Source: Methanoplanus endosymbiosus
GTDB lineage: Archaea > Halobacteriota > Methanomicrobia > Methanomicrobiales > Methanomicrobiaceae
Direction: 5' to 3'
DNA length: 64,000 bases
NCBI RefSeq assembly: GCF_024662215.1
Contig: NZ_CP096115.1
Coordinates: forward strand, 1,984,001-2,048,000
Part shown: positions 1-64,000 of the stretch, piece after piece
How positions within the stretch are numbered: the first letter of the stretch is position 1
Layout of the letters: each line of letters begins with the position of its first letter
Translations under genes and position numbers: made by a program
The notes under the pieces: model-generated
What the model was told of the DNA's origin: nothing
Seen by the model: only the letters and a program-made list of their open reading frames with translations
Databases searched by the model: none

Positions 1-2
1 TT

Positions 3-2129
3 ATCATAAGCGGAAACGCTGATTCCGGGGTGGTTGTCCGTGGTAATAATATAACCGTCAGCAATTGCGATATTCAGTCCACTCCTTCCGGAATTACAAT
101 ATCTCAGTCTTTGTATGTTACAGTCCGGGAGAATACTATTCGCGGGCATGAGTTGGGCCTTTTCATCGATGAGTCTGATGGGTGCAGTGTATATCTCAAT
201 GATTTTGAGAATAATGACAATGTCAGATGTCTCTCTTCCGGTGTGGTGTGGCATTCATCCGATACTGTGTATAATTATAGGGGGAATAATTTCACCTCAT
301 CTCTGGGCAATTACTGGAATGATTATGTCGGCACTGACGGGAGCGGTGATGGTATAGGGGATGTGCCTTATACCGGTTATTCCGGGGGAAAAGTCTTTGT
401 TCCGGACAGGAATTTCTATGCCGTAAACGGGGTGAATCCTTCTGGAGGCAGAATTTTTTCCGGGGAAAATCTCGTTGAGGATGATTATCCACTCATATCC
501 CATGTTTCTGATTATATGCTCCCGCATCCCGGAGGTTTTTCTGGTGTAGACGGATTCCACGGTAAAACTGTGGGGGATAACCGGAGCAGAATTCCTGAGT
601 ATAATATTGGTGATCTTTCCGAAATGAATCTCAGCCGCCCGCCTCAGAATCCTCCTGCTACGCCGTTGCTTTCAGGTGTTTCTCCTCCTGAGGTGGTTGT
701 TCTGATGCTTCTCATGTCCGGTGTTATTGCCGGAATGTTTGATCTTGTAGGAGGTTACAGGGAGGTTGATTACAGGGATACACGCATCAGGAGAAACGGG
801 ATAAAATTCCTTTATGGTGGCTATATCGCAATTGCAATTGCAATGCTGTATTCTGTAATTTCATATACCTCACGGCTGATCATCAGAAATATCGATTATG
901 GTATTATTCAGATCTCATTTATTGCTTTGACAACATTTCTGATCGCTTCCTCGGCAATATTGTCATACAATTTTATAAAAGGGGGCGTGCCGGTTCTTCT
1001 GAGCAGGCTGCATGCCCCCCTTGCAGCATTTGGGTTTATATTTTATTTTATCTCCATTTATACAGCGCCTGTTGATCTTGGCCCTTTTAACAGTATAATT
1101 TATCCTGTATGTCTTATTCTGTCGGTATTCATGCCCCTTCTATATTTTTATATCTATGAGAGTTCTGCGCAGAAATCGGTAAAGGAAGAGATAATTTCTG
1201 GTTTTTATCCGGAAGTTCTCTCATCTGATACCATTGTTGCCTCTGTGGATTACAATAATACCACGATATTTGATAATGAATCCGGCATTATGGGCTCGGC
1301 ACTTTCAGGTTCATATTTCCCCGAATGTCTTGGTGAGCGTTATTCCGATGTGGAATTTATCGGTAAAGGCGGAATTGCCAGAGTATTTAAAGTCTCCAGG
1401 AGGGATGACGGTGCAGTTGTTGCTGTGAAAGTTCCGATCAATTTTGATGAGGTTACAGGGCGTTTTTTCATGAAGGAGATGAGGATATGGGAAGAACTGT
1501 CTCATAAGAATATTGTGAAGCTTTTTTCAGTCAATATTCTGCCTGTACCCTTCGTTGAGATGGAGTATGTCGTTTCTGACCTTTCGGAGTCAGAAAAACC
1601 GCTCTCTGTAATGGAGACTCTTAAGATTATTGAAGGAATAGCTGAGGGCCTTTCATATGCGCACAACCTTGGTATCATTCATCGTGATATAAAACCGCAG
1701 AATATCTTAGTGACTGAAGAGGGTATTGCAAAGATCACCGACTGGGGCCTTGGCAAGATGATTGCAGATGGGCATGAGACAACTGTGGTGGGTTTTTCAC
1801 TGAATTATGCCGCTCCTGAACAGATTGCCCCACGCAGGTTTGGCAGCCCTGATGAGAGGACTGATATTTATCAGATGGGCGTTGTCCTTTATGAGCTGGT
1901 CGTAGGCATGAGGCCGTTCTTCGGAGGAGGTGTGGGTGAGATGACTGATGAGATTATCCACCGGATGCCGATGAAACCATCAGAAAACCGCTCTTCTGAT
2001 GAACCGTTTGACAAAATCATTATGAAATGCCTGGAGAAGATGCCTGAAGACAGATATCAGAATGTCAAAGAGTTTCTCAGTGACCTGAGACAGCTGAAAG
2101 AGAATCTCTCTTCTCAGGGTAAGATCTGA
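3..2129 (+). CDS. Beta-helix (NosD-like)/membrane/Ser-Thr protein kinase fusion, 5' partial
   Basis: The frame is open to the left edge of the window, so the N-terminus, and any signal peptide, lies outside. Counting from the GTG at 30, residues 1-130 contain short Asn/Gly-rich repeats and a 'GNYWNDY' motif typical of NosD/periplasmic copper-binding right-handed beta-helix repeats. Five hydrophobic segments follow (about 222-375), then a Hanks-type kinase domain at about 440-690. The glycine loop (GKGGIARVF), the VAVK lysine, HRDIKPQN (about 551), DWG in place of DFG, and APEQ are all present. An extracellular sensor with five membrane passes would put the kinase in the cytoplasm, which fits the order of domains. 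The role is inferred: surface sensing coupled to Ser/Thr phosphorylation. No substrate is evident. Confidence 0.9.
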   Translation: MISGNADSGVVVRGNNITVSNCDIQSTPSGITISQSLYVTVRENTIRGHELGLFIDESDGCSVYLNDFENNDNVRCLSSGVVWHSSDTVYNYRGNNFTSSLGNYWNDYVGTDGSGDGIGDVPYTGYSGGKVFVPDRNFYAVNGVNPSGGRIFSGENLVEDDYPLISHVSDYMLPHPGGFSGVDGFHGKTVGDNRSRIPEYNIGDLSEMNLSRPPQNPPATPLLSGVSPPEVVVLMLLMSGVIAGMFDLVGGYREVDYRDTRIRRNGIKFLYGGYIAIAIAMLYSVISYTSRLIIRNIDYGIIQISFIALTTFLIASSAILSYNFIKGGVPVLLSRLHAPLAAFGFIFYFISIYTAPVDLGPFNSIIYPVCLILSVFMPLLYFYIYESSAQKSVKEEIISGFYPEVLSSDTIVASVDYNNTTIFDNESGIMGSALSGSYFPECLGERYSDVEFIGKGGIARVFKVSRRDDGAVVAVKVPINFDEVTGRFFMKEMRIWEELSHKNIVKLFSVNILPVPFVEMEYVVSDLSESEKPLSVMETLKIIEGIAEGLSYAHNLGIIHRDIKPQNILVTEEGIAKITDWGLGKMIADGHETTVVGFSLNYAAPEQIAPRRFGSPDERTDIYQMGVVLYELVVGMRPFFGGGVGEMTDEIIHRMPMKPSENRSSDEPFDKIIMKCLEKMPEDRYQNVKEFLSDLRQLKENLSSQGKI

Positions 2130-2186
2130 CTTCTGTCTGATTCCCTCTTTAAAATTATTATTTCATGTTCAGGGTTTATTTTAAGA

Positions 2187-2193
2187 TTTTTTT
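2187..2193 (+). terminator. Oligo-T terminator after the kinase gene
   Basis: A run of seven T lies about 60 bases past the kinase stop codon, in an AT-rich stretch. Archaeal RNA polymerase commonly terminates at such T-runs without a strict hairpin requirement. The call rests only on position and composition. Confidence 0.4.
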
Positions 2194-2313
2194 GTCTGGT
2201 TGATCTGTTTTATATCCTGTCAGCCGGATATTTTTCCGTTTAACCATCAGGTTAAAAGCAGTAATCAGTGACATTTTAACCATTTATATAATCAGGCGGT
2301 GACTTATTTATCA

Positions 2314-2358
2314 GGGTGGCAGAGAAGGGAAAAATAACCCCACCTTTTCTGCACATCC
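2314..2358 (+). other. Stable hairpin in intergenic DNA
   Basis: Bases 2319-2328 (GCAGAGAAGG) pair with 2343-2352 (CCTTTTCTGC), with one G-U pair. The outer GGGTG at 2314-2318 pairs with CATCCC at 2354-2359 through a bulge. The 14-base loop is A-rich. It is too far from the kinase gene for its terminator and has no downstream gene on this strand. It may be part of a small RNA or a remnant. Confidence 0.4.
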
Positions 2359-2856
2359 CGACAAAATGCCGAGGTGATGATTCAGTAATAGCAGATATTA
2401 TATGTATCAGAAGATCTGTTCATGAATTATGCCGGTTTAAGAAGAATTCAGATGGTTGCCAGACCTTATCTGAGTAGTCTTCTCTTCCGGCAGATTCTGT
2501 TAAATAAAGTAGATCAGACCGGTGACAGAGCAGTCGGGCGGGTCCGGAATGTCAGTTCCGGCCACTCAGTCTGCATTAATTGCCCCATACTGGTGGCAGG
2601 TCCGCCAAAACTTCATCATAACCAAAATCCGGGAGAATATCCGGAATTTTTGGATAACCAGACAATAGCAATCTATAACATTATTTGTGGGTCTGTCCGG
2701 CCCATAAATCTCCAGATTAACCGATCCAACCATAAAATAATCCTAAATGCCAGAATAGGAATAAGAGAAACAATCCCAAAACTAACAGCAACCAACCCCC
2801 CAAACCCCCAATCCCCCAATTTATTATTCGAAATCTCATACAAATACCTGATAATT

Positions 2857-2948
2857 AATAATCATAAATACCAGAACGAAATAATCATAACAACCAGAAC
2901 TAAGTAATCATAAATTCCAGAACGAAATAATCAGAAAATTCAGAAATC
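2857..2948. repeat. 23-bp tandem repeat, four units
   Basis: Units start at 2857, 2880, 2903 and 2926. The core is AATAATCATAA followed by a CCAGAAC-like half. Units 1-3 are close to identical and unit 4 has drifted. The repeat is A-rich on the plus strand. No gene depends on it visibly. Confidence 0.75.
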
Positions 2949-3108
2949 AGAATTTTTACTCCGGACATATGTAAAGATGTTCTGAGATGTTTTGTTAATC
3001 CGGATACAGCCCTGCCCCCAGGTCTTTATCCGGAGTTACAGCATAAATCTATCTAAAATGTGGTGATATTATCGTTGTAACTCTTCTGTTTACAGAGGCC
3101 TGATATAA

Positions 3109-3129
3109 TTTTTTTATCGCTTAAAAAAA
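3109..3129. terminator. Bidirectional T7/A7 terminator
   Basis: Seven T at 3109-3115 and seven A at 3123-3129 flank a 7-base spacer. The two runs are complementary and read as a T-run on either strand. On the minus strand it lies about 20 bases past the stop of the small gene ending at 3147. Confidence 0.5.
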
Positions 3130-3146
3130 GTGTCTGTATTTTGTAT

Positions 3147-3338
3147 TTATTTTATTTTCCCTACCTTTCCTGCAAGTTCCACGGCTTTATCCCTGCCGAT
3201 TATAAGGCTGCCCGAAATATTGATCCAGTGGCAAAGGTCATTCAGATGCTCTTTTTTAAGATCATAAAAATGCAGGCTGTCAAGGTGATATTTGGTCTTC
3301 ACAGAATATATTCTTTTTTTCGTCTGAACCATTATCAC
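3147..3338 (-). CDS. Small uncharacterised protein downstream of Grx-TrxR
   Basis: A 63-residue basic protein with no recognised family. Its GTG start overlaps the TGA stop of the upstream thioredoxin reductase gene (GTGA), an arrangement typical of translational coupling; an in-frame ATG two codons later is an alternative. It has one Cys and one Trp (LCHW) and ends in a Lys/Gly-rich tail. Support is the coupling and the terminator just downstream. It could still be a chance open frame. Confidence 0.45.
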   Translation of the reverse strand: MIMVQTKKRIYSVKTKYHLDSLHFYDLKKEHLNDLCHWINISGSLIIGRDKAVELAGKVGKIK

Positions 3339-4489
3339 TGCGACATCAGGTATTCATACGCTGAAAGAGCTGCTTTTGCACCGTCCCCTGAGGCGATTAT
3401 TATCTGCTTGCCCTTTACCGAGGTCACATCTCCGGCGGCGAACACCCCTTCTCTGTCGGTATTCCCGTTTATATCTATTATTATCTCTCCTTTGTCATTT
3501 TTAGCTACAAATCCGTCAAGGAAAACTGTATTTGTCTGGTGGCCGATTGCAAGGAAGAGTCCGTCTGTCTTTATTATTTTCTTCTCTTTGGTATCTCTCT
3601 TCTCTATCGTAACTGAGTCCAGAAAATCATTGCCGGAAAGTTCTGAGACCACATAATCTGTATATGTATTTATATTCTCTATTCCCCTGTACTGGCTGAG
3701 ATATATATCATCTGCACGTATTTTGCTTCTGACAATGAGATTGACTTCCTTTGCAATTTTGCTCATCTCAATTGCAGTAGTGAGGGCATAATTGCCACCC
3801 CCGACCACAGTGACAATTTTATCCCTGAAGAGAGGGCCGTCACATGTTGAACATATGCTTATTCCACGCCCTATATATCGTTCCTCCTTCTCAAGGCCAA
3901 GCCACTTTGGACTTACTCCGCTTGTAATAATTACTGCCCGGCATCTGTATTCTGAGCCGGATTCTGTACCGATTATATATTCATTTCCGTCTTCTTTTAA
4001 CGAAGAGACGCTGTCAAGTTCAATTGCCATATCCTGGGTTCTGATCTGCTCTTCAAACTTCTGCATAAGATCAGAACCTGAGATGAGCTTAAATCCCATA
4101 TAGTTCTCGACCGACCATGACTCCAGTGCCTGCCCTCCGATATTTTCTGTAATTATCATTGTACTGAGCATCTTTCTTGAGCAGTACATGGCTGCCGTCA
4201 TTCCGGCCGGCCCCCCGCCGATGATGATGACATCCGGAATTTTGGCATCTTCCTGCTTCAGTCCGAATATCTCATTGAGTGCGGGAATGTCAAAGCCTAT
4301 GATGGTTTTTCCTTCTGCGACAGTTACCGGCACACCATACTGGCCGGAAAGTTCAACCATCTCTTTTGCGGCTTCTATATTCTCGCCTACGTCAATGCTC
4401 TCATATTTTATTTTTTTCCTCTCAAGAAATGCCTTTAAAAGGCGGCAGTACTGGCAGTTTTTGGTGGAATAAACCCTCACATCAGACAT
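3335..4489 (-). CDS. Glutaredoxin-thioredoxin reductase fusion
   Basis: A 384-residue fusion. Residues 1-80 form a glutaredoxin/NrdH-like domain with CQYC at about 13-16 and the cis-proline GVPVT loop. From about 87 the protein is a low-molecular-weight thioredoxin reductase: FAD motif GGGPAGMTAA, redox CSTC at about 213, and the C-terminal FAD-contact AAGDVTS. The second nucleotide-binding site has GGGNYALTTA, but the HRRxxxR signature that selects NADPH in classical enzymes is absent (IVRSKIRAD instead), so the electron donor may differ. It probably reduces cytoplasmic thiols, perhaps serving the peroxiredoxin at 9970. The start ATG is well placed, and the gene is followed by the coupled 63-residue frame. 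Confidence 0.9.
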   Translation of the reverse strand: MSDVRVYSTKNCQYCRLLKAFLERKKIKYESIDVGENIEAAKEMVELSGQYGVPVTVAEGKTIIGFDIPALNEIFGLKQEDAKIPDVIIIGGGPAGMTAAMYCSRKMLSTMIITENIGGQALESWSVENYMGFKLISGSDLMQKFEEQIRTQDMAIELDSVSSLKEDGNEYIIGTESGSEYRCRAVIITSGVSPKWLGLEKEERYIGRGISICSTCDGPLFRDKIVTVVGGGNYALTTAIEMSKIAKEVNLIVRSKIRADDIYLSQYRGIENINTYTDYVVSELSGNDFLDSVTIEKRDTKEKKIIKTDGLFLAIGHQTNTVFLDGFVAKNDKGEIIIDINGNTDREGVFAAGDVTSVKGKQIIIASGDGAKAALSAYEYLMSQ

Positions 4490-4662
4490 AATATGAGCTA
4501 TATTGTCTTCTTAATATTAGATATTATCCGTCATTTTTAAAATAATCCGGATTTAAATATGAAATTGACTGAAAATAAGTTATCCGTGCTACAATTTCCG
4601 GCTAAAAAATGCTTATTATTCCCGGAGATTTTCTTCCCCGGAAAATTTGTCTGTTCTGATAA

Positions 4663-5163
4663 TTACTCTACTTCCCGAAACATTCTTGCCGGAACACCAC
4701 AGATGGGGCATCTTTCAGGAATGCTGTCGATCTCAATATTTCCACATACCGGGCAGAGGTAGATCTTTGATGCTTCAAAGTCATCTCCTGCGGATACTGC
4801 TTCAAGTGCCTTTTCATACCTTCCTGCATGCACTTCCTCTGCCTTCATTGCATGTGTAAATACCGTTGCGGCTTCTTTTTGTCCCTCTTCATTTGCAGTT
4901 TTGATAAATGCAGGGTACATCTCTGTGTACTCTTCTGTCTCACCGGCAACTGATCCTTTGAGGTTCTCCTCTGTTGAACCAAGTTTATTCAAAATTAATA
5001 AGAGCCTCTTTGCATGAATGGCTTCTGCCTCTGATGCTGCTTTGAAGAGCTTTGCGACATTTGGGTATCCCTCTGCTGCCGCTTTCTCTGAGAAGATCTC
5101 GTACTTACGGTTTGCCTGTGATTCGCCTGCATATGCCTCTTCTGCATTGTCCATTGTAGTCAT
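4663..5163 (-). CDS. Rubrerythrin
   Basis: A 166-residue rubrerythrin of usual length. A four-helix ferritin-like di-iron domain occupies about 1-130, with the paired motifs ESQANRKY, EAIH and AEEVH supplying the iron ligands. It is followed by a rubredoxin domain with CPVC at about 138 and CPIC at about 153. Family members reduce hydrogen peroxide in anaerobes. A good ribosome site (AAGGAG) precedes the ATG. It is probably transcribed alone, from a promoter with an inverted repeat (5205-5220). Its position in a redox gene block supports an oxygen-defence role. Confidence 0.95.
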   Translation of the reverse strand: MTTMDNAEEAYAGESQANRKYEIFSEKAAAEGYPNVAKLFKAASEAEAIHAKRLLLILNKLGSTEENLKGSVAGETEEYTEMYPAFIKTANEEGQKEAATVFTHAMKAEEVHAGRYEKALEAVSAGDDFEASKIYLCPVCGNIEIDSIPERCPICGVPARMFREVE

Positions 5164-5204
5164 AATAGTAAACTCCTTTTCCAGATTAAATCATGTCAGT
5201 TATA

Positions 5205-5220
5205 CTATAAATGATTATAG
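5205..5220 (-). promoter_or_regulatory. Inverted repeat over the rubrerythrin promoter
   Basis: CTATAA and TTATAG form a perfect 6-bp inverted repeat around a 4-base spacer, 42-57 bases upstream of the rubrerythrin start. The left arm reads TTATAG/TATA on the minus strand, so the element overlaps a plausible TATA box. It is a candidate operator; no regulator is known from the window. Confidence 0.35.
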
Positions 5221-5321
5221 CAGTTATTCCGGTGAAACATCCGGATTTTTCATCTTTCTGATATTTCCCTCTGTCCGGTTTTTGGTTTCTGCATGCTTAA
5301 ACAGGCATAACTTTCCTCTCA

Positions 5322-7184
5322 TCAGTCTTCAAGCGTTGAGATGTCTCCGGGATCAAGCCCCATCGCCTCGGCCTTTAAAACCCTCCTCATAATTTTGCCG
5401 CTTCTTGTCTTTGGCAGGCTTTCAACAAATTTTATCTCAGATGGCATCGCTATAGGGCCGATTGTCATTCGTACATGATATTTCAGTTCATTGGAGAGTG
5501 TCTCAGAACCTTCAAATCCTGTTCTGAGAATTACTGACGCTTTTATTATATTGCCCTTTAGCGGGTCAGGAATGCCGATAACTGCCGCTTCAGCGACTGT
5601 TTCATGCGATATGAGTGCAGACTCAACCTCAGCTGTTCCGAGGTTGTGTCCCGCGACAATGATTATATCGTCAGATCTTCCGAGTATCATTATATACCCA
5701 TCTTTATCCCTGACAGCGAGATCCCCGACAGTATAACAGCCTTCAATCTGTGACCAGTAATGCCTGTATCTCTCTTCATTGTTCCATATCCCCTTCATCA
5801 TTGCCGGCCACGGCCCTTTTATCACAAGCAGGCCTGTTTTTCCGGGAGGGAGCGAATTGCCCTGCTTATCGACAACATCAGCTTCAACTCCGGGAAGTGG
5901 CTTGCCTGCAAATCCGGGCTTCATCGGTTCACCGATGAGTGTTGTTATCATGTGCATGCCGGTCTCGGTCTGCCACCATGTATCTACAATCGGAACCCTG
6001 CTCTTCCCGATAACCCTGTAAAACCACTCAAAGGCTTCAGGATTTAAGGGTTCTCCGACTGAGCCGAGTATTCTCAGTGAGTCAAGGTTATATTTATCCG
6101 GCCATTGCTCGCCGTACTTCATAAACATCCTGATGGCCGTTGGTGCGGTGTACATGATGGTCACACCAAACTCCTCGACAATCTCCCACCATATCCCAGG
6201 ATCAGGATAGTCCGGCACTGATTCACTGATTATAATTGTTGCGCCGTTTGAGAGCGGGCCATAGACTATATACGAATGCCCTGTGATCCACCCCGGATCT
6301 GCTGTGCACCAGTAAACATCGTTGTCCTTCATATCAAAGACATACTTTGTAGTGTAATACGTTCCGACGAGATAACCTCCGCAGGTATGCAGTACCCCCT
6401 TTGGTGTTCCGGTCGTCCCGCTTGTGTATAATATGAATAAAGGATCTTCAGCATCCATTATCTCAGGTTCGCAGTAGTGGCTCTGACCCTTCATGACATC
6501 ATTGAAATCCATCTCCATCTCAGAGTAGAGTTCAATCGGTGGATATGATCGTCTGTGCACTATCACCTTTTCAACGGTGGATGCATTGACTATTGCCTCA
6601 TCCACGATTGATTTCAGGCTGATTGATCGTCCCCTTCTGATGCTCACATCTGCTGTTATGACAAATCTGGCTTTTGAGTCCTTTATCCTTGCATGCAGGG
6701 CTTCTGATCCGAATCCTGCATAAACAATTGAGTGTATTGCGCCAAGCCTTGCACAGGCAAGAATTGCAATCACGTGCTCAGGAATAAACGGCATGTAAAA
6801 GACAATTCTGTCGCCTTTTTTCACACCGAGTTCTTTAAGGCCGTTTGCAAATCTGTTTACTTCCCTGTACAGCTGCCTGTACGTCAGTACCTTCTCGCCG
6901 CCGTCATCTCCCCTGAAGATTAAGGCAACCTTGTTTCTTTTTCCGTCATTTACATGCCTGTCAAGGCAGTTTACTGTGATGTTCAGTTTTCCGCCCGGAA
7001 ACCATGCTGCATATGGGGGGTTCCAGTCGAGGATTCTGTCCCATTTTTTCTCCCAGACGAGTTCCCCTGCCACTTTTGCCCAGTAGGTCTCCGGATCATC
7101 CTTAAAACGCCACAGAGCCTCATAGTAGTCCGGCATGTGTGCATTTGTCCGGTAGGAGGGATCTGCGTGGTATATCTTTGACAT
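5322..7184 (-). CDS. acsA: Acetyl-CoA synthetase (AMP-forming)
   Basis: A 620-residue ANL-superfamily enzyme that converts acetate, ATP and CoA to acetyl-CoA, AMP and PPi, letting a hydrogenotrophic methanogen assimilate acetate. The P-loop-like TSGTTGTPKG lies near residue 250, WWQTETG marks the acetate pocket region, GRSDD is the hinge, and PKTRSGKIMRR near the C-terminus carries the catalytic Lys. The open frame extends 16 codons further, to an ATG at 7232. The ATG at 7184 is preferred because AGGAGGAAGGC lies directly before it and the family-like 'YHADPSYR' begins there. It is a single gene with rubrerythrin on the same strand downstream. Confidence 0.93.
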   Translation of the reverse strand: MSKIYHADPSYRTNAHMPDYYEALWRFKDDPETYWAKVAGELVWEKKWDRILDWNPPYAAWFPGGKLNITVNCLDRHVNDGKRNKVALIFRGDDGGEKVLTYRQLYREVNRFANGLKELGVKKGDRIVFYMPFIPEHVIAILACARLGAIHSIVYAGFGSEALHARIKDSKARFVITADVSIRRGRSISLKSIVDEAIVNASTVEKVIVHRRSYPPIELYSEMEMDFNDVMKGQSHYCEPEIMDAEDPLFILYTSGTTGTPKGVLHTCGGYLVGTYYTTKYVFDMKDNDVYWCTADPGWITGHSYIVYGPLSNGATIIISESVPDYPDPGIWWEIVEEFGVTIMYTAPTAIRMFMKYGEQWPDKYNLDSLRILGSVGEPLNPEAFEWFYRVIGKSRVPIVDTWWQTETGMHMITTLIGEPMKPGFAGKPLPGVEADVVDKQGNSLPPGKTGLLVIKGPWPAMMKGIWNNEERYRHYWSQIEGCYTVGDLAVRDKDGYIMILGRSDDIIIVAGHNLGTAEVESALISHETVAEAAVIGIPDPLKGNIIKASVILRTGFEGSETLSNELKYHVRMTIGPIAMPSEIKFVESLPKTRSGKIMRRVLKAEAMGLDPGDISTLED

Positions 7185-7438
7185 GCCTTCCTCCTGCCTG
7201 GCGCTACTATCCGGTTCTGGCATAATTGTCATTATTAATCATTATAATTTAAATAGTTTTCTGCTGTCGAACTATGTTTCGTTAATCATCAAATATGTGT
7301 CTGCACTCTCTTCCTCTCTTTCTCTCCGCTTTTTGCAGGTTTATCGTCCACAGGGCCGCAGCAGTTAAGCCCACGTATATTCCGGAATAAAACATTCGCT
7401 TTTAAAAATGAGAGCAGGTAATACTTACGCGATTGTGG

Positions 7439-8098
7439 ATGAAAGCTATCAGGGATACGTATGTGGGGGACAGGCCGCGTGAAAAGATTGCCTGCAAGGG
7501 TGTGGAATGCCTGAAGAACAGTGAACTTATCGCGGCAATAATCGGCAGCGGCATGCCCGGACGTGATGTCTTACAGGTGGCCACTGAGATTGAAAAAATT
7601 CTTAATGAGGCTAAGGGAAATCCCGGTTATGATAACCTCCTCTCTGTTGATGGTGTGGGCGCTTCAAAGGCATCCCAGATAGTTGCCTCTTTTGAACTTG
7701 TAAAGCGTTATATGCCGCGTGATGCAGTTAAGATCACAAAGCCGCATGATATTCTGCCTCTTGTGGATTATCTGAAGGTAAAAAAACAGGAATATTTCAT
7801 CTGTGTAACTCTCAATGGTGCCGGGGAAGTGATAGAAAACCGGGTTGTTACGGTTGGCACTTTAAACCACAGTCCTGTCCACCCAAGAGAAGTCTTTGCC
7901 GATGCAATATCTGACCGTGCCGCATCCGTAATTCTTGTCCATAACCACCCGTCAGGCAATCCTGAACCGTCAGCAGATGACATTGCTGTGACTGAGAGGC
8001 TTTTGAAATCCGGAGAAATTGTTGGGATAAGCATTCTTGACCATATAATCATTGCAAAAAACGGGCTTGTGAGTTTAAGGGAGAGAGGGTATATCTGA
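7439..8098 (+). CDS. radC: RadC-family JAB1/MPN domain protein
   Basis: A 219-residue protein with the usual RadC layout. The N-terminus has the DRPREK motif and a helix-hairpin-helix (LSVDGVGASKASQI, about 60-75). A C-terminal MPN/JAMM metal-site domain carries HNHPSGNPEPSADD near residue 165. Despite its name, the biochemical role of RadC is unresolved; a DNA-related metalloprotein function is the usual assumption. ATG 7439 is chosen over the TTG two codons upstream because the homologous N-terminus starts about there. The gene is monocistronic and converges with the flavoprotein gene at 8200. Confidence 0.9.
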   Translation: MKAIRDTYVGDRPREKIACKGVECLKNSELIAAIIGSGMPGRDVLQVATEIEKILNEAKGNPGYDNLLSVDGVGASKASQIVASFELVKRYMPRDAVKITKPHDILPLVDYLKVKKQEYFICVTLNGAGEVIENRVVTVGTLNHSPVHPREVFADAISDRAASVILVHNHPSGNPEPSADDIAVTERLLKSGEIVGISILDHIIIAKNGLVSLRERGYI

Positions 8099-8183
8099 TT
8101 GAAATAAGGGTTAATTTCGTCTTCATTCTCTCTCCATTGGTGGTGTGGGTGTTTATTCTCTAATCCGGGCAGGATCCGGATAA

Positions 8184-8189
8184 TTTTTT
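8184..8189 (+). terminator. T-run terminator after radC
   Basis: Six T follow a CCGG-containing self-complementary stretch (8163-8180) about 85 bases after the radC stop and just before the end of the convergent flavoprotein gene. Confidence 0.4.
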
Positions 8190-8199
8190 CTTTATGCAG

Positions 8200-8829
8200 C
8201 TATTCAGCTTTTACTTCATCTGAATATTTTTTCTTATCCTCGGCGATAATCCTGCACATCTCATGTGACTTTGTATATGCCTCTTTTATCTTGTCAGGCT
8301 TTTTTGTTATGTCAATAATACTGTCCATATCATTCTGAAGTACGTCTTCCCAGTATTCAAAATCCGTAATGTCGCAGAAAGCCCTCATCGAAAGCCTGAC
8401 CCCGTCAAAGTCATAAGGGACATTCATGCCGCCTATTGAGATTAAGAGCGCCTTTCTCCATTTTTTCATCTCTTTTGTGACAAGCGGATCTTTTCGTACG
8501 TACTTTGCCATAAAAAATACCTGGAACCTGTCCATGAATGATTTTATGGCCCCCGGAAATCCCATTGTCATAACGGGGGATGCAATGATTAATCCGTCAA
8601 CTTTTCTGAATCTCTTTAATAACGGTGATACGTCATCTTTTATCATGCAGTCGTCATTCTGTTCGCAGTAAAAATGCTCCATACATGGTGAAAATTTCAG
8701 TTTTGTAACATCAACCTTTATGACACTGCATCCCGCGTCCTCAGCGCCCTTGATTGCTTCTGAGAGCAGTCTTGCAGTATTTCCGTCATCAATAGGACTT
8801 CCGAGCAGTGCAATAATCTGTGGCTTCAT
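8200..8829 (-). CDS. NAD(P)H-dependent FMN reductase / iron-sulfur flavoprotein-like
   Basis: A 209-residue flavodoxin-fold protein. The FMN phosphate loop is LLGSPIDDGNT at residues 9-19. A Cys-containing segment (SPCMEHFYCEQNDDCMIKDD, about 48-67) resembles the compact cysteine motif of methanogen iron-sulfur flavoproteins, but has only three Cys, spaced differently from the classical cluster motif. The 'ASPVMTMGFPGAIKSFMDR' stretch is the family's second flavin loop. It probably moves electrons in the redox block, from ferredoxin or NAD(P)H to an unknown acceptor. AGGAG precedes the ATG. Two relatives lie at 10714 and 11321. Confidence 0.85.
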   Translation of the reverse strand: MKPQIIALLGSPIDDGNTARLLSEAIKGAEDAGCSVIKVDVTKLKFSPCMEHFYCEQNDDCMIKDDVSPLLKRFRKVDGLIIASPVMTMGFPGAIKSFMDRFQVFFMAKYVRKDPLVTKEMKKWRKALLISIGGMNVPYDFDGVRLSMRAFCDITDFEYWEDVLQNDMDSIIDITKKPDKIKEAYTKSHEMCRIIAEDKKKYSDEVKAE

Positions 8830-9181
8830 AATATCTTCTCCTGACTGTCCGGAAAATTTTATATATCCTGATGATATTACTTTCCGGTGGTGAAATCTCT
8901 TCTTCTTAAACTTTAAATTATCCTGACAGGTAAAATTGTTTCTGTTATGGTTCTGCTGTTAACAGAAAGCACCTTTTTTCCGGATGGCTATTCTGAAATG
9001 AAAATAATTATTGTATTACCTTCTGATTTAAATGTTTTTTGCAAATCTCTCTTACCTGATGCAGATATGAAGATAATTACACACTCTGTTTATCACTTAT
9101 TCTCTCCGGTTGCCATTTATTTACATTTTTCTGAGATAGTTTAATATTATAGCCGGATGATCAGAAAATGAGGTTTTTATT
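8830..9181. promoter_or_regulatory. Divergent promoter region with two TATA boxes
   Basis: This region separates the minus-strand flavoprotein gene and the plus-strand zinc-ribbon gene. TTTTATATAT at 8857-8866 lies about 30 bases before the flavoprotein start (read on the minus strand). TTTAATATTA at 9140-9149 lies about 35 bases before the zinc-ribbon start. A 10-bp palindrome CTGTTAACAG at 8955-8964 lies between them. A 65-codon plus-strand open frame in the gap has no homology signal and is not counted as a gene. Confidence 0.55.
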
Positions 9182-9400
9182 ATGACAGAAAATGCAAAAA
9201 CGGTAAAAGCCGGCGAAAAAGTCGGACCTGGTAAATATGTATGTGTTGATTGCGGACTTGAATTTGAAGTCAATGACTCTCAGCAGGATTTAAGGAAATG
9301 CCCTACCTGTGCATGTGAGATGTATCAGTGCTTACCTATTACACATATCAGGCCGGATGTTAAGACTCCTGAGGATGCAAAACACCCTCCGAAGAGATAA
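9182..9400 (+). CDS. Small rubredoxin-like zinc-ribbon protein
   Basis: A 72-residue protein with CVDC at about 22-25 and CPTC at about 41-44, i.e. two CxxC knuckles that would bind one Fe or Zn, as in rubredoxin or a zinc ribbon. The 'GPGKYVCVDCGLEF' lead-in resembles rubredoxin-type knuckles in rubrerythrin-like domains. It sits first in a run with the desulforedoxin-like and AhpD-like genes, which points to an electron carrier in oxygen defence. Metal identity and exact family are uncertain. Confidence 0.8.
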   Translation: MTENAKTVKAGEKVGPGKYVCVDCGLEFEVNDSQQDLRKCPTCACEMYQCLPITHIRPDVKTPEDAKHPPKR

Positions 9401-9474
9401 TTTTTAATTTTTCGGATTTTTATTGCCGGAAATGCCTGAGATCTGTAGATTAATTAATAGATGGGGTGAATAAA

Positions 9475-9603
9475 ATGGTAAATGTAACTGAGGCCGGAGA
9501 AGTCTTTGAATGTGAGATCTGCGGCAATGTGGTAGAGGTTAAGGAAGTCGGCGGCGGAGAGCTTATCTGCTGTGGCGAACCTATGAACAAAAAGGAGGAG
9601 TGA
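9475..9603 (+). CDS. Desulforedoxin-like protein (42 aa)
   Basis: A 42-residue frame with CEIC at residues 13-16 and the vicinal CC pair at 32-33 (LICCGEPM). This is the signature of desulforedoxin and of the N-terminal iron site of class I superoxide reductase (desulfoferrodoxin). Four Cys would bind one FeS4 centre. No catalytic superoxide reductase domain follows in frame, so this is a free-standing electron carrier or subunit. The TGA overlaps the possible GTG start of the next gene (GTGA). AGATGGGGTGA lies just upstream as a ribosome site. Confidence 0.85.
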
Positions 9604-9947
9604 ATGAAATGTCTGATTTAAAGGATCTTGAGGAGAAGATCGGAAAAGTGCCTGCGGTGTTCCGTGATATGGCAGAGAATGACCCTGAGATGTATGAGAA
9701 AATTCTTGAATTTGACAATTATATCTGGGCAGACGGTTCCCTTTCCAAACAGACCAAGAAAATTCTTGCAATAGCCATAACTGCGGCAATGAGGGATAAC
9801 AAGGCACTTGCTGCCCAGATGGCCGGTGCAAAAAATCTCGGCGTAAAGAAGGAAGAGATTGAGGAAGCATTGCGTGTCGCCTTCCTTATTTCAGGTATGC
9901 CTGCCTATGCACAGGGCAGAAATGAACTGGATGCCCTTTATAAATAA
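9600..9947 (+). CDS. Carboxymuconolactone decarboxylase/AhpD-like protein lacking the CxxC
   Basis: A 115-residue all-helical protein of the CMD/AhpD fold ('[17 protein letters not shown]'...'[15 protein letters not shown]'). Active AhpD-type members carry a CxxCxxxH motif at the start of the next helix. Here that place reads [12 protein letters not shown], with no Cys at all in the protein, so alkylhydroperoxidase chemistry through a dithiol is not possible. It may be structural or bind another partner. The start is either GTG 9600, overlapping the desulforedoxin stop, or ATG 9609. Its gene lies 22 bases before the peroxiredoxin gene, suggesting one operon. Confidence 0.85.
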
Positions 9948-9969
9948 ATCTGTCGGGGGGAAAATAATT

Positions 9970-10626
9970 ATGGAATCTGAATATAAAGAGTTTGAATGCC
10001 TTTCAATGCCGGTTATTGGCGAACCTGCACCGGAATTTGAGGCATTAACTACCCACGGGAAGATAAAGCTCTCGGACTACCGGGGATCGTGGGTGATAAT
10101 GTTCTCGCACCCGGCAGACTTTACACCCGTATGCACCACTGAATTTGCAGCCTTTGCAGGCGTTTATGATGAACTGAAGTCACTGAATGCTGAACTTATC
10201 GGCCTTTCAATTGACAGTGTTCATTCACACATTGCATGGGTCAGAAATATTGATGAGAAACTTGGCATTAAGATACCCTTCCCTGTCATAGCCGATCTTG
10301 ATATGAGTGTAGCGAATAAATTCGGCATGATTCATAAGGGGCAGAGCAACACCTCAACTGTCAGGACGGTCTTCTTCATCGATCCTGAAGGAAAGATCAG
10401 AGCGATGATCTATTATCCGCTCTCAAACGGACGGTATATCCCGGAGATTGTCAGGGCTTTGAAGGCATTTCAGGCAAGCGATGAACATCACATTGCAACC
10501 CCTGCAAACTGGCAGCCCGGTGATAAGGTGATTGTGCCTCCGCCGGCAACCCAGCAGGAGGCGGAGGAGCGTGCTTCAAAGGGCTATGACTGCAAGGATT
10601 TCTATCTTTGCTTTAAGGATATCTGA
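9970..10626 (+). CDS. Peroxiredoxin (Prx6/archaeal type)
   Basis: A 218-residue peroxiredoxin. The peroxidatic Cys is in PVCTTE near residue 53, preceded by the conserved SHPADFTP loop. The long C-terminal arm ends with a Cys pair (YDCKDFYLC), as in archaeal thioredoxin peroxidases. It reduces peroxides at the expense of thiols, perhaps with the Grx-TrxR fusion at 3335. The open frame extends upstream through the end of the AhpD-like gene, but ATG 9970 with GGGGG just upstream is the natural start and gives the family length. Confidence 0.95.
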   Translation: MESEYKEFECLSMPVIGEPAPEFEALTTHGKIKLSDYRGSWVIMFSHPADFTPVCTTEFAAFAGVYDELKSLNAELIGLSIDSVHSHIAWVRNIDEKLGIKIPFPVIADLDMSVANKFGMIHKGQSNTSTVRTVFFIDPEGKIRAMIYYPLSNGRYIPEIVRALKAFQASDEHHIATPANWQPGDKVIVPPPATQQEAEERASKGYDCKDFYLCFKDI

Positions 10627-10713
10627 TATATCCAATTTTTTTCCAAAATCTCTATATTCCCGGCGCGTGATGCGTAATGGTTTTATGTTATTCATACATA
10701 TCAGGCAGATGCT

Positions 10714-11331
10714 ATGGTAATATCCGTTCTTGCCTTTGCCGGAAGTCCCAGAAGGCATGGTAACTCCGAGACCCTGCTTGATTATCTCTTAAACAGCCTT
10801 CAGGCTGATGAAGAGGTTGTAATTGAAAAGTATGCCTTATCAGATGTCGATGTAAAACCCTGCCGGGGATGCAATGTCTGTGAGAAGAAGGGTGAATGTG
10901 TTATTAAGGATGATTTCGGAACGCTTGCCGGAAAGATCGAATCTGTGGATATAATTGTTCTTTCAGCTCCGGTGTACTGCCTTGGGCTGTGTGCACAGGC
11001 AAAGGCTCTGATTGACAGGATGCAGGTATTCAGATCCAGAAAATATGTCCTCGGTATGGAGATAGTCCCTCCTGAGAAAAGGGGGAAAAAAACCGGGGTC
11101 TTTATTTCAACGGCCGGGCAGGACTGGGACTGGGTCTTTGATGCCGTAATTCCGACTGTCAAATGCTTTTATCATCTTGCAGGGGTTAAAAACCGGGATG
11201 TCGAATATCTTATGGTAAATAATGTGGACGCTAAAGGGGCGGTACAGGCACATCCTGATGCAGTAAGGCTTGCAGAAGAGTCTGCTGCTGCGGTCCTGAA
11301 AAAGGTGCGAATGCTTAGAAGTGGTGAGTGA
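10714..11331 (+). CDS. Flavodoxin-fold FMN reductase (iron-sulfur flavoprotein-like) 1
   Basis: A 205-residue flavodoxin-fold protein with FMN loop AGSPRRHGNSE at about 7-17. A cysteine cluster CRGCNVCEKKGEC at about 50-62 (CxxCxxCx5C) matches the compact 4Fe-4S motif of methanogen iron-sulfur flavoproteins. 'LSAPVYCLGLCAQAKALIDR' is the second flavin loop. The expected activity is electron transfer through FMN and 4Fe-4S, proposed in methanogens to reduce O2 or peroxide. Its 3' end overlaps the next gene by 11 bases, so the two are co-translated. Confidence 0.87.
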   Translation: MVISVLAFAGSPRRHGNSETLLDYLLNSLQADEEVVIEKYALSDVDVKPCRGCNVCEKKGECVIKDDFGTLAGKIESVDIIVLSAPVYCLGLCAQAKALIDRMQVFRSRKYVLGMEIVPPEKRGKKTGVFISTAGQDWDWVFDAVIPTVKCFYHLAGVKNRDVEYLMVNNVDAKGAVQAHPDAVRLAEESAAAVLKKVRMLRSGE

Positions 11332-11935
11332 TATTACAATAAATGTGCTGGGTATTTCGGGAAGTCCGAGAAAAAATGGCAATACAGAAAAACTCCTTGA
11401 CTGTTTTTTAAAGGGGGCATATGATGCCGGAGGGGCTGTTGAGAAGATTGAGCTTAGAAAACTCGGATATAAGAGCTGCATGGGGTGCAATAAATGCCAT
11501 AAGAGCGGCGTGTGTGTTGTACATGATGACCTTACAGGTCTGTATATGAAGATCTTATCTGCTGATATCACGGCCCTTGCCTCCCCGATATACTCAATGT
11601 CGGTGACTGCCGAGATAAAGGGCCTCATTGACCGTGGTCAGTATCTGTGGGCGAGGAAATTTATTCTTGAAGATCTTCACTTTGACGAGAACCATGTCAA
11701 AAATCATAAGGGCTTTTTTATCTCAACCGCAGGAATGGAGAGGACAGATGTCTTTGATTATGTGAAGCCTGTAGTGACTGCATTTTTTAATGACTGCGGT
11801 ATTGAATTTACAGATACCATCGCTGCGAATGGCATGGATAAATCCGGAGGTATTGAGGGCCGGCCTGAAATTATGAAGAGTGCCTACAATGCCGGAAGAG
11901 AAGCTGTTCTCTCCCTCGCCGGCAGGGATGATTAG
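11321..11935 (+). CDS. Flavodoxin-fold FMN reductase (iron-sulfur flavoprotein-like) 2
   Basis: A 204-residue paralogue of the preceding gene. The FMN loop is SGSPRKNGNTE, the cluster motif is CMGCNKCHKSGVC (again CxxCxxCx5C), and the second flavin loop is ASPIYSMSVTAEIKGLIDR. It starts with GTG (or the next GTG) inside the end of the upstream gene. Adjacent, coupled paralogues suggest a hetero-oligomer or recent duplication, although the two sequences have clearly diverged. A 150-base gap separates it from the membrane protein gene downstream. Confidence 0.87.
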   Translation: MVSDITINVLGISGSPRKNGNTEKLLDCFLKGAYDAGGAVEKIELRKLGYKSCMGCNKCHKSGVCVVHDDLTGLYMKILSADITALASPIYSMSVTAEIKGLIDRGQYLWARKFILEDLHFDENHVKNHKGFFISTAGMERTDVFDYVKPVVTAFFNDCGIEFTDTIAANGMDKSGGIEGRPEIMKSAYNAGREAVLSLAGRDD

Positions 11936-12099
11936 AGAAATATTTCTCCTGACTGTACCGGCAGCCGGAAAATTCCCTGCCGTTTTTTGGCTTTTTTGCA
12001 TGCCAAATCTATTTTTTCATCCGGATTCTGATGATATAACCGGACGTGGACTTGTGTTTTTTACGCACTTTTATCTGTCCTGATGCAGAATTGTCTGTA

Positions 12100-13332
12100 A
12101 TGATACTGCCCTTTGGGAATTCATCCGGTGGCGATAAAGCCGGTTCTGCCCCTGAAATGTCACTGAATGATTTTCACAGGAAAATTGAGGAAGCCGATGC
12201 TGAGGCAAAAAAGATAATCAGCAAGGCTGATGATGAAATAAAGTCCCTGGATAAAATAATGTGGAAACTTAGGTTTACCACCCCGATTCTTGCTGCGGCA
12301 GTGCTTATTAATATCTGGCTTGTCTTCTTCTGCACATCTGATTATTTTCTTTACTGGATAATGTCCTCGTTTATCTTTCTGATGGTAAACCCGTTTCTGA
12401 TGATGCTGCCGACTGATGTCGATGAGATTAAGTCTTATGTGGCTTTTGTTAAAGATCTCAGCCACCGCGAGAAGAAGAGCCGTGATGAGGTTGAGGGTGC
12501 GGGCAGCAGCGAAAAGAAGGATTTTAAACTTTCGGATAAGAAAAAGAAGTTAAAAGCTCTCACAAAGCAGAAGAAGTTCTTCTCAGAATTCGCATGGAAT
12601 CTCTTCTTCATTAACTGCCAGCCGCTCACTCTTGGTTTTCTTCTTCTCTTCTTTTTATCCTCAGTCTTTGCCTTTGCCGGATGGATGGTGCTTGGGACGT
12701 TTGAGAGGTACTCGTCCCTGATTGTGATTATTCAGTCTGTGGCAATTATTGCCTTTTACGCAGGCATTGCATATGCCCAGCCATATTCACGTGGGTTTTT
12801 CTCCGGAATGCTGGGTATGCATACCGGTTTTAAGAAGAGATATGAGTCGGGCTGGACGCAGCTGCTTAGATATATCCTCTACTCTGCTGTCATTGTCATT
12901 GGCGGCGGGCTGCTCTTCGTTGCGGCTATCCTTCTGCCAGGATTTACGTTCAATACTTTTACATCTGCGGAAGCAGATCTCCAGTTTAAGATCGGTCTAT
13001 TTCTGATAATCTTTCTCTCACAGATCATATTTGTCAGGCATCTGCAGGGTGCTTACAGCAGAAAGCTTGTATCCGAACTTTTAAACTCTGAGCGTGAACT
13101 GGCTGAAGAGGAGTTTTTACCCACTCTTGAGAGGCTCAGGTCTGAATCAGAAGGTGGAGCTGTAACTCCTGAAATGGCAGAAGAACTGAGAGTTGCCGGT
13201 ATGAATATGCTCAGTCTTGAGATGGTCTCAACAGATTACAGGGCATTGTTCGGCTACTTTCCGGTATGCACTATCATACCTGATATGGATGTCATCAAAG
13301 AGATTCCTGACAGGCTGTATGAGGAGAAATAA
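12100..13332 (+). CDS. Uncharacterised multi-pass membrane protein with coiled coil
   Basis: A 410-residue protein of no recognised family. Residues 20-50 form a charged, probably coiled-coil helix. Two membrane segments (about 55-100) are followed by a Lys-rich cytoplasmic loop (SDKKKKLKALTKQKK). Four more hydrophobic segments span about 165-320, and a soluble, acidic C-terminal tail of about 90 residues is helical. The frame is open from a TTG at 12046, but ATG 12100 avoids an unlikely Cys/Phe-rich leader. Six membrane passes would place both ends in the cytoplasm. No transporter or channel signature is visible. Confidence 0.75.
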   Translation: MILPFGNSSGGDKAGSAPEMSLNDFHRKIEEADAEAKKIISKADDEIKSLDKIMWKLRFTTPILAAAVLINIWLVFFCTSDYFLYWIMSSFIFLMVNPFLMMLPTDVDEIKSYVAFVKDLSHREKKSRDEVEGAGSSEKKDFKLSDKKKKLKALTKQKKFFSEFAWNLFFINCQPLTLGFLLLFFLSSVFAFAGWMVLGTFERYSSLIVIIQSVAIIAFYAGIAYAQPYSRGFFSGMLGMHTGFKKRYESGWTQLLRYILYSAVIVIGGGLLFVAAILLPGFTFNTFTSAEADLQFKIGLFLIIFLSQIIFVRHLQGAYSRKLVSELLNSERELAEEEFLPTLERLRSESEGGAVTPEMAEELRVAGMNMLSLEMVSTDYRALFGYFPVCTIIPDMDVIKEIPDRLYEEK

Positions 13333-13424
13333 TTATTTTCACAGGCACGTTGAATATGGGCACGGGATTCTCCTGCCCCTCTTCCAAAAAAGCCCTCTTC
13401 AACATTCTATAATTATTTAATCCC

Positions 13425-13431
13425 TTTTTTT
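13425..13431 (+). terminator. T7 terminator after the membrane protein gene
   Basis: Seven T about 95 bases past the stop. An A6 run at 13385-13390 could act on the minus strand for the convergent M50 protease gene that ends at 13555. Confidence 0.4.
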
Positions 13432-13554
13432 CACCCGGAACTCTCCCGGAAAGTCTCTTATTTGACTATAATGCAGTCACTTATGACCAGCGGCATTACT
13501 TCCTTTTTCCGGTTCGCAGCCGCCTGGCGGTTCTGAAAAATAAGATGTGGGGGT

Positions 13555-14229
13555 TTATGCGAAGATCTGAACTATTGAGTCCAGAATTCCGCCGTAGTCT
13601 TGTGATATGAGAATCATTACGAGTGATACAATGATGAGCGCTGCAAATACTGCCGGATTCCATGAGAGGATCTTCTTTCCGTCAAGGACACTTACAGGCA
13701 GCAGGTTAAAGAATGCTATCATTGAGTTCACTGACATGCCCACAAGTCCGGTTATGGTGAGCAGGAATGGCAGAAATCCTGCGCCAAGCACTGCGCCCAG
13801 AATTATAAGCAGCAGGAATGGCACACATAGTATGAGGTTTACCATCGGCCCTGCGGCTGAGATCATGCCATTCTCCTTTGCTGTCATCGGTCTGCCGTCC
13901 CTTGAGTAAATGACTGTTGCACCGGGCGCTGCAAATACAACACCGACAAGTGCCGCAAGAGCTACTGCAATTACAAGCATCTGGTTGTCCCTTCTGAATT
14001 CAGCCCAGTAGCCGAATTTTATTGCTGTAAACTTATGTGCAAGTTCGTGAAGGGCAAACCCGAGGCCTACTGTTAAGAGTGAGACCCCGAAGAATAACAG
14101 AAAAGTTTCCGGTGTTATCCTGTCTCTGACAAATATGAGTGTAAATGCTATGGCAATAGCAAGCCAGGCAATTATCAGGTCGTGCTTTTCCCTTTTAGTA
14201 ATATGGGATAATATATTATTGGTATTCAT
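13555..14229 (-). CDS. Site-2-protease-like M50 zinc metallopeptidase
   Basis: A 224-residue membrane protein with about five hydrophobic segments. HELAH at about residue 63 is the zinc-binding HExxH, inside a membrane helix. The third ligand motif is in LLPVSVLDGKKI near residue 180, equivalent to NPxxxxDG. Such proteases cut membrane-bound substrates, for example regulator anchors; the substrate here is unknown. It appears monocistronic. The ATG follows a purine-poor leader, so the start is reasonable but not decided by a ribosome site. Confidence 0.88.
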   Translation of the reverse strand: MNTNNILSHITKREKHDLIIAWLAIAIAFTLIFVRDRITPETFLLFFGVSLLTVGLGFALHELAHKFTAIKFGYWAEFRRDNQMLVIAVALAALVGVVFAAPGATVIYSRDGRPMTAKENGMISAAGPMVNLILCVPFLLLIILGAVLGAGFLPFLLTITGLVGMSVNSMIAFFNLLPVSVLDGKKILSWNPAVFAALIIVSLVMILISQDYGGILDSIVQIFA

Positions 14230-14341
14230 TACAACTGACAGTACTTTTCTAATTAGGAGATATTATTCCTGTTGGATGTGGCGGTACTTCTTTGCTGCAT
14301 CGTAAGGATTAATTTATATCCGGTCGGTGAATTATTTAATC

Positions 14342-14617
14342 ATGGATCTGATGGGAGCAAGAACCCGGATAGAGGAGATTGATATGAAGATAATCGACCT
14401 CATCAGTGAGAGGTCTGATCTGGCATCTGTGGTTGCAGAGGCGAAGAGAAGAGAGGGCGGGGCTGTACGTGATGATGAGCAGAGGGAGAAGGTCATCGCA
14501 CGTGCAGTTGACAGAGCAAAGGAGTCCGGCCTTGATCCCGAACCTGTAAAGGAAATATTTGAGCTTCTGATTCTGATGAATGAATACAGGCAGTGGAAGA
14601 TTACTGAAGGGGATTAG
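14342..14617 (+). CDS. Chorismate mutase (AroQ class)
   Basis: A 91-residue AroQ-type all-helical chorismate mutase, converting chorismate to prephenate for Phe/Tyr synthesis. Recognisable features are the R-x-x-I-x-x-I-D start (ARTRIEEIDMKIIDLISERSDL), the Lys of helix 1-2 (AEAKRREG), and the C-terminal 'FELLILMNEYRQ'. The frame opens at a GTG (14327), but ATG 14342 gives the family N-terminus. Its 3' end overlaps the convergent PAS gene by 17 bases. Confidence 0.88.
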   Translation: MDLMGARTRIEEIDMKIIDLISERSDLASVVAEAKRREGGAVRDDEQREKVIARAVDRAKESGLDPEPVKEIFELLILMNEYRQWKITEGD

Positions 14618-14972
14618 CTCCTTCAGGAATTTTTGCAGAGATCATAATATACGAGTCATCAAACATAACTCCGTGTACCAGGTACACCCTGCCTGAATCG
14701 TCAGGCCCTTTGAGTTTTAACCTCTCCCATCCAAAGACTCCGTTTCTGACAATACCAGTCATCATGATGTCCCTCTCCTTTGTCTTCTCCCATACTGATG
14801 AGAAGAGCTTACCCTTCACATCCGCACCATTGCATACGTTCTCTGTAAAGGAGCGGTTAATCTCTAAAATCTCAAAGTCCGGGTGGGAGATTAGGCAGAT
14901 GCCGACTGGTGAATAATGGAAGGCAAATTTATAAAGCCTGCACTGGTCATTCTTCTTCCGGAGAAAATCCAT
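14601..14972 (-). CDS. Single PAS domain protein
   Basis: A 123-residue protein consisting of one PAS fold: 'FAFHYSPVGICLISHPDFEILEINRSF' is the PAS core start and 'GWERLKLKGPDD' the later strand region. No kinase, HTH or cyclase output domain is attached. It may act as a stand-alone sensor partner in trans. It converges with, and overlaps by 17 bases, the chorismate mutase gene. Confidence 0.75.
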   Translation of the reverse strand: MDFLRKKNDQCRLYKFAFHYSPVGICLISHPDFEILEINRSFTENVCNGADVKGKLFSSVWEKTKERDIMMTGIVRNGVFGWERLKLKGPDDSGRVYLVHGVMFDDSYIMISAKIPEGANPLQ

Positions 14973-15074
14973 ACTGAAGTTATATTTCGGGTGTTTATAT
15001 TCATTTCCCGCTTCTGGCTGTTTCTGAGGTAAAAAAGAGTGAAGGTTGTTGAATGGCAGTATCTGCGGGATATT

Positions 15075-15953
15075 TTACTGCTCATTCCTGGTGATCATCG
15101 TTCCCACACCCTCATGTGTGAAAAGTTCAAGCAGGAGACTGTGATCATTGTTTCCGTTTATTATGTGTGTGTAATTAACACTATCTCTGAGGCAGCTGAT
15201 ACATGACTCAATTTTTGGTATCATGCCGCTTACAATGACTCCCTCTTTTATGAGCCTTTCAGCCTCATTTATATTCAGCCTGTGGTATGTCCGTGTCCTT
15301 GCCGCATTCATTACACCGTCCACATCAGACATATTGATGAATTTAAATGCCTTAAGAGCAATTGCAATCTCACCTGCGGCAGTGTCGGCATTTACATTGA
15401 GGCTCATGCCACGTTTATCTATTGCAATTGGGGCAATTACCGGTATATATTCGTTCTCCAGCAGACATTCAAGGAGGGAGGGATCAACCTCTTCTATCTC
15501 ACCGACATGGCCGAGATCGACATCCTGCTCAAGATCATCTATCTTTATCCTCTTAGCTCCCATTTTTTTTGCAAAGAGAATATTGCCGTCATTACCGGAT
15601 ACTCCTACACCCCTTGCGCCGAATTTGGTGATGAGGGATACTATGCCGTCATTTATCTTTCCGACAAGGACCATCTGGGCGATCTCAAGAGTCTCTTTGT
15701 CTGTAATTCTCAGGCCGCCGACAAATTTCGGTTCTTTACCCATATCCTTCATCTTCTGGGTTATCTCAGGGCCGCCGCCGTGAACAATTACAACCCGCAT
15801 TCCGACATAATGCAGAAGTACCACGTCCTGAATTACAGTGTCAAGTACGGCTGCGTCCACCATGGCATGCCCTCCAAGTTTTACGACAACAGTTTTTCCG
15901 TGAAACTGCTGTATATACGGCATTGCCTCCATTAAAACATCTACTCTGTTCAT
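15075..15953 (-). CDS. argB: Acetylglutamate kinase
   Basis: A 292-residue amino-acid kinase-family enzyme that phosphorylates N-acetylglutamate, the second step of arginine synthesis. It shows VVKLGGHAM (about 22-30), the [12 protein letters not shown] substrate loop (about 58) and [12 protein letters not shown] (about 195). Its ATG overlaps the argJ stop codon (ATGA), so it is translationally coupled to argJ. It is the last gene of the argC-CBS-argJ-argB run. Confidence 0.96.
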
Positions 15954-17122
15954 GTTGTGTATTTCCCGTTAATTTCCACATATTTCTCTGTCAGATCACA
16001 GCCCCAGGCTGTTGCGGATTCACTGCCTGAGTCGAGATCTATCACAAAGGTGACAGTTTCGCCTGCCATCATATCCTTTGCCGCCTTCAGGGTATCAGGA
16101 TTTTTGATGTCATCTGCGGTTATCTCCCCTCTGACAGCAAGGGGAACTCTCTTCTCTCCGTCTGATATATACACTGACACCTTTTCGGTATCAAAGTGAA
16201 CGCCTGCGCGCCCTGCTGAGGCGATGACTCTGCCCCAGTTCGGATCCTCGCCATAAACAGCTGTTTTCACAAGTGGAGATTCTACAACAGTCTTTGCAAC
16301 ATCTGCTGCATCCTCCTCGGATGCGGCGTTTATGACTGTTATCTCAAGCATCTTTGTTGCACCCTCACCGTCAGATGCTATCTGCTTTGCGAGGGATACA
16401 CAGACCTCCTCAAGTGCACTGTAAAGCTCGTCAGGATCTGCCCTTCCCATAATTCCGGTGGCAGTGAAGAAAGCGCAGTCGTTTGTTGATGTATCGCCGT
16501 CAACCACAACCCTGTTAAAACTCCGGTCAACCGCTTTTTTAAGCATAATGCTGAGTTCTTCTGCCTCAGCTTCAGCATCTGTATAGATGAATGCGAGCAT
16601 TGTACCCATATTAGGTGCTATCATGCCGCTCCCCTTTGTAATTCCGGCAACAGTAAAGCCTTCTCTTCTGCATACTGCGTGTTTTGGCTTTGTGTCTGTC
16701 GTCATTATGGCTGATTCGGCATCATCTTCTGCTTTTTCATCCGGACGAATATCTGATCTTATCCTGCTGAACTGATCTTCAATTATCTCCATTCTCATGA
16801 AGCGCCCGATGACACCTGTGCTTGCAACGCCTACCTTTTCAGGGGTTGTCCCGAATGCCTCAGCTGCAAGTTCTGCCATCCTCTCTGCGTCTTTTAATCC
16901 CTGCTCGCCGGTATATACATTGGCATTTCCGGAATTGACAATTATTCCGTCTAAATATCCGGATTTCATCCTCTCCCTCATGAGGTGCACAGGTTCTGCT
17001 GCGAGAAGGTTTCTGGTAAATACGGCAGCTGCGTTTCCTGAAGCTTTTATAAGTGCGAGGCCGTACCTGCCCTCCTTAATTCCGGCTGCCGTTACACCTT
17101 TCACGGCGCATATGCTCTTCAT
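15950..17122 (-). CDS. argJ: Glutamate N-acetyltransferase (ArgJ)
   Basis: A 390-residue N-terminal-nucleophile enzyme that transfers the acetyl group from N-acetylornithine to glutamate, recycling it in arginine synthesis. The self-cleavage region reads [16 protein letters not shown] (about 175-190), with the nucleophilic Thr kept, although Gly replaces the common Ala before it. [10 protein letters not shown] is the second conserved block. Mono- versus bifunctional activity cannot be told here. It lies between a CBS protein gene (8-base gap) and argB (4-base overlap). Confidence 0.95.
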
Positions 17123-17130
17123 ATTATTTT

Positions 17131-17610
17131 TCAGTCCCCGTTTGATCCTGTCCCTATACCTCTGACGATATCCTGCCTTGTTATGATCCCGACAAGTCTG
17201 TTATGTTTTAGGACCGGAAGCCTGGCAATTCCCTCCGAGAGCATAAGCCCGGCGGCATCCTCGATGTCAGCCTCGTCATCTATGGATACAATCTCTGTGC
17301 TCATGATATCTGACACCGGGCTGTCACCTATGTCTGACAATGCTTTTTTTGTCTTCTCCCAGTTGATATATTCCCTGATTGGGATCTCTATTATCTCCAG
17401 CGGTGACGGCAGCCAGAGGTCATCACTTAGGTCGCCTGTCTCAAGCAGTGAGAGTACGTCTGTCTCTGTCACAATTCCGGCTACTCTCTCGCCGTTCATT
17501 ACAGGAAGGCCTCCGATTCTTTTCTTCCTCAGAATTCCGGCAGCATCACTCACCTTTGAATTAACTGTTATTGTCACCGGGTTTGGTGTCATTACGTCCC
17601 TGACTTTCAT
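17131..17610 (-). CDS. Tandem CBS domain protein
   Basis: A 159-residue protein made of two CBS domains (about 1-60 and 95-155), with the repeated hydrophobic-Pro-V motifs 'RIGGLPVM' and 'IARLPVLK' and the 'GIVTETDV' / 'GIITRQDIV' strands. CBS pairs bind adenosine nucleotides or SAM and regulate partners. Being 15 bases after argC and 8 bases before argJ, it is firmly inside the arginine operon and may sense energy state for that pathway; this is inference. Confidence 0.9.
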   Translation of the reverse strand: MKVRDVMTPNPVTITVNSKVSDAAGILRKKRIGGLPVMNGERVAGIVTETDVLSLLETGDLSDDLWLPSPLEIIEIPIREYINWEKTKKALSDIGDSPVSDIMSTEIVSIDDEADIEDAAGLMLSEGIARLPVLKHNRLVGIITRQDIVRGIGTGSNGD

Positions 17611-17625
17611 AATTATAACCTCCTT

Positions 17626-18612
17626 TTACGGGAATACCGGGGCATTCACAAGCCCGTCATTCTCTTTATATCCACACATGATATTCATATTCTGTATCGC
17701 CTGTCCGCTTGCACCTTTGACAAGATTGTCTATGGCTGATACTGCAACTACTCTTCTGCCCTCACTCTCAACTGCAATATCACAGAAATTGCTACCTCTG
17801 ACTTCTGCAAGGGTTGGGTTCTGAAGCCGTATGAAGAATTCATTTCTGTAGAAATCTTCATATAATTTTTCTGCCTCAGCCTGTTCTACCGGTTCTCTGA
17901 GCAGTATGTGTGCTGTTGTGAGTATGCCTCTGTTCACCGGAAGAAGGTGCGGTGTGAAATGGCAGTCTGCATCTGATCCAAGGAATGCCAGTTCCTGCTT
18001 CATCTCTGAGAGATGCCTGTGGTTTGTCCATTTGTAGGCTTTCAGGCTGTCTGCAACATTGGTGTACTGGTTTGTAGCTGACGGGGCAACTCCTGCACCT
18101 GAGACTCCTGTTTTGGAGTCAAAGATCACGGTCTCAGCCATACCTGCGAGTGGTGCGGCGGCAAGGGTTGCGCCTGTCGGGAAGCATCCGGGGTTTGCGA
18201 CAAAAGAGCTGCCCTTTATCTCTTCCCTGTGGATCTCCGGAAGTCCGTATGGTGCTGTAAAGTAATTTTTATGCTCCACTCCGTATGTCCCTTCATATAC
18301 ATCAAGCGGCAGCCTGTAGTCGGCGCTTAAGTCAACAGTCTTAATTCCCCTCTCCATGAGATCAGCGGTGTAATTCATCGCAACCGTATGCGGGACCGCA
18401 AGGAATGCAAAGTCTGCATCAACTGTCCGTGTTTCAGGGTCGGTGAATTTCAGACTGCACAGTCCCTTTAAATTCCGGTGGACTGAATCAACCGTCGCTC
18501 CTTCTTCCTTTCTTGAGGTGGCGCATGTGACCTCTGCCTGTGAATGGGTGAGAAGAAGCCTTATCAGATCCCCTCCGGTAAATCCGGAGGCACCGATAAT
18601 TGCAATATCCAT
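17626..18612 (-). CDS. argC: N-acetyl-gamma-glutamyl-phosphate reductase
   Basis: A 328-residue enzyme catalysing the NADPH-dependent third step of arginine synthesis. The Rossmann motif is [15 protein letters not shown] (about 5-19), and the active-site Cys lies in NPGCFPTGA near residue 143. The C-terminal '[17 protein letters not shown]' is typical. It is the first gene of the operon with a CBS gene, argJ and argB. AT-rich DNA (18613-18635) with a TTAATAAAT stretch precedes the ATG. Confidence 0.96.
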
Positions 18613-18663
18613 AAAATAGTATTTATTAACAAAGCGTAAAATTCCTTTGTCTTTTGTTCAGGT

Positions 18664-19587
18664 TTATTTCAATGTCTGACCTGACTGATCTGTACTGCTG
18701 AATTTGTAAAATAGCCTTTTTGCAATATTCTCAATTCTTTCCCGGTTTTCAAGGTCGATCAGCAGATCTTCGGGCAGTCCTGATGCTCCAAACTCCGCAC
18801 CTGCCCATGCGCCGCATATGAAGGCTATTGTATCTGTATTCCCGCCTGTCTGAGAGGCTATATTCAGGAAATTTATATCCTCGCCATATCTAAGTATCAG
18901 GTACGCTGATAGCGGTACTGTCTGATAGATGCTTACGTTATTTCCGATTGTCTGAAGTGCACTCTCGGCTGATATGCCCTCTTCAGCATACTTTATTGCC
19001 AGATCAATCTTCATTGCGAGTTTTTCATCAATATCAGATATTTCTCCGGTGGCCCGGTACAGCGGTTCTCTCTCATGGCTGAGTGTGTACCTGAGAAGCA
19101 GTGCAAACCAGAGTGTGCCCGCATATGCCACAGGGCTGCTGTGTGTGACTGAGCATGCTTCAGCGAGTTTCTCCTTTATTTCGGCGGTGTTGGTATATGC
19201 AAGGGCAAAAGGGAGTCCAAGAGGTACACAGCCTGCTGTGTCCGAGAAGCAGCCCGGATTTTTATCTCCGGAAACAATATGCCTGCATGCGCTGAGTATT
19301 GTTCCGTCCGGAAATCTCAGTTCTTTTTGAAGGTGAAGCTCTTTTAATCTCTCTGAGTAGGATTTTACTGAATAATTCCCGCTTATGAAAAGTTCTGATA
19401 CTGCAAGGGCAATCTGTGTGTCATCGGTATAACAGCCTTCTTTGAGCCTGGAATTTGGATGAATATGGCTTGGTCTGGCATATTCTGTCCTAAGATGCCT
19501 CAGTGATGTTGGTGTTGTCTCATAAGGCATTCCCAGTGCATCGCCCATAGCCGCGCCAAGCATCGCGCCCCTGTATTCATTCTCCAT
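18664..19587 (-). CDS. ADP-ribosylglycohydrolase (DraG-like)
   Basis: A 307-residue all-helical DraG/ARH-family enzyme, which removes ADP-ribose from modified macromolecules. Both metal-binding motifs are visible: YTDDTQ at about 52 and GGNTDT near 255, plus the N-terminal GAAMGDALG. No matching ADP-ribosyltransferase (DraT) was found in the window. It is probably monocistronic, with a candidate operator at 19630-19644 upstream. Confidence 0.92.
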   Translation of the reverse strand: MENEYRGAMLGAAMGDALGMPYETTPTSLRHLRTEYARPSHIHPNSRLKEGCYTDDTQIALAVSELFISGNYSVKSYSERLKELHLQKELRFPDGTILSACRHIVSGDKNPGCFSDTAGCVPLGLPFALAYTNTAEIKEKLAEACSVTHSSPVAYAGTLWFALLLRYTLSHEREPLYRATGEISDIDEKLAMKIDLAIKYAEEGISAESALQTIGNNVSIYQTVPLSAYLILRYGEDINFLNIASQTGGNTDTIAFICGAWAGAEFGASGLPEDLLIDLENRERIENIAKRLFYKFSSTDQSGQTLK

Positions 19588-19629
19588 CAGATATACTCTA
19601 TTTACCTTGTGGTTAAACTTTTTTATTGT

Positions 19630-19644
19630 AATTCTGTCAGAATT
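19630..19644 (-). promoter_or_regulatory. Perfect inverted repeat upstream of the ADP-ribosylglycohydrolase gene
   Basis: AATTCT-GTC-AGAATT is a perfect 6-bp inverted repeat with a 3-base spacer, about 45-55 bases upstream of the start. It lies just beyond an A/T-rich CAATAAAAAAG stretch that could be the TATA box. Its position fits an operator. Confidence 0.4.
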
Positions 19645-19891
19645 ATACCCTCCGGTTAAGGATGATTGTGGGCTATAATTTTCATTTAATGCTTAAAAAT
19701 CAAATTATATTCACTGTCTTTACTGTCTGGTGCCGGGTTTTTCCAAATAATTTCCTGTTTTTCCGGCTAAAATAAGTATATCCGGGGTTCTTATTCCTTA
19801 TATTTCGGGTAAATCAGTTTTTCGTAAAATGTTCTGCATCTATTTATGGGTTTTTATTCTCTGAAGATTAAGATATGTTATTTACATCCCT

Positions 19892-19900
19892 TTTATATAT
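19892..19900 (+). promoter_or_regulatory. TATA box of the REC-PAS gene
   Basis: TTTATATAT matches the archaeal TATA consensus and lies about 45-50 bases before the TTG start. That would give a transcript with a leader of about 20 bases containing GAGGGTGATG, a good ribosome site. Confidence 0.6.
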
Positions 19901-19943
19901 TAATAATCCTGTGTCCGCGTGGGATTTTTGAGGGTGATGTCAG

Positions 19944-20942
19944 TTGAAACTGTTAATGGTGGATGAAGAACCGGAGATACTGGAGCTTGCCGGGTTTTAT
20001 CTCAATAAATTTTCATTTTATGATATAGATGAAGTATATTCTGCTGACAAGGCTATTGAATGCCTTAAAATTAATAATTATGATGCGATAGTCTCTGACT
20101 ACGAGATGCCTGAGATGGACGGTCTGACTTTTCTCAGAAAAGTGAGGGAGAGCTACCCTACTCTGCCTTTTATTATCTTCTCCGGAAAGGGAAGGGATGA
20201 AGTGGTCATTGAAGCCTTCAGGTTCGGGGCTGACGGCTTTGTACAGAAGGGCAGGAATGCAATGGCAAATTTTGCAGAACTCTCACATCAGATTGAGATA
20301 GCGGTTGCGAGAAACAGTGCCCAGGCTGATCTTAAGGTCAAGGAGCAGGCTATTGAGAGTTCATATAACGGAGTATTTCTTGCAGATGCAGATACCCTGC
20401 TGCTGACATATGTGAACCGGTCGGGACTCTCACTTTTTAATTATGCTGATAAATGTGAGATGATTAAAAGGCCATTGCATGATTTCCTTGAAATTCCGGA
20501 TGAGATTGATATTGCAAGTGATATTCTCTTCCGGGTGAAGGACAAAGGCGGTTTTGTGGGGGAGCTTAAAGGGAGAAGAAAGGATGGTTCTTCCTTTCAT
20601 CTCCGGATTTCAATTGATATGATTGCTGATGAGGCGACAGGAAAGGATCACCTCTTCGGAACATTTGTGGATATTACTGAACAGAAGGAGTATGAGAAAG
20701 AATTTCTCTCCTATATTACCGAAGCTGCGAGAAGAATCCGCGAGCCTCTCTTTCATATATCAGGATCTCTTGAGGCGGCTGCTTCTTCTGATACTGATGA
20801 CCCTGAAAAATTAAGGCTGATGCTTCTTGTTCAGAAGAAGAATGCCGACCAGGTGATTGAGAATCTCAATGAGCTAAACCAGGCGATTACAAAAGCGAAG
20901 GATTACATTCCGGATGAATATCTTGAATATCTGTTAAGGTGA
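19944..20942 (+). CDS. Response regulator: REC-PAS protein with C-terminal helical region
   Basis: A 332-residue signalling protein. A receiver domain occupies residues 1-120 (acid pair at D7/E8, phospho-acceptor D52 in VSDYEMPEMDG, IFSGKG for the switch and Lys). A PAS domain spans about 135-250, and a helical, histidine-kinase-dimerisation-like tail without an H-box/ATPase domain spans about 255-332. The TTG start at 19944 is needed to include the first beta strand (KLLMVDEE). The next gene begins 3 bases after the stop. Without an output or ATPase domain it probably signals by protein contact, plausibly with its downstream partner. Confidence 0.9.
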   Translation: MKLLMVDEEPEILELAGFYLNKFSFYDIDEVYSADKAIECLKINNYDAIVSDYEMPEMDGLTFLRKVRESYPTLPFIIFSGKGRDEVVIEAFRFGADGFVQKGRNAMANFAELSHQIEIAVARNSAQADLKVKEQAIESSYNGVFLADADTLLLTYVNRSGLSLFNYADKCEMIKRPLHDFLEIPDEIDIASDILFRVKDKGGFVGELKGRRKDGSSFHLRISIDMIADEATGKDHLFGTFVDITEQKEYEKEFLSYITEAARRIREPLFHISGSLEAAASSDTDDPEKLRLMLLVQKKNADQVIENLNELNQAITKAKDYIPDEYLEYLLR

Positions 20943-20945
20943 ATT

Positions 20946-21497
20946 TTGTCGGGCATTGATGGTTTTATTAACGGAGGGGGGGCAGCAAAGGTAGTGCTGA
21001 CTCTGACTCAGGCAGAAAACCTTGCAAATGCAAACTGTGAGATTATAAAAAAATCGGCAGAGGCCGGCAACAGGTCCATAGTTATTACAATGAACAATCC
21101 CTCTCCTCTTCTTAAAGATCTCTACAAGTCAAAAGATATTGATATTTCAAAGGTCTTTTTCATAGATGCAATCACAAAATATGCCCTTGGCAGCCTTCCG
21201 GGTGACATTGACAACTCTGTCTTCATCACAAGCCCGTCCAATCTTACAGATATTGGTATTGCTGTTACAGAGATGTTAAAGGAGAATCCGGATGAGAGGA
21301 CTATTGTTCTCCTTGATTCTGTTAATACCATGCTCATCTATATGCCTACCCCGACTCTGACGAAATTCATGCATTTTATGTCCAGCAAGTTAAGGCTTAT
21401 GAAGAGTACCGGCTTTTATCTCTCTGTTAAAGATGGGCTTGATCCTATCCTTCTGATGCAGCTCAAGACTTTTTCAGACGGGACTGAAGAGATCTGA
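20946..21497 (+). CDS. RecA/KaiC-like domain protein without P-loop
   Basis: A 183-residue alpha/beta protein. The pattern 'RSIVITMNNPS', 'VFFIDAITKYA', 'NSVFITSPSNLTDIGIAV', 'RTIVLLDSVNTMLIY' and 'FYLSVKDGLDP' follows the strand order of RecA/KaiC-type ATPase cores, including a Walker-B-like LLDS. However, the N-terminal GxxxxGK(S/T) loop is missing. It starts with TTG 3 bases after the REC-PAS stop, so the two form one transcription unit. Similar degenerate RecA-fold proteins accompany archaeal two-component genes; function is unknown. Confidence 0.7.
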   Translation: MSGIDGFINGGGAAKVVLTLTQAENLANANCEIIKKSAEAGNRSIVITMNNPSPLLKDLYKSKDIDISKVFFIDAITKYALGSLPGDIDNSVFITSPSNLTDIGIAVTEMLKENPDERTIVLLDSVNTMLIYMPTPTLTKFMHFMSSKLRLMKSTGFYLSVKDGLDPILLMQLKTFSDGTEEI

Positions 21498-21613
21498 GTT
21501 GTCTCTGTCAGATCGTAATTTTACCGGGAGATTCTGATTGTCTGAATATATCCGGTGTGCTTATTCTGTGGTGAACTACCTCTGGGCTAAAGAACAAGGG
21601 CATTTACGCTAAA

Positions 21614-21626
21614 TTTTTTAAAAAAA
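21614..21626. terminator. Bidirectional T6/A7 terminator between convergent genes
   Basis: TTTTTT directly followed by AAAAAAA lies between the stop of the RecA-like gene (21497) and that of the TPR gene (21696). It presents a T-run to transcripts from both sides. Confidence 0.55.
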
Positions 21627-21695
21627 GGGTCTGGTATTTCTGTTTAAATGAAAATTTCTTCATCTAATCTTGTCTCTTATCTCATCATTGCTTCT

Positions 21696-24600
21696 TCATT
21701 CATCACTTTTGAAGCTCTCTTTCTCTTCTTTTCTGATGGCTGACTCAAAGCATTCTGATGCTTCCTGGAATTTACCGAGGAATGTCAGGCATTTTCCTTT
21801 CCTGTACATCGGTGATGCATCCCTGTGGTTTAATTCTGTGCATCTGTCATATGCCTCAATTGCCCCTTCATATTTGCCTATGTATTCCAGTGCCACCCCT
21901 TTTCCAAACCAGGCATTTGAATCCTCTGTGCCGCTTTCAAGTGCTTTTTCAAAGGATTTTCCTGCTTCATTGTAGCGGCCGATATTTATAAGGAGCATTC
22001 CGCGTGCATTCCAGAGAGCTCCGCTTCTCTTTCCTGTTCTGATTGCATTTTCAAAGCATTCAAGTGACTCATCGTATAATCCAAGTCTTTCAAGAGAATT
22101 TGCCTTAATTACAAAGGCCCCTGTGAGGTCATGTTTCTCTTCAAGTATTTTATCTGCAAACTTGATGGCCTTCTCATATCCTCCCATATGCATCTGTGCA
22201 AGGGCGCACTGGAAGTAGCTTTCAGCGTCCGGTCCTGCACCCTCAAGGGCAGTTCCGAACTGGACAAGTGACTCTTTGTAACGGCCGGAATTAAGCATTG
22301 ATGAGGCAAGGCCGAGCCTTGAGATGCGATCGCGTTCATCGGTCTCAAGAACCTTTGTAAATGCATCAGCTGCCTCTTCATAAGAGGCAAGCCTTGTGTA
22401 CATCTCTCCCCTTATTCTCCAGGCAATCGGGTTTTTGGGGTCATGTAACTCAATATTTTCAGCTGCTTCTATTGCATCCTCATATCTGCCCATCTTAACG
22501 AGAAGTTCTGTGAGGTTTATCCAGGTGTCTATATCCCTGTCATTGTCTTCAAGCACTGCGGCATAATGTCCTGCTGCAATTTCAAAGTCCCCTGCTCTCT
22601 CACAGACTGATGCAAATGCCAGTCTTGCTTCAGTATCGTCATTGTCTTCTTCATCTTTAGTCTCGATATATCTGCTGAAGGCATTTCCTGCGTCCTGATA
22701 GCGGTTTGTGCCGGCAAGTGCAAGTGCCCTTCCCCGCATTACTGCGATATTCTCCGGATCTTTTTCTGCAAGACCGTCAAAGATCTCAGCTGCTTCGTTA
22801 TAATGGCCCCTTCTTGTGAGCAGAAGTCCGGTTTCAAGCAGTATTCCTCTGTCGTCCGGCCTCAGTTCTGTTGCCTTTTCAAGTGATTTTACGGCCTTTT
22901 CATATTCGCCGGTCTTTTCAAGGGCAACCCCTAAGTCTCTCCATCCGACACCATCGTCTCTGTTTGCCCTTACGTAGTGTTCATATGCCTTGGCAGCCTT
23001 ATCGAATTTACCCAAGGATTTTAAGTCTGTTGCAAGTGCAAGGGCGGCTCCTGTTCTTTCAGGCTCTTCTTCAAGAACAGTCATGTATATGCCGGCCGCT
23101 TCCTCGATCATACTGTTTCTGTCAAGAATCCGTGCCTTCTGGATCTTCAGGGTATTGTCCGGTTCAATCAGTTCTGAGAGGTTATTGACTGCATTAAGTG
23201 CCTCCTCATAACGGCCGAGCAGTTCAAGAAGGTCAATGTATTCTCTCCATGCAGTAATGCCTGCTTTTCCTGAATTTATTACTGGTGTGAGGCATGTGAT
23301 GGCATCCTCAAATAAATTCAGTGACATGAGGACTGAAGCTTTTTTGGAGAGGGCTTCGTTGTCATCCGGAAGTATTGTCAGTATCTGGTCAAAGCTCTGT
23401 ATTGATTCCTCAAACAGGCCGAGTTTGATCTGGCTGTCTGCCCTTCCCTTCCACATCATTACATCGTTTTCATCAAGGTTTAAGGCGGAATCAAAGCATT
23501 CAAGGGCTTTTTTATAATTGCCTGTCTGGTATGTTGCAGTGGCCTTCTTATCAAGTGAGTCCTTATCCTCCGGAAATTCGAGTATTATCCTGTTTAAGGC
23601 ATCTATTGCGCCTTTGTAATTTCCTGTGGCGGTTCTGGAGTCGGCAAGGAGCCGCCATGCGTTATAGTCGTCCGGATTCTTCTCTGTTATTGCCGAGAAG
23701 CACTTTTCCGCGTGTACATACTCTCCAAGGTGCATCAGCGCTTCTCCCTGGATCATGAGCAGTCTCTGTTCCCTGATGTCTATTGTATCGTCATCAGATC
23801 CCTGAAATTTCTCTTTTTCAAAGAGGCTGAGTTCTCCGTCACTGCCAATCCAGTTTACAAATCCTGCATTGTTGCCTTCCATTACCTGTGAAAAACTGAC
23901 TGCCGCTTCACTGTAGCGCCCCAGCCATGAGAGGCAGATCCCCCTGTGGTACCATGTGGGTGAGTTTGAGGATGCGGATTTTAACACATTGTCAAAGCAT
24001 TCAACAGCTCTTGAGTAATCTCCTATCTGCTCTAAGGATATACCCATCATGTGCCATGCCTGGATGTTTTCAGGTGCCCTCTTTACAATTATCTCAAGGG
24101 CATGAGATGCTCCGATGAAGTCCCCGTTCCAGTACAGGTCGCATCCTCTCCTGAATGATGCAGAAAGGTCATCAGGGTTTTCTGCCATTATTGTCCTGTA
24201 GATCTCTGCTGCCTCTGAATATTTTCCGCACTGTTCATAGATTCCTGCACGGCTGTATGCGGCAGTCAGATCTCCGGGGGCGGCGTTCATTGCATTTGAG
24301 TAAAAGATCTCTGCTTCGTCATATTTATTCAGAATCTCCAGTACCTGGCCGGTTTTGATCATTGCAGTGACATTTCCGGGATCTAATCTGAATACGGCTT
24401 CAAAGGCCTCAAGAGCGCGGCTCCAGTCAGATGTCCGCATGCAGAGGTTTCCAAGGCGCTCCCTGAGTAAAATATTGTTCTCATCATTTTCGAGGAGTTT
24501 TTCACAGCATTTTGCCGCATCTGCAAAATTTCCGGTTGATTCATGTGCCTCTGCTTTTTTGTATATTACATCAATGACCGATGGGTCCTTTGAAAGCACC

Positions 24601-24920
24601 CTGTCATAGCATTGTATGGCTCCTGAAAAATCTCTCCTGTAATAGAGGGTATTTCCAAGTGACTGCCATGCTGATATGTTGTCCGGAGATGCAGCAACTG
24701 ACCTTTTGAAAAATCTCTCTGCATCTTCATATTTTCCGGTGTGCACAAGGGCTGTGCCCATCTTAAAGCAGAGTTCCCCGTTTTCAGGCTCTATTTCTAT
24801 GGCCTTTTCAAGGTTCTTAGCCGCTTCTTCATATCTTCCCTGTTCAAAATTTGCTGAGGATTTGTCAATCCAGGGGTTAGGGTTGCCCCCCTGGCCAATT
24901 AATTTGTCAAGAAATGCCAT
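21696..24920 (-). CDS. Very large tetratricopeptide repeat protein (1074 aa)
   Basis: A 1074-residue protein built almost wholly of TPR units of 34 residues. Roughly 29-30 can be paced out, with the W/L-G-Y-A-F-A-P pattern in units such as 'AWHMMGISLEQIGDYSRAVECFDNVLK'. There is no signal peptide, membrane segment or catalytic domain; the first 10 residues (MAFLDKLIGQ) are a short cap. It is a scaffold for protein-protein interaction. The gene converges with the REC-PAS / RecA-like pair and has its own promoter on the right. Internal DNA similarity between repeats makes it prone to unit gain or loss. Confidence 0.93.
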   Translation of the reverse strand: MAFLDKLIGQGGNPNPWIDKSSANFEQGRYEEAAKNLEKAIEIEPENGELCFKMGTALVHTGKYEDAERFFKRSVAASPDNISAWQSLGNTLYYRRDFSGAIQCYDRVLSKDPSVIDVIYKKAEAHESTGNFADAAKCCEKLLENDENNILLRERLGNLCMRTSDWSRALEAFEAVFRLDPGNVTAMIKTGQVLEILNKYDEAEIFYSNAMNAAPGDLTAAYSRAGIYEQCGKYSEAAEIYRTIMAENPDDLSASFRRGCDLYWNGDFIGASHALEIIVKRAPENIQAWHMMGISLEQIGDYSRAVECFDNVLKSASSNSPTWYHRGICLSWLGRYSEAAVSFSQVMEGNNAGFVNWIGSDGELSLFEKEKFQGSDDDTIDIREQRLLMIQGEALMHLGEYVHAEKCFSAITEKNPDDYNAWRLLADSRTATGNYKGAIDALNRIILEFPEDKDSLDKKATATYQTGNYKKALECFDSALNLDENDVMMWKGRADSQIKLGLFEESIQSFDQILTILPDDNEALSKKASVLMSLNLFEDAITCLTPVINSGKAGITAWREYIDLLELLGRYEEALNAVNNLSELIEPDNTLKIQKARILDRNSMIEEAAGIYMTVLEEEPERTGAALALATDLKSLGKFDKAAKAYEHYVRANRDDGVGWRDLGVALEKTGEYEKAVKSLEKATELRPDDRGILLETGLLLTRRGHYNEAAEIFDGLAEKDPENIAVMRGRALALAGTNRYQDAGNAFSRYIETKDEEDNDDTEARLAFASVCERAGDFEIAAGHYAAVLEDNDRDIDTWINLTELLVKMGRYEDAIEAAENIELHDPKNPIAWRIRGEMYTRLASYEEAADAFTKVLETDERDRISRLGLASSMLNSGRYKESLVQFGTALEGAGPDAESYFQCALAQMHMGGYEKAIKFADKILEEKHDLTGAFVIKANSLERLGLYDESLECFENAIRTGKRSGALWNARGMLLINIGRYNEAGKSFEKALESGTEDSNAWFGKGVALEYIGKYEGAIEAYDRCTELNHRDASPMYRKGKCLTFLGKFQEASECFESAIRKEEKESFKSDE

Positions 24921-25494
24921 TTATTCTTCCAGACTCCTGTTATGTTATGTAATGTTTCTGCCGGAATTTCTGTTCATGCAGTACCTGTTTTATGGTTCTC
25001 TCTGCTCAAATAATGTAGGATTTTTTGTGGGTGTTATAAATCTTCACTGAACCAGAAATTCCTGCAATATCATAGAGATTTATTATCAGTTCTGTTATGT
25101 TAATATTAGTCATTATTGTTATCTTATGTTTGGATTCTGGTATTACCCCGGACATTATTCAGGGGATATTTGTATTGTCATGATTCCGGTTGTTCTGTCA
25201 TGAATCATTTAAGAAATGGTTCTGCTATTATGGTAATAATAATGCCCTGATAATGCTCTGCCTGGCAGGTTTTAGTGCCGTTATCTTTCTTCAGATGGTA
25301 AATGTCCGGTGTAATCCGGTATTGGTCCACTTTATGTCTGTATTGTGGTGGCTGCACTATGGACGCATAGTATCTGATGGGTGATGGATACTGTTGTGTA
25401 ACAGGTATTGGTGAGTTATTGATAGATAATTATTGGAAAATAGTGTAATGACAACTATAAAAGAGCAATTCAATTACATGAGGAAAAATGGATC

Positions 25495-25564
25495 TGTAAA
25501 ACCATGTGGTCTGGGGAAGACCGATTGGGGGTTATGGTTTTACATCTCCGGGTGACTATCCCGG
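25495..25564 (+). ncRNA. Candidate structured RNA or cis-regulatory element
   Basis: An 11-bp perfect outer stem (TGTAAAACCAT 25495-25505 with ATGGTTTTACA 25534-25544) encloses a 5-bp hairpin (GGTCT 25508-25512 / AGACC 25518-25522, loop GGGGA). A second hairpin follows at once (CCGGG 25548-25552 / CCCGG 25560-25564). It lies about 300 bases upstream of the HTH-PAS-GAF gene. A 35-codon open frame (25449-25556) runs through it, so a coding origin is not excluded. Confidence 0.4.
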
Positions 25565-25593
25565 CATTTGATTGGGGGGGATATGAGGGTTAT

Positions 25594-25605
25594 TTTAACG
25601 TTAAA
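25594..25605. promoter_or_regulatory. 12-bp perfect palindrome
   Basis: TTTAACGTTAAA is fully self-complementary. It lies between G-runs (25574-25580 and 25613-25617) in the structured intergenic region, and is a candidate binding site for a dimeric regulator such as the HTH protein encoded downstream. Confidence 0.35.
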
Positions 25606-25682
25606 TGATGATGGGGGTGTTTGGGGATTGATCATGGGGGTGTAACGAATTATAACCATCTATTTTGCCGGTAATCGGATAT

Positions 25683-25729
25683 GTGATTAAATTTAAAATT
25701 AATAATCACCCTGTGCATCCTCATGCACA
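25683..25729. repeat. Two adjacent 7-bp hairpins
   Basis: GTGATTA (25683-25689) pairs with TAATCAC (25703-25709). Two bases later TGTGCAT (25712-25718) pairs with ATGCACA (25723-25729) across a 4-base loop. A third small inverted repeat, AGATGAT/ATCATCT, lies at 25771-25787. All are upstream of the regulator start at 25858. Confidence 0.5.
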
Positions 25730-25857
25730 ATTATCCGTGTGTTGTATTCCTATTTATATTTTTCTAATATAGATGATCCAATCATCTTATCCATATCATT
25801 GTCTAAGGGAATGTTATATCAAATAGTATTAATATCTCAAAAAATCAGTTTTATACT

Positions 25858-27267
25858 ATGGATTCAGAACCCTCGGAGCTACCGGCAATTCTGGAGATTT
25901 TAAAGGAGAATCCCCGTGGAATGTCTGTTAGGCAGATTTCCGAGGCAATAGGGATGAACAGGGTTACTGTAGCGCGTTATCTTGATGTACTGCGGACTTC
26001 AGGCCGTGTCGAGATGGTGCCCTATGGTCAGGCAAAAGTATATTTTTTATCTCACCGTGTCCCGATAAGTGCTCTGCTTGACTTTTCATCAGATTATGTG
26101 ATTGTTCTTGGAAATGACAGAAAGATAGTTCATGCGAATTCAAATATGCTTGAACTGTTCGATTTAAAGCTCGATGCTCTCTCCGGAGTCTATATTGATG
26201 ATCTGATGTCTCCGGATAACGATGAAAAGAGCCTCAGACCGTCTATAGATGCTGCTCTTGCCGGCCGGGAGGTCACAGAAGAGATCTGCATTCAGAAAGG
26301 CAGTGCCGACATCTGTTTTGAGATGAAGATCATTCCTGCTGTATTTGAGGATGGTGCACCGGGACTTACAATTATCTTTCATGATATTACAGAGAAGAAG
26401 AGGACAGAGGAGATGATACTGATTCAGCGTGACCTTGCCTGGCAGTTATCTGCCACGCAGTCATTAAGTGTCGCCCTTCCGCTCTGTATCAGAACCGCAA
26501 GGTATATTCTGAACATTGAAGCCGGTGGTGTTTATCTCAAAAATGATGAGACCAATGACTTTGAGCTTGTATATTCTGAAGGTTTAAATGATCTCTTCAG
26601 GACAAAGATTGGCACAATAAAAGCCGGATCACGCCTTGGAAGGGATATAATGTCCGGCAGGCCGATCTACGGGAAAACCGAGGAGATCAGATTCGGAGAT
26701 GATGTCGCTGATATGCTGGTTGGAACGGGGCTTAGATCTCTTGCAATCATACCTTTGCCGGACAATGGGAAAGTTATCGGCTGCTTTTCACTTGGTTCGT
26801 ACGTTCTTGATGATTACAGCAAATTCAATAAGCGTGAGATAGAGACACTTGCAACATACATTGGCAGTGTCATTTCAAGAATAAAGACTCAGGAAGATCT
26901 CAGGATCAGTGAGAAAAAATATAAGACTCTCTTTAATTACTGTGAAAATCCTGTATTTGTTCACAAGTTCAGGGATAACATAAGAGATCCGGGCCGGATA
27001 GTTGAGGTAAACAGTGCCGCCTGCGCTGGATTTGGCTACAGCAGAAATGAGCTGTATAATATGTCAATTCTGGATCTGGACTGCCATTTAAGTGATGAGG
27101 GTTTAATATCAGTTATTGATGACCTGAAACATGAAAAAGTTGCAGAGTACAGGACCATATACCGCAATAAGGATGGGATTGAAGTGCCTGTAAATGTCAG
27201 GTCACATCTCTTTGATTTTGACAAAAATTCAGTGATCCTCAGCGTTGCAAATAAAAATATAATATGA
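25858..27267 (+). CDS. HTH-PAS-GAF-PAS signalling regulator
   Basis: A 469-residue protein. An N-terminal winged HTH (about 5-70; 'MSVRQISEAIGMNRVTVARYLDVLRTSGRV') is followed by PAS (about 75-185), GAF (about 195-335) and a second PAS (about 345-460). There is no kinase domain. It is a one-component regulator layout found in methanogens, where the small-molecule-binding domains control a DNA-binding head. The ligand is unknown, and no haem or flavin signature can be assigned. The upstream DNA is rich in palindromes, so autoregulation is plausible. Confidence 0.9.
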   Translation: MDSEPSELPAILEILKENPRGMSVRQISEAIGMNRVTVARYLDVLRTSGRVEMVPYGQAKVYFLSHRVPISALLDFSSDYVIVLGNDRKIVHANSNMLELFDLKLDALSGVYIDDLMSPDNDEKSLRPSIDAALAGREVTEEICIQKGSADICFEMKIIPAVFEDGAPGLTIIFHDITEKKRTEEMILIQRDLAWQLSATQSLSVALPLCIRTARYILNIEAGGVYLKNDETNDFELVYSEGLNDLFRTKIGTIKAGSRLGRDIMSGRPIYGKTEEIRFGDDVADMLVGTGLRSLAIIPLPDNGKVIGCFSLGSYVLDDYSKFNKREIETLATYIGSVISRIKTQEDLRISEKKYKTLFNYCENPVFVHKFRDNIRDPGRIVEVNSAACAGFGYSRNELYNMSILDLDCHLSDEGLISVIDDLKHEKVAEYRTIYRNKDGIEVPVNVRSHLFDFDKNSVILSVANKNII

Positions 27268-27374
27268 TGACGGGTGTTTTCATCCGGAATTTTAATATTA
27301 ACTGTTTTTAGTGTCTGGTTTTTCGAATATATTTTTGATGAAGGATTATTAAATAATTCACAATGGTTGTTTGT

Positions 27375-27620
27375 ATGAAAAGAAATCTTGAGGATATTCT
27401 CCTGTCCACCAAAGAACTGGGTCATATGGAGGAGTTGTTATTACTCCGGAGTTCTGATATGAAGGATGCATCTGCGGATAAAATTTTAAATGAGGTTATT
27501 CATCCGACTCTGGAAGACCTTGAATTCTTTCTGCACTATTATCTTGTAAGGGATTATTCTGAGAAGAGACTTAAGGAGATTATCTCAGAATGGATTGATG
27601 CACAGATGAAGAAAGGATGA
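27375..27620 (+). CDS. Small helical protein of unknown function
   Basis: An 81-residue (85 from ATG 27363) acidic, helical protein: 'KRNLEDILLSTKELGHMEELLLL...HPTLEDLEFFLHYYLVRDYSEKRLKEIISEWIDAQ'. No Cys, membrane segment or known motif. It lies about 100 bases after the HTH-PAS-GAF gene on the same strand, and codon use looks normal for the region. It may be a partner of the regulator. Confidence 0.6.
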   Translation: MKRNLEDILLSTKELGHMEELLLLRSSDMKDASADKILNEVIHPTLEDLEFFLHYYLVRDYSEKRLKEIISEWIDAQMKKG

Positions 27621-27697
27621 AATATCTGAAATTTTTCCGGCTGAAAAAATGTAAATTCTGTCTGCTGATCACCTGAGTTTATCTTATCGGTCAGCAC

Positions 27698-29098
27698 CTA
27701 TGCCTCTTTAAGTTTCAGAATAACTTTAAGCCCTTTTTTGTAATCTCCGGGGATTCTGTCCGTAACTTCCATACTTCCTCCAAAGGATCTCATTATCATA
27801 TCTGCGGTTGCAAGCCCAAGACCTCTTCCCCGTCGTGAATCAGACCCTTTCTGAAATCTTGTCAGGGCTGTCTTTTTAATTCTGTCTTCAATGCCTGGGC
27901 CGTTGTCGCTTATGGATATTATTGCTGTTCCATCCTTCTTCTCTGTATTTATACAGATCTTTATGCCATCTCCACCGTATTTTATGCTGTTTTCAATGAG
28001 TATATCAAGGACATCTGCCAGCATCTCATCGGCATTTACAGTAATCTTCTCTGTATCTGCTTTTATCTCTGCACTGGTATGCCTTTCAGCTGCATTTCTG
28101 ATTACAGGGTTTAAATTTACAGGATGGAAGTTCCTGTTTTCATCGTGGACCATTCTGATCCTTGAGACATTCTCAATAATTCCTGTACTGTGTCTGATTC
28201 CGGCCAGCATCTTCTCAAAGAAGGGTTTATCTTCTTCAGATGCAGTTTCTGTCAGGAATTCTGCATAACCAAGTGCTGCGGTGTTTGCATTATTTATGTC
28301 GTGTGTAAGGATGTCAAGGTAGAGATTTGACTTTTTGTTTGCGATGTACAGATCGGAATTGAGTTTTTCTATCTCTTTTTTTCTGTTGATACTCTCTGTA
28401 ATATCATTTAAGTTAAGAATTATGTCATCTTCGGAGAGAAGTGATACATTTATCAGTCCGTAATTCCTGTCATCCTTCGCAGATTCGATCTCATAATTTT
28501 CAAGTGAGCCTGAAATGTCAATCTCTGCAAGTATCTCTGTGTATTTTTGATCATCCACGATTTCAGTGATATTCTCTGTATCTGCTGCAATATTCCATGA
28601 ACTTATAATCTCAGTAAATTTATGGTTTTTTTCAGTGATTTTCCCGGTATGTCGGTCAATTAGGGCAATTCCACCTTCTGAGTTTTCAAATATTCCGGAA
28701 AACTTCATTTTGTCTGATTTTATCTTATCTGATATCACTGAGACTGTTATGGATATGCTGACATATACGTAAAACTGCATTGTGGCAGAGACAATGCCTT
28801 CAATTCCGGGATATTGGGCTGCGTATATTATGAATACATATGCAGCTGAGATTAATGTTGAAGTGATGACCCCTTTTTTAGGGAAAAAAAACGAGATCAG
28901 GATTATCGGAAAATATAGTATGTGGGAGACAACTATTGTCACATTGTTAAAGAAGAGAAGGTACGTTACTTCCATTATAAGAAATAAGGCAACAACTATG
29001 CCTATCGGTCCCCATCTCCAGATTATTTCCTTTTTCTCTTCATTATAAAAGGAATTTATCATTGGGTAAATGTTGGCAAAAGAAGTATAATAAGGCAT
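27698..29098 (-). CDS. Membrane-bound sensor histidine kinase
   Basis: A 466-residue kinase. The N-terminal 130 residues hold about four membrane helices (MASE-like, with FFFPKKG between helices). A PAS-like region follows (about 135-235). The H-box reads THDINNANTAALGYAEFL near residue 265, then N-box NSIKYGGDGI, G1 ISDNGPGIE and G2 RRGRGLGLATADMIM. It autophosphorylates on His after an unknown membrane or cytoplasmic signal. No receiver gene is adjacent; the REC-PAS gene at 19944 is the only receiver in the window. Confidence 0.92.
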   Translation of the reverse strand: MPYYTSFANIYPMINSFYNEEKKEIIWRWGPIGIVVALFLIMEVTYLLFFNNVTIVVSHILYFPIILISFFFPKKGVITSTLISAAYVFIIYAAQYPGIEGIVSATMQFYVYVSISITVSVISDKIKSDKMKFSGIFENSEGGIALIDRHTGKITEKNHKFTEIISSWNIAADTENITEIVDDQKYTEILAEIDISGSLENYEIESAKDDRNYGLINVSLLSEDDIILNLNDITESINRKKEIEKLNSDLYIANKKSNLYLDILTHDINNANTAALGYAEFLTETASEEDKPFFEKMLAGIRHSTGIIENVSRIRMVHDENRNFHPVNLNPVIRNAAERHTSAEIKADTEKITVNADEMLADVLDILIENSIKYGGDGIKICINTEKKDGTAIISISDNGPGIEDRIKKTALTRFQKGSDSRRGRGLGLATADMIMRSFGGSMEVTDRIPGDYKKGLKVILKLKEA

Positions 29099-29348
29099 TT
29101 AATGTGATATATTTCTGCAATCTTCCAAATTATCTGCTGATTTTTTCTCTGAGCAGTCTGTTCTGATATGGAAGCAGTATTTTCCGGTTTCGCGAAATTA
29201 TTCCTGCGGGATATTACAGTGTGAACTACGCCAGACTTTCGGAGGGAGACTTCCCGCTTTATCTGCTAAAATTGGGTCTTTCAGGGTAAGTTCAGTCATA
29301 ATTGTCTGAATTATTTTTGAATCATCCCTAAATTTCTGAAAACTCTTT

Positions 29349-30677
29349 TCAGGTCTGATTTTTTTGCCGGATATATTCGGCATAGGCAGCAAGACCTAAA
29401 ATGCCGTCTGTTGAGGGGTGGACTTCCATAATATCTGCAATATCTCCGGTTTTGACACCCTTTTCTATCATATGTGCAAGGTATGCACTCACCGGCCCTG
29501 ATGATGGTGAGCCAAGGTACATGCCGCAGATTTTACCGTCCTCTTTTCTGTATTCAATCAGCGCCCGCCCTGTATTTCTCTCAGATACTGACCAGAATGA
29601 TCCGGGTCCGGAAGGTGCCGGCATTGCCATCTCCATACATTCATCAGGGTTTTGTGAGCAGAAGGAATGTTCATATCTCAGTTTTACAGACTGAGGAAGT
29701 ACGGCCGGAAGTTTTTTTGGTATTCTGCCAAGCATTGCATCGGCTGCAATGCTTCCCTCTGCCCTTGCAAGTGGGGTGAGATACGGCCCCCCTGTGACAT
29801 CGCCTGCGGCAAATACTCCCTTCACTGAGGTCTCCATCCTCTCATCGGTTATTATTGCACCGTTGTCCCTCTTATCCGGGCCATGTATCATTGCCGAACT
29901 GGGTATAAGTCCGGTGGCGAATAAAACGGCATCTGTTTCTATATGAACTCCGGAATCTTTCAGAAGAATTCCGTCTGCCCTGCCCTCTCCGGTGATCTCT
30001 GCCGGAGTTGCGTTTTCAGTGATGTTTATCTTTTTAAGGTCTTTTAAGGCACTTTCAACGCCTGTATGCGGCATGCCCTTTAAGAGACTGCTTCGTGCAA
30101 TAATATCTACTTCTGCACCAAAAGAGGAGAATATATAGGCATATTCTGCGGCAATCACGCCCCCGCCTATGATTGATATCCTCTCCGGAATATCCTTCAG
30201 GCCGGAGATTATCGTATGTGGGTTATATACTCCGTTAAGGTCTGCACCCGGAATTTTTGGGACAAATGGTTTTGAACCGGTTGAGATGAGCATCTTATCC
30301 GGATAAAGGGTCTCCTTTCCGGTATAGACCTCCGGGCAGTTCACCTCCGCTTCTGCGTTCAGAATCTGCACGCCGGCATTTTCTGTCTCTCTCTTCAGGA
30401 TGCCGGATATTGTGGCATGTATCTCAGTCATCTGCCTGACAGCATCCGGGTAACTGACTGAAATATCTCCTGATATTATGCCGAGACTCTGAAACCTTCT
30501 GTTATCATCCAGATGCCTTGCGATCTCATTTAGGGCGCATATGACCATGCATCCCTGATGGAGGCACTGCCCCCCAAGAGGGCCTCTCTTCTCTATGAGA
30601 ATTACCTCTTCTCCTTCAGATGCAAGTTTTATTGCCCCATACCTGCCGGCAGGCCCGCCCCCGATTACGGTTATCAT
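29349..30677 (-). CDS. Pyridine nucleotide-disulfide oxidoreductase (dihydrolipoamide dehydrogenase-like)
   Basis: A 442-residue class-I flavoprotein disulfide reductase. FAD motif GGGPAGRYGAI (6-16), redox pair CLHQGC (about 38-43), NAD(P) motif GGGVIAAEYAYIFSSFGAEV (about 170) and AAGDVTGGP (about 290). The usual Pro-Ser-Lys after the second Cys is replaced (CMVICAL), and the C-terminal HPTxxE reads HPSTDG, so the His stays but the Glu partner is altered. Substrate is therefore open. AGGAGAATAAT precedes the ATG. It follows a hypothetical gene by 17 bases. Confidence 0.9.
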   Translation of the reverse strand: MITVIGGGPAGRYGAIKLASEGEEVILIEKRGPLGGQCLHQGCMVICALNEIARHLDDNRRFQSLGIISGDISVSYPDAVRQMTEIHATISGILKRETENAGVQILNAEAEVNCPEVYTGKETLYPDKMLISTGSKPFVPKIPGADLNGVYNPHTIISGLKDIPERISIIGGGVIAAEYAYIFSSFGAEVDIIARSSLLKGMPHTGVESALKDLKKINITENATPAEITGEGRADGILLKDSGVHIETDAVLFATGLIPSSAMIHGPDKRDNGAIITDERMETSVKGVFAAGDVTGGPYLTPLARAEGSIAADAMLGRIPKKLPAVLPQSVKLRYEHSFCSQNPDECMEMAMPAPSGPGSFWSVSERNTGRALIEYRKEDGKICGMYLGSPSSGPVSAYLAHMIEKGVKTGDIADIMEVHPSTDGILGLAAYAEYIRQKNQT

Positions 30678-30694
30678 ATTATTCTCCTGCCTGT

Positions 30695-31654
30695 TCAGAA
30701 GAGTTCTACTCCGTCATCCATTGGTTCTTCCAGGAATTCTCCTGTGAAGGCATTGATCTCAACAACTTTGTCTCCGCGAATCTGTATGACAGGAAGATAG
30801 ACGAGCATAATTTCGGTTGAGACTGTCTCCTCATCCGGTTTTACTTCCTTATCTTCGTAATATATTGTATCCCCTTCGGTTGTGCTTACCCTGACACTCT
30901 TTGTCAGTTCCTCCACGAAATCCTGTTTAATCCCTTCTGTTATCTCTTTTTTGTTGACATGGGGCTGAATTATTTCAGCGGATTCTGGAATCCTCTTCTC
31001 TTCAACAACACTGAAATTCAGCTCCTCATCCTCTATAAGGGCTTTTTTTCCGGAGACTGCATTTACAAGCCCGAATACTTCTGCATTGAAGTCAATAATA
31101 TAGCTTTTGTATCTTTTTTCGCCACTGCTTCTGCATTCGTAGAGATAATGGGGGATATAAAGCTTTTTTAGTGTCCCTTTAATTCCTGCAATACGCCTGG
31201 CTTTCTCGTCACTGATTCTTGACGGAAGAAGTGGTAGTTCGGGTGCATATTCGTCTGATTTTTCCGAACCGGAAGAATATGGCGTATATCCTGTCTTTTT
31301 TACGTCTGTCTGAAGTTTGAGGGCCAGTTTTTCATCAAGGACATATGCAACAACGGCCTGCCCGGAATACTTTGCAAGTTCCTGGTATGACCATATGATG
31401 CAGTTGTCTGCATGAACATTGGGGTTCATTGTGAAAATTATCTTTTTGCACTCAGTTTTCCCTGATTCCAGTTCTATGCGGAATATTTTATTGTTGAAAT
31501 TATTTATCCGGTCTTTGTCATCTGAGCATAACACAACGATACAGTCATCATCAGTATATGCAGAGAGATCAATCTGTTCGTTTCCTTCTCCTGCCTCATA
31601 TCCTGCACTGTTCAGAATCTCACTTATGGCTTTGACTGCTCTTTCCCTGATCAT
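30695..31654 (-). CDS. Uncharacterised protein (319 aa)
   Basis: A 319-residue soluble protein of no recognised enzyme family. The N-terminal 110 residues look like a small alpha/beta domain ('DDDCIVVLCSDDKDRINNF', 'NCIIWSYQELAKYSG') similar in outline to restriction-type or nucleotide-binding folds, without a clear catalytic signature. The middle is a beta-rich segment ('YIPHYLYECRS...YIIDFNAEVFG'), and the tail repeats a similar theme ('LVYLPVIQIRG...VEINAFTGEF'). The gene lies 17 bases before the FAD oxidoreductase gene and probably shares its transcript. Confidence 0.7.
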   Translation of the reverse strand: MIRERAVKAISEILNSAGYEAGEGNEQIDLSAYTDDDCIVVLCSDDKDRINNFNNKIFRIELESGKTECKKIIFTMNPNVHADNCIIWSYQELAKYSGQAVVAYVLDEKLALKLQTDVKKTGYTPYSSGSEKSDEYAPELPLLPSRISDEKARRIAGIKGTLKKLYIPHYLYECRSSGEKRYKSYIIDFNAEVFGLVNAVSGKKALIEDEELNFSVVEEKRIPESAEIIQPHVNKKEITEGIKQDFVEELTKSVRVSTTEGDTIYYEDKEVKPDEETVSTEIMLVYLPVIQIRGDKVVEINAFTGEFLEEPMDDGVELF

Positions 31655-31711
31655 TTATATCCTATCTTGATTTGAAACGGAATTATTGTTTCTGTTGAAT
31701 ATGAAATGCCA

Positions 31712-32503
31712 CTAACTGCTGATGCATTCGGCAATATGCTGTTTTGTGATGTGGCTTGTTATGTAATACCAGTAGGTATTGAAGAAGCGTACAAATCCGT
31801 TTGATTCTGAAAAAAGAGCATTCGCCCGGTCATCAGGAGGATCCATTGATACAAGGACCTTTGAATCATCTACAATGCAGATGCCTGCATATTTTCCCTC
31901 AAGTTTCATCTCAGGTTCAATATCTTTCTCAATAATCCATATTGTACAGTTATCCGGTATTTCCCCCTTCCACTCATTGGTAATAATGGTTGCAGAGGCC
32001 TTCCTGTCCGGAGAACTGAGTATCTCTCTGAGATTTCTGCTTATTATGTCATATCCGAGAATAAGTCTGATCTCATTTTCTGCTTTTGAAATAATTTCTA
32101 TGGTTTTTGCAGTAATATTTTCATTGCCATAAATTGTCCATATCAGCTCCTGCTGTCCTTTTTCGTGTGATTCCCGCCTCTCATAAATTTTGTTTAATTC
32201 CTCTTTTGCACACTCAGCATCCTTTTTTATGCTGCTCAGAAGGGTTTTTATCGCCTCATCCGGACATGCGGCAGAGAAACGTTTTGGTGTCGTATTTGAT
32301 ACGGCTGTGATATTTTTATTCAGCAGTTTATCAAGGACGGGATATACTGATGCACGCGGTACACCGGATATTTCATGTATTTCTGTAGCTGTTGCCCCTT
32401 CAAACCTCAGGAGGGCTATATACACAAGCGCCTCGTATTTTGTAAGTCCGAGGGATTTTAGGGATTCCGTTATTCTGGCAGTCCTCTCTAAAGAGTCGTT
32501 CAT
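31712..32503 (-). CDS. TrmB-family transcriptional regulator
   Basis: A 263-residue regulator: winged HTH at about 8-80 ('LGLTKYEALVYIALLRFEGATATEIHEISGVPRASVYPVLDKLLNK'), coiled linker, and a C-terminal effector-binding domain. TrmB-type proteins usually sense sugars or metabolites and bind palindromes near promoters. The open frame begins four codons earlier, but the ATG at 32503 (third of a cluster of Met codons) is preferred. Palindromes at 32512-32523 and 32551-32567 lie in its promoter. The divergent neighbour is a CARDB surface protein. Confidence 0.88.
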   Translation of the reverse strand: MNDSLERTARITESLKSLGLTKYEALVYIALLRFEGATATEIHEISGVPRASVYPVLDKLLNKNITAVSNTTPKRFSAACPDEAIKTLLSSIKKDAECAKEELNKIYERRESHEKGQQELIWTIYGNENITAKTIEIISKAENEIRLILGYDIISRNLREILSSPDRKASATIITNEWKGEIPDNCTIWIIEKDIEPEMKLEGKYAGICIVDDSKVLVSMDPPDDRANALFSESNGFVRFFNTYWYYITSHITKQHIAECISS

Positions 32504-32511
32504 TAGCATAA

Positions 32512-32523
32512 CCATATATATGG
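32512..32523. promoter_or_regulatory. 12-bp palindrome at the TrmB gene start
   Basis: CCATATATATGG is perfectly self-complementary and abuts the TrmB start codons, so binding there would block initiation or early elongation. Its TATATA core could also act as a promoter element. Confidence 0.35.
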
Positions 32524-32550
32524 CTGACTCTATTTAATGTTGTCACAAAA

Positions 32551-32567
32551 AGAACAACAAATGTTCT
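32551..32567. promoter_or_regulatory. Inverted repeat between TrmB and CARDB genes
   Basis: AGAACA and TGTTCT are separated by ACAAA. It sits about 48 bases upstream of the TrmB start and 30 bases upstream of the CARDB start, so one bound dimer could control both. The flanking TATTTAATG (32531-32539, read on the minus strand) and AATAAAAATATA (32570-32581) are TATA-like. Confidence 0.45.
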
Positions 32568-32596
32568 GTTAATAAAAATATAGAGGATAATTGTAA

Positions 32597-33880
32597 ATGA
32601 AGTTAAAATACCTATTATTTGCCTGTCTTATTATTGCGGCATGTGTAATTATGCCGGCAGCAGCCGGATCAAAATACCTCTCCGGAGAACCTGAGATCAG
32701 CCTGGCAATATCGGGATCAAATGAATACTCACCCGGAGATGACGTTACACTGACCGTTATTGTCCAGAATTCCGGCATGAAAAATGTGAAGATTATTCAG
32801 TCAGATATCGTTGACCGGGATGATAATCCGGATACTGCAAAGATGGTCAATGTCGGCATTGGTTCCGGTGATGCACCTGTCACAATAAAGACTGATTCTC
32901 AGATGATTGGAGACATTGCCGGCGGTGCGACAAAGAGTGTCTCATTTAAGATGGAGGTTGACAGATATGCAGAGGACGGAGAATATAACCTTATCGGAGT
33001 TGTAAAATACAAATATCTCTACTTTGCAGAACAGTCCGGCACAGATGCCATCACATACTACTGGAAGGATGTAACTGAAGAGATCCCTCTTAAAATAACT
33101 GTCAAGCCTAAAATTGTGATTGAAGTCTCAGATGTTAAGACCGATTCGATGAATGTGGGCACTGAGGGCTACATCACAATGAATGTGAAGAACATCGGGT
33201 ACGAATCCGGTAAAAATTCCGTCATTATAATCTCACAGGACGGAACAAGTGCTGTTATTCCTACTGACTCCAGTGTATTTGTCGGTGATTTCGCACCCGG
33301 AGATGTGAAGTCTGTAACCTTTAAGGCATCAGTTTCAGAAAATGCCGAGGCAAAGAACTATCCTCTGCTTGTATCTGTTGATTATAAGGACTCAGACGGT
33401 AAAGATCAGACCTCTGACTCAGAGACCGTCGGAGTTGATGTAGGCGGAAAGATCGATTTTGAGATTGTCTCACCTCCGACAGTTCTTCAGGTGGGGGACA
33501 AGGGCACAATTGAGATCGAATACAAAAACACAGGTGCTGCAACGGCATACAACGCCAAGGCACGTATCAGTGCGGTTGATCCCTTTACAAGCAATGATGA
33601 TACCGCATATCTTGGTGATCTTGCACCTGGTGAGACATCAGTCGGACGTTATGAGGTCACAGTTGATTCAACTGCGACTGTTAAAAATTACGGGGTTGAT
33701 TCTGAGATAAGGTACCGCGACTCACTTGACAACTCACAGATCTCCGATTCAATGAAGGCAGAGATTGAGATTACAGAGAAGTCGGGTATGTCGGTTCTTA
33801 CAAGCCCTATAGTCATTACACTTATTCTTTTCGTCTTAATCGGGGCAGGGTATTTTGTATTGAAACGTAGAAAGAATTAG
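32597..33880 (+). CDS. Secreted, membrane-anchored CARDB/COG1361 repeat protein
   Basis: A 427-residue surface protein. It has a signal peptide (1-23, ending AAAG), three beta-sandwich CARDB-like units (about 35-170, 175-285, 290-395) with the repeated 'VGD.APGD..S(V/G)' turns, and a C-terminal membrane anchor (about 403-422) followed by KRRKN. This is the COG1361 layout common in methanogen S-layer-associated proteins. The next gene, pgi, starts 3 bases after the stop, so the two share a transcript. Confidence 0.9.
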   Translation: MKLKYLLFACLIIAACVIMPAAAGSKYLSGEPEISLAISGSNEYSPGDDVTLTVIVQNSGMKNVKIIQSDIVDRDDNPDTAKMVNVGIGSGDAPVTIKTDSQMIGDIAGGATKSVSFKMEVDRYAEDGEYNLIGVVKYKYLYFAEQSGTDAITYYWKDVTEEIPLKITVKPKIVIEVSDVKTDSMNVGTEGYITMNVKNIGYESGKNSVIIISQDGTSAVIPTDSSVFVGDFAPGDVKSVTFKASVSENAEAKNYPLLVSVDYKDSDGKDQTSDSETVGVDVGGKIDFEIVSPPTVLQVGDKGTIEIEYKNTGAATAYNAKARISAVDPFTSNDDTAYLGDLAPGETSVGRYEVTVDSTATVKNYGVDSEIRYRDSLDNSQISDSMKAEIEITEKSGMSVLTSPIVITLILFVLIGAGYFVLKRRKN

Positions 33881-33882
33881 TA

Positions 33883-34581
33883 ATGGATATGATCAGGGAT
33901 ATTCCTCTCCCGAAACCTAATGTCAGGTCAGCAGAGGATATGAGGTCTGTTCTGTATAATGCAGTATCCGCAGAGAAGGACAGACCCCTCTATTTTATGT
34001 ACCGCTCACTCTCCAAGAATGAAGAGGACGCTAAGTGGCTCATTTCACATAAGATCAGGTATGATATTACAGAAATTCCTCCGGGGGAGATCGGCGGGGA
34101 ATATGTAAAGACAAAAGGTCATTATCATCCTGATGCACCTGACGGACTTGGCTATCCTGAACTGTATCAGGTGCTATCCGGAAATGCGCACTATCTTCTG
34201 CAGAATAAGGATTTATCCGAGGCTGTTCTGGTCTGTGCATCGGAGGGCGATTTTGTCCTTATTCCGCCCGGTTATGGTCATGTGACAATAAATCCTTATG
34301 ATGAGGTCCTTATTATGGCAAACCTTGTATCTGATAAATTTTCAAGTGAATATCTCTTTTATGAAGAGATGCACGGTGCGGCATGGTATGAGACAGAAGA
34401 CGGATGGATTAAAAATCCTGCCTATGATAATGTTCCTGAACTTAAAGTTCTGGAGAGGCCAAATGAATATCCTGAGTACGGCATTGTCCGCGGCAGGAAT
34501 ATCTATGGCCTGATAGGAACGGATTATCTGGGATTTTTAAATAATCCCTCCCTCTTAAACGGAAACAGAAAATTCTTCTGA
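33883..34581 (+). CDS. pgi: Glucose-6-phosphate isomerase, archaeal cupin type
   Basis: A 232-residue cupin-type enzyme interconverting glucose-6-phosphate and fructose-6-phosphate. The metal-binding cupin motif is visible at about 84-98 (TKGHYHPDAPDGLGYPE, supplying His, His and Glu), and the last His lies in GYGHVTIN near residue 128. The protein is slightly longer than minimal cPGI. It is co-oriented with, and 3 bases after, the CARDB gene. Confidence 0.93.
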   Translation: MDMIRDIPLPKPNVRSAEDMRSVLYNAVSAEKDRPLYFMYRSLSKNEEDAKWLISHKIRYDITEIPPGEIGGEYVKTKGHYHPDAPDGLGYPELYQVLSGNAHYLLQNKDLSEAVLVCASEGDFVLIPPGYGHVTINPYDEVLIMANLVSDKFSSEYLFYEEMHGAAWYETEDGWIKNPAYDNVPELKVLERPNEYPEYGIVRGRNIYGLIGTDYLGFLNNPSLLNGNRKFF

Positions 34582-34655
34582 ATTCCTCTTTATTATTTTA
34601 CGGCAGAAAATAAGTTTATCTCCGGAATTTCTTATGTGAAATAATGGTTTGTTGG

Positions 34656-35432
34656 TTATTGTGACTGCCGGGCCGGGTGAATCTTTCCGATATTCAGAAG
34701 GTTTGGAGCACCTGTGCGCTTATGGGCGGAATTTACAATCATTTTCAGTATTGCTTCCTCCTCATCGTTTCCGGCTTTCCATCCGTTCTCTTCAAGATTT
34801 TCTATTGCTTTGTCAATCGTATCATATGAAAATCCCAGTTCCTCTTCATCAGACTGCCCTTTGTATAACCCTGCTGAGGGTTTTTTCTCAATTATCTCCT
34901 CTGTCACACCGATCTCATGGGCTACTGCTCTCACATTCTTCTTTAAGAGATGGAGCAGCGGCTGAATGTCTGCCGAGTCATCGCCGTGCTTTGTCGAGTA
35001 TCCGAGGAGGTATTCGCTTCTGTTCGAGGTCCCGCATACGAGGGCATTATCCCGGTTCGCAAAATAGTACAGTGTTGTCATCCGGATTCTTGCCATTAGA
35101 TTGCCACGTAGGTAGTCTGTATCCTCATAGCCGGGAAGTCTCTCAAAAGCCTTCTGTATATCTGTTATCGGTACCACTGAGAAGTTTATACCAAATTTTT
35201 CACAAAGGGCCTTTCCGTCCTCAATATCCTCTTTTGGAGTTACATCTGACGGTAGCATATACCCATAGACATTCTCCCCGCCGATTGCCTTTGCAGACAG
35301 ACCTGCTGCCACTGCCGAGTCGATTCCCCCCGATATTCCTATAACTATCCTGCTTTTGCCTGCCGACCAGATCGTATGTCTGATCATATTCTCAATCTTC
35401 TGGCATTCACAGGATATGCATTCCTCATTCAT
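34656..35432 (-). CDS. nadE: NAD synthetase, ammonia-dependent
   Basis: A 258-residue enzyme that amidates nicotinate adenine dinucleotide to NAD+. The PP-loop is GISGGIDSAVAAGLS (about 34-48). 'GTSNRSEYLLGYSTKHGD' (about 128-145) is the conserved ammonia/ATP site, and 'KPSAGLYKGQSDEEELG' the later one. No glutaminase domain. The frame opens with a TTG at 35447 inside the channel gene; ATG 35432, one base past that gene's stop, is preferred. Together with nadX-nadA-nadC at 57.5-60.1 kb it helps complete NAD synthesis. Confidence 0.93.
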   Translation of the reverse strand: MNEECISCECQKIENMIRHTIWSAGKSRIVIGISGGIDSAVAAGLSAKAIGGENVYGYMLPSDVTPKEDIEDGKALCEKFGINFSVVPITDIQKAFERLPGYEDTDYLRGNLMARIRMTTLYYFANRDNALVCGTSNRSEYLLGYSTKHGDDSADIQPLLHLLKKNVRAVAHEIGVTEEIIEKKPSAGLYKGQSDEEELGFSYDTIDKAIENLEENGWKAGNDEEEAILKMIVNSAHKRTGAPNLLNIGKIHPARQSQ

Positions 35433-35433
35433 G

Positions 35434-37149
35434 TTAATCACTCTCAAGAATATTCATAAGTTTTTTCAGTGAAGCAGAGTTGCCATAGGCAAGAACTGAA
35501 TCTCCGGTGTATATCTCTTCGTTCTCATCCGGCCGTACAACCGAATGGTTTTCTCCCTCTATACCGATAATTTTTGCCCCTGTGAGTTTTTTAACTCTTC
35601 CCACCGTGTACCTTCTTTTGCCTTCTCTCTTCTTCATGACAACCCTGTTTCCCCCCGGAAGATCGATTAAGACAGATACACGGTTTTTAATCACAATGTC
35701 TGCGGCAAACTGCCCACCCATTGCGGGCAGCAGTGCTACATAGTCAGCACCGGCCCTGTACAGTTTATCAACAGATTCCGGATGGTTTGCCCTTGCAAGT
35801 ATGTGGATTTTGGGATTTAGGTTTCTGGCAAGAAGGGTTGTGAATATATTTGCCTCGTCATCGTTCACTGCTGCCACAATTACATCTGCTTTTTCAATAT
35901 TTGCAGTTATAAGGGCTGATTCGTCCTCGGCATTGCCCTGTATTCCGAAATCCTCGTCAATTTTTTTGTCTATTACAACCGCATTTACACCTGAGGAGTT
36001 GAGGTTTTTATAGATTATTTTGCCGACATCTCCGTAACCTGCAATGACTGCATATTTTTCCGGGTGAAAAGAGCATGCAAATTCTTCATTTAACAGCCTC
36101 TGTATGGACTCCTCCCTTCCGGCGACAACAATGGCATCTGATCTCTCAAGTGAAACATCCTCTCCTGAGAATGCGTAAAATTTACCTTTTTTCCATACAA
36201 ATACAGGATCTACCCCATATCTGCTGAAGAGATTTAATTCGCGTATTGTGCGTCCGAATGCAAAGCAGCTCTCAATAATCGGGATATACACCAGTTTTAG
36301 GGGGTTCTCCTCCCTGATGGATACTGAGCTGCCTTCTCGTTTTGATGTCTCATATATGATGTCAATGACCGGGGTATTTGAGGCATGCCTCCCGAATATA
36401 TTGCCCAGATAGTTTTTGGGAGAGATGACATAATCCGCACCGGCATAGACGAGGTACCTCTTGTACTCCAGAAAGTCAATTATAGCCGTGATCTTTGCCT
36501 CTGTCATATCCCTCATGCCAAGTATGGTGGTTGCTGCTGTCTTTTCATCCGTACTGATGATTATGTGCAATGCCTCTGCGGCATGAACTGCTTTCCAGGT
36601 ATTATGCCGGTTATACTCACCGCATACGACTTTTACTGATTTTCTGTACCGGGCAATGGCATCCAGTGCCCTGTCCCTGTCACACTCAAGAAGGACTATC
36701 TGAAGTCCTGCCATCATAATGCCGTCCACTACTGACTTTGTGATCTCATTATGTCCGACAATGATGACATGGCCGGAGATTTTTCCGGAGATGACTGCCG
36801 GCGGTACCGGCTGAAGAATATCCTGGAGATAGGGTGCGATGGCTGCCGGAATTATCATAAGTACGGTGAAAACTCCGGTTGCCATTATAAAGATGAGTAT
36901 CAGTATTGTAATCTGGTTTTCAACCGGAAAGAAGGTCACAAGGTCATAGCCGACGGTTGTCATCGTCTGGATGACGAAGAGTGCTGATTCGGCAATCGTC
37001 AGGCGCTGGTTTTCAAGAACCGGTATTGCATAGTAGAGAAGAAGTGTATATGCAACGATCTGGATTATCAGAAGTTCGGAATAAAAAAAGACCTTCCTCT
37101 TGTAAAAATGATTCTTTAAGAGATTTAAAAGCCTGAATTTTTTTGGCAT
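35434..37149 (-). CDS. Potassium channel with two RCK/TrkA-N domains
   Basis: A 571-residue channel. It has a membrane helix at about 25-48, a pore helix with selectivity filter TVGYD (about 67-71) and the inner helix (about 80-110), i.e. a two-helix MthK-type pore. Two tandem TrkA-N Rossmann domains (about 125-245, GHNEITKSVVDG; and 345-470, GYGDVGKIIYKN) each have a TrkA-C-like tail. Four such subunits form a ligand-gated K+ channel with an octameric gating ring. It lies 1 base from both the gene before (37151) and after (35432). Confidence 0.92.
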   Translation of the reverse strand: MPKKFRLLNLLKNHFYKRKVFFYSELLIIQIVAYTLLLYYAIPVLENQRLTIAESALFVIQTMTTVGYDLVTFFPVENQITILILIFIMATGVFTVLMIIPAAIAPYLQDILQPVPPAVISGKISGHVIIVGHNEITKSVVDGIMMAGLQIVLLECDRDRALDAIARYRKSVKVVCGEYNRHNTWKAVHAAEALHIIISTDEKTAATTILGMRDMTEAKITAIIDFLEYKRYLVYAGADYVISPKNYLGNIFGRHASNTPVIDIIYETSKREGSSVSIREENPLKLVYIPIIESCFAFGRTIRELNLFSRYGVDPVFVWKKGKFYAFSGEDVSLERSDAIVVAGREESIQRLLNEEFACSFHPEKYAVIAGYGDVGKIIYKNLNSSGVNAVVIDKKIDEDFGIQGNAEDESALITANIEKADVIVAAVNDDEANIFTTLLARNLNPKIHILARANHPESVDKLYRAGADYVALLPAMGGQFAADIVIKNRVSVLIDLPGGNRVVMKKREGKRRYTVGRVKKLTGAKIIGIEGENHSVVRPDENEEIYTGDSVLAYGNSASLKKLMNILESD

Positions 37150-37150
37150 A

Positions 37151-38041
37151 CTACTCTCCCTTCAGTTCCTTTAATATCCCGCATACCCTGCAACTGCCAA
37201 ATACCGGCTCGCCGCATGTGGCACAGGTTTCTGCTCCGGTGCTGTCAGCCGGAATTCCGGATTTGAACTTCTCACCGAGGTTTAGCAGTGCATATTTTGT
37301 TGCAGGGTGGCCGTAGTTGTACTGGTTTAAAATGCCTCTTACATCTGCTCTCAGAGCGTTATAGGAGTACGGGCATCCACGCTCTTCATAACCTGTAGTC
37401 TGTAATCGTGCATAGAGGGCCACCTCCCTTTCAGGTATTGTCTTAAAGGGTTTAATTCTTGGCAGCATGCCTTCAACCGGCTTTTGTTTTCTGAGCAGTG
37501 TCTCGGCATCGCCTCTTAAGACATTCATCATAACAGACTGCGCTTCATCATCAAGATTAAAGCCGTATGCTATCTTTGTCGCGCCGGCATCCCTTGCGGT
37601 TCTGTTCAGTAACTGTCTTCTCAGAACCCCGCAGTATGAGCATGAGTTTATATCTCCCTTCTTCTGTACAATCTCATCGAGGGTGATGCCAAAATGCTCC
37701 TTAAACGATGCTGTATGGAATTCCACACCTGCCTGCTCTGCAATGCTCTTGCATATCTGCGTGCTTCTGTACCCGGAGATCCCTTCGTCTATTGTTACTG
37801 CCGCTATCTCTACATCCCTTCTGATGCCAAAGGTTTTTGTAAGGAAATAAAGGAGGGCTGTGCTGTCCTTCCCGCCCGAAAGTGCGACAGCTATTTTATC
37901 GCCGGATTTTATCCAGCCCTCCTTTCTTATTGTCTTTTTTACCTTTGTCTCCAGATCGATGGTGAAATGATCCTCACATAGGTGCAGTCCGGAATATCTC
38001 TGAAAAAGTACTGCATCCTGTCTGCATTTTGAACATTTCAT
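37151..38041 (-). CDS. tRNA 2-thiolation ATP-pyrophosphatase (Ncs6/TtuA-like)
   Basis: A 296-residue PP-loop enzyme of the TIGR00269 type. An N-terminal zinc finger (CSKC at 3-6, CEDH near 24) is followed by PP-loop ALSGGKDSTALLYFL (about 50), the central CSYC (about 138) that with a later Cys can hold an iron-sulfur cluster, and a C-terminal zinc finger (CATC...CRVC). It adenylates a tRNA uridine for sulfur insertion. The open frame starts with a TTG four codons earlier; ATG 38041 is preferred. First gene of the operon with the K+ channel and nadE. Confidence 0.9.
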   Translation of the reverse strand: MKCSKCRQDAVLFQRYSGLHLCEDHFTIDLETKVKKTIRKEGWIKSGDKIAVALSGGKDSTALLYFLTKTFGIRRDVEIAAVTIDEGISGYRSTQICKSIAEQAGVEFHTASFKEHFGITLDEIVQKKGDINSCSYCGVLRRQLLNRTARDAGATKIAYGFNLDDEAQSVMMNVLRGDAETLLRKQKPVEGMLPRIKPFKTIPEREVALYARLQTTGYEERGCPYSYNALRADVRGILNQYNYGHPATKYALLNLGEKFKSGIPADSTGAETCATCGEPVFGSCRVCGILKELKGE

Positions 38042-38093
38042 GTAATTTTCCAATCAATTTTATCCCCATAAACAGATAAAGCGTGTATGTAAT

Positions 38094-38963
38094 ATGCCTC
38101 TTAGTGCAGATGATATCCGGACACTCCATAAATATGACGTTGCTGTTCTGCTCTCGATTGAGAAACAGATGAAGCGCTACAGTTGGGTGCCTGAGGAAAA
38201 TATCAAAAAATCAACCGGATTCTCCGCTTCTGAGCTTGAATTCAGACTTGGGAGAGTTATGGCGAAGGATATGGTGAAGAGCAGCAGCCTTCCATATGAC
38301 GGTTACCAGCTTACATTTAAGGGATATGATGCACTTGCCGTATCCGCGCTTGTAAAAAGAGATACAATCTCCGCGCTTGGAACACTCATAGGTGTTGGTA
38401 AGGAGTCGGCGGTCTATGAAGCGCTTGGCATGGGCATGGTTGTGCTGAAGATCCACCGGATAGGTCAGCGCTCATTTCAGTCTGTGAGGCTTTCAAGGGA
38501 TTATATGCCGGAATGGAAGCATTTTCCATGGATATTTGCATCTACTGAATCAGCAAAGAGGGAGTTTGAAGCGCTGAAAGTTCTTCAGAAAGGCGGGGTT
38601 TCTGTGCCGGTGCCGCTTGCAATCAACCGCAATGTGATTGCAATGACACATATTCCGGGTGTCAACCTCAACCAGTCAGTCTTTGAAAGTCCAAAGGATG
38701 CAGAGGTTGTGCTCGATGAGATTCTTGAGAATATCAGACTGGCCTATTCACTTGGATATATCCACAATGATCTCTCTGAGTACAATGTCATGGTCAGTGA
38801 GAAGAATGTCTGGGTGATTGACTGGCCGCAGTGGATAGATCCTCTTCACCCCAATGCCGAAGAGATCCTGAAGCGTGATCTTGGAAATATTACCGGGTAT
38901 TTCAAGAAGAAGTACAGGATTGATATGAGTGTTGAGGAGGCACTCTTAAAGGTGGTCGGTTGA
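38094..38963 (+). CDS. rio2: RIO2-type atypical serine kinase
   Basis: A 289-residue RIO2 kinase, involved in archaeal/eukaryotic small-subunit ribosome maturation. The N-terminal winged helix (about 1-85) is specific to RIO2. ATP-binding GVGKESAVYEA lies at about 103, catalytic HNDLSEYNV at about 222, and metal-binding VIDWPQW at about 238. STES in the flexible loop is typical. It is the first gene of a plus-strand run (rio2, DUF460, thiL), and the ATG overlaps nothing upstream. The next gene overlaps its stop by 4 bases. Confidence 0.95.
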   Translation: MPLSADDIRTLHKYDVAVLLSIEKQMKRYSWVPEENIKKSTGFSASELEFRLGRVMAKDMVKSSSLPYDGYQLTFKGYDALAVSALVKRDTISALGTLIGVGKESAVYEALGMGMVVLKIHRIGQRSFQSVRLSRDYMPEWKHFPWIFASTESAKREFEALKVLQKGGVSVPVPLAINRNVIAMTHIPGVNLNQSVFESPKDAEVVLDEILENIRLAYSLGYIHNDLSEYNVMVSEKNVWVIDWPQWIDPLHPNAEEILKRDLGNITGYFKKKYRIDMSVEEALLKVVG

Positions 38964-40903
38964 AGGTATTCGGAATTGATGTGGTCAGGGGTTCTGTCAG
39001 TTCAGGGACAAGGAGGCCGTCTTATGCACTTATTATCCGGAAGGATAATGAGGAGGTATTCTCAGGTGAGGTCACCTTATTCCGCCTGATGAGGCGTATC
39101 GTCTCGGAAAAGCCGGATATTTTAGCGGTGGACAGCATCCGGGAGATCTCTAAGGACCAGTCTGAGCTTGTCGCCCTGATGCAGCAGTTTCCGACAGAGA
39201 CAAAACTTGTACAGGTGACCGGGGGCGAGAAACAGCAGACCCTTCAGGTGGTTGCCAAAAGGTACAATATCAAATTTAAGAACCGTTTTGATCCCTTTGA
39301 AGAGGCAGAGGCTATCGCCCGGATAGCTGAAGCCGGTGGCGGCTTTGAGGTGCAGGTATTTGAGGACTCATCCGATATTGTCATCTCAAGGGGCCGATCT
39401 CCCGGCCGTGGGGGCTGGAGTCAGAACCGTTATGTCAGAAAGATACATGGCGCTGTTCTGAACAAAGGCCGCGAGATTGAGGATACTTTAAAGGAATCCG
39501 GCCTGAAGTATCAAAAACGGGAATTTAAAGGGTATGGCGGATGTAAGCGGGTTGAATTTCATGTCAGTGCCGGAAGGGGGGATATTCCCCCGTCTGGCGG
39601 TGGCGGTGCTGATGTTCAGGTTAAGGTTAAGTCAGGACGGCTGGACAGAATCCGGTATGTTCAGCTCACAGGGCGAAAAAAACATCTCATTGTGGGCATA
39701 GATCCGGGCACGACATTCGGCTTTGCCGCACTTGACTATGAGGCTAACCTCATCGCCTTAAAGAGTTCAAGGCAGATGTCAGTCGCAGACTGGATTGAGG
39801 AGATTTCTGTCGTCGGAAAGCCGGTCATTATTGCGACTGACAAGTCACGCATGCCCTCGACTGTGGAGAAGATTAAGAGGGCATTTAGTGCTGTTCCTTT
39901 CATTCCGGCAGAGGAGAAGAGACAGGAGGAGAAATATTCGGTCACCTCCGGGTACAGCTATTCCAATGATCATGAGAGGGATGCCCTCTATGCAGCCCTT
40001 GAAGCTCATAAATTTTTTAAAAATAAGTTCCGGAATATTGAGAGGAAGATCCCTGCCGGCGTTGATCTTGAGCTCGTCCGGACAGGGCTTATCCGGGGCA
40101 TGACTCCTGAACAGATTCTGGGGGATATCCTTCCGGAATCTGTGGATAAGAAGAGATCTGAAGTTTTGGAAGGTGATCTCTCTGCCGGAAAAGACCCGAA
40201 AATATCACAGCTTGAGGGCATGGTCAGAAATCTGAAGGATTATGCTGCTGAACTGGAGGAGAAGCTGGCCCAAAAGGATGCTGAGATAATCTCACTTGAG
40301 AAGAGGCTGACCTCGGAGAGGAGTGAGCGTTCTGAGGTCAGGAAGAGGGATGCTGAGATTGAGCTTCGTGAGAGAAATATTAAGACGTTTAAGAAGAGAC
40401 TCAGAAGTGCTGAGCGGAAGAATAAGAGGCTTTTAAAGCAGATTGATCGTCTGAAGAGGTTTGCTGATGTCCAGACCGGAGAGTTCATTCCTTTCAAGGT
40501 TATCCCGTCTCTGACGAAAGATTCCCTGAGGCTGCTTGAGGATGAATTCGGGATAAATGAAGGTGACATCATCTATGCCGGAAATACGGGGGGATGGGGC
40601 AGTACTGCAGTTCAGATGCTCTCTGAATCATCTGTGCAGGCCCTCATTGCCGGAAAAGATGAGGATTTAAAGCTTAAAGATGCTCTGCGTGCCTTAAACA
40701 TTGTCTTTATTGGTGCCAGGGATATAAATCTCAGCCTCAGGGGCAAATTCGGTTATCTGCTGAGAAGTGATCTTGAATCGGCACTCCTGTCGTGGCAGAG
40801 CGGTCAGGAGAAATTCATGAAGTCCAAATCTGAAGAGATGCTTGAGTCAATAGTTATGGAATATCAGAGTGAGAGGAGAAAGGAGGTCTGGCGTGGTGGA
40901 TGA
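38960..40903 (+). CDS. DUF460 protein (RNase H-like fold, coiled coil)
   Basis: A 647-residue archaeal DUF460 protein. The N-terminal domain (about 1-135, 'VFGIDVVRGS') and a second domain (about 230-355, 'IVGIDPGTTFGFAALDY'), with acidic residues after beta-1, both resemble RNase H-like folds. A Lys/Glu/Arg-rich coiled coil follows (about 425-515), then a C-terminal domain (about 520-645). No demonstrated function for the family. It starts with TTG overlapping the rio2 stop (TTGA), so it is coupled to rio2, which hints at ribosome or RNA work. Confidence 0.88.
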   Translation: MKVFGIDVVRGSVSSGTRRPSYALIIRKDNEEVFSGEVTLFRLMRRIVSEKPDILAVDSIREISKDQSELVALMQQFPTETKLVQVTGGEKQQTLQVVAKRYNIKFKNRFDPFEEAEAIARIAEAGGGFEVQVFEDSSDIVISRGRSPGRGGWSQNRYVRKIHGAVLNKGREIEDTLKESGLKYQKREFKGYGGCKRVEFHVSAGRGDIPPSGGGGADVQVKVKSGRLDRIRYVQLTGRKKHLIVGIDPGTTFGFAALDYEANLIALKSSRQMSVADWIEEISVVGKPVIIATDKSRMPSTVEKIKRAFSAVPFIPAEEKRQEEKYSVTSGYSYSNDHERDALYAALEAHKFFKNKFRNIERKIPAGVDLELVRTGLIRGMTPEQILGDILPESVDKKRSEVLEGDLSAGKDPKISQLEGMVRNLKDYAAELEEKLAQKDAEIISLEKRLTSERSERSEVRKRDAEIELRERNIKTFKKRLRSAERKNKRLLKQIDRLKRFADVQTGEFIPFKVIPSLTKDSLRLLEDEFGINEGDIIYAGNTGGWGSTAVQMLSESSVQALIAGKDEDLKLKDALRALNIVFIGARDINLSLRGKFGYLLRSDLESALLSWQSGQEKFMKSKSEEMLESIVMEYQSERRKEVWRGG

Positions 40904-41756
40904 TCGGGACCTGTTACAGGTCGTAAGTGGAATTATTGGTAAGGAAAGGACATCGGATGACTGCTGCATGATAAAGCTGGGTGATGAAAATATCATTCTC
41001 TCGACTGATATGCTTCATGAAAGCACAGATTTTCCGAAAGGTATGACTGACTGGCAGATTGGATGGATGTCTGCTGCTGTAACGCTCTCTGATATTGCCT
41101 CCTGTGGTGCAGTGCCGCTTGCAGTTCTTCTTGCAGCGGGGCTTGATGAGCCTGAGAGGATTTCAGGTATTACGCTTGGTGCGAAGGACTGCTGTGAGAG
41201 ATTCGGGGCTGAGCTTGCCGGAGGCGATATTGATTTTCATTCTGAGCTTACCATAGTCACAACCGGAATCGGCAGGGTTGAGGATGAATATTACAAATCC
41301 CGGAGAGGTGCTAAGCCGGGTGATATTATCTGTGTGACGGGTACTCCCGGCTGTGCAGGCGCTGCACTTGAGGGTGCTCTGAGATACTGGAAGAATCTGG
41401 TTGAACCTCTTCCGGCTGTGCGTGAGGGAAGGCTGCTGGCAGTTGCCGGAGTTTCATCAATGATGGATGTCTCTGACGGCATTGCCTTATCGCTCTATGA
41501 CCTCTCTGAGAGTTCAGGTGTCGGGTTTGAGATATTTCCGGATAAGATTCCGCTCTCCTCCGGAGTTTCTGCTGAACTTGCACTGCACAGCGGTGGCGAC
41601 TTTGGCCTTTTATTTACATGCGGAAGAGATATCCTGCCGGTATTGGATGTGGATTATGCAGAGATAGGCGTTGTTACAGATTCAGGAGAGGTTCTCTGCG
41701 ACGGTGTTCCGGTTGAGAAGAGGGGCTATTCACACAGCTGGATAGATGGGAGCTGA
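40893..41756 (+). CDS. thiL: Thiamine-monophosphate kinase
   Basis: A 287-residue AIR-synthase-like enzyme that phosphorylates thiamine monophosphate to the diphosphate. Features: STDMLHESTDFP (about 40) for metal/substrate, 'TLSDIASCGAVPLAVLLAAG' (about 65), the 'DVSDGIALSLYDL' block near 192 and 'HSGGDFGLLF' near 232. The frame extends further upstream, but AGGAGGT at 40881-40887 points to GTG 40893 (or 40896), just inside the end of the DUF460 gene. Confidence 0.92.
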   Translation: MVDDRDLLQVVSGIIGKERTSDDCCMIKLGDENIILSTDMLHESTDFPKGMTDWQIGWMSAAVTLSDIASCGAVPLAVLLAAGLDEPERISGITLGAKDCCERFGAELAGGDIDFHSELTIVTTGIGRVEDEYYKSRRGAKPGDIICVTGTPGCAGAALEGALRYWKNLVEPLPAVREGRLLAVAGVSSMMDVSDGIALSLYDLSESSGVGFEIFPDKIPLSSGVSAELALHSGGDFGLLFTCGRDILPVLDVDYAEIGVVTDSGEVLCDGVPVEKRGYSHSWIDGS

Positions 41757-41869
41757 TCTGTACGAAATGCAGGATATTGTTGTATATCTCTGTTTTTCCG
41801 GCTTTTCTCTCTGACAGAATAATTGTGAATATAATATCAGTTTTTAATAAAATATCGGGGTTTTGAATT

Positions 41870-44800
41870 ATGGGCGATGGAAGTCTGATTAAAGTTCCTC
41901 CCGGATGGGACTGTAGTGTGGTTATTGATGAATTTGTGGAGAGTTATGCACGAAATCCTTTCGGTACATATCTTCTTCTTCCGACTTCGAGGCTGTCAGA
42001 GGATCTCCGCCGGAATATTGCCCGGAAAGGGGTTGCTGTCATCTCTGACAATGTGACTACTCCTGAGGTGTTCGCATCCGGAATTGTGAGTCAGTACGGT
42101 GGCGGGCTTAGGCTTCTCTCTGATGAGGAGGCAAAACTGGTTCTGTCTGGGGTTGTCAGGAAGGACAGAGATGCCCTTAAAGTTCTCTCAAGGACCGGAG
42201 AATATTCTGCAAGGATTTTAAATGATCTCTACTCTCTTTTTGGTGAATTTGACGGCCGGATGCGTGAGTCGGTATCTGATGGCATGCCTAATTCTGCCCG
42301 GATTAAGGTGCTTGAGAGGATAAGGTCTGCCTATGAGCGGGAACTTTCTGATAATGGCTCTGTTGCCCCGTCAGGTGTGTACAAAGCTGCATGCAGATCT
42401 GCTGAGAATTTCTGTCGTGAGAGGAGACCTGTTTTTTTTGTGTATGGTATCTTCAGCCCTTCGGAGTCTTTTAAGGGATTTATAAATGGGCTAATCTCCT
42501 GTGGGGCTGATGTCAGGTATTATCTGCCGTACTATGACAACGGGAGTGTCTTTTCAGACAGGGGCGAATGGCTTTCTCTCCCGGAAAAAGCTCCTGCCGG
42601 TTCTGATAGTATAGATACAGGTATTAAAGTCCCGTATGCAGATCTCTTCAGCGGAAATCCGGTTGCCACTCCGGGAGTCCAGACTGTTTATGGCCGTTTT
42701 CCCTCTTTTCAGCTTGAGGCTGAGGCCATTGCCGGAACAGTTGCGTCTCTTATCCGGAGAGGTGTCAGTCCGGGGAAAATTGCTGTAGCTCTGCCTGACC
42801 TTGCCGGTGGAACGACCCTTTTATCCGGAGTTTTCAGTGATTTCTCTGTGCCCTTCTCGTCATCTGCGACTCTGAGCCTTGGGCGTTATCCTGTTGTCCA
42901 TGCTGCAATGCTTCCGCTTGAGGTCGTTTTGGGTGATTTTAAGCGTGATACTATATATGAACTGCTCTCCTCCCCCTATTTCACTCATGAATATGACCCG
43001 CACCTGATTGAGGCTGCTGCAAAGAAGGCGATGATTGAGGGCGGTTTTGGTGACTGGTCAAAGCTTGCCGGACTGTACAGAATGCGCCTTGAAAAGATAT
43101 CCACAGATGAGGAGAGGGATTTAAAGGAGAGATTACGTGCAGAGGGTGAGCTTAAATATGCAGAGGTCCTTGCTGAATTTGCAGCGTCATATCCGGAAAT
43201 TTTAAAGGAAGCAGATGTGAAGGATACAATCTCCGGACATATCAGGAGGTACAGGGATATTCTCTCTAAGCTCAGGTTTGGGGTCTCTCCGGATGCCGGA
43301 TGCGCAGAGGATGATATACGGTATGGCGAATATCTTGCCGGACTTTTTGATCGTTTGTCATCCGGAAACGGGGGTGATTCCGGAGATGAAATTACTTTTA
43401 AGGAGTTTGCAGGATTTCTCTATTCATCGGTTGCCGGCATGAGGGTTCCTTTTGTGAGGGAGAGGGATAAGGTTCAGATAACCGGTATGCAGGAGCTTTT
43501 GGGTGCAGATTTTGACTATCTCTTCCTTGCAGGCTTAACCGGCGGGAAAATTCCTGTACTTCCGGGGCTCTTTCCATACCTGACTGAGAAGGAGGAGCAG
43601 ATCCTCTGGCCTAAAAAGAAGAGGGATAAGATCTCAAGGGAGAAATTAAGCTTTATATATGCCCTTATTGCGGCAGGGAAGGGCCTTTACCTGAGCTGCC
43701 ATGATGACGATTCCGGCAGCCCTGCCATCCCTTCACAGTTTTTGCAGGTATTTCTCGATTCATGCCCGGCTGATGAGTGGGAGGCATCAGATGGTGCTGT
43801 CTCAGTCTTACAGTCAGTAAAGGATGCAGGGCGGATGATTTCAGGTGGCTGTTTCACTCCGGTCTTCTGCCCGGATCTCTTCGTTCTGTCCGAAAATTCC
43901 GGGTTGCTCTCACCTGCTTCTCTTGCCGGCCGGATAAATACGGAATCATTCTGCCGGACAGGTGATTATGACTCTGCCTATGACGGTATTCTTGAGGATG
44001 CTGATATTATCGGGGATATTGGCGGCAGGTTTGGCCCGGAGAAAGCCTTCTCCCCGACTGCTCTTGAGACCTATGCGGTATGCCCGTTCAGGTTTTATCT
44101 GTCGTCTGTCCTTGGTCTTGAGAGAATTGAGGAGGCAGATGTCACACTCTCAGCATCTGAGAGGGGCAGTATTATACATGATATTCTCTTCCGGTTTTAT
44201 ACTGAGTGGATGAAGGAGAACTCCAGAGCACCGGGAGAGTGTGATATTCCGGCTGCAAAAGATCTGATCCTGTCACTTACTGATGAGGTGACCGGTGAGT
44301 TCCGGAGAAATACGCCGGCCTGGAATGCTATGCTGAGTGAGCTTACCGGAGATACGGGTTTTGGTACAGGTATTATGGAGAGATTTTTAGAGGAAGAGGC
44401 ATCATTTGCTGATTCAGAGTTTGTGCCGGCACTCTTTGAGGCCTCATTCGGGACGGATAAGCCGGGGATATCATCTGAACCTGCGAAACTGGTCTCTGTT
44501 TCAGGTGATGAGATTAGGGTTCGGGGTTTTGTTGACCGGATAGATGAGACGGCTGACGGCAGATTTGCAATAACTGATTATAAGACCGGAAGCCACCCAA
44601 AACTGAAGGATATTGTCGACGGAAAGGCGCTTCAGCTTCCTCTGTATCTGAAGGCTTATGAGAGTTTTTCTGAGAAGAGGGGTGTCGGTGGTTTTTATTA
44701 TACGGTTAAGAGAAAGGAGGTTTCAAGAAAGGCTGAGATCTATGATGAATCCGAGTCTGATCTCTTCTCTTCTTTTAAGAAATCAAGGAGTAAGGATGCT

Positions 44801-45013
44801 CTTTTTGCTGATATTGTTGATGATTCTGTCAGTTATGCCTGCTCGTATGCAAAAAAGATCAGACTGGGCATATTCAGCCCGGCATCTGAAGCCGGGGTAT
44901 GTCCTGATTACTGTGATTTTAAGTTTGTCTGCCGGTATTCTGACTTCAGGATTCTCTCGCAGTCTGACAGTGCGGCTGATTCTGCCGGAGATGAGGGGGT
45001 GCACAGATGCTGA
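41870..45013 (+). CDS. AddB-like helicase/nuclease subunit
   Basis: A 1047-residue protein matching the AddB/RexB-type layout. The N-terminal half has a UvrD-like inactive helicase core (no Walker A; 'YLLLPTSRLSEDLRRN'), with 'KVQITGMQELLGADFDYLFLAGLTGGKIP' at about 540. A C-terminal PD-(D/E)XK nuclease spans about 720-1030 with ITDYKTGS near 903 and the QLPLYLKAY motif. Cys at CPFRFYL (about 741) and the terminal CPDYCDFKFVC could hold the 4Fe-4S cluster known from AddB nucleases. It overlaps the helicase gene by 7 bases; together they would process double-strand breaks. Confidence 0.87.
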   Translation: MGDGSLIKVPPGWDCSVVIDEFVESYARNPFGTYLLLPTSRLSEDLRRNIARKGVAVISDNVTTPEVFASGIVSQYGGGLRLLSDEEAKLVLSGVVRKDRDALKVLSRTGEYSARILNDLYSLFGEFDGRMRESVSDGMPNSARIKVLERIRSAYERELSDNGSVAPSGVYKAACRSAENFCRERRPVFFVYGIFSPSESFKGFINGLISCGADVRYYLPYYDNGSVFSDRGEWLSLPEKAPAGSDSIDTGIKVPYADLFSGNPVATPGVQTVYGRFPSFQLEAEAIAGTVASLIRRGVSPGKIAVALPDLAGGTTLLSGVFSDFSVPFSSSATLSLGRYPVVHAAMLPLEVVLGDFKRDTIYELLSSPYFTHEYDPHLIEAAAKKAMIEGGFGDWSKLAGLYRMRLEKISTDEERDLKERLRAEGELKYAEVLAEFAASYPEILKEADVKDTISGHIRRYRDILSKLRFGVSPDAGCAEDDIRYGEYLAGLFDRLSSGNGGDSGDEITFKEFAGFLYSSVAGMRVPFVRERDKVQITGMQELLGADFDYLFLAGLTGGKIPVLPGLFPYLTEKEEQILWPKKKRDKISREKLSFIYALIAAGKGLYLSCHDDDSGSPAIPSQFLQVFLDSCPADEWEASDGAVSVLQSVKDAGRMISGGCFTPVFCPDLFVLSENSGLLSPASLAGRINTESFCRTGDYDSAYDGILEDADIIGDIGGRFGPEKAFSPTALETYAVCPFRFYLSSVLGLERIEEADVTLSASERGSIIHDILFRFYTEWMKENSRAPGECDIPAAKDLILSLTDEVTGEFRRNTPAWNAMLSELTGDTGFGTGIMERFLEEEASFADSEFVPALFEASFGTDKPGISSEPAKLVSVSGDEIRVRGFVDRIDETADGRFAITDYKTGSHPKLKDIVDGKALQLPLYLKAYESFSEKRGVGGFYYTVKRKEVSRKAEIYDESESDLFSSFKKSRSKDALFADIVDDSVSYACSYAKKIRLGIFSPASEAGVCPDYCDFKFVCRYSDFRILSQSDSAADSAGDEGVHRC

Positions 45014-48000
45014 CTGACAGACAGAAGGATGCCATCCGCCATGACATAAGTCTCTGTGTTACAGCCGGAGCAGGTACAGGCAAGACGCATGTGCTTGTCA
45101 CCCGTTATCTTGACTTAATTGAGAATGCCGGCTGCCGGCCGTCTGATATTCTTGCGCTTACCTTTACTGAAAAGGCGGCATCTGAGATGAAGGAGAGGGC
45201 TGAGAAGGAGATTTTTTCTAAGAAAGGAGAGTTCTGGGATAAGATCAGGGAGGATATGATGTGGGCACAGATCTCGACCTTTCACTCCTTCTGTGCCGGA
45301 ATTTTAAGGGAGTTTGCACTTGAGGCCGGTGTTGATCCCGGCTTTGCGATTCTTGCCGGAAATGAGTCTGAGGAGATAATCTCTGAGGCGTTAAGGGTGC
45401 TATTCCATGATAAGCCCAGGACCTTCTATGAGAATGAGATCAATGAGTGCCTCAATGCCTTCGGCCTTTATACTCTTGACAGTTATCTGCGTAATCTCTA
45501 CAATAAGAGACGCATTGCAAAGGATTTCTTTGTCCGTCTTGCAGCTGATGATGATTATGCCGTCTCACTCTGGCGTGATGAGCTGATAAAGGAGCAGGAG
45601 TTTGTTGCCGGAGAATTCCTGGCCAATCCTGATCTGACTGATGCTGCTCTTTCTATGCTTCACCTTGCAGAGGTTTTTGGCGGTGAGAAGGATAAGGCGG
45701 GGAAGTATCTTGCTTCTGTTAAGGGTTATCTTGAGATGATGAACAGCGGCGATTATGAGATGATCTGCCGGGGCATTGGCGGAATTGCGGTTACGAAGGG
45801 TGGAAGCAGGAGTATGGGCAGTGCTAAGATTATGGGGGACTCTAAAGCTGATCTTGTGAAGGCCTATTCTGTGCTTAAGGAGTTTGCCGATAATTCTCCC
45901 TCTGCACTGCTCAGTTCCGGTGCTGAGAGTGATGACCCTGAGATTGTGCTGACTCTGAGGCTTTTAAAATCGCTTGGTGTCGTCTTTGATAGATTGTGCC
46001 ATGTGATTGAGAAGGATAAGGCATCCCGTGGTGCGATTGACTTTACCGATATGATTGACGGGGTGTACAGGCTCTTTAATTCACGTCCGGATATTGTTGC
46101 TGAGCATTTCAGGGGGCGTTACTCCTATATCATGGTCGATGAGTTTCAGGATACTGATCCTGTGCAGACCGCAATTATAAGTATGCTGCCTGGTGATTCC
46201 GGGCCGGGATGCAAAAGCCTCTTTGTGGTCGGTGATCCCAAGCAGTCCATCTATCTCTTCAGGGATGCTGATGTCACTCAGTTTAAGAAGACGAGCGATA
46301 TGATCACAGATGACTTTTCAGGGTGCAGGGTTGCCCTTGACATCAGTTTCAGAAGCACTGAGCCTGTAATTTCGTTTGTAAACCTACTCTTTAACAGAAT
46401 TCTTAAGGATTCCGGCCGGGCCTGGGACTTTGACTATGAGCCGGTATCATGCCACAGGGGTGAAGATTTAGGCAGTGTTGAGCTGTTACTCTCAGCTCCG
46501 GGTGAGAATGTGATGGAGAGTGCTCTCAGTGAGTATGATATGGTTGCAGCGAGGATACGTTCGGCTGTTCTTACTGATCAGCTGAGGGTTTATGCGAAGG
46601 ATGAATCGGGTGAGGTTGTCTGCCGGAATGCTGACTGGGGTGATATTGCTGTTTTAATGGAGAGGAGGACTAATCTTAGGTATCTTGAGCATGCCCTTGA
46701 CAGTTACGGGATTCCATACAGGATCTATTCCGGTTTTGGGTTTTATTCCCGGCAGGAGATCCTTGATGCGGGTTCACTATTTTCATTTTTAAGAGATCCT
46801 TATGATGACATTGCCCTGTATGGCCTGCTGAGATCGCCGTGGTTTGGCTTTTCTGATGCTGAATTATTCCGGGCATGCGGCGGGCGTGCCGGCAGGCTGT
46901 ATGACAGGATTGTCACATCCGGAGGTGCGGTATTTACGGAGGCTGTACAGCTTCTTGATAAGTGGCATGGCCTTGCAGGCCGGATCTCTGTATCAGAACT
47001 CTTCAGGGTTTGTATTCTTGACTCCGGTATATCTGCGGTGTACAGCGGAATTCCGGGCGGGGAGCAGATGCTCTCAAATCTGGATAAGTTATCCGGAATA
47101 ATCCGCGAGAGGGAGAAGAAAGGGTTTTACTCACTGCATAAGTTTACGCATGATCTCGTTAAGTCCATTGAGTCCGGAGAGTCGGAAGGTGAGGGTGAGG
47201 TCTATGAGTCCGGTTCGGGCAAGGTCTCGGTTATGACTGTTCATGCCTCAAAGGGGCTTGAATTTCCGGTTGTATTCGTGCCGGGCCTCTCAGAGAGTCC
47301 GCCGGGTGACCGTTCAACTGTAATTATTGATGAGGAGTGCGGTGTCGGTATTAAAATTCCGGATGCTGAGTCCGGTGATTATGTCAATTCCCTGGGCCTG
47401 AATCTGCAGAAGTACAGGATGAAGTTAAAGTCCGGAGCTGAGAGCAGGAGGCTTTTTTATGTCGCTGTGACGAGGGCAAGGGATCACCTGGTGCTGTCAG
47501 GCACTATGCCAAAGAAGGTCCCGGAGACTGAGCAGGGTTGCAGCCGGAGGATTGACTGGATATTCTTCAACATCTTTTCTGGGGATAATTCAGGAACTGC
47601 TTCCGGAGTGCATGAGATTACAGACGGGGATTATTCCTGTACGATCCGGGTCATCAGTGACCGGAGTGAGATTATTGCAGATAAGGTGGACTGCAAGAGG
47701 GATTCTGTTGTTATTCCGGACTGTCCGCTCTGTGTACTTCCGGATGGTGATGACTCTCATGGTGTTGGTATGCCTCCGGGAGATGCCGGTTCTCAGGTTG
47801 GCAATGCTGAGATGGATCTCTCTGATGATGTTTCCGGCTCTCTGGATTCACCCGGAAATTTGGGTGTTGATGTCAGAACTGCTGAGGTACTGTCATCCAC
47901 TGTGGTTGAGAGGTATATCGCCACCGGAAGTATGGACCCTCCGGAAAAGATTCTTTCGTCTGTCATTGCCGGAAAAAAGAACATTCATCTCTCTTTATCT

Positions 48001-48468
48001 TCCGGAGGTCCTCTCCGGGGCAGTATTATTCACAGCATAATGGCAGGGGAGACGGATACTGAATCGCCTGATATTCCGACAGAACTCAGGGAGGATTGCC
48101 GGGAGATGTATCATAAATTTGTTTCATCGGAATTTATGCAGGATGTCACTGACGATTATAAGGAACTGCCTTTTTCGATGTTTTTTGAGGGTTATCCCTT
48201 CAGGGGAGATATTGACCGTTTAATCCGGAAGAGTGACGGCTGGTATGTTCTTGATTTCAAGACCGGAAATCCGTCCGGGAAGTACAGCCATGATGTCCAG
48301 ATGGTTTTATACAAAATGGCAGCGGAGAAGATAACAGGTGAGTCTGTCAGGACTTTCCTGTATTATACGGAGTCTTGCATGTTTAAGGAAGTTATTCCTG
48401 ATGTCACTGAATTATCAGCGAGGATCAGAGAGGCATGTAAGGAGATCTCCGGGAAGAACAGTCTGTGA
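45007..48468 (+). CDS. AddA-like UvrD-family helicase-nuclease
   Basis: A 1153-residue superfamily-1 helicase. Q motif and Walker A TAGAGTGKTHVLV (about 19-31), motif Ia LALTFTEKAASEM, motif II MVDEFQDTD (about 376), motif III GDPKQSIYLFRDAD (about 409), motif V 'TVHASKGLEFPVVF' (about 745), motif VI FYVAVTRARD (about 818). A C-terminal RecB-type nuclease has VLDFKTGNP near 1080. This is the AddA pattern: helicase plus nuclease. The ATG overlaps the AddB-like gene, indicating a coupled two-subunit complex acting on DNA ends. Confidence 0.92.
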   Translation: MLTDRQKDAIRHDISLCVTAGAGTGKTHVLVTRYLDLIENAGCRPSDILALTFTEKAASEMKERAEKEIFSKKGEFWDKIREDMMWAQISTFHSFCAGILREFALEAGVDPGFAILAGNESEEIISEALRVLFHDKPRTFYENEINECLNAFGLYTLDSYLRNLYNKRRIAKDFFVRLAADDDYAVSLWRDELIKEQEFVAGEFLANPDLTDAALSMLHLAEVFGGEKDKAGKYLASVKGYLEMMNSGDYEMICRGIGGIAVTKGGSRSMGSAKIMGDSKADLVKAYSVLKEFADNSPSALLSSGAESDDPEIVLTLRLLKSLGVVFDRLCHVIEKDKASRGAIDFTDMIDGVYRLFNSRPDIVAEHFRGRYSYIMVDEFQDTDPVQTAIISMLPGDSGPGCKSLFVVGDPKQSIYLFRDADVTQFKKTSDMITDDFSGCRVALDISFRSTEPVISFVNLLFNRILKDSGRAWDFDYEPVSCHRGEDLGSVELLLSAPGENVMESALSEYDMVAARIRSAVLTDQLRVYAKDESGEVVCRNADWGDIAVLMERRTNLRYLEHALDSYGIPYRIYSGFGFYSRQEILDAGSLFSFLRDPYDDIALYGLLRSPWFGFSDAELFRACGGRAGRLYDRIVTSGGAVFTEAVQLLDKWHGLAGRISVSELFRVCILDSGISAVYSGIPGGEQMLSNLDKLSGIIREREKKGFYSLHKFTHDLVKSIESGESEGEGEVYESGSGKVSVMTVHASKGLEFPVVFVPGLSESPPGDRSTVIIDEECGVGIKIPDAESGDYVNSLGLNLQKYRMKLKSGAESRRLFYVAVTRARDHLVLSGTMPKKVPETEQGCSRRIDWIFFNIFSGDNSGTASGVHEITDGDYSCTIRVISDRSEIIADKVDCKRDSVVIPDCPLCVLPDGDDSHGVGMPPGDAGSQVGNAEMDLSDDVSGSLDSPGNLGVDVRTAEVLSSTVVERYIATGSMDPPEKILSSVIAGKKNIHLSLSSGGPLRGSIIHSIMAGETDTESPDIPTELREDCREMYHKFVSSEFMQDVTDDYKELPFSMFFEGYPFRGDIDRLIRKSDGWYVLDFKTGNPSGKYSHDVQMVLYKMAAEKITGESVRTFLYYTESCMFKEVIPDVTELSARIREACKEISGKNSL

Positions 48469-48543
48469 GATGTTGTCTGCGGCTGGTTTTTGTCTGGATA
48501 AGCCGGGGTTCGGGCAGGTAATGCTTATACAGGATGGTTTGTA

Positions 48544-48721
48544 GGTTATCTGTATGAAAGAAGATTGTGGGTTATCTGTATGATAGAGGATTGCAGGGTA
48601 TGTGGATGATTGTGGGGGTCTGTACATGATGGAAGATGCGGTTGTTGGTACGGCTGATACTGACATTAGTGATTGGGTGGAAAAAATGATAAGGTGGGAT
48701 AACGGCACTGAAAATATGTGA
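48544..48721 (+). repeat. 26-bp tandem repeat carrying a chain of overlapping micro-ORFs
   Basis: Two near-identical 26-base units (48544-48569 and 48570-48595) are followed by two degenerate units. Each contains ATG. The frames ATG 48554-48583 (9 codons), 48580-48609 (9), 48606-48629 (7) and 48626-48721 (31) each start inside the stop of the one before (ATGA overlaps). The last ends 13 bases inside the proposed ogg start. Function, if any, could be translational coupling into ogg. Confidence 0.6.
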
Positions 48722-49727
48722 ACTGGATTATAACCAGCCGTTTAATCTTGATGATACGTTATCGTGCGGGCAGGTATTCCGGTGGGAGAAGAGAAGTTCC
48801 GGATGGTTCGGCGTTGCATGGGGAAAAGCTCTTCATGTCAGGCAGATAAAGGGTGGCCGGATTCTTGAGTATTCCGGCTGCAACGAACAGTTCCTCAGGG
48901 ATTACTTTCAGCTTGATTTGAATCTTGACCGGATTCTTGACTCTGTTAACAAAGATGAGCATATCGGGTCGGCAATCTCTGAAAAATACGGTTTAAGGTT
49001 AGTGTCACAAAATCCCTGGGAGTGTCTGATCACATACTCCTGTGCCCAGAATGCCAATATTCCGTTTATCAGCCGGATGCTTGCGAACCTCTCTTCAGTG
49101 TACGGAAAGCCGCTTGTCTTTGATGAGGATCTGATAAGCAGAGAAAATCCTGATACTGGTTCTGACGCTGTTGCTGGTGCTGAAGTGAGTTCTGTTCCGG
49201 ATGATAGGATGGATGGGGGACATACCTGTGCTGATACTGCTTCTGACACTGATGTTGATACTGGTGCTGCCTCAGATAGTGGTTCTGTTGCCGGCAGTTC
49301 CTTCTCCTTCTTCTCATATCCGTCTGCAAAGGCCCTTTCACTGAGCTGTGCGGCTGATGTTTCAGAATGCTCTACCGGATACCGTTCAGCTAATATCTGT
49401 GATACTGCCGGAAGGGTGACGGAGAATCCCGGATGGGCGGATGAAATAGCCGAACTTGGTTACGAGCAGGCAAGAGGGAAGATTATGGAGTTTAAGGGTG
49501 TTGGCCCAAAGGTTGCCGACTGCATTCTTTTGTTTGCCTTTCAGAAGTTTGAGTCGTTTCCGGTTGACGTCTGGATGAGGAGGATTATGTCTGAGTTTTA
49601 TGACGTTGGCAATCCTAAAGCAACGCTCTCGGCGTATGAATACGACAGAATCCGGAGGTTTGCGAAGGATTACTTTGGAGACTATGCCGGTTATGCCCAG
49701 GAGTATTTGTTTGCTAACCGTGGGTGA
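48708..49727 (+). CDS. ogg: 8-oxoguanine DNA glycosylase (OGG1 type), CTG start
   Basis: A 339-residue glycosylase/lyase removing 8-oxoguanine. N-terminal OGG domain has 'LSCGQVFRWEK'; the HhH-GPD core has FKGVGPKVADC (catalytic Lys) and PVDVW (catalytic Asp). The reading frame has no ATG, GTG or TTG between the stop at 48690 and base 48918, yet homology begins at about 48711. CTG 48708, nine bases after AAGGTGGG, is the best start. A TTG at 48918 would remove 70 conserved residues. Residues about 147-200 are a Ser/Asp/Ala-rich insert absent from typical enzymes. The 3' 372 bases are duplicated at 50399-50771. Confidence 0.85.
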   Translation: MKICELDYNQPFNLDDTLSCGQVFRWEKRSSGWFGVAWGKALHVRQIKGGRILEYSGCNEQFLRDYFQLDLNLDRILDSVNKDEHIGSAISEKYGLRLVSQNPWECLITYSCAQNANIPFISRMLANLSSVYGKPLVFDEDLISRENPDTGSDAVAGAEVSSVPDDRMDGGHTCADTASDTDVDTGAASDSGSVAGSSFSFFSYPSAKALSLSCAADVSECSTGYRSANICDTAGRVTENPGWADEIAELGYEQARGKIMEFKGVGPKVADCILLFAFQKFESFPVDVWMRRIMSEFYDVGNPKATLSAYEYDRIRRFAKDYFGDYAGYAQEYLFANRG

Positions 49728-49728
49728 T
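49356..49728 (+). repeat. Long direct repeat, copy 1 (3' part of ogg)
   Basis: 373 bases, colinear with 50399-50771 without indels. By eye about 15 differences (about 96% identity). The left edge is the shared GATGTTTCAG and the right edge is one base after the stop codon. Confidence 0.92.
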
Positions 49729-49842
49729 CTGAATGTCTGGATGTCCGGATGCCAATTACCTTCAGCAGAATAATTAATACATTGGGTTACTAATTTAATC
49801 TTGGAAGAATTTGTTTTCACTCAAAGAAGATAGGAATGTGCT

Positions 49843-50055
49843 ATGAAATTTCAGGTAATTATCAGGGAAGACCCTGAAGATGGTGGATATAATGTCAGTT
49901 GTCCTGCTATTCAGGGATGTCATTCTCAGGGAGAAACAGTTGATGAGGCACTTGAAAATATAAAAGATGCGATAAATGGCTGTATTGAAGTACTCAATGA
50001 GGATACTCTTCAGAACGGGAACTCAGGCTCACGTGTTATGGAAGTGTCTCTCTGA
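49843..50055 (+). CDS. hicB: HicB-like antitoxin
   Basis: A 70-residue HicB-type partial RNase H-fold protein: 'FQVIIREDPEDGGYNVSCPAIQGCHSQGETVDEALENIKDAI' is the family core. There is no HTH or ribbon-helix-helix tail, so the protein is at the short end of the family. It is expected to bind and neutralise the adjacent HicA mRNA interferase. Order is hicB then hicA, with the hicA CTG overlapping the hicB stop. The pair lies between the two ogg direct repeats, which suggests acquisition. Confidence 0.88.
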   Translation: MKFQVIIREDPEDGGYNVSCPAIQGCHSQGETVDEALENIKDAINGCIEVLNEDTLQNGNSGSRVMEVSL

Positions 50056-50279
50056 AGAAACCTAGCCTTCCGGTAATTTCCGGTCATGATGCAGTAAAGG
50101 CTTTTTCAAAAGCAGGCTGGGTTGTACGCAGGCAGACCGGAAACCATGTCATTATGAAAAGAGAAGGTATGCCACTTATTCTCTCTGTTCCATTGCATAG
50201 TGAGATGAAACGTGGTACTCTTCGTGATTTGATCTCTGATTCTGGAATGACTACTGATGAATTTGTAAATTATCTCTGA
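50052..50279 (+). CDS. hicA: HicA-like mRNA interferase toxin, apparent CTG start
   Basis: A 75-residue HicA-type double-stranded-RNA-binding-fold toxin. 'PVISGHDAVKAFSKAGWVVRRQTGNHVIMKR' holds the catalytic His in the G-N/S-H motif, followed by 'SVPLHSEMKRGTLRDLISDSGMTTDEFV'. No ATG/GTG/TTG exists at the family N-terminus; the first in-frame ATG lies past the catalytic His. CTG 50052 overlaps the hicB TGA (CTGA), mirroring ATGA couplings. Weak initiation would keep toxin below antitoxin. Confidence 0.82.
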   Translation: MKKPSLPVISGHDAVKAFSKAGWVVRRQTGNHVIMKREGMPLILSVPLHSEMKRGTLRDLISDSGMTTDEFVNYL

Positions 50280-50398
50280 TATTTTAATGTCTCTACTATG
50301 CTGAGATAATTTCTGTATAGTTACGTCTGCAAAGATTCTCTTATTTAATCACCTCATTCCTGCATTATATCCTCTGCTCAATATCTCATTATATTGAG

Positions 50399-50770
50399 GA
50401 TGTTTCAGAATGTTCTACGGGCTACCGTTCAGCTAATATCTGTGATACTGCCGGAAGAGTGGTGAATAATCCCGGATGGGCGGATGAAATAGCCGAACTT
50501 GGTTACGAGCAGGCAAGAGGGAAGATTATGGAGTTTAAGGGTGTTGGCCCAAAGGTTGCCGACTGCATTCTTCTCTTTGCTTTTCAGAAGTTTGAGTCGT
50601 TTCCGGTTGATGTCTGGATGAGTAGGATTATGTCTGAGTTTTATGACGTTGGTAATCCTAAAGCAACGCTCTCGGCGTATGAGTACGACAGAATCCGGAG
50701 GTTTGCGAAGGATTACTTTGGAGACTATGCCGGTTATGCCCAGGAGTATTTGTTTGCTAACCGTGGGTGA
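50399..50770 (+). pseudogene. Truncated second copy of ogg (HhH-GPD half only)
   Basis: The frame encodes the C-terminal 123 residues of OGG, including the HhH with catalytic Lys and PVDVW Asp. The N-terminal DNA-binding domain is missing. The first standard start in frame is GTG 50459, which would give 103 residues. The frame is intact to its normal stop, and the changes from copy 1 are mainly synonymous, so it may be recent, be converted by copy 1, or be expressed. It is called a pseudogene because a partial glycosylase domain is unlikely to fold alone. Confidence 0.7.
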
Positions 50771-50771
50771 T
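50399..50771 (+). repeat. Long direct repeat, copy 2
   Basis: Second copy of the ogg 3' end (see 49356-49728). Differences from copy 1 are mostly silent: of 12 changed codons, 9 keep the amino acid and 3 alter it (Thr to Val, Glu to Asn, Arg to Ser). Confidence 0.92.
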
Positions 50772-50813
50772 GCCAGCTATCTCTGATTCGGTGTAGAGCT
50801 TCAGATTGGGTTT

Positions 50814-51098
50814 GTGATGACTGATAATGCAGATAAAAAGAAATCCCTGAAGGATTTCCGGAGAATTCCTGGAGTGGGCCCTTCCATTGCAGAGGACCTC
50901 TATGGTCTGGGCTACAGAAGCGTCAGTGATCTCACTGGCGAAATCCCGGAAGATATGTATGAAAAACTCTGCATGATGCAGGGGCAGACAGTAGATCGCT
51001 GCATGCTCTATGTCTTCAGGTGTGCCGTATATTTTGCCAGAACTCCGGAATCTGATTATGACCCGGAACTTCTGAAGTGGTGGTCATGGAAGGACTGA
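50814..51098 (+). CDS. Helix-hairpin-helix protein (Cdd1/'pathogenicity locus' family)
   Basis: A 94-residue protein with an HhH near the N-terminus ('LKDFRRIPGVGPSIAEDLYGLGYRSVSDLTG') and a conserved tail 'CMLYVFRCAVYFARTPESDYDPELLKWWSWKD'. This matches the small Cdd1-like family, whose role is unknown but probably DNA-related. The gene starts 43 bases after the duplicated ogg end; before the duplication it may have lain directly after ogg. ATG 50814 or the next codon can start it (TTGTG ATG ATG-type context). Confidence 0.85.
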   Translation: MMTDNADKKKSLKDFRRIPGVGPSIAEDLYGLGYRSVSDLTGEIPEDMYEKLCMMQGQTVDRCMLYVFRCAVYFARTPESDYDPELLKWWSWKD

Positions 51099-51258
51099 AC
51101 GGATAAATCTGTCTGAAAGCAATCAGGGACAAAAGAGTGGTTGTCTGATGAGGGGCAGGATATGTAACTTTACCCGGCATTTAAGCATTTCATTCAGGTG
51201 TTGTGTTTAACATCTCGGAGGACAGAGATACGATCCAGTCAGAAATGGAGGCAAACAT

Positions 51259-51714
51259 ATGACTGAAGATATGGATACTCACATGAAATTCATGCAGGAA
51301 GCAATTTCCGAGGCAAAAAAAGGGCTTGATGAAGGCGGAATACCAATAGGGTCGGTGCTTGTAAGAAACGGGGTAGTCCTTTCAAGAGGACACAACCGGA
51401 GAATTCAGGACGATGATCCACTGATGCACGCCGAAATTAACTGCATAAAAAATGCCGGAAGAATCGGGAGATATTCAAACACTGTGCTCTACTCAACCCT
51501 CATGCCCTGCTACCTCTGTGCCGGGGCAGTGGTGCAGTTTGGTATTCCAAAAGTCGTTGCCGGAGAATCACATAACTTTGCCGGAGCAAAGGAATTTTTA
51601 GAGGAGAAAGGGGTAAAGGTCATCAATTTAAACCTCTCCGAACTGAGGACAATGATGGCAGAATACATAGACACCCATACTGATATCTGGTATGAGGACA
51701 TTGGCAGTCTTTAA
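51259..51714 (+). CDS. Cytosine/nucleoside deaminase (Fcy1/tRNA-adenosine deaminase superfamily)
   Basis: A 151-residue zinc-dependent deaminase. HAEIN at about 68-72 gives the zinc His and catalytic Glu, and PCYLC near 90-94 the two zinc Cys. The sequence 'GGIPIGSVLVRNG...GHNRRIQDDDPLMHAE' and the C-terminal 'IDTHTDIWYEDIG' resemble yeast-type cytosine deaminase more than TadA. It would convert cytosine to uracil and ammonia in pyrimidine salvage. GGAGG lies upstream (AATGGAGGCAAACAT). Monocistronic. Confidence 0.9.
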   Translation: MTEDMDTHMKFMQEAISEAKKGLDEGGIPIGSVLVRNGVVLSRGHNRRIQDDDPLMHAEINCIKNAGRIGRYSNTVLYSTLMPCYLCAGAVVQFGIPKVVAGESHNFAGAKEFLEEKGVKVINLNLSELRTMMAEYIDTHTDIWYEDIGSL

Positions 51715-52194
51715 ACTATATAACTACAGGCGCACTGTGACCAAAATAAATTTAAATTTCAGTCCAGACAATCATTTTCTTCAGTTTGTGAGGTTATTGC
51801 ACGAATGAAAATCAATGGATTAATTAAAAATTTATTGGCTTAAATGGGTGAAGATGTGTTAAAATAGTCATACATGAGCCTGCGGGTTCACAGATGGTAG
51901 ATGAAAAATCGAAGTTTTTCATAGGAGATCTAATTGTCAAATGGAATTGTCTCATTTTCCATAAAATGTGGTTGCACAACAGCCTCTTGTATATGCTGTT
52001 TTATTCTGCATTATTAATTTTTATTCTGCAAAGGCAAGCGATTTAATATTAAATATTATTAAAATTTATTTTGTGATTATCTTATCATATTAGGCATTTT
52101 GTATATATTAGGGATTGTTACGTGGATATTTTGTATGGGGATATATGCTGTTTTTGTTAAAAGTTGTTAATATTTATTCTGCAACCCAGCTATT
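51715..52194. other. AT-rich intergenic region with short repeats
   Basis: 480 bases without a gene. The motif TTTATTCTGCA occurs four times (51999-52010, 52018-52030, 52173-52183, 52193-52204), the last being the end of the neighbouring AlbA_2 gene. A longer imperfect direct repeat beginning TATATGCTGTTTT spans about 51990-52032 and 52142-52184. The low GC content marks the border of an acquired segment. Confidence 0.6.
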
Positions 52195-53865
52195 TTATTC
52201 TGCATCATTTTCATTAATTATCCAGTCTGGTGCCTTTTTTGAACCAATATTTTTGATATGACCTGAACGGCGAAGTTTTGTAAGCAAATTAGATATTCTG
52301 TTGGTTTTTTGTTCATCATCTAATCCATCACTGAGTTTATCCCATAGTAGATAATTAATTTCTTCTCTTGATGCACATTCAAATTCAGATAAATAATCAA
52401 TAATCAGTTTTGCATAAAATTTGTCATCCTGTGCCCTCGTTTTAATGTAGTCCGACTTTTTTCCGGTAGTTATTGCAGCAGATGCAGAAAGGTACAAATT
52501 GGGTTTTCGTCCTTCGATTAACTTTGCGCGACGTAAACGATGTATTGTTTCCTCAGGCACGGAATGTCCCTTTTGTATGTGGTCTAATGCAATAATGTCT
52601 TTGAGAGTGAGTTCTTTATTTTGAATTAATAACAGGCTGTAAGCAGGATCAATTACTTTGCCGTAAATTTTTAATTTAACAACCCCCGATTCTGAGAGGT
52701 CATAGTCCGGCATCGGAAAATAACGTCGTGCCTGCTCTTTATACATCTCATAAATTCCATAACCCATTGTATCAATCATGTTCAGTTCAGCCATAGCCTG
52801 TGTTAAAAATGAATTTCTATACTTGCGGGGGGTTTTATTTCCCATAGTATAATCATCTGGCTGACCTTCATAAAAGTCACCTTCATTTTCGAATTGAAGA
52901 AAATTCGTTGATTCTGTAACAATTATTCGGCTGTTTTTGCGATAATCCTGATGTGCAATGCAATTATGCAGTGCCTCATGAATAACTTTCTGGTCATATT
53001 TTGAAACTTCCAGAGGTATTAATTCATCAAAAGGTAATATGCGCATCTGATAATTACGTATCTTTCGATAAATGATAGTTGTGTTTAGCAAAAATGGTGG
53101 TCCAAAATGCTCATATGCTTTATCTATGCCTTCAAGTTTCCATGTTATCTGTGCAGGATATGGTAACAAATAATATGCTGATTCAGGTTTTCCAAGCAAA
53201 ATTATGGCTGTCCTGGTAATTTTACCCTGCTGAGTGATACGTGCCCGATCCAGAAATGTCTCAAGGGGCCAGTTCATGATTTCATCAAATGAAAAGCGAT
53301 TTTTATACTTTAAGGCAAAGGATTCTCTTGCTTTTTGAATTGCGTCTGAATGAAGATCATTTAATGTTGCATGTGGCACAATGCCTGCCGTCCAGTCACT
53401 ACCTAATGTCTGCTGTCGAATATCGTCCTGTTTCTCCAGACCCAGAGATGTGAGGCTTTCACCGGCTCTGGAGTAGTAATGTCCTTTCCATGCAATTGGT
53501 ATTCCTCTTGGTGCCTGGGGGATTTCGAAGAGAATAACTCTTCCACAATCATCTTTATACTCGTAAATATTTCGGAAAGTTATACTTGGATCAGTATTAT
53601 TTGCAATCTGGATTTTCAGACTTTGCAGTCTCTCATGTTCCGGGCGGTAATCAGTTCCGATTATATTTTTGGAATCATTATCAACACCGAAAACCAGCCA
53701 GGCTGAGTGGCAATTTCTTAAGTTTGCTTCATTGGCTAAAGCAGAAAAATATTTGCCAATATCTGAGGTCGAAAAATTATCTCCGGCCTGCTTAAATTCA
53801 GTTATTTCATCTTCCCATCTGTTAATAAGCTCATTTAGCAATTTTTTTAATTCTGTCTGATTCAT
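52195..53865 (-). CDS. AlbA_2/Schlafen-type ATP-binding domain protein (COG2865)
   Basis: A 556-residue protein of the group often annotated as 'RecG-related' or divergent AAA_4/AlbA_2 regulators. The N-terminal AlbA_2 domain (about 10-135) shows 'EFKQAG', 'LANEANLRN', 'WLVFGVDND' and 'HYYSRAGESLTSL'. The middle 'EALHNCIAHQDYRKNSRIIVTES' (about 290) and 'GYGIYEMYKEQARRYFPMPDY' (about 365) are the COG2865 C-terminal blocks. Winged-helix segments follow. It is AT-rich compared with its surroundings, suggesting transfer. The open frame starts 34 codons earlier; ATG 53865 (MNQTEL) is preferred. Members occur in phage-defence neighbourhoods; function here is unproven. Confidence 0.85.
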   Translation of the reverse strand: MNQTELKKLLNELINRWEDEITEFKQAGDNFSTSDIGKYFSALANEANLRNCHSAWLVFGVDNDSKNIIGTDYRPEHERLQSLKIQIANNTDPSITFRNIYEYKDDCGRVILFEIPQAPRGIPIAWKGHYYSRAGESLTSLGLEKQDDIRQQTLGSDWTAGIVPHATLNDLHSDAIQKARESFALKYKNRFSFDEIMNWPLETFLDRARITQQGKITRTAIILLGKPESAYYLLPYPAQITWKLEGIDKAYEHFGPPFLLNTTIIYRKIRNYQMRILPFDELIPLEVSKYDQKVIHEALHNCIAHQDYRKNSRIIVTESTNFLQFENEGDFYEGQPDDYTMGNKTPRKYRNSFLTQAMAELNMIDTMGYGIYEMYKEQARRYFPMPDYDLSESGVVKLKIYGKVIDPAYSLLLIQNKELTLKDIIALDHIQKGHSVPEETIHRLRRAKLIEGRKPNLYLSASAAITTGKKSDYIKTRAQDDKFYAKLIIDYLSEFECASREEINYLLWDKLSDGLDDEQKTNRISNLLTKLRRSGHIKNIGSKKAPDWIINENDAE

Positions 53866-54292
53866 CCGGTAATTCCTCAAATATTTTTTCCTTCTTATAT
53901 TAGTGCTACTAATTAAATTCTGTATGACTTGTCTGAATATTTTATCTTCTCTAAATCCGGAAAGCACTTATTTAAGATAATGCAGTCAATTTATGCTGTA
54001 TCCTTAATTCTGATTTATTGTCTGATTATTGTTATCGCTGTATGAGTATTCTATTGGGGCTGTTACACAAATAAAATTTGATAGATAATTGGATAATTTA
54101 CAGACGCAATTGGCACAAAAATTGCGAGGATTGACCCAAATGCACTATTTAATTACCCCATAGTCAGTTAGTAAATATTCATGTGAAAGCCTCTATTGTC
54201 ACTGAAATAATAATGTTTGTATGTGTCAGGATCAACGAAACATGGGTGATATGAAAGAGTATGGGAATAAATTCTGGATACTACTGTTTAAA
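53866..54292. other. AT-rich gap between AlbA_2 and orphan hicB genes
   Basis: No gene was recognised. It holds the AlbA_2 promoter region and an inverted repeat CGCAATT (54105-54111) / AATTGCG (54120-54126) with an 8-base loop. No HicA remnant was found here. Confidence 0.5.
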
Positions 54293-54490
54293 TTAAGAGG
54301 CAAATCTATGACTGAATTCTGAGAGAATGTAATCTTCCTCATCAGGCTCAAGATATAACTCTATTGCTTCCCTGATGTTTTCCAGAGCTTCTTCTTCTGT
54401 TTTACCCTGTGATATGCAGCCCGGAAGAGAGGGTACTTCTGCAACAAACCATCCATCCATTCCGGGCTTAATTATTACCTGTAACTGCAT
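54293..54490 (-). CDS. Orphan HicB-like protein
   Basis: A 65-residue HicB-fold protein ('QLQVIIKPGMDGWFVAEVPSLPGCISQGKTEEEALENIREAIELYLE'). It is related to, but clearly distinct from, the HicB at 49843. No HicA-type frame lies within 200 bases on either side, so it is a solitary antitoxin-like gene or the survivor of a decayed pair. Confidence 0.8.
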   Translation of the reverse strand: MQLQVIIKPGMDGWFVAEVPSLPGCISQGKTEEEALENIREAIELYLEPDEEDYILSEFSHRFAS

Positions 54491-54698
54491 GTTTTTGTGT
54501 ATGTTATAATATGAATTAAATATTCACATGGTTTTATTCAGTGAAGCCTTTGGTAAACGTGGGTTAAGTGCACAATATTTCCGTTTATGGATTCTCCATA
54601 ACATTTTCCCTTGAGATCCGGGTTTGGCCTGATACAGGTGATTGTGGAAGATATTTTGAGTTTTGGAGAATAACAGGAGATATTTCCGGGCTGTAAAA

Positions 54699-55127
54699 TC
54701 AGTTGTCCTCTGCAATTATCTCTGCCATAAGACTGACAAAATCACAGAGATAATCTATATTTTCCGAGATAATCCCAAGATCTGCTTCATCAAATGTTGC
54801 GTACTGGTGTGCAAGCTGATTTCTGTAAAATACAAAGCTGCTCATCTTTCCTTTAAGCTCTTCAGATATCAGGCCGGCGTTGCTGAGCACATTGAAAATA
54901 TCACGATATGAGCGTGGTATTTCAAGTTTCTTTATGCAGATTATCTCTTCACCAAGTTCAAATGAAAGATTCATGAGAGTAAAGAGAATCATGGAAACCG
55001 AGTGATATCTAAGTACGTCATCTCTTTTTGGGATACCTCCCTCTCCGGTAATCTCCTCATATTCCCTGTAATATTTTTTTATATTTGATAGTATAGTGAA
55101 AGTTCTGTCGTACTCGGTTCCCATCAA
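54699..55127 (-). CDS. hepT: HepT-like HEPN toxin
   Basis: A 142-residue helical HEPN protein. The RNase motif Rx4-6H is present as RNQLAHQY at about 108-115, including the Tyr that MntA-type antitoxins AMPylate. It would act as an RNase toxin neutralised by the MntA-like nucleotidyltransferase encoded upstream on the same strand (55298-55726). The 170-base gap between the two is larger than the usual overlap. Confidence 0.87.
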   Translation of the reverse strand: MMGTEYDRTFTILSNIKKYYREYEEITGEGGIPKRDDVLRYHSVSMILFTLMNLSFELGEEIICIKKLEIPRSYRDIFNVLSNAGLISEELKGKMSSFVFYRNQLAHQYATFDEADLGIISENIDYLCDFVSLMAEIIAEDN

Positions 55128-55297
55128 AAATATCTCCCTGATTTTTTATCTGTCTGATAATTGTTATATGATGCTATGAATTCTTTATTCTGTCTGTCAA
55201 TTCCGTTTTTCATTTGTTTTTCTTTTATGTCAGCAGCAGTTTTCTGTTCCGGATTTCAGAAAGGACTTTCTGGTGGGGCTGCTGTATTATTAATTAA

Positions 55298-55726
55298 TTA
55301 TTTCAGGCTGAACGAACTGATAAATCTCTGATTGACCCTTTTTCTCATTGGCTCAGAATCAAAGTATTCCAGCAGGTTAGCTCTTGTAATATCCCGGAGA
55401 TGCCGGCTGTCCCTTGAGAAGAGAAGTATTCCGTCATATATTATTCCCATTTTGACAGTGATTGGCATAAGGCTGAATATCTCAACATCCAGTATTTTTG
55501 AGGAATATGATCCGGCTGTTTCTATCTCTCTCCTTTCAGCCGGTTCTCTGAGTAATACGGCAATATCAATATCCGAGTATGGCTTTGAACAGCGTTTTGC
55601 ATGTGATCCGAAGAGATAGACTGCCATGACAAAAGGATATGCCATCAGTTCTTCACAGACAGATTTCACAAGTTCCTTCTCATCATCAGTCAGATCCGAC
55701 TCATTCAGTTTTTCCGGAGAATACAT
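55298..55726 (-). CDS. mntA: MntA-like minimal nucleotidyltransferase antitoxin
   Basis: A 142-residue polymerase-beta-fold nucleotidyltransferase. The GSx10DxD motif is exact: GSHAKRCSKPYSDIDIAV near residues 40-57, with the third acidic residue plausible in 'ILDVEIF'. In characterised MntA/HepT pairs the enzyme AMPylates the HEPN toxin. It lies upstream of hepT on the same strand and probably shares its transcript. Confidence 0.88.
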   Translation of the reverse strand: MYSPEKLNESDLTDDEKELVKSVCEELMAYPFVMAVYLFGSHAKRCSKPYSDIDIAVLLREPAERREIETAGSYSSKILDVEIFSLMPITVKMGIIYDGILLFSRDSRHLRDITRANLLEYFDSEPMRKRVNQRFISSFSLK

Positions 55727-55868
55727 GTTCCGGATAACAATATATTGCTAATTTCATTTATATTGTCTGTGCTGTAATTACCTCCCTGGGCCTTTATTTA
55801 ATGAGTTAAGTTAATTTGATTAATTCGGACATGGATAAATTATTATTGGTTTTCATTCCAATTAGTCT

Positions 55869-57041
55869 GTGAACACAATGGAACCGATCATATATCTGAA
55901 TAATGCCGCCACAACCTGGCCAAAGCCGGATCCGGTTATAAAAGCGGTTGAGCAGTCCTTTACTCTTCCTTACTTTGAGGAAGGGAGGAGTTCAGTGCCG
56001 GGGCAGATTGATTATCCCACACTTGCCCGTGAAACCCTTGCCGGGTTTTTCCGGGTGAAAACTCCGGATAATTTTATATTTACCCAGAATGCAACAGATT
56101 CCCTGAACACTGTAATTCATGGTTTTGTGAACCGTCAGGGCAGTTCAACTCACGTCATTACAACCGATCTTGAACACAATGCTGTCCTGAGACCGCTCCG
56201 GACGCTTGAGGTCAAAAATAAGATCTCACTTACGGTTCTCCGGTCAGAAAATGGTTACATCACCCCCGAATCTGTCCGTGAATCAATTAAAGAAGATACC
56301 TCAATGGCAGTGATGACACATGGGAGCAATGTACTCGGCACAGTCCAGGATATCGGTTCAATTGGTAAAATTCTGAGGAAAAAGGATATTTTCTTCTGTG
56401 TTGATGCTGCCCAGACTGCCGGTGAAATTCCCGTTAATCTCTCTAAAACCCCTGTTGATGCCCTCGTATTTACCGGGCACAAAGCACTTTTCGGCCTTCA
56501 GGGGATTGGCGGCCTGTACATTGCCGACCCGGAGAGAATAGATCCTCTCCGGCAGGGAGGAACGGGTGCCAATTCCAAATATCCCCTTCAGCCGTATGAT
56601 ATGCCCATGAAATTTGAGGCCGGAACTCCAAACTATCCGGGAATTGTCTCTCTTATTGCAGGTATTAATTACATTAATGATACCGGCCCGGAAGAGATCA
56701 GGAAGCGGACCATGGGTCTGACAAAACTCCTGATTGACGGGCTAAAGTATCATCCGGAAATTATACTGTATAATCAGAATCCTGACCTGCCGGTTATCTC
56801 ATTTAACATCAATGGAATTGATAACTATACAGTTTCCAGAATACTTGCAAGGGGTTATTCCATTATTACAAGGGCCGGACTTCACTGCGCCCCGCTTATT
56901 AACGTGAATTTGCCTGGTGCTCATGATGGGACAGTACGGCTTAGCCCTTCATATCTTAATACTGAAAATGAATGCAGAAAAGCTATAGAAGCCATTTCGG
57001 AGGTGGCCGGAAGTGAAGATAAAGAAATCCAACCTGCATAA
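55869..57041 (+). CDS. Cysteine desulfurase (SufS/CsdA-like, class V aminotransferase)
   Basis: A 390-residue PLP enzyme releasing sulfur from cysteine. 'YLNNAATTWPKP' marks the N-terminus, the PLP Lys lies in FTGHKALFG (about 205), and the active-site Cys in RAGLHCAPL (about 338). 'DAAQTAGEIPV' contacts PLP. The start is GTG 55869 or ATG 55878. The next gene starts inside its 3' end, so the enzyme may supply sulfur to, or work with, that uncharacterised protein. No iscU or sufBC lies nearby. Confidence 0.92.
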   Translation: MNTMEPIIYLNNAATTWPKPDPVIKAVEQSFTLPYFEEGRSSVPGQIDYPTLARETLAGFFRVKTPDNFIFTQNATDSLNTVIHGFVNRQGSSTHVITTDLEHNAVLRPLRTLEVKNKISLTVLRSENGYITPESVRESIKEDTSMAVMTHGSNVLGTVQDIGSIGKILRKKDIFFCVDAAQTAGEIPVNLSKTPVDALVFTGHKALFGLQGIGGLYIADPERIDPLRQGGTGANSKYPLQPYDMPMKFEAGTPNYPGIVSLIAGINYINDTGPEEIRKRTMGLTKLLIDGLKYHPEIILYNQNPDLPVISFNINGIDNYTVSRILARGYSIITRAGLHCAPLINVNLPGAHDGTVRLSPSYLNTENECRKAIEAISEVAGSEDKEIQPA

Positions 57042-57366
57042 ATTCTGCAAAGACGGTTCTACAAGGGATGATCTTGTCATGGATGAACCTGTCTCAATAG
57101 AATTTATAAAATATCTCTCTAATTTTGGAGAGGTGAAGATCAGAGAAGGAATGAGGATGACCCCGTTCTCCTTTGACAAGCCTGATTTTATCTCGATAAA
57201 GGGAATATTAGGGGATGACGAAATAGAGATGAGAGTTAAAAAGGAATTTCAGAGAGAGACCTCAGGTTACTTTGACCTTCTCCTTTTTAATTATAATGAC
57301 GGCACTCCTGATGTTAATGCAATGCGGGGGAGAGAGGCTGAAATTCGGGCAAAAATAGAGGAATAA
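57013..57366 (+). CDS. Uncharacterised protein coupled to cysteine desulfurase
   Basis: A 117-residue alpha/beta protein: 'KIREGMRMTPFSFDKPDFISIKGILGDDEIEMRVKKEF' then 'SGYFDLLLFNYNDGTPDVNAMRGRE'. One Cys near the N-terminus (KFCKDG). It starts with GTG inside the cysteine desulfurase gene (29-base overlap), so it is made with it. No family is recognised. A sulfur-acceptor or regulator role is inference from coupling only. Confidence 0.75.
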   Translation: MKIKKSNLHKFCKDGSTRDDLVMDEPVSIEFIKYLSNFGEVKIREGMRMTPFSFDKPDFISIKGILGDDEIEMRVKKEFQRETSGYFDLLLFNYNDGTPDVNAMRGREAEIRAKIEE

Positions 57367-57491
57367 ATTATTTTATCTCCTCTATTTTTGTTTTCGTGGT
57401 ATATACTGTTTGATTTTTCTGTAACCTCTTAGAATATTTTTTTGAGAGCAATAAAAATCCTTAACCACTTAAAAACACCAATTATAATGAA

Positions 57492-58250
57492 ATGATCAGG
57501 GTCGGTCTGCTTGGATGCGGCAATGTGGCTGAAGTTATTGCAAAGGATAACATCGGATTTGAGATATCCGCCCTATATGATATGGATATCCGGCACGCGA
57601 AACACCTCTCGGAATTAACGGGCGCACCTGCGTTTGAGAACTTTGAGGAGTTCCTCTCATCGGACTTCGACATAGTGGTGGAGGCTGCATCAGTAAGTGC
57701 AGTTCTTACCCATGCAGAAAGTGTCCTTACATCCGGAAAAGATATGATAATTCTCTCCGTCGGTGCATTTGCTGATCCGGAATTTTCTGCTAATATAAAA
57801 GAGACTGCAAATAAATTCAAAAGGACAGTACGTATCCCAAGCGGGGCAATAATGGGCCTTGACAATCTGAAGATCGGACAGATCTCCGATATGAAGAGGC
57901 TGTTATTAAGAACAACCAAAAATCCAAGATCCTTAGGCATAGAAACGGATGAGAAGATCCTCCTCTTCTCCGGAAGGGCAGATGAGTGTATAAAAAAGTA
58001 CCCTAAAAACATTAATGTTGCAGTCGCGCTTGAAATAGCATCAGGACATGAAGTCGATGTCGAACTCTGGGCAGATCCTGAAGCTGACCGCAACACACAT
58101 GAAATTTTTGCAGAAGGAGAATTCGGAGAGTTTTACCTGAGAATAAAGAACAATCCATGTCCTGATAACCCTGCAACAAGTTACCTTGCTGCACTCTCAG
58201 TTATCACCCTGCTCAAAAATCTTGAAGAACCGATAAAGATAGGAACCTGA
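57492..58250 (+). CDS. nadX: L-aspartate dehydrogenase
   Basis: A 252-residue enzyme oxidising aspartate to iminoaspartate for NAD synthesis without oxygen. Rossmann motif GLLGCGNVAEVIA (5-17), the 'RIPSGAIMGLDNLK' block (about 115) and 'NINVAVALEIASG' (about 175), with the catalytic His of the family expected in the segment that follows. ATG 57492 is preceded by an A/T-rich promoter (TTAAAAACA about 24 bases upstream), so the transcript may be nearly leaderless. First gene of nadX-nadA-nadC. Confidence 0.93.
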   Translation: MIRVGLLGCGNVAEVIAKDNIGFEISALYDMDIRHAKHLSELTGAPAFENFEEFLSSDFDIVVEAASVSAVLTHAESVLTSGKDMIILSVGAFADPEFSANIKETANKFKRTVRIPSGAIMGLDNLKIGQISDMKRLLLRTTKNPRSLGIETDEKILLFSGRADECIKKYPKNINVAVALEIASGHEVDVELWADPEADRNTHEIFAEGEFGEFYLRIKNNPCPDNPATSYLAALSVITLLKNLEEPIKIGT

Positions 58251-58375
58251 TATCCCAGGCAGAAGTAACCGGATGACAAATGATTGTATGCCCTGAGGCA
58301 CTATTAGACATATTAACATTCGGTTACGAAGATGAGTAAAGCCGGAGAATCTAACAATTTAAATTATTCTGGAAT

Positions 58376-59311
58376 GTGCCTCCTATGACAGTACAGGAAG
58401 AGATAAACAAACTAAAAACTGAGAAAAATGCGATAATCCTTGCCCACAACTATGAACCCCCTGAAATTCAGGACATAGCTGATTTTATCGGTGACAGCCT
58501 TGAACTTGCGCTCCGGGCAACTGACGTAACTGAAGATATCATCGTATTCTGTGGTGTTTTATTCATGGCAGAGACTGCAAAGATCTTAAATCCGGAAAAA
58601 AAGGTCATACTCCCTGCACCTGATGCCGGATGCCTGCTTGCCGATCAGCTCAGTCCGGAGATGATTAAATCGGCCAGAGAAGATAACCCCGGTGCAGAGG
58701 TTGTATTATATGTCAATTCAACTGCCGAATCAAAGGCATATGCAGACATCGTCTGCACCTCAGCAAATGCTGTGGATGTCGTTAAATCGCTCAAAAGTGA
58801 GACCGTCCTCTTCGGCCCTGATTCAAACCTTGCATCATATGTTCAGGAGCAGCTTCCGGACAAAAAAATAGTCCCGCTGCCAAAAGGCGGAAACTGTCCT
58901 GTGCATGTGGAATTTACACCTGAGGATGCCATATCTGCAAAGAAGAAGGGCTATACCGTAATCTGCCATCCGGAATGTCCGGCAGAGGTGAGGGCACACT
59001 GTGATATAATTGCGTCCACCGGAAGTATGATGAGAAATACACACCTCTCGGAGAGATGGGCTGTAATGACCGAGAAGGACATGGCTTACAGGCTTAAAAC
59101 AGAATATCCTGATAAGGAATTCCTAAGCTTTGAGAAAGCAGTCTGCAAAGACATGAAGAAGATCTCCTTAAATGACGTGTTAAGCTCACTTAACAGCGAA
59201 TCCCCGGAGATAAATCTGCCCGCAGACCTGATGGATAAAGCCGAATCCTCAATAAGGCGTATGATTGACCTAAGCAGGAAGAGCAATGACAAAACTTCAG
59301 AAACTTCTTGA
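58376..59311 (+). CDS. nadA: Quinolinate synthase
   Basis: A 311-residue 4Fe-4S enzyme that condenses iminoaspartate with dihydroxyacetone phosphate to quinolinate. 'ILAHNYEPPEIQDIADFIGDSLELA' begins the first of three pseudo-symmetric domains. Cluster Cys candidates are in DAGCLLAD (about 84), the DIVCTSAN region (about 127-129) and CHPECPAEV (about 200-204). Usual archaeal length. A 125-base gap after nadX may contain its own promoter; the 3' end overlaps nadC by 26 bases. Confidence 0.96.
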   Translation: MPPMTVQEEINKLKTEKNAIILAHNYEPPEIQDIADFIGDSLELALRATDVTEDIIVFCGVLFMAETAKILNPEKKVILPAPDAGCLLADQLSPEMIKSAREDNPGAEVVLYVNSTAESKAYADIVCTSANAVDVVKSLKSETVLFGPDSNLASYVQEQLPDKKIVPLPKGGNCPVHVEFTPEDAISAKKKGYTVICHPECPAEVRAHCDIIASTGSMMRNTHLSERWAVMTEKDMAYRLKTEYPDKEFLSFEKAVCKDMKKISLNDVLSSLNSESPEINLPADLMDKAESSIRRMIDLSRKSNDKTSETS

Positions 59312-60140
59312 ATATCTCGATGAGGATATGCCGTTTGGGGATATCACATCTGAGGTCATAATTCCGGATGTAAATACCGAAGCGGAGATCATCTCAAAGG
59401 CAGAAGGGATAATCGCCGGTCTTGAGGAGTCATCACTGCTGTTTGGCCATCTCGGTCTGAATGTCCGTTTCCTGAAGAAGGACGGCGATCCGGTACAACC
59501 CGGAGATCTGGTGATGACAGTATCCGGCAATGCAGGTAAAATCCTGACAGCAGAGAGAACCTGCTTAAATATTATCAGCCGTATGAGTGCCATTGCAACA
59601 AAAACAGAGAGGACTGCATCACTCGTCCGGTCAGCAAACCCGAATGTCAGAATCGCCGCGACCAGAAAGACAGCACCCGGACTGAGATATCTGGATAAAA
59701 AAGCGGTTGTGACCGGCGGCGGAGATCCTCACCGTGACTCACTCTCTGACGGATTTTTAATAAAAGACAATCATCTTCTTCTCTGCCCCTTAAAAGAGGC
59801 GATAATAAAGGCAAAGAAGTATTCAGCATACAAAAAAACCGAAGTCGAGGTTGAAAAACCGGATGATGCCCTCATCGCCGCAGAGACCGGAGCTGATATC
59901 ATCCTCCTTGACAACATGACTCCGGAAGATGTCATTCTCTCATCAGAGATGATCAATGATGCCGGACTCAGAAAGAATGTTATTCTTGAGGTTTCCGGCG
60001 GTATTACTCCGGAAAATATAGAATCCTATGCAGTATGTGACATAGACATAATAAGCATCGGGGCACTGACGCATACGGTTGAATGCTTCGATGTATCCTT
60101 AAATATCAGAGGCGGTCAAAAATCCGCCTTAAAAAAATAA
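59286..60140 (+). CDS. nadC: Nicotinate-nucleotide pyrophosphorylase (quinolinate phosphoribosyltransferase)
   Basis: A 284-residue enzyme converting quinolinate and PRPP to nicotinate mononucleotide. 'EDMPFGDITSE' at the N-terminus, 'ERTCLNIISRMSAIAT' (about 80), 'ATRKTAPGLRYLDKKAV..GGG..HR' (about 122-145) and 'EVSGGITPENIESYA' (about 238) are family landmarks. The ATG lies inside the nadA 3' end, giving translational coupling. Confidence 0.96.
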   Translation: MTKLQKLLEYLDEDMPFGDITSEVIIPDVNTEAEIISKAEGIIAGLEESSLLFGHLGLNVRFLKKDGDPVQPGDLVMTVSGNAGKILTAERTCLNIISRMSAIATKTERTASLVRSANPNVRIAATRKTAPGLRYLDKKAVVTGGGDPHRDSLSDGFLIKDNHLLLCPLKEAIIKAKKYSAYKKTEVEVEKPDDALIAAETGADIILLDNMTPEDVILSSEMINDAGLRKNVILEVSGGITPENIESYAVCDIDIISIGALTHTVECFDVSLNIRGGQKSALKK

Positions 60141-60460
60141 TATATTTTTCCGGTTATGAAATGGCTGTTATCTTTTATTCTCTCCGGAAATCAGAGATCT
60201 GTTCCCATTAATTTATGTTTCAGTCTCAAATCCGGATCATCTGTGTCGTTCGTGCATATTGTGTTCTGCTTTATTTATTCGGGATTTTAAGAGATATGGC
60301 GGCTATGATATTCCTTATTTTTTCTGTCATGTTCAGGTCCTTTTCACCTCCTTACTTTCTGGTATTTCTTCCCTTAGAGCCCGGTTATTTTTTCTGCCGG
60401 AAGATTCCCTGTGAGGGTTAACCGGATTATCCCCGGCAGAATGATCTTTTATTGCAGATG
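60141..60460. other. Intergenic gap between convergent nadC and cheW
   Basis: 320 bases with a T-rich stretch right after nadC (about 60142-60152) that can terminate it. A 68-codon plus-strand frame (60215-60421) is hydrophobic and unsupported. No other structure was seen. Confidence 0.5.
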
Positions 60461-60937
60461 TTACGCCGTTGCAACTCCGCTTTCATAGAGGGTATTTCTC
60501 AGTATCCCGCCAATATCAATCCATATCACAAGATCCTTCTTATCTGAATCCTGTTCATTGCCTATTTTAATTATTCCCTTGATATATGCCTCTTTTGAAA
60601 AAGAGGTGTCCATCTTGTCAACATCCTCATCTGATATCTGAAGGACACTTTTTACATCATCCACAATCATTCCGATTTTAGAACCACCGACAGCACCGGC
60701 TACAAGCACTATTATCTTTTTTGACTCAGAATCTCCGTCATCCGGAAGTTCCATGAGCCTGTTTAGGTTGAGAATGTTTGTGATCTCACCCCTCAGATTA
60801 ATAATTCCGGCAATATGGGGCGGGGCCTTTGGAACCGGAGTTATGGGCATCATCTCAACTATCTCCTGTGCAAGCTGAATGTCGAGGGCATATTTCGTCC
60901 CTGCGATCTCAAACTGCACAACATCAACTGTCGTCAT
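60461..60937 (-). CDS. cheW: Chemotaxis coupling protein CheW
   Basis: A 158-residue CheW-domain protein: 'VVQFEIAGTKYALDIQLAQEIVEMMPITPVPKAPPHIAGIINLRGEITNILNL' is the classic SH3-like core, with 'IGMIVDDVKSVLQI' later. It links chemoreceptors to CheA. It follows the chemoreceptor gene by 21 bases, so the two form one unit. No cheA, cheY or archaellum gene is in the window. Confidence 0.95.
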   Translation of the reverse strand: MTTVDVVQFEIAGTKYALDIQLAQEIVEMMPITPVPKAPPHIAGIINLRGEITNILNLNRLMELPDDGDSESKKIIVLVAGAVGGSKIGMIVDDVKSVLQISDEDVDKMDTSFSKEAYIKGIIKIGNEQDSDKKDLVIWIDIGGILRNTLYESGVATA

Positions 60938-60958
60938 AACATCTTCTCCTGTTTAATC

Positions 60959-63388
60959 TCAGGTTCTGAATCTGCCCATCTCCTTCTCAAGTTCTCTTGA
61001 CAGTTCATTCACCTCATGAATTGCACTGCTGATCTCCTCAACCGATGCACTGGCTTCCTCTGCAAGGGCAGCAAGCTCTTCTGCTTCTCTCTGCACATCC
61101 TTGGTCATATTGGTGCCCCTGTCGGCAGACGTTACTACATTATTTGCAATATTGGCCTGGTCCTCGATTGCCTTTGTAATCTCACCAATATCTCCGGATA
61201 CCCGCCCTGCATTCACAATAATTGTATTGAGCGCCTCAAGTGCTTTTGTGACACTTGATACTCCGTCCACAATCTCATTGTTGGCTGACTTTATCGAACT
61301 GGCAGTCTTCTCACTGCTCTGCCCTATTGAGGATACCACCTTGTCTATTGAATTGGTTGCCTCTCTCGCCTCAGCCGCCAGGTTTTTGACTTCCCCTGCG
61401 ACTACTGCGAATCCGCGGCCATGCTCCCCGGCTCTTGCTGCTTCAATTGCCGCATTCAGGGCAAGAAGATTTATCTGGCCGGTAATATCGTTTATCAGCT
61501 TTACAACATTGTTGATCTCCTTTATCTGTTCGGTCAGGGAATTGATCTCGGTGACGCTCTGGTTGGCAATAACCTCAACATTGTTCATCTTGGTGTTGGC
61601 ATCATTGCCAAGCTTCTGTGCTTCCTTACCTATCTCAACGACATGATTTGCGGCGGTGAATACCTCCTGCGATGTTCCGGCAATCTCCTCATTGGATGCC
61701 GACAGGTCGGCAATCTGCCTGTTAATGTCCTCTATCTGTTCGAGAAGGGACTTTGTCAGTTCCGCTGTCTTCTGGCTTGTTGTTGCAACTCCCTCTGCGG
61801 CCTTTGCTACCTCATCAGTGCCTTTGCTGACCTCATTGGAGTTCATAGCAACTTTCTGTGCAATTCCGGTTGAGGAGTTGATAGCCTCAGATACTGAAAT
61901 GCCTATATTATTGACAGCATCCTTGAATACTCTGAACTCTCCTTCCATCCTGAGCTTATCATTGACCCTGACCCCGAAATTCCCGTCCGAAAGCTCTCCT
62001 GAAACCCTTATCGCCTCCGTAACCGGAATTTCTACTGCATCAAGCATCTTGTTTATGCCGTTTATAACCTCTTTATATGCCCCATCGTATGCACCGGCAT
62101 CAGCACGTTCATCAATTCTGCCCATAACAGCGTTGTTGCTCAGACGGACAACATCCCTGATCATCTCATTGATATTCTCCATCATTTTCACAAGTGAGGG
62201 TAACAGCTCATCTTTCTCGCTCCTGCGCCCGATCTTTTTCAGTTCATCAAGCCTTGAGAGGTCGCCCCTGGAGGTCCTTGCCGCAATATCCTGCACATTT
62301 AACAGCCTCGTCTTTACAAGGCTGATTTCTTCGGTAATGTTTGAATATATGCCTTCGTATTTTCCGGAAACATCAGTGGTGTAGTCATTGACTGACATCT
62401 TCTTTAAGATATTTTCAACTTCAACAACCGCCTGAAGGCCGTCTATCGAATTGTTGATGTTCTTCCTGAGTACATCAAATTCACCTTTGAACTGTTCGTC
62501 AATCCTGTCGGGTATCTCTCCTCTGCCAATCATCTTAATTCTGTCATTGATAATTACAAGAGGTTCTCTTATTCCGGATGAGATGTCATTGAGGTTTTCT
62601 ATAAGGTCTCTGTACACGCCTTTGTAACCCGATGTCTCCGACTTGTGCTTCAGGTCCCCGTTTGTAAGTGCAGTGCCAATGTTTTCCGCCTCTTTTACTA
62701 CCTCCATAACATTGTCTCTGACTCTGGCAAGGCTTCTGTTTATATCCTCAATCTCTTCTTTTATCTTTCCTGTGTACTCATCTGCGTCCCCTGCCGTGAG
62801 GCTGAGGTTTGGGTCACCAAGGGAGATCTTTTCAAGATTTTCCCCTATTTTCTTGATCTCTCTGCCCAGGTACTTTGTGATGTTCTCAGTTTCTGATACA
62901 TCAACAAATGAGGTGTTGATATGGGATATCGCACCGGATTTATCAGGTATTGGCGTGCTGAATATTCTGACTGAATATGTTTTGCCCCGGAAATCGGCTT
63001 TAAACAACCCTTCGACCCTCTCTTTTCTCTCAAGTGCGTCCGGTGTCCCTAAACCTTCAGTCTTATCTATATTGAATGCCTGCCGGAATCCTCTGATGTC
63101 AAGCCCTGTAAGTTCTGATTTTGACCTGCCTGAAAAGGCTGTCATCTCGTCACTGACATCGGTTATCTTCAGAGTTTTATCAAAGAGAACCATAGGTACA
63201 GGTGTCTTCATGATCGCTGTATGGAGGAAATCAGCTTTCTCCTCTGTCCCCGCCACTTTTTCCGCAAGTTTTTTAACCGCACCTGAAAGGCCCGAAGCCT
63301 CAGGTGGCAGTTTATCCAGTCCGGACTCTGCAATACTTTTTCCGGCCAGAATTCCATTTATTATCCCTTCCAGTTTATCATAATCCAT
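60959..63388 (-). CDS. Soluble methyl-accepting chemotaxis protein with poly-HAMP
   Basis: An 809-residue receptor without membrane segments. A PAS domain at about 50-160 ('[22 protein letters not shown]') is followed by several HAMP-like helical repeats (about 170-510; e.g. '[11 protein letters not shown]', '[13 protein letters not shown]', '[11 protein letters not shown]'), then the signalling coiled coil (about 520-809). The hairpin tip '[33 protein letters not shown]' lies near 655. It probably senses a cytoplasmic cue, such as redox state, through PAS. Gene order is receptor then cheW. Confidence 0.94.
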
Positions 63389-63725
63389 AACTCTTCACTC
63401 CTTATTGTCCCCGCGTTCCGTCTGCGCCTTTTGCATTGATCGTAAAGATACTGTTATTGGCCAAATAGTTTATATGTATTTGCTTCTCGGCATCATATGT
63501 CGTTATTTCTGAAAATACTGCGTCATTGTGGTTATTGTTGTGCGGAAGTATCTGTCATGTCTGTATTCTGTTAATACAATGCAGAATGGTAAGATTTAAT
63601 ATAAATAATTATCTTGCGTTTTTTGAATTGTGTCAGATTTATGACGTAAGTTTACCTGGTTATATTGCCTGGGAAAATCTCCGGAATGAGAGCTGAAAAA
63701 TAGTTATTTATATTATTTTTTTGTT
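63389..63725. promoter_or_regulatory. Upstream region of the chemoreceptor gene
   Basis: 337 bases of AT-rich DNA. A TATA-like ATATAAACTATT (63465-63476 read on the minus strand) lies about 80 bases upstream of the chemoreceptor start. Nothing else was identified. Confidence 0.35.
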
Positions 63726-64000
63726 TCAGAGGGCTGACCAGATGAAATGAATCAGTGACCCGACAACAAGCCCAAGAGTAAGTGTATATGCGGAGACAAG
63801 GGCTGCGATCTTTATTCCCATCTCGCGGTATAATACTGCGATTGTGGATACACAGGGGACAAAGAGTACACTTACCACAGCGAATACATATAACTGTATT
63901 CCGGTCATCACACTGCCCAGGTCGGCAGTTCCGGCAAGTATTGCAAGTGTCTCAAATGCCATCTCCTTTCTTAATATTCCAAAGAGCAGTGATGTTGAGG
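63726..64000 (-). CDS. feoB: Ferrous iron transporter FeoB, C-terminal part
   Basis: The frame is open through the right edge of the window, so only the last 91 or so residues are seen. 'LLFGILRKEMAFETLAIL' and 'FVPCVSTIAVLYREMG' match the second Gate motif and the conserved Cys-containing helix of FeoB, followed by a final membrane helix ('YTLTLGLVVGSLIHFIW'). FeoB moves Fe2+ into the cell, powered or controlled by its N-terminal G domain, which lies outside the window. The internal ATG at 63962 is not the real start. Confidence 0.9.
   Translation of the reverse strand, partial: STSLLFGILRKEMAFETLAILAGTADLGSVMTGIQLYVFAVVSVLFVPCVSTIAVLYREMGIKIAALVSAYTLTLGLVVGSLIHFIWSAL

Follow-up and report, generated by a model that had tools for sequence, protein, structure and literature searches.

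The window of our analysis, i. e. the whole stretch of 64 kb that was examined, corresponds to positions 1,984,001 to 2,048,000 of the 3.16-Mb single-contig genome of Methanoplanus endosymbiosus. It contains an intact ogg gene for an 8-oxoguanine DNA glycosylase (48708-49727 of the window, on the plus strand like the other genes and the repeat copies of this locus; Pfam OGG_N, E = 5.8e-20), and a homologue of this gene is present in 59 of 60 relatives. The likely start codon is the CTG at 48708: no ATG, GTG or TTG lies in frame upstream of the OGG_N domain, and M. limicola, the sole other Methanoplanus genome in the comparison, has an ATG at this place. Between the two halves of ogg, at 49150-49290, there is a low-complexity stretch of imperfect, CTGATACTGGTT-like periodic repeats of 12 nt, and the ogg gene of the congener carries a different low-complexity stretch at the matching place. 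The last 373 nt of ogg (copy 1, 49356-49728) are found again at 50399-50771 (copy 2). The initial annotation had claimed that this end recurs without indels 1043 bases downstream, and the alignment agrees exactly: the copies are gapless at an offset of 1043 nt and share 358 identical positions (15 differences, 96.0% identity). The right end of the repeat lies one base beyond the ogg stop codon (TGA, 49725-49727), and copy 2 represents only a 3' fragment of ogg, in which the N-terminal domain is missing. No other direct repeat that reaches 60 bp at a spacing of up to 6 kb is present in the whole window, and a chance origin can therefore be excluded. Copy 2 is followed after 43 nt by a helix-hairpin-helix (HhH)/Cdd1 gene (50814-51098; PF11731, E = 2.4e-31).

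The 670 nt between the copies (49729-50398) hold one hicB and one hicA gene, as had been proposed, and no further recognisable gene was found in this interval. The hicB gene (49843-50055; PF15919, E = 5.9e-10) encodes an antitoxin of 70 amino acids of the short form, in which no DNA-binding domain was detected; a relative in Methanocalculus chunghsingensis is 76% identical. The predicted toxin gene hicA (about 50052-50279; 75 amino acids) matches PF07927 over 54 residues (E = 8.6e-16) and PDB entry 1whz (E = 1.2e-4), and the histidine of the G[S/N]H motif is present. The locus combines a gene for a protein of the HicA fold with an adjacent hicB in one operon, as expected of a HicBA module. As judged from the sequence, the toxin may be translated from the CTG at 50052, the best start of the hicA frame, which overlaps the hicB stop codon as CTGA: there is no ATG, GTG or TTG start for this frame in the overlap with hicB, and the CTGA overlap is conserved in the Methanocalculus and Methanocorpusculaceae relatives (loci L100-L102). 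At the downstream end of the insert, a perfect 8-bp inverted repeat with a loop of 6 nt (CTCAATAT-ctcatt-ATATTGAG, 50377-50398; fold z = -3.2) stops exactly where copy 2 begins. The ends of the insert have no further copies in the genome, neither a transposase nor flanking insertion sequences were found between 49356 and 50771, and a search of the genome for dispersed copies of the 670-nt insert gave only hicB-like matches. Among viruses and plasmids, searches for a carrier of this hicBA pair returned one weak viral match and, on plasmids, only distant HicB proteins.

The comparison with related genomes gives the direction of the change. In M. limicola, a single ogg 3' end runs straight into the HhH/Cdd1 gene and hicBA is absent. 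This is the result that the initial annotation had expected for an insertion with duplication, and the states that would contradict it, i. e. the duplication without hicBA or hicBA without the duplication, were not found at the ogg locus of any relative. Six outgroup loci from other species of the family also have one ogg and Cdd1 with no hicBA between them, the gap between the two genes being longer in most of them. The 1043-bp event is therefore a derived feature of the window's lineage. In the ancestral state ogg preceded Cdd1; in the derived state the intact ogg is followed by hicBA, the 3' fragment of ogg and Cdd1, and the change consists of a 670-nt insertion and a 373-nt duplication. 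In the alignment with the congener, copy 1 is collinear with the ancestral DNA to the left and copy 2 with that to the right; only copy 2 continues into the ancestral downstream DNA, including the 43 nt before Cdd1, which are unchanged. Since copy 1 is joined to the ancestral upstream sequence and copy 2 to the ancestral downstream sequence, the ogg gene need never have been broken. The target is thus single-copy and uninterrupted in the relative, and the insert is bounded by long, locus-specific repeats, the features by which a long target duplication is recognized. In M. limicola, a different and broken hicBA remnant is located just behind a deaminase gene (L060, 1462-1887), and the empty site at ogg is about 1 kb away. 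The window contains different DNA at the position of this remnant; the neighbourhood of ogg seems to attract toxin-antitoxin modules.

Ten of the 15 differences between the two copies are silent, and the remaining five, located in three codons, change residues (T to V, E to N and R to S). The earlier statements that the differences are mostly silent and that the duplication is not brand new both stand: dS between the copies is 0.125, as compared to about 0.9 between the two species (NG86). This value, far below that of the species pair, places the insertion after the species split, unless gene conversion has reset the copies. When the changes are polarized with the congener, copy 1 has five private changes, all of them silent, and copy 2 has eight, of which four change amino acids; two further sites could not be assigned to either copy. 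Although the numbers are small, this pattern fits a working gene (copy 1) and a fragment under relaxed constraint (copy 2).

The layout is not confined to ogg. We regarded a locus as flanked if, within 1.5 kb on each side, it was enclosed by direct repeats with a minimum length of 80 bp and a minimum identity of 75%. In the two Methanoplanus genomes, this was the case for eight of 38 HicA loci (the locus of the window excluded) and for eight of 28 VapC (PIN) loci, as compared to none of 29 acetyltransferase (GNAT) genes (Fisher P = 0.0016 for toxin-antitoxin versus GNAT loci); when targets were drawn at random from 40 stretches at even spacing, 2.8% and 0.9% were flanked. Against other positions in the same loci, the excess for the Methanoplanus HicA genes is modest (7/36 versus 2.5 expected, P = 0.002; P about 0.03-0.04 at stricter settings). 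Outside Methanoplanus, in archaea and bacteria, five of 42 hicBA loci (found by their HicB) are flanked, two of them being related Chlorobiaceae loci, versus 0.40 expected in the same loci (P < 5e-5). The layout thus recurs in the genus with other toxin-antitoxin operons and other genes, above expectation. Its usual anatomy is an intact host gene followed by one toxin-antitoxin operon and then by a 3' fragment of the host gene; at most other closely spaced loci the insert measures about 530-900 nt, and in the ogg, LysE, L270 and GNAT cases the boundary of the repeat on the side of the operon lies 1-3 nt beyond the host stop codon. The repeats are 95-660 nt long, and the target differs at each locus. 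Repeats from different loci bear no resemblance to each other, as expected of target duplications rather than of element ends; shared element ends were rejected for this reason. The Chlorobiaceae recC-like case is a mirror image, with a 5' fragment upstream of the intact gene: at L152 and L153, hicBA lies between this fragment and the start of the recC-like gene. At L152 a HigBA-like pair is found beside hicBA, and at L148 and L150 hicBA is located upstream of recC and the full repeat is absent. The initial annotation had suggested that this layout, for a toxin-antitoxin pair inside a DNA-repair gene, would be a distinctive mode of insertion; a role in DNA repair does not set the target apart, as LysE-type, fae-hps-type and other genes share the layout.

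Two further cases are clean as well. In both Methanoplanus species, a gene for a LysE-type transporter is followed by vapBC and then by a copy of the part encoding LysE residues 97-207; nine outgroup loci have the single gene and no vapC nearby. Similarly, a fae-hps-type gene is followed in both species by hicBA and then by the last 63 codons of the gene, and nine outgroup loci contain one gene and no hicBA nearby. Both insertions are older than the species split, and their repeats, although 8-16% diverged, have still not collapsed. In M. limicola, amplification has spread the unit of fae-hps gene, hicBA and fragment across 22 kb as several copies, full or partial (G001:C1:643449-665064; loci L333, L205 and L343); one of the amplified copies, L333, has kept the 3' fragment and lacks hicBA.

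Other flanked loci have mixed origins. L182 is best read as a unit with hicBA inside it that was later duplicated in tandem, and L180 may well have arisen in the same way, by tandem duplication of a module already present. In the case of L196b and L201, what the sister species retains of hicBA is a remnant with a broken hicA and a rearranged left side, and the duplication is absent there. After comparison with the sister genome, these four loci were rejected as clean insertions. In some of the flanked cases, such as L276, the repeats are the toxin-antitoxin genes themselves. Because of L182, L180, L196b and L201, the excess of repeats around toxin-antitoxin operons does not prove that each repeat arose at insertion. 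The excess may also reflect selective retention, as recombination between the repeats deletes the operon.

How did the hicBA pair come to lie between two ends of ogg? We consider it probable, though by no means certain, that the module was inserted with a long target duplication, without a transposase and with the host gene spared, and that it was possibly retained by addiction. A hicBA operon on its own, with flanks of about 115 nt per side, would have entered the junction of ogg and Cdd1, and a second copy of the 373 nt at the end of ogg would have arisen in the same single event. The join may have been made when a broken replication fork or a double-strand break was repaired, with the fragment carrying the toxin-antitoxin genes being captured at the junction of a tandem duplication between sister chromatids. 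Such an insertion would survive selection since the target gene stays whole, and the repeats might then persist because a cell in which the copies recombined would lose the antitoxin gene and have to face residual HicA.

Three other histories can be weighed against this proposal. The ogg 3' end, or ogg together with hicBA, might have been duplicated in tandem in a step separate from the insertion or loss of the module, with a later rearrangement. Tandem duplication does account for L182 and probably for L180, and TGATG is present at both ends of the target (49355-49359 and 50768-50772), so that a 370-bp duplication by microhomology followed by an insertion at its junction with a 3-bp duplication of GAT is formally possible. 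However, the insert sits exactly at the junction of the copies, for which the chance of an independent second insertion is roughly 1%, copy 2 continues directly in unchanged ancestral DNA, and none of the relatives has only the duplication at ogg. We regard two separate steps as unlikely. Alternatively, DNA of another strain, carrying an ogg 3' end next to hicBA, might have been anchored by its ogg homology, either as a linear fragment whose far end was joined illegitimately or as a 1043-bp circle that was integrated by a single crossover. Such a circle would yield an identical arrangement, and the 4% difference between the copies is in keeping with this route. But neither copy has an excess of foreign-looking changes, as they are equally distant from the congener (53 and 56 of 373 positions), and among the 60 relatives no donor was found in which ogg directly precedes this hicBA pair; we judge this route to be distinctly unlikely.

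Integrative elements that use the 3' end of a gene keep the gene whole and leave the displaced 3' fragment at their far end. The ogg locus might accordingly be the remnant of such an element that had attached at the 3' end of ogg and made the gene whole again with a copy of its own; the integrase and the body would have been lost later, with the toxin-antitoxin pair left behind. The duplicated 3' end, the whole gene and the end of the repeat at the stop codon are the usual layout of site-specific integration. Yet the 670-nt insert contains neither an integrase nor any other element gene; instead, here and at most other closely spaced loci, it is just one toxin-antitoxin operon. A short attachment core is absent, the block of identity being 373 nt, and repeats of the lengths found across the loci, at a different target each time, are unlike the short attachment sites of such elements. 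This origin appears highly improbable.

Insertion with a long target duplication, the reading that we prefer, has a precedent in restriction-modification systems, for which long and variable target duplications upon insertion are described in PMC3874152 and PMC3031569, which cite Nobusato et al. 2000 and Furuta et al. 2010. In both cases a small addictive module without a transposase is bounded by a long locus-specific target duplication, a related genome has the empty site, and the flanking homology could allow amplification or loss. In contrast to those insertions, the module is a HicBA or VapBC operon in an archaeal host and the insert contains no restriction-modification unit; moreover, the host gene remains whole, its 3' end being the duplicated target, and several genes are affected. 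The HicAB family is known as a two-gene operon of a small toxin of the mRNA interferase type and a HicB antitoxin with a patchy, mobile distribution (PMC2701414). The pair at ogg differs from this description by its short HicB, in which no DNA-binding domain was detected, and by the probable CTG start of HicA, and the mode of insertion looks new. A partial likeness is provided by Microcystis, where a ParDE-like pair lies between two 152-bp direct repeats behind MaOC1; according to the section of PMC7935541 on this locus, those repeats are located outside the neighbouring gene, contain an inverted repeat and do not duplicate the end of a host gene, and that section describes no empty site. Our literature text searches, with many journals outside their coverage, returned no paper in which a HicBA or VapBC pair is enclosed by duplicated ends of a host gene. 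Long target duplication is thus known for restriction-modification genes; its extension to toxin-antitoxin modules and its recurrence look new.

Toxin-antitoxin operons move often between genomes, usually without a transposase or recognisable ends, and how they enter chromosomes is unsettled. Here, several insertions share a fixed layout, the corresponding sites are empty in relatives, and the excess over controls can be measured. Two questions can now be tested directly: do addictive modules and restriction-modification genes insert by a common route, and are direct repeats that would otherwise be unstable preserved by addiction? It is conceivable, though we advance this idea only tentatively, that toxin-antitoxin modules as a class insert in a gene-sparing manner and then act as locks against the collapse of the repeats, and that they would thereby preserve duplicated gene ends over long periods and seed amplification. 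Our data suggest that toxin-antitoxin modules have a gene-sparing route by which they enter, and stay in, chromosomes.
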